A stretch of 23,138 nucleotides of DNA, taken from positions 1-23,138 of the IMG/VR virus record IMGVR_UViG_3300023501_000057. One strand, given 5' to 3'. The notes beneath the pieces were generated by a model. The model made no database searches and was not told the DNA's origin. It was given only the letters and a program-made list of their open reading frames with translations. This document shows, in pieces, positions 1-23,138 of the stretch. Each line of letters starts with the position of its first letter. The stretch's first letter is position 1. The translations under genes and the position numbers were made by a program. Origin of the DNA: a virus.

Positions 1-1365
1 ATGAACTGTGCATATGCTGCAGAGCATGTCGGTTGGAAGCTTGATGTAGAGCTTGCTGAGTCCAGCATTGTCCAGCTCAAGGATCAACAAGACCACAAGG
101 TCAAGGAGCTACGTGAGGTCATGCCTATGCGTAAGGTTATGTCTGTCAAGACTAAGCCCAAGGTATGCGTCAAGAAGGATGGCTCTGTGTCTGCTCATGG
201 TCAACGTTGGTACAACCTTCTATCACAACATGGACTACCTCAAAGCTATGAGGGTGATGTGACTGTAGTAAGGGGCGTTGAGGATTCCAACCCTAACTCA
301 CCTGATCAGGTCAAGGAGTGGCTCTTTGGGCTAGGCTGGGAGCCTTGCACCTACAAGTTTGATAAGAACAAAGAGACAGGAGAAGAGAAAAAGATACCAC
401 AAATACGTAAGAATGGTGAGCTTACTAAGTCTGTTCAGATTCTTATTGAAGACAACCCAGCGGTAGGTGTACTAGATGGTCTCACTGTTATACAGCACAG
501 GCTTGGCATCTTGCATGGCTTTATCCAATGTCAGGTTGATGGCTATGTAAAGGCTGGGGTCAAGGGTCTCACGAATACCTTACGCTTCAAGCATGTCAAA
601 CCTCTGGTCAATCTGCCCGGTGTTGACAAGCCTTGGGGTAAAGAGATACGTGGTTGCTTGACTGCACCAGAGGGTTACACTTTGTGTGGTGCTGACATGA
701 CGTCCCTTGAAGATACTACCAAGCGTCACTACATGAAACCCTATGACCCTGACTACGTAGAGGAAATGTCTAAGGAAGGGTTTGATCCACACCTTGACCT
801 TGCTAAACATGCTGGTGCTGTTACTCAGGATCAGATAGACAAGCACAACTCAGGTGAGTCAAGCCTTAAGTCTCTACGTAAGAACTACAAGGTGGTGAAC
901 TACTCAGCTACCTATGGGGTAGGCGCAGCTAAACTATCACGTGAGACAGGCATGTCTGTGAGTGAAGCATCAGCTCTACTTGATGCCTACTGGGAACGTA
1001 ACTGGGCTGTTAAACAGTTTGCCGAAGATCAGAAGATCAGAAAGATTGACGGTGAGATGTGGGTACAGAATCCAGTGAGTAAGTTCTGGCACAACTTGCG
1101 CTACGAAAAGGATGCCTTCTCTACTATCAATCAAAGTACGGGGGCTTACTGTTTTGACAAGTGGGTTGCACTATACCGTACCAAGAGGGGTAACATCATT
1201 GGTCAGTTCCATGATGAGAGTATCAATCTTGTTAAGAAAGGCGATGAGTCAGAGCATACAAATACTTTGCTTTGGGCCATTGAAAAACTTAACGAACAAC
1301 TTAAATTAAATGTTGACTTAGGCATTGACGTGCAGTATGGTCAACGGTATAGTGAAATTCACTAA
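1..1365 (+). CDS. T7-type family A DNA polymerase, C-terminal polymerase domain (5' end cut by window)
   Basis: This is the replicative phage DNA polymerase; at least 454 residues are visible. The palm and fingers motifs are clear. Motif A is GADMTSLED with D232 and E237. The O-helix motif B has R293, K297, Y301 and Y305-G306. Motif C is FHDES with H404, D405 and E406. The PGV-x-PWG segment before motif A matches the equivalent T7 gp5 region. T7 gp5 is about 700 residues with an N-terminal 3'-5' exonuclease, so the ATG at base 1 is probably an internal methionine and the exonuclease part lies left of the window. A separately encoded exonuclease cannot be excluded. Y301 is at the position of E. 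coli Pol I Phe762. The SSB gene follows after 15 bp, and a promoter-like sequence sits in the last 40 bp of this gene. The family call is certain; the true start is unknown. Confidence 0.95.
   Translation: MNCAYAAEHVGWKLDVELAESSIVQLKDQQDHKVKELREVMPMRKVMSVKTKPKVCVKKDGSVSAHGQRWYNLLSQHGLPQSYEGDVTVVRGVEDSNPNSPDQVKEWLFGLGWEPCTYKFDKNKETGEEKKIPQIRKNGELTKSVQILIEDNPAVGVLDGLTVIQHRLGILHGFIQCQVDGYVKAGVKGLTNTLRFKHVKPLVNLPGVDKPWGKEIRGCLTAPEGYTLCGADMTSLEDTTKRHYMKPYDPDYVEEMSKEGFDPHLDLAKHAGAVTQDQIDKHNSGESSLKSLRKNYKVVNYSATYGVGAAKLSRETGMSVSEASALLDAYWERNWAVKQFAEDQKIRKIDGEMWVQNPVSKFWHNLRYEKDAFSTINQSTGAYCFDKWVALYRTKRGNIIGQFHDESINLVKKGDESEHTNTLLWAIEKLNEQLKLNVDLGIDVQYGQRYSEIH
1325..1353 (+). promoter_or_regulatory. 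Candidate sigma70 promoter inside the 3' end of the polymerase gene
   Basis: TTGACG (1325-1330), a 17-bp spacer, then TATAGT (1348-1353). Each box matches the consensus in five of six bases and the spacing is ideal. Transcription would start near 1360, just before the SSB ribosome-binding site at 1371-1375. The boxes lie in coding sequence, so chance or codon constraint is possible, but the position directly upstream of SSB, exonuclease and nuclease is suggestive. Confidence 0.45.
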
Positions 1366-1380
1366 TCAATGGAGGGCCAA

Positions 1381-1893
1381 ATGGCTACACGTAAACTTAA
1401 ACTAACTGGTATTGCTGAGTGGGCAAAGGTGTTCACAGAGAACCGTGACATGCTGGGCTTTGAAGAAGCCTATGTAAGTTGTGATGGTGCTTGCACTATT
1501 GACTTGATCATGGACGAGCAGAACATGGCACTGCTAAAGGCTTCCAAGTCTATGAAGCGAGGCAAGCCTGATCCTGCTGGACGTGGCACAATGGTACGCT
1601 TAGTGCGTAAGTATGACACAGGGTATGACTGGGCAAGTGGCCCACCCGTAGTGATCAAAGCTGATGGTAAAGAGTGGGACTTTGACACTGATGGTACCAT
1701 TGGTAATGGGTCAACAGTAGAGGTCATTGTATCAGTGTATGATACTAAGATGAAGAGTATTGTAGGTACACGCTTGGACAAGGTTACAGTCATCAAGCAT
1801 CTTGAATACGTATCACCTGACGATGATGTTCAAGAGGTAGCACCACGTCCCACGGAGTCAGCACCACTAGAAGACTCAGAGGTAATGTTCTAA
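1381..1893 (+). CDS. gp2.5-like single-stranded DNA-binding protein
   Basis: This is a 170-residue protein of the size and layout of T7 gp2.5: a basic, mixed alpha/beta body compatible with an OB fold, then an acidic tail that ends in phenylalanine (EDSEVMF). In T7, such an acidic tail with a terminal aromatic residue contacts the polymerase and helicase and competes with DNA. The ATG at 1381 is chosen because GGAGG at 1371-1375 lies five bases upstream. An in-frame ATG at 1369 would overlap that Shine-Dalgarno sequence and is less likely. The gene sits between polymerase and exonuclease, as expected of a replication cassette, and its stop shares one base with the next start (TAATG). The function rests on context and tail features more than on a strict sequence motif. 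Confidence 0.8.
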   Translation: MATRKLKLTGIAEWAKVFTENRDMLGFEEAYVSCDGACTIDLIMDEQNMALLKASKSMKRGKPDPAGRGTMVRLVRKYDTGYDWASGPPVVIKADGKEWDFDTDGTIGNGSTVEVIVSVYDTKMKSIVGTRLDKVTVIKHLEYVSPDDDVQEVAPRPTESAPLEDSEVMF

Positions 1894-2588
1894 TGATTCT
1901 TATTGATGGGGATATCATTGCTTATCGTGCAGGGTTTTCCTCAAATGATCTTGAGGCAACTGATGCTGAGGCAAAGGTAGACGAGCTGATAGACACTGTC
2001 ATTGAGGACACTGAGTTTATCTCTACTGATTACCAAGTGTATCTTACAGGTAAGGGCAACTTCAGGTTTGACATTGCCCAAACCCTACCCTACAAAGGTA
2101 ATCGTAAGGACGCTGCAAAGCCTATACATCTGCAGCACATACGAGATTACATGATGACTAAGTATGAAGCTACTGTCAGCGAAGGCGAAGAAGCTGATGA
2201 TCTAATTGCTATTGCAGCAACAAAGATAGGGATGAAGGCAGTAGTTGCATCCATAGACAAGGACATGTTACAGATACCTTGCTTTCACTACAACCTAACT
2301 AGGCGAGAGCTTAGTGCTGTTGGTGAGTTCAGTGGCACAAAGTTCTTCTATACTCAGATACTTACAGGTGACAAGGCTGACAACATCAAGGGGCTGCATA
2401 GGTGTGGCCCTGTAAAAGCAGGTAAGATTCTTGCTGAGTGTGACACAGAGATGAAGCTGTGGGATGCTTGCCTTGAGGCTTACGAGGGTGACACAGAACG
2501 TGTCATTGAGAATGCTAGGCTACTGTGGCTACGTAGGGAAGTAGATCAGCTATGGGAGCCACCAGTTGAGCAGAACAAGGACAGCTAA
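1893..2588 (+). CDS. 5'-3' exonuclease (FEN/PIN-like, T7 gp6 type)
   Basis: This 231-residue metal-dependent nuclease would degrade 5' ends, for RNA primer removal and host DNA or recombination processing. The FEN-family acidic clusters are visible: IDGD near the start (D5, D7), GEEADD (E99, E100, D102, D103), SIDKD (D122, D124) and TGDKADN (D160, D163). The last is followed by a G-rich helix-hairpin-helix-like segment (GLHRCGPVKAGKIL). Length and motif order fit phage exonucleases related to T7 gp6 and the Pol I N-terminal domain. Its ATG overlaps the SSB stop by one base, which suggests translational coupling. The 3' end overlaps the start of the following nuclease gene by 23 bp. Confidence 0.9.
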   Translation: MILIDGDIIAYRAGFSSNDLEATDAEAKVDELIDTVIEDTEFISTDYQVYLTGKGNFRFDIAQTLPYKGNRKDAAKPIHLQHIRDYMMTKYEATVSEGEEADDLIAIAATKIGMKAVVASIDKDMLQIPCFHYNLTRRELSAVGEFSGTKFFYTQILTGDKADNIKGLHRCGPVKAGKILAECDTEMKLWDACLEAYEGDTERVIENARLLWLRREVDQLWEPPVEQNKDS

Positions 2589-2919
2589 GGCTAAGGGTAG
2601 GACAGGCCAACAAGAGGTACGGGATAAGTTGCTTGAGACTTTCCCTGAGTTTGAGCCTGATGATATCAAGAGTACTACTATGGGCGACACAGGGGAAGAC
2701 ATACAGTTATCTCCAGCCGCCCGTAAGAAGATGCCTATAAGCATTGAGGTTAAGCGTAGAAAGGGTGAGCTTAAAACTGTCTACGGTTACATTGAGCAAG
2801 CCTCCAAGCATGGCAAAGGAGAGCCTGTAGTTTTCTTTCGTTCAGATAGAAAGCCTTGGGTTGTCATGGTAGGCATGGATCACTATGCTGAACTCCTTAG
2901 AAACTGGAAGAAAGAATAG
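2566..2919 (+). CDS. PD-(D/E)XK endonuclease, Hjc-like (putative Holliday junction resolvase)
   Basis: A 117-residue basic protein. The N-terminal KGRTGQQEVRDKLL helix (E17), GEDI (D45) and IEVKRRKG (E61, K63) reproduce the E...D...ExK arrangement of small PD-(D/E)XK nucleases such as archaeal Hjc. In a T7-like replication cassette the expected role is resolving branched DNA before packaging, as T7 endonuclease I does. The start is TTG at 2566, inside the exonuclease gene. GGGAG at 2554-2558 lies seven bases upstream, and the next ATG (about 2674) would remove the first catalytic helix. Resolvase is the best guess; another branch- or end-specific nuclease is possible. Confidence 0.65.
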   Translation: MSRTRTAKAKGRTGQQEVRDKLLETFPEFEPDDIKSTTMGDTGEDIQLSPAARKKMPISIEVKRRKGELKTVYGYIEQASKHGKGEPVVFFRSDRKPWVVMVGMDHYAELLRNWKKE

Positions 2920-2921
2920 TT

Positions 2922-3161
2922 ATGTCAATAAAAATATGGGACATACTGTATGGCCCTGTATCTAGGGAAGACAGTGAGGATGCTGAAGACTATCCTGATG
3001 AGTGTGATCACATGTTAGTGTGTAAGGTAGAGATTGATGGTGAGATGGTAGTTGCTGACTATTGGTTTGAAAACTTTGAAGATGCTAACGAGTGGGTCAA
3101 ACACTTTAGTAAAAGCATTGAACCGCTTGAAATAAATTATGGGGGTGAGTATGATACATAG
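2922..3161 (+). CDS. Small acidic protein of unknown function
   Basis: A 79-residue acidic protein, rich in D and E, with several aromatic residues (W6, Y10, YWFENF, W58). I do not recognise the family. It starts two bases after the preceding nuclease stop, in the same transcriptional run, and is the last gene before the promoter-like gap at 3163-3190. The Shine-Dalgarno sequence is weak, so translation may depend on coupling. The even composition and tight packing support a real gene. Confidence 0.6.
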   Translation: MSIKIWDILYGPVSREDSEDAEDYPDECDHMLVCKVEIDGEMVVADYWFENFEDANEWVKHFSKSIEPLEINYGGEYDT

Positions 3162-3162
3162 C

Positions 3163-3190
3163 TTGACTTCTGTAATTTGTTTGGTATAAC
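3163..3190 (+). promoter_or_regulatory. Candidate sigma70 promoter for the MazG/ribonucleotide reductase block
   Basis: TTGACT (3163-3168), a 16-bp spacer, then TATAAC (3185-3190), five of six matches in each box. It lies between a stop codon (3159-3161) and a small gene starting at 3206, in one of the few non-coding gaps of the left arm. AGGGG at 3192-3196 serves the next gene. This would let host RNA polymerase express the nucleotide-metabolism genes independently of the replication block. Confidence 0.6.
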
Positions 3191-3205
3191 TAGGGGTTTC
3201 CGAAG

Positions 3206-3370
3206 ATGGAATATGAAGTTATATTAAATGTAAAAGTAGACCCAACCTGCAACTACTTAGAGGTTGATGACAATGAAAGCTCTAGGGTAGTCTTAGAGTT
3301 AATACAAGATATGCTCTATGAAATAGACGATCTTAGTATAGACAAGATAGAAGTCACACGACTTGACTGA
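3206..3370 (+). CDS. Small acidic protein, 54 residues, unknown function
   Basis: A short frame from ATG 3206 to TGA 3368-3370 encodes a 54-residue protein starting MEYEVILNVKVDP and ending KIEVTRLD. It has an alternating beta-strand start and an amphipathic, acidic middle (LELIQDMLYEIDDL), which looks like a genuine small folded protein. AGGGG at 3192-3196 is nine bases upstream. It is the first gene after the candidate promoter and ends eight bases before the MazG gene, filling what would otherwise be a 217-bp gap. I do not recognise the family. Confidence 0.6.
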   Translation: MEYEVILNVKVDPTCNYLEVDDNESSRVVLELIQDMLYEIDDLSIDKIEVTRLD

Positions 3371-3378
3371 GGTAGTAT

Positions 3379-3714
3379 ATGATAACTAAAGAAGACATGA
3401 AAGCCTTTCAAGACTACAGTGATTGGGTAGAGGATAAGATTGTGACCAGTCCTAAAGACAGGCTCATGGAGAACGCACTGGGTCTTATGGGTGAAGCTGG
3501 TGAGGTTGCTGAGAAGATTAAGAAACGCATCCGTGATGACACTAAGGTAGAGCCTGAAGAGATTGTCAAGGAACTTGGTGATGTTATCTTCTATGCTACA
3601 GCACTGTCAAACTTCTACGGTGCAAGCCTTGGCGTTACCATTGCTGAGAACATGATGAAGCTTGATGGACGTCAGGCTAGAGGTACAATCAAGGGTAGTG
3701 GAGATGAAAGATAG
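3379..3714 (+). CDS. mazG: MazG-like nucleoside triphosphate pyrophosphohydrolase
   Basis: A 111-residue single-domain MazG-type protein with the metal-binding pairs of the all-alpha NTP pyrophosphatases: GEAGEVAEKI (E39, E42) and KELGDVIFY (E65, D68), the ExxE...ExxD signature. Family members cleave NTPs or dNTPs to the monophosphate and pyrophosphate. In marine phages MazG has been linked to recycling nucleotides or altering ppGpp levels, but the physiological substrate is unsettled. GAGG at 3369-3372 precedes the ATG by six bases. Placement directly upstream of the ribonucleotide reductase block supports a role in the dNTP pool. Confidence 0.88.
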   Translation: MITKEDMKAFQDYSDWVEDKIVTSPKDRLMENALGLMGEAGEVAEKIKKRIRDDTKVEPEEIVKELGDVIFYATALSNFYGASLGVTIAENMMKLDGRQARGTIKGSGDER

Positions 3715-3898
3715 AGACGTAAGTAGACGTGCTGCTGAGTTGATGAGACCTATTGAACAGCAGATACTAATGTGTGATAACAGAGAAGAAACTTTGTTGT
3801 TTGCTTGCGCTATGCTTGAGAGGGCTAAGACTATTATTGAGGCCCATCTTGGTGAAAGAGGACGCATGGAATTATTTGTAATGGGAAACGAGCTATGA
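3704..3898 (+). CDS. Small helical protein of unknown function between MazG and NrdJ
   Basis: A mostly alpha-helical, charged 64-residue protein when started at ATG 3704, with AGGG at 3692-3695 eight bases upstream. In-frame starts at TTG 3662 or ATG 3665 would lengthen it to 77-78 residues with a deeper overlap into mazG. It overlaps the mazG stop by 11 bp, and its own stop overlaps the NrdJ start (ATGA), so it is embedded in the nucleotide-metabolism operon and probably translated coupled with both. I do not recognise a family. Confidence 0.6.
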   Translation: MKDRDVSRRAAELMRPIEQQILMCDNREETLLFACAMLERAKTIIEAHLGERGRMELFVMGNEL

Positions 3899-5796
3899 AA
3901 AACAACTACCTACCAACAGACTATCAAACCTTTATTGCAACCAGCCGCTATGCACGGTGGCTAGAGGATGAAGGGCGCCGAGAGACATGGGGAGAAACAG
4001 TAGAACGTTATCTGGAAAACGTTGCTAAGAAGTGGCTAAAGCCTGTTGATCTTGGTGAAATGCGGGATGCCATACTAAGCCTTGAGGTTATGCCTAGTAT
4101 GAGATCCCTTATGACAGCAGGTAAAGCGGCAGACAGGGACAACACCTGTATGTACAACTGTAGCTACCTACCCGTAGATGATCCTAAGTCTTTTGATGAG
4201 GCTATGTTCATCTTGCTCTGTGGTACGGGGGTTGGTTTCAGTGTTGAGCGTCAGTTCATTACTAAACTCCCTGATGTTCCTACTCTTTTCCAAAGCGACA
4301 CGACTGTCGTCATTAAGGACAGCAAGGAAGGTTGGGCTAAAGGTCTCAGACAAGTGTTGGCACTCCTATGGGCTGGTGAAATCCCTAAGTGGGATGTGTC
4401 TAAAGTACGACCTGCAGGTGCTAGACTAAAGACATTCGGTGGTAGAGCATCTGGTCCTGCTCCGTTGATTGACCTGTTTAATTTTTCTGTTACTACCTTC
4501 CGACAAGCACAAGGACGTAAGTTGTCTAGTATAGAGTGCCATGATCTGATGTGCAAGATAGGTGAGGTAGTTGTAGTAGGTGGTGTACGCCGTAGTGCTA
4601 TGATATCATTGAGTAATTTATCTGATGACCGTATGCGTCATGCTAAGTCAGGCAACTGGTGGGAGACAGCAGGACATAGAGCCTTGGCTAATAACTCCGT
4701 GGCTTACACAGACAAGCCTGATAGTATGTCATTCATGCGTGAGTGGACAGCCCTTATGGAGAGTGGGAGTGGTGAACGTGGAGTCTTCAACAGAGAAGCA
4801 TCAATTAAACAAGCTGCAAAGAACGGCCGTAGAGAGTCTTGCTATGAGTTCGGAACAAACCCCTGTTCGGAAATCATTCTTAGGCCGAATCAATTCTGCA
4901 ATCTTACAGAGGTTGTTGTCCGTGCTAACGACAGTATGGAAGACCTTGCAAGAAAGGTCGGCATTGCAACTGTACTTGGAACAATACAATCCACGTACAC
5001 CCATTTTCCATATCTGCGTAAAGTGTGGAACACGAATACAGCGGCAGAAAGATTGCTCGGTGTGTCACTCACGGGGATAATGGATAACCCATTGCTGACC
5101 TTATCTAATGAGGGCTTGGCTAGGACATTGGAGTACCTTAAAAATGTGGCTGTTTCTACTAATGCTGAGTGGGCTGACCGTCTTGGTATCCCTCATAGCA
5201 CTGCTATTACTTGCGTTAAGCCCAGTGGAACAGTTTCCCAACTGGTTGATTCGGCTTCTGGAATACATGCTCGTCATAGTCCCTATTATATCCGTACTGT
5301 GCGTGGAGATAATAAAGATCCACTAACACAATTCATGGTTAGTCAAGGTATCCCTAATGAGCCTGACGTTATGAAGCCTGACGCTACCACAGTGTTTAGT
5401 TTCCCTATGCAGTCACCACTAGGTGCAGTACATACGGCTGACATGACAGCACTAGAACAGCTAGAGATGTGGCTGATGTATCAACGTCATTGGTGTGAGC
5501 ATAAGCCTAGTGTAACAATCAATGTCAAGTCTGATGAATGGTTTGAGGTAGGAGCATTTGTGTACAAACACTTTGATGAGATGTCAGGTGTATCATTTCT
5601 ACCTTTTAATGAACACACATATCAACAAGCACCGTACCAAGAGTGTACCAAGGAGGACTATTACAATATGATAGACGCTTCACCGTTAAAGATTGAGTGG
5701 GATAAGCTGGCTGAGTATGAGCAGGAGGATAATACTTCTGGTATGCAGACGATGGCTTGCACTGGTGATGTATGTGAGATGGTAGACATTACTTGA
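3895..5796 (+). CDS. nrdJ: Class II (adenosylcobalamin-dependent) ribonucleotide reductase, monomeric type
   Basis: This enzyme would reduce ribonucleotides to deoxyribonucleotides for phage DNA synthesis, using adenosylcobalamin to make a thiyl radical. The key residues of the monomeric RTPR family are all present. The first redox Cys is in MYNCSY (C89). The radical Cys and catalytic Glu are in TNPCSEI (C324, E326). The partner Cys lies eleven residues on (C335), the same spacing as C408/C419 in the Lactobacillus enzyme. The C-terminal reducing pair is CTGDVC (C622/C627). At 633 residues it is about 100 shorter than the 739-residue Lactobacillus enzyme, so some peripheral or allosteric segment is probably reduced. 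No NrdB-like subunit is nearby, which fits class II. The start overlaps the preceding gene's stop. Confidence 0.93.
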   Translation: MKNNYLPTDYQTFIATSRYARWLEDEGRRETWGETVERYLENVAKKWLKPVDLGEMRDAILSLEVMPSMRSLMTAGKAADRDNTCMYNCSYLPVDDPKSFDEAMFILLCGTGVGFSVERQFITKLPDVPTLFQSDTTVVIKDSKEGWAKGLRQVLALLWAGEIPKWDVSKVRPAGARLKTFGGRASGPAPLIDLFNFSVTTFRQAQGRKLSSIECHDLMCKIGEVVVVGGVRRSAMISLSNLSDDRMRHAKSGNWWETAGHRALANNSVAYTDKPDSMSFMREWTALMESGSGERGVFNREASIKQAAKNGRRESCYEFGTNPCSEIILRPNQFCNLTEVVVRANDSMEDLARKVGIATVLGTIQSTYTHFPYLRKVWNTNTAAERLLGVSLTGIMDNPLLTLSNEGLARTLEYLKNVAVSTNAEWADRLGIPHSTAITCVKPSGTVSQLVDSASGIHARHSPYYIRTVRGDNKDPLTQFMVSQGIPNEPDVMKPDATTVFSFPMQSPLGAVHTADMTALEQLEMWLMYQRHWCEHKPSVTINVKSDEWFEVGAFVYKHFDEMSGVSFLPFNEHTYQQAPYQECTKEDYYNMIDASPLKIEWDKLAEYEQEDNTSGMQTMACTGDVCEMVDIT

Positions 5797-5846
5797 AGTA
5801 TGCACCTTAGCATGTGGGTAAACTGCTATACAAAAGGAGAAATATT

Positions 5847-6065
5847 ATGGTATGGATATACGTAGTAATACTAAGCCTTATTACAGAAGATGAACAAAGG
5901 TTTCATGTTAAGACACTTAACCTTGTTTTTAAAACAGAAAGCTCTTGCCAAACATGGCGAGAACATGATATGCTACGGCTATACGAAACAAGACCTGACG
6001 AAAACTCTAGGGCAGTAAGTCAATGTGTGGCTATGCCTTTCAAACTGCAAGGGACTAAATCTTAA
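5847..6065 (+). CDS. Small protein of unknown function downstream of NrdJ
   Basis: A 72-residue protein. ATG 5847 is preferred because AGGAG at 5835-5839 is seven bases upstream; an in-frame ATG at 5814 lacks such a site. The start is hydrophobic (MVWIYVVILSLI) but only about 12 residues long, more like a buried strand than a membrane anchor. The rest is polar with two cysteines. It follows a 50-bp spacer after NrdJ, and its stop shares one base with the next start (TAATG). I do not recognise the family. Confidence 0.6.
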   Translation: MVWIYVVILSLITEDEQRFHVKTLNLVFKTESSCQTWREHDMLRLYETRPDENSRAVSQCVAMPFKLQGTKS

Positions 6066-6520
6066 TGGCTGTAAGAAAACCTTTTAACAGAGCTTTGTAT
6101 GAAGCATACGATGCTGCTGCAAAAGATAAACTTGTAACTCTTCTTGAAAGTAATGGACATACTATTGTAAACACAGAAGAAAATTATTATGTGGACGTAG
6201 TGTCACAGAAAGAAGACTACACGTACTTCAATGAGGCAGAGGTAAAGGTTGCTTGGGATGGTGACTGGCCCTCACACTGGGCAGAGATTAGGATTCCAGA
6301 ACGAAAGCAAAGGCTGCTTGATAAGTATGAGGGTGTTAACGGCGTGTTGAACTTTTATATTTTTCGTAAAGACATGAAGCAGTGCTGGCGCATTAAGGAT
6401 ACTTGCTTGACTAAAGAGAGTCTTAAAGAAGCTAAGGGTAGGTACATTCAGAAAGGTGAACAGTTCTTTCATATCCCTTACACTGATGCAGAATTAATTA
6501 ACTTGCAAGGAGAAACTTAA
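6065..6520 (+). CDS. Putative PD-(D/E)XK-fold protein, 151 residues
   Basis: The central segment has YYVDVV (D44), then a loop, then NEAEVKV (E59, K61), a D-x14-ExK arrangement with strand-like flanks as in PD-(D/E)XK nucleases. It is followed by a helix (PERKQRLLDKY) and another strand (LNFYIF). A leading helix precedes the core. If real, it is a second restriction-fold enzyme besides the Hjc-like gene, perhaps for host DNA breakdown or end processing. The motif is weak evidence alone, so an inactive or unrelated alpha/beta protein is possible. It is coupled by TAATG junctions on both sides. Confidence 0.45.
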   Translation: MAVRKPFNRALYEAYDAAAKDKLVTLLESNGHTIVNTEENYYVDVVSQKEDYTYFNEAEVKVAWDGDWPSHWAEIRIPERKQRLLDKYEGVNGVLNFYIFRKDMKQCWRIKDTCLTKESLKEAKGRYIQKGEQFFHIPYTDAELINLQGET

Positions 6521-6765
6521 TGGCTAAATGGAAAGAAACAGTAGACCTAGTGAATCATCCACCCCATTATAACGCAGCAGGTATTGAGTGCATTGATGCT
6601 ATGCAAGCTATGGCTGAGGATGCACCTGTTAGTGCGCATGAAGCATACTGTTGGCAAAACTCTTTCAAGTATCTTTGGCGATGGCCTTATAAGAATGGCT
6701 TGGAAGACTTGAAGAAAGCACGTTGGTACTTGGACCGACTAATCAGTGAGGTAGAAAAAGAATGA
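6520..6765 (+). CDS. DUF3310 family protein
   Basis: This 81-residue protein carries the DUF3310 (SaV-like) signature: VNHPPHYN near the start, then GIECIDAMQAM, then KYLWRWPYKNGLEDLKKARWYLDRL. The family is common in phages, usually as a small helical protein in early or replication regions. It is often annotated as nucleotide-kinase related through T7 gp1.7, but no catalytic motif is evident here, so the role is open. The start shares a base with the preceding stop (TAATG) and the stop overlaps the next start (ATGA). Confidence 0.85.
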   Translation: MAKWKETVDLVNHPPHYNAAGIECIDAMQAMAEDAPVSAHEAYCWQNSFKYLWRWPYKNGLEDLKKARWYLDRLISEVEKE

Positions 6766-6953
6766 AGCCGTATGATCAGGGTAGAGAATCTTTCATTAGG
6801 GGCAAGTTAGTCAATCCCTACAAGATAGACACACGGCCTAACAAAGATTGGGAGTTCGGATTTAACACCGAGTATTTCAAGAACCTAGAAAAAGTGAAAC
6901 AGTATGAGCAACTTAGAGCAGGAAGCCAAGAAGTACACACGCAAGAAGCGTAA
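6762..6953 (+). CDS. Rmf/CrpP-like small protein
   Basis: A 63-residue protein with a pattern resembling ribosome modulation factor and CrpP-type proteins: GRESFIRGK, then NPY (N18-Y20), then DWEFGF (W30, G33, F34). E. coli Rmf has G-x-x-A/G repeats, CPY, and W-x-x-G-W with nearly the same spacing. Rmf binds and dimerises ribosomes in stationary phase. Whether the phage protein acts on ribosomes is inference from the pattern only. The C-terminal part is an unremarkable charged helix. It is in the small-gene run after NrdJ and overlaps the DUF3310 stop by ATGA. Confidence 0.5.
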   Translation: MKPYDQGRESFIRGKLVNPYKIDTRPNKDWEFGFNTEYFKNLEKVKQYEQLRAGSQEVHTQEA

Positions 6954-7107
6954 CCCAGACATGATAAAACCCCTCACTGCCCGAAGGTACCTAGCAGGAC
7001 AAGCTCTTGCTGGAATACTTTCAAGTAGTAGAGGGGCTTTAAATATGTCTGAGGTAAAGCGTTCAGCATACGAGTGGGCAGACTTTATGTTAGAGGATGA
7101 TGATTAA
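6904..7107 (+). CDS. Small phage protein of unknown function, last gene of the left arm
   Basis: At most 67 residues. The core RRYLAGQALAGILSSS ... AYEWADFMLEDD looks like a widespread class of small helical phage and prophage proteins with an A-x-x-G-hydrophobic helix and an AYxxADxML helix; the function is unknown. Two starts are possible: ATG 6904, overlapping the previous gene by 50 bp, or ATG 6961, seven bases after its stop, giving 48 residues. The second fits the packing style of the other genes; neither has a clear Shine-Dalgarno sequence. The stop overlaps the converging structural gene at TTAA. Confidence 0.55.
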   Translation: MSNLEQEAKKYTRKKRNPDMIKPLTARRYLAGQALAGILSSSRGALNMSEVKRSAYEWADFMLEDDD

Positions 7108-10100
7108 TCTAGGCCAAAGCCTTGGACTACTGCCCTATAGTTATCTTTCTGTATTAGGATGTTGATCAAGTTTAACTTTGACAATGCGTCTTCTCTTTTG
7201 TACACATCTTCTAAGCTACCAGTAATCCCTAAGAACTTCATTGCTTCTAGGGCTTTCTTTTTGTTGCTAGGTTTAGATAAAACCCTAAGCATAGTTAAGC
7301 TTTCTGGCATGTGTCCATCATCAAACAATGCTTTAACATTACCTTGAACTTCTTTCTGCATGTCAGCTACAATCTGTGCTTTCTTTTTTTGTTCCATATC
7401 AAAGAAGTCTGGGTATCTGTTTAGATATTTTATAGCAGCAATCTCAAAGTAAGGGTTGACCAAGCTTTGCATTTTTCTTTTGACAACAGCAGGGCCATCA
7501 AACTTTGTAGCTTTCCAGCTAGGTATACCTGCAGCATTCATCATCATCTCTGCAGAGATAGGTTCTCCTGACTGCCTAAACATTATTTGTTTGCTTATCT
7601 TTGTCGGTGCAGTCCTACCAAACACATCAAGTTTTCTTGGCAGATCAGAGTATGTTTCTTCTGATCCAGTGGGTGTAACACCACCAACTAAACCATCAAT
7701 GTATTTTATGTAACCTTGGTATTTATACTGTGCCATATTTAAATCAGGTGCGCCACTTTGATCAGTAAACAATTTGTAAAACTCGTTGACTGGTTCTACG
7801 TGTCTAGTAAGACCTTGACCAGCACGTGCTATAAAAGGTCCAAGCACTGCGTCAACTATGCCCATGTAATCGTCATCTTGAATTTCTCTTAAAAGAGACT
7901 CTCCAAAAACATAAATACTTTGCTGAGTCACACTTTCCATATCTCTAATTGCTTGACCACCTAGTTGAAGTCCTAATTCTACAATTAAATCAGGGGGCAC
8001 TTTATCAAAGTTAAGGCTAGTAAGATTATCAAACTCTCCCATAGTAGCATGAGCTAAGATTTGAGCTGTCACTTGTATTGTAGAGTTGGGCCAATCATAT
8101 CTTACGTCAGCAATAGAACCATCATTAAGAACTTGTTGGTTATATGCTAGACCATTCTTAACACGATAAACTGCAGTATTTTTTTGTTCATGAGGTAGCA
8201 TGTCAGTATCAGTATCTGACAGTCCGTAGGTTGCTAAACCTATTGTACTGTAACCAACAATAGTTTTGCCAAGTATCTCAGCACCTTCTCTTGTTACAAA
8301 GTCTATCTCTTTACCTGTCGCCTTCATCATAGCTATACGCATTGCATTTACGCCAGTCAAATCGGCAGCAGTAGCAAGGGTTGTATTTAAGAAAGAGCCA
8401 AACGGAACTAAAAAACCAAAAGGGGTTTTATTAGTCGCAATCTCAATGTATTCAGCCATAGATCTAAAACTCCAACCCACATCTTCTTCTAGTCTACTCC
8501 AATTAACAGATGCAGTTTCTCTTTGAGTTCTAAACAAAGCTTTTTCTGCTACATTAGTAAGAAATCTTTCCTTACCCATAGCTAAATGCACAGCTTCTTT
8601 AGAAACTTGACCTGACTTCCACTCACCTTTAAAGAATTGTTCAGGTGTTATTCCGTACTCTCTCATAATAGCTTGGTTCATGTTATTGCCAAAGGCCCAA
8701 GTTTTAGTTATGTCATCTTGTACTCTTGCTAAAGATAGTGTTTGCATAGCCTTAGTATAACCATCAACACCTTTATAAATTTTATTGTTTGGATCTAGGT
8801 TAAATTGTTTGATGCTATCAAAAGCACCACCATCACCAGCAACATCTCTGAACAATGCTTCTCTAGTCTTAGGGTCTAAGTCAAAGTATTTCCTAGCGTA
8901 TGCCATCTCAATGTCAGGGGATACTACGGAGTAACCCCTACGTACAGCACCAGCAGCAGAACCCCAGCCTCTGTTGTAGTACATCTCTGATTTCCTAAGA
9001 GCTGAAGCTTTATTAGCTTGATTTATAGAACCCCTACTAATCAATCTGTATGTACCACTCTGACTAAAGTTTATAGCGGAGGTAGCAAAGTCAGAGAAGT
9101 TATTAAGTGTAACAAGTTGTTTAAAACCTTTAAGGTTAGCACCTGTTGTAGATAAGTGAGAGGTAAGTAGGCGTTTGTACACGGATAAACCAAACTGCAT
9201 TCTCTTTGGTTTGTCGCCACCTTTATGATACTTACCTGCCATAGCAGATAGTTTTTCTGCGGCTGTTAGTTTACCACCAGAAAGTTGCCCAAGAAGAGAG
9301 CTTACATTAAGCGCACCACCAGCACCTACTTGTGTTTCTATAAATTGTTTTCCTAATTCTTCTCCTGTTTTACCTAAACCTATAGGCCTACCAATAGTAT
9401 TTTCATACTGCGTTGTTATCCTTTTAACAACATCATCATCAAGCCACTTAATAGTTTCTCCAAAGATACCACTAATTTTAGCATCTTCTCTCATACTAGG
9501 GTGAACTTGAAATCCAGCATCTTCTAATACCTCAAAGTAACCCTTTAAGTTTTGACTAGAGTCACCAAAGAAAAACCTACGAAAGAACTGAGTGGTCAAC
9601 TCGTTGTCACCCATCTTACCACCCAGTTGACTTAGAGTTCCAGATGCATCTTGTTTAGCATCGTCCCAAACTTTAAAGTCTACAGGTCTTGTACTACCAC
9701 GAATTGTCCCAAAGTTTGCATCTACTGCAGTGAAGATACCACCCATACTAGGGTTTAATTTAGCTTTGACGTGGGCCATTGCCTTCTTAGGATCAAGCTT
9801 ACCAAGAGTAAGGTCTAGGTCTATGTATTTTGCAAAGTCAGGTGTAAGTTTACCTTTTGCTCTCAGAGCTTTGACACCTTCTTTAGTTAGTACAAGAGAT
9901 GGAATCACCATACTACCAAGAGCAGCAAAGCCTGTTTGATATCTACTGTAAGTTTCTTGTGCATCAGTACGAATTAATTGCATTTGATACGCAACATCAG
10001 CACCCATAGTAATACCACCGTCTACTATTGCAGGTGCAATTACAGCAGTAGCAGCAGCTCTCCTACCTAGACTGACACGTGCGGCCTGTTTAGCAGCAGG

Positions 10101-10940
10101 TAAAGCTACACCTTTAGCAAGTTGTGCCTTAAGTAATTTTTTGTAGGCCGTTTGTGCAAGAGTTCTTAAAGCTAGTCCCGTTGCTTTGGTTGTACCTACA
10201 CTTAGTAGTCTGCCAAAACCAATACCAAATAACAGGCTTGGGTCATGGAGACCAGCCCTGAGATAGTCTCCTGTAGCATCAGCAGCTTCAGACCAAGAAC
10301 CTTCACCAGTAAACGCATTGTCCATCTGGTTAAACAGCTTATAACCTGCACCAAGTTTGGCTCTTGTCATATCATCAGCAGCTATACCATACACAGATTC
10401 ATTAGCTACAGTTACAGTTTGCAATGCAGTTAAAGATCGTTGGTAGTTTTGATATGTTTCAAACAAATCTTCAGGTGACATAGACCTGTAGTCCCTGTCT
10501 AAACCACCTATAGTTCCACCAGCAGTAGCAGTGGCAGCTCTATAACCTTTCTTAAGGAGACCTGCTGGTTTAAACCTAGCTTCCATTGCGCTTGTCATAA
10601 CTTCTATTAGGTCAGGGTCTGAGATAATGTCTTCTTTAATTAAAGGTTTGTTGTTATACTTATCTGTAAAGTGCTGGTCAAGGTCTATGAATAGGGAACT
10701 TTGTGGGCCTTGAGGGACTACCTTACGTATAGCAACTTTAGGAGTTAAGTTTAAAATATCTTCTAGTGTATTAATACTAGGTGTAACTTTAGTTACAACA
10801 GGTTCTGCTGTAGTAACAATGGGTTCAATACCTAAAATACTTTCTAGGGTAGTAGTCTCTTCTTCTACAACAGGTTCAGGCATAACAGTAGCAGTAGTGG
10901 TGTCAGTTAAACCTAAAATACTTTCTAATGTGTCTGCCAT
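7104..10940 (-). CDS. Giant ejection / internal virion protein (T7 gp16-like size and position)
   Basis: A 1278-residue protein at the end of the structural arm, close to T7 gp16 (1318 residues), which is ejected to form a channel across the host envelope. I assign it by size, position next to the transglycosylase and smaller ejection-type proteins, and composition: long amphipathic helices plus several hydrophobic glycine- and alanine-rich stretches (around GRRAAATAVIAPAIVDGG, FGFLVPFGSFL and GKTIVGYSTIGLATYG) that could insert into membrane. It has no lysozyme motif of its own; that domain is the separate gene at 12581-13495. The first 65 residues carry a T-L-E-[SD]-I-L-[GN] motif three times at exact 27-residue spacing. 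The start overlaps the upstream stop by one base (TAATG). Confidence 0.65.
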   Translation of the reverse strand: MADTLESILGLTDTTTATVMPEPVVEEETTTLESILGIEPIVTTAEPVVTKVTPSINTLEDILNLTPKVAIRKVVPQGPQSSLFIDLDQHFTDKYNNKPLIKEDIISDPDLIEVMTSAMEARFKPAGLLKKGYRAATATAGGTIGGLDRDYRSMSPEDLFETYQNYQRSLTALQTVTVANESVYGIAADDMTRAKLGAGYKLFNQMDNAFTGEGSWSEAADATGDYLRAGLHDPSLLFGIGFGRLLSVGTTKATGLALRTLAQTAYKKLLKAQLAKGVALPAAKQAARVSLGRRAAATAVIAPAIVDGGITMGADVAYQMQLIRTDAQETYSRYQTGFAALGSMVIPSLVLTKEGVKALRAKGKLTPDFAKYIDLDLTLGKLDPKKAMAHVKAKLNPSMGGIFTAVDANFGTIRGSTRPVDFKVWDDAKQDASGTLSQLGGKMGDNELTTQFFRRFFFGDSSQNLKGYFEVLEDAGFQVHPSMREDAKISGIFGETIKWLDDDVVKRITTQYENTIGRPIGLGKTGEELGKQFIETQVGAGGALNVSSLLGQLSGGKLTAAEKLSAMAGKYHKGGDKPKRMQFGLSVYKRLLTSHLSTTGANLKGFKQLVTLNNFSDFATSAINFSQSGTYRLISRGSINQANKASALRKSEMYYNRGWGSAAGAVRRGYSVVSPDIEMAYARKYFDLDPKTREALFRDVAGDGGAFDSIKQFNLDPNNKIYKGVDGYTKAMQTLSLARVQDDITKTWAFGNNMNQAIMREYGITPEQFFKGEWKSGQVSKEAVHLAMGKERFLTNVAEKALFRTQRETASVNWSRLEEDVGWSFRSMAEYIEIATNKTPFGFLVPFGSFLNTTLATAADLTGVNAMRIAMMKATGKEIDFVTREGAEILGKTIVGYSTIGLATYGLSDTDTDMLPHEQKNTAVYRVKNGLAYNQQVLNDGSIADVRYDWPNSTIQVTAQILAHATMGEFDNLTSLNFDKVPPDLIVELGLQLGGQAIRDMESVTQQSIYVFGESLLREIQDDDYMGIVDAVLGPFIARAGQGLTRHVEPVNEFYKLFTDQSGAPDLNMAQYKYQGYIKYIDGLVGGVTPTGSEETYSDLPRKLDVFGRTAPTKISKQIMFRQSGEPISAEMMMNAAGIPSWKATKFDGPAVVKRKMQSLVNPYFEIAAIKYLNRYPDFFDMEQKKKAQIVADMQKEVQGNVKALFDDGHMPESLTMLRVLSKPSNKKKALEAMKFLGITGSLEDVYKREDALSKLNLINILIQKDNYRAVVQGFGLD
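10746..10931 (-). repeat. Three diverged 81-bp repeats encoding a TLESILG-type motif
   Basis: Residues T4, T31 and T58 of the 1278-residue protein begin TLESILGL, TLESILGI and TLEDILNL, exactly 27 residues (81 bp) apart. The DNA keeps a recognisable core (on the + strand, close to CCTAAAATACTTTCTA) in the first two copies and a more diverged third. The linkers are V/P/T/E-rich and probably disordered. Confidence 0.8.
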
Positions 10941-12037
10941 TACTGCGTCCTATTAAATTGTTCTATTAGTTGTTCTGTTACAGTTTGTTCTCTAATAGCC
11001 CCACCATCCCCATAAAATTTAACTTTGGTACCTACAGGAATTAAATTAGTTTGCATAAGATACTTAAAAATTTTCTGTCCGTATTCATCTAAGTCTTCTA
11101 CGTCTTGCACTGGCGCAGTTAAATCAAGATCAGGACGTTGAGCAGCTTCAGCATACGATCTTGGAAACTGTCCCATTTTTACTGCATTGTCTAGCACAGG
11201 TTGAGACTTAATGTATTGACTTGCATAAGAGTTTCCAAACAAACCAAACAAGTCTGTTAATATGGGTATTTCTCCTGTAGCGTTTGATATGCCTGACTGA
11301 ATTTGTCCTACTCTAGCAGCTAACCATTTATTAACTTCAGCGTCTTCTGAAGGAAATTGACCTATTGTGTCTTGATATTTTTTTAACTCTACCTGAGCAG
11401 TACGAACAACTCCTTGGCCAACAGCTCTAGTAGCGGCATCCAAGTCTTTAAAAGAAAGCGCAGGTACAATATTTAAACTCTCTGCTTGAAGATTTATATT
11501 TGCTCTTGGTTCTACATCTTTACCAAACATAAGACGTTCAGCTTCACTTGCAGTGATACCAAACTGTTCAAGCACTGCATCTACATCAACCTTGTAACCT
11601 TCTGGCTGTGTAATCACTGCGTTGTTTAAAGCTTCAACAAACATCTCGTTAGGCATGGGGTTACTAGCACCGTATTCTTCAGTGTGTTTTTTCTTTGCTG
11701 ATATAAAGGACTCTACAATTTTATTTAAATCAGAAGCACTACCACCAGAAATTCTGCCAAGTGTTGCATCTGGGATATCAAACTCTACTAGCCGTGCTAG
11801 ACTTTGTTCAATAGGGGGGATAGATTTTCTAGTAGTTTTACCGTCAGCGGAAGCTACCTTATAGTCACCACCAGTAAAACTACGTCTGTTTTTATCCGAG
11901 TATTTTAGTGCCATACCCAAAAGTTTTATCCTATTGCCCTCTGTAAACTGTGCATCAAGTTTAGCTTCAGCTAATTCTTTTTCTTTTTTAGCCTCAGAGC
12001 TTTCTATACCTGCAGCTATACCTGCCCACATACCCAT
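10940..12037 (-). CDS. Putative internal virion / ejection protein, 365 residues
   Basis: A mainly helical protein beginning MGMWAGIAAGIESSEAKKEKEL, a short hydrophobic start followed by a charged coiled-coil-like segment. I do not recognise a named family. It lies immediately upstream of the 1278-residue protein with a one-base TAATG overlap, the position taken in T7-like phages by the middle ejection proteins (gp14/gp15), so a role in the ejection apparatus is inferred from context. An AAGGAG Shine-Dalgarno sequence precedes the ATG, located in the end of the upstream gene. Weakly hydrophobic patches occur mid-protein (ILTDLFGLFGNSYA). Confidence 0.5.
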   Translation of the reverse strand: MGMWAGIAAGIESSEAKKEKELAEAKLDAQFTEGNRIKLLGMALKYSDKNRRSFTGGDYKVASADGKTTRKSIPPIEQSLARLVEFDIPDATLGRISGGSASDLNKIVESFISAKKKHTEEYGASNPMPNEMFVEALNNAVITQPEGYKVDVDAVLEQFGITASEAERLMFGKDVEPRANINLQAESLNIVPALSFKDLDAATRAVGQGVVRTAQVELKKYQDTIGQFPSEDAEVNKWLAARVGQIQSGISNATGEIPILTDLFGLFGNSYASQYIKSQPVLDNAVKMGQFPRSYAEAAQRPDLDLTAPVQDVEDLDEYGQKIFKYLMQTNLIPVGTKVKFYGDGGAIREQTVTEQLIEQFNRTQ

Positions 12038-12038
12038 A

Positions 12039-12569
12039 TCACATTACTCCTTGTGGTCGTGCCATTAAACCCATAGATTTTTCTTCAGGCATATCTTCTA
12101 CTTTAGTATCACGTATGGGTGTCTTAGCCATAGAAGCTTCAAGATCACCTAAGTCAGGCTTCTTGTCCATCTTAATGTCTCTAAGAACCTTACGTGCTTT
12201 ATTCTCACGGATAGCATAGGCACGTTCTTCTTGAGTATCATCCTCATCAAGACCCTCATCATAGTCAATACCTGTAGCATCTGCTAAACCTACGATATGT
12301 TCATGGATGATAGGGGCAATGATCATGCTCACGTCTACGCTATGCTCACCGTTAGCTACAGCATTACGAAGGATACCCTCAGTCATGGTGACAACATCAA
12401 TGTCTAACTGCAAGAAGTCTAACATAGCCTCTGCTCTTTTAGGTTGATTAAGTCTTTCAAGATGATAGATTATTGCATCTTCTGGTGTATTAAGACGAGC
12501 AGCATTTTCCCAAGGATAATTCTTAGGCTCATTAGTCAATGACTGACCGGGGATTGGTGCTTCAAACAT
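12039..12569 (-). CDS. Conserved marine-phage virion protein (MFEAPIPGQSL family)
   Basis: A 176-residue protein with the recognisable start MFEAPIPGQSLTNEPKNYPW and an inner TEGILRNAVANGEHSVDVSMI segment. From memory this combination recurs in many marine myo- and podoviruses as a small structural or virion-associated protein of unknown role. The C-terminus is acidic, then basic (YDEGLDEDD ... KARKVLRDIKMDKK), and looks flexible. It sits between the transglycosylase and the two ejection-type proteins, so it may be a portal- or core-associated component. A one-base gap separates it from the next gene; AGAGGA precedes its start. Confidence 0.65.
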   Translation of the reverse strand: MFEAPIPGQSLTNEPKNYPWENAARLNTPEDAIIYHLERLNQPKRAEAMLDFLQLDIDVVTMTEGILRNAVANGEHSVDVSMIIAPIIHEHIVGLADATGIDYDEGLDEDDTQEERAYAIRENKARKVLRDIKMDKKPDLGDLEASMAKTPIRDTKVEDMPEEKSMGLMARPQGVM

Positions 12570-12580
12570 TCTTTATTCCT

Positions 12581-13495
12581 CTACTTTGTCAGGTACTTAA
12601 GGTATTTATCTACAAGTGGCATAACTTTTTCTCTTGAAATACTTAAGCCATCTCTATTTAACTTTGGACCATCGTGATGAAGTGCATAAATATATTCCTC
12701 GCCTAAACCTTTTTGTTTAGCCATAGTTATATTATCTACAGTATGGTCTACAAGAGCTTGCACCTGAGCTTCTAAATTCCAACGTGTATCTTTATTTATA
12801 TTATAACTTTTACCAGTCAGGTTTACAAATTGTCCAATACCAGATGCACTACTTTCATGTGCTGCGGCTTCAGGATTAAAACCAGACTCAACAGAAGCAG
12901 TAGCTAAAGTATATGCAATCTCTCGTTCACTCATACCAGCCTGTCTACCAGTACCAATAATTAAGTTTATAACTTTTTGTTTTTCTTCTTTAGTGGTGTC
13001 ACCTGCTGCTCTGGAAAAACTTGCAAAGTTTCCTGATAAGGGTTTGTTAAAATAAGATTGAGATGCCACGTCACCTTCCAGACCGCCTTTAGAACCAAGT
13101 AAACTTGCAGGAAGACTTGATGCAATATCTACGCTTGTATTGGATACTGTTCCTTCTGGATCATCTGTAGTCCTTGACCCCTGCCTAGCTTCTAGTTCAC
13201 TCATAAGAATTTTATTTTGATTACGTGTTTGTGCATAAGCCCTATCTAAGATAGACATACTATCTTCATTAGTCTCAACACCTGATTTTATTCTTGGACT
13301 AACAAGGCCGGGAAGTCTGGACCTATCCATTTGTACTTGTTTAACATCAGAGTAAGTTCTTTTATTTTGTAAGCGAAAGTCAGCTTCATCAGAAGTGGTA
13401 GGTTTCTTAGTCTTGTCATTAGACAAGGATTCAAAAACCCCTTCTAAACTATTTCTTGCACCTTCTAAAAGTGTTTTGTAATATCCCGTTCCCAT
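12581..13495 (-). CDS. Virion-associated lytic transglycosylase
   Basis: A 304-residue protein with a C-terminal lysozyme-like (SLT/goose type) domain: LATASVESGFNPEA with catalytic E203, then HESSASGIGQF (residues 213-223), then YALHHDG (residues 270-276). This domain cleaves peptidoglycan glycan strands. The first 170 residues are polar and low in hydrophobics, with no signal peptide, which suits a capsid- or tail-carried enzyme that drills the cell wall during DNA entry rather than a lysis enzyme. In T7 the same activity is the N-terminal domain of gp16; here it is a stand-alone gene next to the gp16-sized protein. It starts eight bases after the hendecad protein, with AGGAAA upstream. Confidence 0.8.
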   Translation of the reverse strand: MGTGYYKTLLEGARNSLEGVFESLSNDKTKKPTTSDEADFRLQNKRTYSDVKQVQMDRSRLPGLVSPRIKSGVETNEDSMSILDRAYAQTRNQNKILMSELEARQGSRTTDDPEGTVSNTSVDIASSLPASLLGSKGGLEGDVASQSYFNKPLSGNFASFSRAAGDTTKEEKQKVINLIIGTGRQAGMSEREIAYTLATASVESGFNPEAAAHESSASGIGQFVNLTGKSYNINKDTRWNLEAQVQALVDHTVDNITMAKQKGLGEEYIYALHHDGPKLNRDGLSISREKVMPLVDKYLKYLTK

Positions 13496-13503
13496 TTAGT
13501 TTC

Positions 13504-15435
13504 CTATATGTCTAAAATTAATCTGGTAAGTATGGTGTACTTAGCCGTATCTTCATTGCTTTTATTTGTTTGTTCAGACTGTGTTCTGTACTGATCAATC
13601 TGTTTCTCACCAAGCATGATGTTTACCATACGATCTTTCTCTTGCTCACTGCCCTTGAAAGCATAGTCCATAAGGTCACGCTCACGTTGCCATATCTGAT
13701 CTACTGCGGATTTAGTAAATGTATTAATCGTAGCAGCATTGATCATGTTAGCTTCGTTCTGTGCTGCAGTATTCAACGTGTCTACGTTCTGTCTCCACTG
13801 TGCGTTAGCCTGAGCTACAACAAGACCATTCTGTGCGTTAAACTGATTACGTTGCTCTTCCATACTGGCATTAAACTTATCCACTGCATTCTCTTCACCA
13901 GCATTAAACTGAGAGATAGCAGTCTCTTGTGCAGCATTAAATTGATTAGCCTGTGTAGTTAAGTTAGCCATGAATTGTTTTGTTTGGTTCTCACTAGAAG
14001 CATTGAACTGACGTGAAGCATTCTCAGCAGCTTGATCTGTCAGTAAGGACTGCACGGTAGACTGAGCTTTAAACATAGAAGTTTGCTGTGCGTTATTCAT
14101 GTTAGCCATATCAACTTGTAAGAATGAGTTGGCATTCTGTACAGCAGCCTGTTGCTGGTTAGATAAGTTCTGAGACTCAAGCTGTGAGATAGCAGAAGCT
14201 TCAGCTAATATCATAGCCTGTCTATTAGTTAGGTTAGTTAGATTAACTGTGTTAGCATTACGACTGTTTTCCAAAGCAACTTGTTGCTCCGCAGTAAAGT
14301 TCATGTTTGCTACGTCACTAATCTTAGCAGCATTAGATACTCGTGCTTGGAACGCTTGGTCAAACTCTTGTCCCATAAAGGTAGCACGTTGTTGAGCTGC
14401 AAGCATAGCACGTTGTTGTCTGTTTGACAAGTTCTGCATTTCAAAACCTGCAGTGGTCTGTGCGTCAGCCATAGCAATAGGTAATGCAGACTCCATAGTA
14501 GCCTGTATGATAGCCTGTCCAGCCATACTACTAGCACCTAGTCCACGTGCAGCCATAGCTGCTGTAGCTGCTCTCATAGCTCCTGCTGCCCATGCTGGTG
14601 TCTCACCACCTTCAAAGTCTGCCATGAGTTCAGACAACTGGCCTTGCACTGTAGCTTTCTCTGATGGGGTAGCAGTAGCAGCTTGTACTTGCTCAGTAAA
14701 TGCAGCAGCTTTAGTAGCATCAGCCACACCTGAGATAAGTTCTCCGTCCTGTATCTCTCTTTGTACAGGGTTAGTCATTACTACAGCTTCACCTTGAGCT
14801 GCGGTTAAATCTTTTACACCAGTGGTTGCTGGGTCCATAGTAGCAGCGGTTACTTTTGCTGCGTCTGATACTACACCAGTCACTGGGTCTACATCAGCAA
14901 GAGCTGTAGTAACTTCTCCTGATGCTGTCTTGGCGTCTACTGTCTCTGAGGTTACAGCATCAGGTGTTGCAGCAGTAGATGCAGTGGCTATTACAGCAGG
15001 ATCAAGTTCAGGTGTTGCAGTAGTGATCTGACCAGTGGTAGGGTCTATGGTTCTACCTTCGGCAGAAGGGTCTATTGTGGATACGGTAGGTTGAGTAACA
15101 ATCTTACTAGGATCAGAAGACACATTAGCTACTAGATTTTGTTGACCTGTTATAGCAGTTTTTTGTAGTGCTAATACTCTCTGTCTCTCTTCTTCTGCTA
15201 GTTCTTCTGGTGTCTTAGCAGTTACAGTATCAGGGTCAGCAGTAGTAGTTGCAGTAGTCTCAGTGTCACCACCCTCTGCCATACCTGTGGCAGGTTTCAT
15301 AATATTTAAAGCCCTACGAACAGTATTTATACCTTCAGGTTTTGACATTAAAAATTTATCAACTGCTTCACTGTCAGCAGGACCATTATACCCAAACTTT
15401 CTAGCTACAGCTTCATTAAGTCTTTGATTAATCAT
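13504..15435 (-). CDS. Long hendecad-repeat virion protein
   Basis: This 643-residue protein has three parts. Residues 1-60 form a small folded start (MINQRLNEAVARKFGYNGP). Residues about 60-250 are a low-complexity T/A/V/D/P-rich stretch with DPxTG-type repeats, probably extended. From about 270 to the end it is helical, and residues 335-576 fall into 22 consecutive 11-residue repeats, many starting with N and ending Q-F (for example NAAQETAISQF and NAGEENAVDKF). Hendecads favour straight or right-handed coiled coils. The position between the membrane/adhesin genes and the transglycosylase suggests a tail-needle, internal-core or ejection component; no enzymatic motif is seen. The start shares a base with the upstream stop (TAATG). 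Confidence 0.6.
   Translation of the reverse strand: MINQRLNEAVARKFGYNGPADSEAVDKFLMSKPEGINTVRRALNIMKPATGMAEGGDTETTATTTADPDTVTAKTPEELAEEERQRVLALQKTAITGQQNLVANVSSDPSKIVTQPTVSTIDPSAEGRTIDPTTGQITTATPELDPAVIATASTAATPDAVTSETVDAKTASGEVTTALADVDPVTGVVSDAAKVTAATMDPATTGVKDLTAAQGEAVVMTNPVQREIQDGELISGVADATKAAAFTEQVQAATATPSEKATVQGQLSELMADFEGGETPAWAAGAMRAATAAMAARGLGASSMAGQAIIQATMESALPIAMADAQTTAGFEMQNLSNRQQRAMLAAQQRATFMGQEFDQAFQARVSNAAKISDVANMNFTAEQQVALENSRNANTVNLTNLTNRQAMILAEASAISQLESQNLSNQQQAAVQNANSFLQVDMANMNNAQQTSMFKAQSTVQSLLTDQAAENASRQFNASSENQTKQFMANLTTQANQFNAAQETAISQFNAGEENAVDKFNASMEEQRNQFNAQNGLVVAQANAQWRQNVDTLNTAAQNEANMINAATINTFTKSAVDQIWQRERDLMDYAFKGSEQEKDRMVNIMLGEKQIDQYRTQSEQTNKSNEDTAKYTILTRLILDI
13708..14433 (-). 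repeat. 22 in-register 11-residue (33-bp) repeats
   Basis: This region codes for residues 335-576 of the 643-residue protein. Splitting from NLSNRQQRAML onward gives 22 blocks of exactly 11 residues with no insertion. Asn dominates position 1, Ala or Leu position 2, Gln position 10 and Phe or another hydrophobic position 11 in the second half. The first half also shows a 22-residue super-period (N-hydrophobic-[ST]-N-x-Q-Q). Confidence 0.85.
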
Positions 15436-15701
15436 TATTCAAATCCGTCCTTTAATCCGTCAAGTATATCTTGTACACTTACTTTCTTCTTGGCATTAGG
15501 TGTGTACCTGCACGTGTATGTCTTAGGGCATTCACTAAACTTAAACATAGGGTAGTGGTAGCCTATTGTACCATTAGGTCCACGGTAGATGCAAACCATT
15601 TCTCCCTGTATCTTAACTCTTTTTGCTAAGTGACACTGTACAAACTCAGGGTTACTTAACAGCCCTGCTAACACAAGGGGTAACACAACAAAATTAACCA
15701 T
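15435..15701 (-). CDS. Small exported cysteine-containing protein
   Basis: An 88-residue protein with a hydrophobic start (VVLPLVLAGLL, residues 5-15) that looks like a signal peptide or short anchor, and four cysteines (C23, C37, C58, C64) that could form two disulfides in the periplasm. No clear lipobox is seen. I do not recognise the family. It lies between a protein with a C-terminal membrane helix and the hendecad protein, with TAATG overlaps on both sides. A lysis, superinfection-exclusion or envelope role is possible but unproven. Confidence 0.55.
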   Translation of the reverse strand: MVNFVVLPLVLAGLLSNPEFVQCHLAKRVKIQGEMVCIYRGPNGTIGYHYPMFKFSECPKTYTCRYTPNAKKKVSVQDILDGLKDGFE

Positions 15702-16180
15702 TAACTTACCCCTAATATTACTAAGTAGATGCCCCCACCTAGAACACTAATAATACCTAAAGACAAACCGCCTATAGCCATATTATTCTGTATCTGTCGT
15801 TTAGCTTCCATTGCAGCGTACACAGTTTCTTCACGTTCTTTGCGTATCTGTCTACGCATTTGTAACATATCATCATATGTAGAAGGGCCAAACCTCATGT
15901 TAAGCATGAACTTTATTTCTTTTTCTTTTTCAAGCAGTGTCTTCTTACGAACAACAAGGTCCATTGCTTCTTGTTCAATGTTGTCAGTACCGTGTGTCTG
16001 CTTGTCTAACCATGTAGGGTTCTTACGTTGTGACTCAGCCCTAGTAATGTCAGCTACTGCACCGTACCATGCCCCTAGTTGCTGTGATACATCTTGTATC
16101 TCTCTGCCAGCCCCGACAAGCATCTTGACCCCTTTGAAAGCTGCATTGGCTGCAGCAAAAGCTGTGATGGGGTCAATCAT
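15701..16180 (-). CDS. Helical protein with C-terminal membrane segment
   Basis: A 159-residue protein. The start, MIDPITAFAAANAAFKGVKMLVGAGREI, is distinctive and, from memory, recurs in marine phages. The middle is a highly charged helix (residues 70-130, with KKTLLEKEKEI and MRRQIRKEREE). The end is one hydrophobic helix, about residues 134-157 (GGLSLGIISVLGGGIYLVILG). This layout suits an inner-membrane or virion-membrane-interacting protein; the function is unknown. It is one of three small membrane or exported proteins encoded together. Confidence 0.6.
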   Translation of the reverse strand: MIDPITAFAAANAAFKGVKMLVGAGREIQDVSQQLGAWYGAVADITRAESQRKNPTWLDKQTHGTDNIEQEAMDLVVRKKTLLEKEKEIKFMLNMRFGPSTYDDMLQMRRQIRKEREETVYAAMEAKRQIQNNMAIGGLSLGIISVLGGGIYLVILGVS

Positions 16181-16184
16181 TTAA

Positions 16185-16430
16185 TTATCTCTGTGCGACT
16201 ATGGAGTGCATGGCATTCTTTATTGCTTCTACATTGGCATCAATACGTGCAATCATTACATCATTCTCATGTATATCATCAGCTAGTCTTGCTGTGCTAG
16301 ATTCCATTTCGGATATGTCACTTTTGTTATACTGAATGTCTGACACCATGCCTGATACTGCCCAAACAATAGCAGCACCTTGGGCTAACAAAGCACCAAC
16401 TATTGTTACTACTGTCCAGTTAATATCCAT
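16185..16430 (-). CDS. Single-TM coiled-coil protein (holin or spanin candidate)
   Basis: An 81-residue protein with one N-terminal transmembrane helix (about residues 5-29, WTVVTIVGALLAQGAAIVWAV) followed by a heptad-like coiled coil to the end. A single TM plus coiled coil fits class III holins, inner-membrane spanins and DUF2730-like membrane proteins; the sequence alone does not decide. It lies between the adhesin region and other small membrane proteins. The start overlaps the preceding stop by one base (TAATG). Confidence 0.5.
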   Translation of the reverse strand: MDINWTVVTIVGALLAQGAAIVWAVSGMVSDIQYNKSDISEMESSTARLADDIHENDVMIARIDANVEAIKNAMHSIVAQR

Positions 16431-16765
16431 TAAGTTACCTCAGCCCAACTTGTTGTTTCTTCGTTCCATTCATACATCTTGTCATCACTAGGATACGCAA
16501 CAGGTGGCTCCCACAAACAAGTTGTTTCGTTTAATGTCCAACTTGGATAAGGCTGTGGGCTGTAGAAAGCATCCCTTGTGCTGTCATATGTACAGCCGAT
16601 ACCAGCATAGTTTTTTCTTAGAGGTGTGCCATCTAATATGTGTTGACCGCCATGCGTGTTGTATGAAGTCTGAACCCAAGTACCTACCTGAGTATCAATA
16701 AAATTTTGTTCTGCCACAATGACTTGCGTGACAATTTTGTTTTTAATTTTTGCATAATGTGCCAT
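16430..16765 (-). CDS. Adhesin-partner protein, copy B
   Basis: A 111-residue protein of a recognisable marine-phage family: MAHYAKIKN, then VIVAEQNFIDTQ, WVQTSYNT, GTPLRKNYAGIGCTYD, RDAFYSPQPYPSW and a tryptophan-rich end. About three quarters of its aligned residues match the 114-residue protein at 19987-20331 by hand alignment. Both copies lie near a glycine-rich adhesin gene, eight bases downstream of it in this case. Size and pairing suggest a tail-fibre assembly (Tfa-like) or tip-cap role, which is inference. The TAG stop of the adhesin forms part of its ribosome-binding site (TAGGAT). Confidence 0.65.
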   Translation of the reverse strand: MAHYAKIKNKIVTQVIVAEQNFIDTQVGTWVQTSYNTHGGQHILDGTPLRKNYAGIGCTYDSTRDAFYSPQPYPSWTLNETTCLWEPPVAYPSDDKMYEWNEETTSWAEVT

Positions 16766-16773
16766 GTTAAATC

Positions 16774-17628
16774 CTATTGATACTGATACTTAAAGATAAC
16801 AATGCCAGAGCCACCACTACCACCCACGTGGGTAGCACCTACATCAGCATGATAAGACCCACCACCGCCTCCACCTTTATTGGCAGCACCATCAACTCCA
16901 TTTCCTGCAGAGTTAATGCTTTGATAACCGTTACCGCCACCACCAGTACCACCTGTCCCACCAGAGCCACCGCCGCCGCCACCTGCATAGGTAGTGCTAT
17001 TACCCGACCATGCACGACCATCGCCACCGTGACCGTTAGCATCTGTATTTCCTGCTTCACCTGCACCGCCACCGCCATCAGCTACATTACTACCAGCAGA
17101 ACCACCATCATTGCCATAGCCTGTTAGACCACCTGAGTTTCCTTGGGTTCCAGAACCACCAGCCCTGTCGTTTGCATAACCAGAGCCACCACCACCTGAA
17201 CCACCATCGGCACCATTTATAGTTCCTCGGCCATGTGAGCCAAATCCACCACCAATTGCAGTAGCATTTATTGTTCCTATTACTGTGTTTGCACCACTAG
17301 CACCTACAGAGTTTGTTCCAGAATCTGCTCCACCTGCCCCAATTGTAACCGCATAGGTTGCTACTGATAAACTAAGAGTGCCTTCTAGATAGCCACCTGC
17401 GCCACCTCCACCACCATTAGAATCATTTGAGCCTGAGCCAGCACCGCCCCCTGCAACTGCAAGAATAAGAACATCCCCAGCCCCTGCTGTTATCTCAAAA
17501 GTTCCAGACGAAGTAAAAGTGTGTAGCTTATAATCACCACTGGTTGTAACTGTGCCACCAGTAGCTTCAATCAAAACGCCTCTGCTTGGATAACCACCAA
17601 AGCCTAATGTCTGATAACCAAAGCTCAT
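16774..17628 (-). CDS. Glycine-rich tail adhesin, copy B (putative receptor-binding protein)
   Basis: A 284-residue protein. Residues 1-60 form a short beta domain with YKLHTFTSSGTFEI and DVLILAVAGGGAG. The remainder is dominated by GG-rich runs (GGGGGAGG, GGGGGSGGTGG) ending SGGSGIVIFKYQYQ. This is the glycine-rich-domain pattern, and the glycine runs recall the polyglycine-II sandwich of phage S16 gp38-type adhesins, which bind host receptors with variable loops between glycine helices. Being the last large protein of the fibre cluster fits a fibre-tip role. A paralogue with the same architecture is at 20402-21697. Receptor binding is inference. Confidence 0.65.
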   Translation of the reverse strand: MSFGYQTLGFGGYPSRGVLIEATGGTVTTSGDYKLHTFTSSGTFEITAGAGDVLILAVAGGGAGSGSNDSNGGGGGAGGYLEGTLSLSVATYAVTIGAGGADSGTNSVGASGANTVIGTINATAIGGGFGSHGRGTINGADGGSGGGGSGYANDRAGGSGTQGNSGGLTGYGNDGGSAGSNVADGGGGAGEAGNTDANGHGGDGRAWSGNSTTYAGGGGGGSGGTGGTGGGGNGYQSINSAGNGVDGAANKGGGGGGSYHADVGATHVGGSGGSGIVIFKYQYQ

Positions 17629-17637
17629 ATTAAACCC

Positions 17638-18726
17638 TTACCCATCATTGGCTGCATCAGTAGTAAAGAACAACTTAATACCTACAAGCCGTGCATCTTC
17701 TGCCATATCATCATTACTGTCTGATACATCCCTAAACACCCTGAAAAAACATAGGTCTTCATCTGCCATAGTTCCAGCAATAGTAATTGCACCACTTTCT
17801 GCTGTTATATAAAGTTCTTCTGCTGCCCCTTGTGCTGCGTCATCAACAACTACTGCTGTACCATAAGCTACATCAATAGTTTCATTGTCATTCATAGCTA
17901 CGCCTTGAAGACCCCAAGTACAGCCATCTGTATCTGTTGCAGTAGTAGTCCAATAGGCTCTAAAAGTAACTGTGCCTAAATTATATGATTTAGGAAATGC
18001 TACAGAAAATTGTGCATGTTCATCTGCCCCATCATCAAAGTCTAATACAACTAAGTCTGGTCTACCTGATGTAGTCTCTACTGTAGTAAGTGCAGCACAA
18101 CCATTGGAAGTAGTAGGTTGCATAGCACTGGCAGGAACCCATATGGTTTCTTTACCTGCAGTTTTTGCTACTGCCCCAGCTAGTTGATTTAACTCACCAG
18201 CAGTGCTAGTAACAGCAGTGCTACCCAAGATTAGATCACCGTCAGGGATTATAACGTCACCTGCAAACGTAGCACCTGTAGTGCCTGTAGGTATAGACAT
18301 TACAGTAGCATCTGCGTCATTCTTAATGGTTACATCTGAAGTAGAACCCTGACCAGTAAGCACTAAGCCATCAGCAGCAGCATACCCTACGGCTGCAACA
18401 TCATTTGCTTCTGTGGCACCTGTAGGTAAGAACGTACCACCTGATGCAGTAACATCCCCTGTGAATGTCTGTGCTGATACTTCAAATGTATTAAACGATA
18501 CAATCTCTACAGTGTCATCTGCTGCTGCACCTACAGCTAGTACTACGTCAGACCCGTTAGTAGCAGTGTAGTCAGCCCTAGCTAAGTGTACCCCGTTAAG
18601 ATACACAGATACAAAGTTAGGAGTGTAACCCCCTGTAGTAAATGTAGTTTGATTTGATGTAGCTGTGTAAACGTCCCTAGTTTCTGTTGCTTGGGGTACG
18701 GGTACTGAGCCTATATAACCTGCCAT
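17638..18726 (-). CDS. Modular tail-fibre protein (MAGYIG type), 362 residues
   Basis: The N-terminus, MAGYIGSVPVPQATETRDVYTATSNQTTF, followed by GGYTPNFVSVYLNGVHL, is a common marine-phage fibre head. A stalk segment (GLVLTGQGSTSDVTIKNDAD ... PTGTTGATFAGDVIIPDG) is shared with the neighbouring 313-residue protein, then STAGELNQLAG, an echo of the ELNxLDG repeats. The C-terminal 165 residues are a separate beta-rich, acidic domain (KETIWVPASAMQPTTS to the end), probably the trimeric tip or lectin-like part. It would bind host or fibre partners; no enzyme motif is seen. Confidence 0.7.
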   Translation of the reverse strand: MAGYIGSVPVPQATETRDVYTATSNQTTFTTGGYTPNFVSVYLNGVHLARADYTATNGSDVVLAVGAAADDTVEIVSFNTFEVSAQTFTGDVTASGGTFLPTGATEANDVAAVGYAAADGLVLTGQGSTSDVTIKNDADATVMSIPTGTTGATFAGDVIIPDGDLILGSTAVTSTAGELNQLAGAVAKTAGKETIWVPASAMQPTTSNGCAALTTVETTSGRPDLVVLDFDDGADEHAQFSVAFPKSYNLGTVTFRAYWTTTATDTDGCTWGLQGVAMNDNETIDVAYGTAVVVDDAAQGAAEELYITAESGAITIAGTMADEDLCFFRVFRDVSDSNDDMAEDARLVGIKLFFTTDAANDG

Positions 18727-18735
18727 TGTTTTTCC

Positions 18736-19677
18736 TTATGATCCGTTAGCTATGCCGTACATTACGATCTCGCCACTTGCTATGTTGCCACTTTCAAAAT
18801 AAAATCTAATTGCATTTACTTGTGCTGCTTCTTTTCTAACAAAACCATTGTGGTTATAAGCACCCGCATTAAACCCTGCCCCTGATGCCAAAAATGCAGT
18901 ACCACCGTCTACTGATATTTTTGTGTGGTTACTGGTGTGAGGGTTTAAAACACTTACTTTACCGTTAAAACCTTCATTAGCCGCACTACCAATTCCATAA
19001 GCCTTATATAGTTGACCATATGCATCCGTAGTAGCGGCTGCAAGTGCCACTGTATAATCAGCAGCACCTGTATCGTAACTATGGCTAGACGTATCAGAAC
19101 TTGTTAATGCCCTCATTTCTACATCATCAGTAGCAGGTAATACATCTATAAAATGAAACACATAACTGTCATATGCAGAAGAATCAAATTGGATGAAGTC
19201 TGCAGTAGCATCATCACTTATAGCACCACTAGAAGCAATAAACACCATGCTCCCACCAGTAATCTTACCCCCCATATAAGTAGCTAACCTACTCATGGTA
19301 GCCTTGCGGTTTGTACCACCAGCCCCATCATCAACGATCATTAGATCAGCATCTACAAGAGCAGCACCTATGTCTGTACCACCATCAATATCTAAGTCTG
19401 CTATAGCAATGCTACCATCAGGGAAAGTTGGTGTTCCAGCAAAGTTAACTCCTGTAGTACCTGTGGGTACATGAGCTACTAATGCATCCGCATTATTCTT
19501 AATTGTAACGTCACCTGTACTACCGTCCCCTGTGAGGATCAGACCTTCAGCAGCAGTAAAGCCCATTGCAGCATTATCACCTGCAGCAGTGTCACCCGTA
19601 GGTTCCATTGTGGCACCAGCAATAGTGCCAGAAAACCCACCGCCTACAATGTTAGCTGTATCTCTTGCTTTAGTCAT
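18736..19677 (-). CDS. Modular tail-fibre protein (MTKARDTA type), 313 residues
   Basis: It starts MTKARDTANIVGGGFSG, a short docking-type N-terminus frequent in marine-phage tail proteins. It then has a stalk module paralogous to that of the 362-residue neighbour (GLILTGDGSTGDVTIKNNAD ... PTGTTGVNFAG), a linker (GAALVDADLMIVDDGAGGTNRKATMSR), and a C-terminal beta-sandwich-like domain from about residue 140 with PATDDVEMRALTSSD and a GEIVMYGI end. The first 23 bases of the gene are almost repeated in a 16-codon remnant at 20340-20390. A structural fibre or receptor-contact protein is likely. Confidence 0.68.
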   Translation of the reverse strand: MTKARDTANIVGGGFSGTIAGATMEPTGDTAAGDNAAMGFTAAEGLILTGDGSTGDVTIKNNADALVAHVPTGTTGVNFAGTPTFPDGSIAIADLDIDGGTDIGAALVDADLMIVDDGAGGTNRKATMSRLATYMGGKITGGSMVFIASSGAISDDATADFIQFDSSAYDSYVFHFIDVLPATDDVEMRALTSSDTSSHSYDTGAADYTVALAAATTDAYGQLYKAYGIGSAANEGFNGKVSVLNPHTSNHTKISVDGGTAFLASGAGFNAGAYNHNGFVRKEAAQVNAIRFYFESGNIASGEIVMYGIANGS

Positions 19678-19687
19678 AATCTATCCT

Positions 19688-19969
19688 TTAGCTAGGCTTG
19701 GTAGGCCACGTAATACTGTTAGGGAATCCACCCTGTGCTGGTACATTGCGTAGTGCTGTACGATAAGTAGTCCATGCGTCTGACATGGTTACATCACTGT
19801 TGCCCATCCAGTCTGTAGCAGCCAGTAGTGCATCACGTTCTTCACGGACCTGTACAGCAGCACGTGTGTCTGCAGCATCAGCCCATGTCTGTTCTTCAGC
19901 ATCACGGGCAGTTTCTTCTGCTGCTGTGAACTGTACGTTTTCTCCGTTAATGTTGTGGTATCTTGGCAT
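19688..19969 (-). CDS. Tail assembly chaperone-like protein
   Basis: A 93-residue protein whose C-terminal half follows the pattern of the Phage_tail_APC / tail-fibre-linked assembly family: REERDALLAATDW, then AWTTYRTALRNVPAQGGFPNSITWP, ending in a proline-rich tail. The N-terminus (MPRYHNINGENVQFTAAEE) is also typical. Such proteins accompany tail-fibre genes and are thought to assist folding or assembly. It sits between adhesin-partner copy A and the 313-residue fibre, 10 bp before the latter. Confidence 0.7.
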   Translation of the reverse strand: MPRYHNINGENVQFTAAEETARDAEEQTWADAADTRAAVQVREERDALLAATDWMGNSDVTMSDAWTTYRTALRNVPAQGGFPNSITWPTKPS

Positions 19970-19986
19970 TACTGCCCCCTTTGTTA

Positions 19987-20331
19987 TTAGTCTATCTCAA
20001 CCCAATTTGTTGTGTCTTCATCCCAAGTGTATCTTTTATCTTCACTAGCATCACTAGGATACGCAACAGGGCAATTCCAGATACAAGTATCTTCATTTAA
20101 TACCCAACTTGGATAAGGCTGTGGTGTATAAAAAGCATCCCTTGTGCTGTCATATATATAGCCAATACCAGCATAGTTTTTACGAAGTGGTGTACCTCCC
20201 AACAAGTGTTTACCGCCTGTTGTGTTGTATGATGTTTGAACCCAAGTGCCTTCCTGAGTGTCAATAAAATCTTGCTCTGCTACAATCACGCTTGTAACAA
20301 TCCCATTCTTTACTTTTGCATAATGTGCCAT
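19987..20331 (-). CDS. Adhesin-partner protein, copy A
   Basis: A 114-residue paralogue of the protein at 16430-16765: MAHYAKVKN, VIVAEQDFIDTQ, WVQTSYNT, GTPLRKNYAGIGYIYD, TRDAFYTPQPYPSW and a W-containing acidic end. DNA identity is high across the middle (for example around 20100-20200 versus 16540-16620), and even the TAGGATT Shine-Dalgarno region upstream of the ATG is shared, so the duplication includes the translation start. It follows glycine-rich adhesin A with a short tail-protein remnant between them. Predicted role: fibre assembly or tip cap. Confidence 0.65.
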   Translation of the reverse strand: MAHYAKVKNGIVTSVIVAEQDFIDTQEGTWVQTSYNTTGGKHLLGGTPLRKNYAGIGYIYDSTRDAFYTPQPYPSWVLNEDTCIWNCPVAYPSDASEDKRYTWDEDTTNWVEID

Positions 20332-20339
20332 AATTAATC

Positions 20340-20390
20340 CTACGCTGTTGTAACGTGACTGTTCGTTGCTGTGTCTCTTGCTCTAGTCAT
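20340..20390 (-). pseudogene. 16-codon remnant of a MTKARDTA-type tail-fibre gene
   Basis: The - strand ATG at 20390 opens a frame reading MTRARDTATNSHVTTA, stopped by TAG at 20340-20342. The first 23 bases differ at only two positions from the start of the 313-residue fibre gene (MTKARDTA...). AAGGAG lies seven bases upstream, so the initiation site is intact. The body of the gene is missing, and its TAG forms part of the ribosome-binding site of the next gene. It is best read as the scar of a fibre-gene deletion or swap. Confidence 0.6.
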
Positions 20391-20401
20391 ATCTAATCTC
20401 C

Positions 20402-21697
20402 TTATGTCAAATAGCGGATAATAACGATGCCTGAGCCGCCATTACCGCCAAGGATGTTTCCAGTAAAACCACCACCCCCAGCGCCACCTCCAGTATTTGC
20501 GGTGCCATTTTGAGCTGCAAGATCATTTGCTCCAGCATTGCCGCCACCGCCAGAGCCGCCAGCACCGTTATTATTATCTGAGGCATCTGAATTTGTACTA
20601 CCCCCGCCGCCACCAGCGTAATTAACTGATGTTCCCGTTATTGATGATGCAACCCCTGCTCCACCAGCACCTCCCCCTTCAGACGCAATGCCAGAGCCAC
20701 CCACAGCGCCAGCGCCGCCCCCGCCAGCAGCACCATAGAAGCCAGCGCCTGTAGAGGTGCCACCAGTATTTCCTTGGCCGCTTACAGCGGAACCGCCATC
20801 ACCACCATCTTTGCCGCCACCGCCGCCAGAGCCGCCGTCAAGTCCGTCAATATTATTCCAGCGTCCACCGCCGCCACCCCCAGTTGTTGATATAGAGTTA
20901 AACGAAGATGAAGCGCCGTTTGTGCCAACATTTTCGCCACTACCCCCAGCACCGCCAGCACCAACAACAACACTGTACGTTGCTGAACTAATAGACATTG
21001 CGCTGCCGCCAATATTTGTTAGCAAGCCACCAGCGCCACCGCCACCGCCACCCTTACCGCCACCGCCACCACCACCAGCAATAATTAAGTATTCCATATT
21101 TTTTGCGGTATTTGTAGTCACTATAAAATTAGCAGATGATAAGAACGTGTGTATAGTGTAACTACCAGAAGTAGTAATAGTACCGCCAGTTACAGAAAAA
21201 CTAGTTATAGCGGATGTAGCTCCAACTCCAAGAGAAACCCAAATGTTGTCATTATTCGTGGCGTCCGTGCAAATAAATGCTTCTCCGCTTGTAGTATTAA
21301 TCCACATATGGCCTATGGCTGATGGGTTACTGTTGTATGCTGGATTTCCGCTGTTAATCGTGTGAGCAAAACCTACTGCTGGGCTGGCCCATGCAGCAGC
21401 GCTTGCGCCACTATTGACTGTAAGAACCTGATTTGCAGAACCAAGTGTGGCTGGTAAAGCTACCTTGCCTGTTGTGCTTATTGTTCCTGTAAGAGTTACA
21501 TTACGGAGACTAGCTACATCTTTATTTGCATCTGCAGTTACAGTCTTACTGGCTACAACAGTTCCTACTGCAGCACCTGTATCATTGTAGTTTAACTCAG
21601 CAGTGGTAGCCGTAACACCGTCAATGATATTAAGCTCATCAATAGTTGCACTAAGCCCTGACCTGATCTGTGCTTGATTACCAATATAACCTGCCAT
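20402..21697 (-). CDS. Glycine-rich tail adhesin, copy A (putative receptor-binding protein)
   Basis: A 431-residue protein. It starts MAGYIGNQAQIRSGLSATIDELNIIDGVTATTAELN, joining the MAGYIG start to the ELNxxDGVTATTA repeat. A stalk follows (GKVALPATLGSANQVLTVNS), then a small domain with HMWINTTSGEAFICTD. From about residue 170 it matches adhesin B: GSYTIHTFLSSANFIV, MEYLIIAGGGGGGG, then dense glycine runs, ending GGNGGSGIVIIRYLT. The glycine-rich region of more than 200 residues again suggests a polyglycine-II-type receptor-binding tip. The start overlaps the upstream stop (TAATG). Confidence 0.68.
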   Translation of the reverse strand: MAGYIGNQAQIRSGLSATIDELNIIDGVTATTAELNYNDTGAAVGTVVASKTVTADANKDVASLRNVTLTGTISTTGKVALPATLGSANQVLTVNSGASAAAWASPAVGFAHTINSGNPAYNSNPSAIGHMWINTTSGEAFICTDATNNDNIWVSLGVGATSAITSFSVTGGTITTSGSYTIHTFLSSANFIVTTNTAKNMEYLIIAGGGGGGGKGGGGGGAGGLLTNIGGSAMSISSATYSVVVGAGGAGGSGENVGTNGASSSFNSISTTGGGGGGRWNNIDGLDGGSGGGGGKDGGDGGSAVSGQGNTGGTSTGAGFYGAAGGGGAGAVGGSGIASEGGGAGGAGVASSITGTSVNYAGGGGGSTNSDASDNNNGAGGSGGGGNAGANDLAAQNGTANTGGGAGGGGFTGNILGGNGGSGIVIIRYLT

Positions 21698-22053
21698 TAG
21701 CTGTCAATCTCCATGTAGCTCATAATTACTGAGACTTTATCTGCTACACTACAGTCTACTTTAATAATGTCACCAGCATTAACAACAATCTTACCGTCTA
21801 GTACAGACAGTGAAGACCCTACTGGTATAGCTGCATCTTTAATAATGTGTGCTGTAGTGTTTTGTGTTTGACTTGTTTGTGTAGTTGTACTAACTAAAGT
21901 AACACTTGCAGTTACTTGTGCCGTGTGTACGTTAGCCAGAGTAAGTCCTAAGATAACAGCCCTAGTACTTGATTGAGTAGTGTATATTGTTTCAGGGGTT
22001 CCTGCACTAGCTGGTGCTACATCCCTTGTGATTGTCTTAAAGGTATTTGCCAT
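21697..22053 (-). CDS. Small tail-region structural protein
   Basis: A 118-residue, beta-strand and threonine-rich protein (MANTFKTITRDVAPASAGTPETIY ... VIMSYMEIDS) with the look of a compact beta-sandwich. Similar small proteins lie among tail-fibre genes in marine phages; I do not know an assigned function. It is between the repeat-bearing fibre gene and glycine-rich adhesin A, coupled to the latter by TAATG. It may be a connector or decoration protein; there is no catalytic motif. Confidence 0.6.
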   Translation of the reverse strand: MANTFKTITRDVAPASAGTPETIYTTQSSTRAVILGLTLANVHTAQVTASVTLVSTTTQTSQTQNTTAHIIKDAAIPVGSSLSVLDGKIVVNAGDIIKVDCSVADKVSVIMSYMEIDS

Positions 22054-22065
22054 TAATTTGTTTCC

Positions 22066-23138
22066 TTATCCAAGGGCGATTGCTAAAGCTGTTGCTTCGT
22101 CTTGTGCTATAGTAGTTGCTGTAGTTGTTACGACTGCAGTAGTTGCAATAGTACCAGCAGCATTAGGAAGAGTCAAGGTAATATCTGCAGTAGATGCAGG
22201 ACCAATCAGTGTTACTTTATTTGATCCATTGTCTGAGTCTTCAAAGAACTCAAGGAACCCTGCTGACGTAGCACCATTCTTTAGCTGAACCCCTGCATTT
22301 GCAATAGGGGTAGTGAGTACTGGGGTAGTAAGTGTTTTGTTTGTAAGTGTGTCTGTAGATATACGAGAAACTAATGTAGAGTTACCACCAGTAGGCAGTA
22401 CTAAAACATCAGAGGCTCCTGCTGAGTGTGGTTGTGCTTGAAGTGTTTGTGCGTGGGCATTGCCAGATTCACAATAAAATAAAACTTTAGCAACATTGCC
22501 TGTACCTGTTTTAATACCAACAATACCGTCACTGATTTCTACCCCATCAAGATTAACTACGCCTGAACCGTTAGGAGTTATTGCAATGTTTCTGTTTGAT
22601 GTAGATACAATAGAATTTGTTTGTACATCTAAAGAACCACCTAGTTGTGGGCTGGTATCCTCTACAACATTAGAGATAGCAGATGAGGTAGCAAGGCCAG
22701 ATACAAGTGTGCTTCTAGCAACTTTCTTTATGCCACCACCAGAGGTATCAAGTGCCAGTAAAACGTCATCACTAGCAATAGAACTAATCTCAGCTAGATC
22801 GCCTATTGTACTATTACTTACATCAAGAATGTTTAGCTCTGCTGCAGTAGATGTAACACCATCTAAGATATTAAGTTCTGCTGTTGTAGCTGTTACGCCA
22901 GCAATTAAGTTAAGCTCAGTTGTTGTAGCTGTTACGCCATCCAAAAGATTAAGTTCAGCAGCAGTAGATGAAATAGCTGTACCATTAAAGTTAATAGCAT
23001 CTAGGTAAGCTGTACCATCAACAAACAAGTCACGCCACTCTTGACCAGTAGAACCTAAATCGTATGTATCATCTGTGTTAGGAATAATGCTTGAGTTTAC
23101 ATCAGCACCAAAGACAACATTGTCAGTGGCTGCATCAC
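22066..23138 (-). CDS. Tail-fibre protein with ELNxLDGVTAT repeats (5' end cut by window)
   Basis: At least 356 residues; the frame stays open to the right edge, so the TTG at 23028 is not the true start. The edge portion reads IIPNTDDTYDLGSTGQEWRDLFVDGTAYLDAI, a motif frequent in marine-phage fibres. It is followed by four ELN-x-LDGVTATTA-type repeats of 13 residues, a mid region (NIAITPNGSGVVNLDG), the STDTLTNKTLTTPVLTTP linker and a C-terminal KVTLIGPASTADITLTLPNAAGTI beta segment. This is a fibrous tail protein that probably attaches or supports the adhesins encoded after it. I see no autoproteolysis or enzyme motif. Confidence 0.75.
   Translation of the reverse strand, partial: DAATDNVVFGADVNSSIIPNTDDTYDLGSTGQEWRDLFVDGTAYLDAINFNGTAISSTAAELNLLDGVTATTTELNLIAGVTATTAELNILDGVTSTAAELNILDVSNSTIGDLAEISSIASDDVLLALDTSGGGIKKVARSTLVSGLATSSAISNVVEDTSPQLGGSLDVQTNSIVSTSNRNIAITPNGSGVVNLDGVEISDGIVGIKTGTGNVAKVLFYCESGNAHAQTLQAQPHSAGASDVLVLPTGGNSTLVSRISTDTLTNKTLTTPVLTTPIANAGVQLKNGATSAGFLEFFEDSDNGSNKVTLIGPASTADITLTLPNAAGTIATTAVVTTTATTIAQDEATALAIALG
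22821..22976 (-). repeat. Four tandem 39-bp repeats in the tail-fibre gene
   Basis: Units begin near 22821, 22860, 22899 and 22938 and encode ELNLLDGVTATTT, ELNLIAGVTATTA, ELNILDGVTSTAA and ELNILD. The DNA copies keep a core such as GTAGCTGTTACGCC. The same peptide unit occurs in the 431-residue adhesin and, degenerate, in the 362-residue fibre. Confidence 0.85.

Follow-up and report, generated by a model that had tools for sequence, protein, structure and literature searches.

Organization of the locus

The window, i.e. the whole stretch of 23,138 nucleotides analysed here (IMG/VR virus record IMGVR_UViG_3300023501_000057), carries on its minus strand a gene whose product contains a long series of 11-residue units, followed by a set of smaller and larger genes in the same orientation. 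The features of this protein and the neighboring genes are listed below, with coordinates referring to the window.

13504..15435, minus strand: gene of the 643-aa hendecad-array protein, an ORF with homologs throughout HMO-2011-type phages
13708..14433, minus strand: array of 22 hendecad blocks, residues 335-576, in exact 11-residue register, kept in homologs and proline-free
14038..14433, minus strand: N-terminal sub-array, residues 335-466, 12 blocks, defined by block consensus, a hydrophobic phase of ~94 degrees and block counts
13708..14037, minus strand: C-terminal sub-array, residues 467-576, 10 blocks of the QFNA type, defined by a hydrophobic phase of ~300 degrees and block counts
14434..14649, minus strand: conserved pre-array segment, residues 263-334 (TPAWAAGAM...ARGLGASSMAG...ALPIA), with near-invariant columns in A1 and A4
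13507..13707, minus strand: C-terminal post-array segment, residues 577-643, with constant Trp-to-Trp spacing
12581..13495, minus strand: transglycosylase or tail-lysozyme-like protein, 304 aa, with weak SLT, Phage_lysozyme2 and PHROG transglycosylase matches
12039..12569, minus strand: 176-aa helical protein, constant partner gene, AlphaFold2 pLDDT 85
10940..12037, minus strand: 365-aa protein, fast-evolving, placed by synteny only in the position of a gp15-like protein
7104..10940, minus strand: 1278-aa protein, related by profile match to internal virion protein D (T7 gp16 position)

The sequence-only reading had described 22 gap-free blocks of 11 residues at positions 335-576 of the protein, and both coordinates and count turned out to be correct. 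Its description of the block motif was accurate for Asn at position 1, found in 16 of the 22 blocks, but not for the Gln-Phe pair at positions 10-11, said to occur in many blocks and actually present in only five, all located in the C-terminal part (467-532). Position 2 is Ala in 13 blocks, position 7 is Gln in 11 and position 11 is Phe in 7. When the protein was compared with composition-preserving shuffles, residue autocorrelation at lag 11 reached z = 7.2, and values of 5.0-6.2 were obtained at lags 22, 33, 44 and 55.

The array is divided into two sub-arrays by a conserved block, DQAAENASRQF, which forms the junction and opens the C-terminal one. In the N-terminal sub-array a 22-residue super-repeat, of the type NLSNxQQ.... 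/ NAxxFLQMDMA, is present, and it is visible in several homologs. Beyond the array, the distance from its Trp to the next conserved Trp is 35 residues in all 214 homologs where the pair was found. The remainder of the protein is less uniform: the N-terminal part (residues ~50-115) differs greatly in length among homologs, and conservation begins around residue 260. Total lengths of homologs range from 433 to 1253 aa, some of them being incomplete at contig ends.

Distribution of the family

HMO-2011-type podoviruses are an abundant group of marine short-tailed phages, and the hendecad array is a family trait of this group and its relatives. A tblastn search detected matches to the array protein in 27 records of annotated phages, namely Roseobacter CRP phages, Puniceispirillum phage HMO-2011, Pelagibacter HTVC phages, Vibrio phage CHOED, Aeromonas phages, Sinorhizobium phage phiM6, Rhizobium phages and Pseudoalteromonas phage Slicky01. 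In all of them the protein is labelled hypothetical, with the exception of one record where it is oddly called 'huntingtin'. Scans with the protein and two alignments revealed homologs at 240 IMG/VR loci which, with the isolates added, provided 240 distinct sequences; further contigs with homologs were found among metagenome-assembled genomes.

No match to the array protein was detected in Pfam, in PHROGs or, by phmmer and profile searches, among PDB sequences, and it belongs to a family not described before. Since 11-residue repeats are already known in phage proteins, the kind of repeat is known; the family itself, its two-faced amide-centred pattern and its setting in a podovirus ejection block are absent from the families, structures and papers searched. 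Four short proteins, from Hahella, Paraglaciecola, Burkholderiales and Aeromonas contigs (L279, L280, L283 and L284), contain an RGLxxSS...ALPIAQQ motif, with arrays that are short or absent. They are possibly distant relatives and could shed light on the origin of the array.

Conservation of register and variation of copy number

When 88 proteins were aligned at the outset, the part corresponding to residues 335-576 differed in length from that of the window protein by 0, -11, -44, -55, -66, -77, +88 or +110 residues, all multiples of 11. Alignment bias was avoided by measuring, in each homolog, the distance between two anchors, namely the Pro of the ALPIA motif preceding the array and the Trp of the NxxWR motif inside the array end. 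This distance equals 8 modulo 11 in 232 of the 233 distinct homologs where both anchors are present, with 13, 14, 15, 16, 19, 20, 21, 25, 27, 28 or 38 units between them. Register-breaking indels in relatives, which would speak against the array as originally described, are therefore confined to the one out-of-phase homolog (L104), where seven additional residues lie outside the repeats, at the boundary before the first one.

At least 14 changes in unit number, all of them multiples of 11, were inferred on a FastTree phylogeny built on the conserved ends, whose columns include the last array blocks. One more 11-residue deletion was found in CRP-207, which was aligned separately. Copy number differs in both sub-arrays, but most in the N-terminal one, which contains 4 to 28 blocks, whereas the C-terminal one has, in nearly all homologs, 7 to 12 blocks ahead of its W block. 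The longest array (L141:73-2829) has 38 units between the anchors, or ~39 blocks, and would measure ~64 nm if fully helical.

The conservation of an in-phase register while copy number changes is the strongest result of the analysis. Because the register is kept across 240 distinct homologs in spite of these changes, the array is far from anything expected by chance.

Predicted helicity

Not a single proline was found among the 51,437 array residues of 232 homologs, although it makes up 4.6% of these proteins outside the arrays, and glycine is reduced from 8.9% outside to 1.3% within. AlphaFold2, run on an input of 69 sequences, predicted helices at residues 303-357, 362-421, 426-570 and 575-642 with moderate confidence, so that the pre-array segment is predicted to be helical from residue 303 onward. 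The pLDDT is about 80 over residues 440-500 and falls below 50 over 353-384. Separate short helices, an outcome that would have counted against the hendecad reading, were thus not predicted; the helices obtained are long, if only moderately confident and weak around 353-384. Taken together, composition and model support an array folded as a long, mostly continuous helix. The rod length of ~35 nm proposed earlier agrees with the 242 residues of the array, which at 0.15 nm each would span ~36 nm if fully helical.

The pTM of the model is 0.26, hence no packing between helices can be read from it. A Foldseek search with the same model yielded nothing meaningful, which is what a lone long helix at such a pTM would lead one to expect.

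Hydrophobic faces of the array

The distribution of residues was evaluated on a helical wheel of 11 residues per three turns. In the pooled homologs two hydrophobic stripes are observed, formed by positions 8/11/4 and 10/2/6 and separated by ~164 degrees, with Asn or Gln at the centre of each (positions 4 and 6). Charged residues occupy positions 5 and 9, and a narrow, uncharged, Gln-rich side is formed by positions 3 and 7. At period 11/3, hydrophobic power amounts to 0.1 for the window array and averages 0.52 over 232 homologs, below white noise; the corresponding values are 13.5 and 9.1 at 11/4, and 7.4 and 7.9 at 11/5.

The two halves of the array do not share the same orientation. The main hydrophobic direction is ~94 degrees in the N-terminal sub-array (20-unit clade), where positions 2, 6 and 10 dominate, and ~300 degrees in the C-terminal one, where the dominant face consists of positions 11, 4 and 8. 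This flip of ~180 degrees is located at the DQAAENAxxQF block and was observed in three sub-families. The pooled two-faced pattern is therefore partly a product of the flip, one face dominating in each half.

A plain hendecad coiled coil with a single seam was rejected on the basis of the pooled 11/3 power, and a helix carrying two equal seams along its length was weakened as a model, since the halves have opposite phases. The coiled coil pictured in the sequence-only reading is accordingly not supported in an ordinary, single-seam form, as no single hydrophobic seam exists, but the expectation of polar Asn and Gln residues at core-like positions was borne out, such residues being found inside both faces. 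P22 gp26, a trimer, also displays a strong second harmonic; harmonics do not separate tubes from trimers, and the test argues against one continuous core without proving a tube.

Comparison with tape-measure proteins

Tape-measure proteins contain variable numbers of 11-residue units (Belcaid 2011, PMC3271669), and share with the array in-phase gain and loss of units and an aromatic residue at a fixed place (PMC3271669). The variable unit number speaks for a molecular ruler, either tape-measure-like or matched to the host periplasm, a function that had been suggested for the rod at the outset. The hydrophobic pattern is the opposite, however. The tape measure of Lactococcus phage TP901-1, analysed with the same code, gave a power of 53 at 11/3, 0.9 at 11/4 and 0.2 at 11/5, that is one strong stripe, as opposed to 0.1 at 11/3 and two amide-centred faces with a flip in the array. 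In addition, phages with tape-measure proteins are long-tailed, whereas the literature places the related CRP phages among the podoviruses, with short tails (PMC6918029).

Phages of the same Roseobacter strain, FZCC0040, differ in block number, with ~21 blocks in CRP-207 and 16 in CRP-3 and CRP-235. This disfavours a ruler fitted to the envelope of the host, and the idea that unit number is set by the host was rejected on the same grounds. Arrays of 16 or 30 blocks are found in Pelagibacter phages. On the whole, a ruler of either sort appears very unlikely.

Additional domains in relatives

A C-terminal Peptidase_S74 domain, above the Pfam cut-off, was detected in CRP-3, CRP-212, CRP-235, L214, L246, L248, L251, L254 and L228 (locus labels L091, L265, L095, L214, L246, L248, L251, L254 and L228), a sub-clade with 14 units. 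Two of these proteins, CRP-235 and L254 (labels L095 and L254), also contain an N-terminal LysM domain above the Pfam cut-off. S74 domains are self-cleaving chaperones, which act in trimers according to papers on phage tail fibres and on MyRF.

These domains are relevant to a second reading, in which the array would form a homotrimeric coiled-coil rod, such as a tail needle or stalk, with layers of Asn and Gln inside and, in some relatives, assembly assisted by the S74 chaperone. The presence in the sub-clade of a domain typical of homotrimers is its main support, and LysM suggests contact with peptidoglycan in CRP-235 and L254. The P22 tail needle adds to this, since gp26 is a helical rod-former and trimer whose gene 26 sits, like that of the array protein, just before the ejection genes. 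The resemblance stops there: gp26 is a heptad trimer, with a best period of 3.48-3.50, the array consists of strict hendecads, and no sequence match exists between the two. Furthermore, the array lacks a single hydrophobic core along its whole length, its main face being flipped by ~180 degrees, and the S74 domain is missing from the window protein, according to a Pfam search, and from most homologs, its motif being found in 20 of 232. The trimeric rod, ranked second, is somewhat unlikely.

A membrane-inserting, glycine-rich hydrophobic C-terminal tail was also considered and rejected, as its signal did not rise above shuffled controls.

Gene neighbourhood

The sequence-only reading had placed the array beside a transglycosylase and ejection proteins, and a transglycosylase-like and an ejection-type neighbor were identified. 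The adjoining 304-aa gene product matches SLT and Phage_lysozyme2 below the curated Pfam cut-offs. It is an accessory gene, with homologs at 18 of the 261 loci of relatives, where a short gene of ~65-70 aa often replaces it. The 176-aa partner is present at 230 of the 261 loci and is more constant than any other neighbor; searches for it in PHROGs, in Pfam and, by Foldseek with its confident AlphaFold2 model, among PDB folds gave no match.

For the 1278-aa family, a profile comparison with HTVC019P gp37, annotated 'internal virion protein D', gave an hhalign probability of 97.5 (E 6e-12), and hmmsearch gave E 7.9e-14 (set of 12). This match marks the gene block as ejection-type, in keeping with the annotation of an internal virion protein D in CRP phages (PMC6918029), and the array gene appears, on gene order and profile matches, to head the ejection-protein gene block of HMO-2011-like podoviruses. 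In its position within the block the array protein resembles gp14, gp15 and gp16 of T7 and gp7, gp20 and gp16 of P22. Profiles of the array and 176-aa proteins gave no match to gp13-gp16 of T7, P-SSP7 or HTVC019P, and homology to T7 gp14 was rejected, the only similarity being a short local PIA match with a probability of 0.7% to a protein devoid of lag-11 periodicity. The label 'virion protein' used in the sequence-only reading rests on gene position, no virion proteomics of HMO-2011-type phages having been found in the literature searched.

The same setting suggests an internal head component, namely a core or spacer, either packaged along with the DNA or stacked onto the portal, that would be released at ejection without forming a tube of its own. 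The array gene lies in the ejection block, beside the relative of internal virion protein D, and in other podoviruses such proteins are housed inside the head, in some cases stacked into a core (PMC8954989). A strictly in-phase helix with variable copy number suggests instead a load-bearing or interface-forming helix, and the internal component, ranked third, is considered unlikely.

Elsewhere in the window, a phrog_7759 protein is encoded in two copies, 76% identical, at 16433-16765 and 19990-20331. Each adjoins a phrog_2295 protein, at 16777-17628 and 20405-21697, the two being 44% identical over 104 aa. These pairs look like a duplicated fibre cassette.

Proposed function

The closest mechanistic parallel is provided by protein H of phiX174, a decamer whose helices comprise three hendecads and then heptads, and whose interior is lined for the most part by Gln, Asn and Arg (PMC7354561). 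The H tube spans the cell wall and has been proposed to carry DNA across it (PMC7354561). Like the array, it is formed by a long proline-free helix with hendecads, rich in Gln and Asn (PDB 4JPP), these two residues making up 26% of H and 30% of the array. Differences are also evident: three hendecads plus heptads in H versus 15-39 hendecads and no heptads in the array family; a single-stranded DNA phage versus a double-stranded DNA podovirus of HMO-2011 type; a known decamer versus a putative oligomer. Neither phmmer nor profile searches against PDB sequences detected homology between H and the array protein.

Among the readings considered, the most likely one, put forward tentatively, is a tube or bundle of several helices that would deliver DNA in the manner of the H tube. 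For the array protein we infer a virion location, an oligomer, a tube and a part in DNA delivery, which could be combined as follows. The 22 hendecads would make up a single long helix, in which every 11 residues complete three turns, packing sideways through two opposite faces with Asn and Gln at mid-face, so that several copies would join side by side. The copies would probably be staggered, the N-terminal half of one resting on the C-terminal half of the next, to form a tube or bundle (a staggered ring). In this arrangement, the interior would be lined by the narrow, uncharged side rich in Gln (positions 3 and 7), and the charged side (5 and 9) would point outward. The tube or bundle would then extend the path of the DNA from the short tail across the cell envelope, with the relative of internal virion protein D and, in the window phage, a separate peptidoglycan-cutting enzyme as partners in delivery.

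In its most specific form the proposal states that a double-stranded DNA podovirus assembles two-faced helices into an all-helical, amide-lined DNA tube, similar to the H tube in mechanism but not by descent. Gain or loss of repeats would alter the length of this modular tube in whole hendecad steps of 1.65 nm, and the packing face of the helix would switch at a fixed junction. As a whole this combination is rather unlikely.

Phage hendecad arrays come in at least two kinds, single-striped, as in the TP901-1 tape measure, and two-faced, as in the family described here. Variable unit number and a near-unbroken register suggest that the helices build a modular tube or rod, which probably serves in DNA delivery. 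A proline-free helix whose evolution proceeds almost exclusively by whole 11-residue steps, and whose packing face changes sides at a conserved point, offers a clear handle on the system. The family also provides a case, open to testing, that amide-rich helical conduits for DNA arose a second time and independently.
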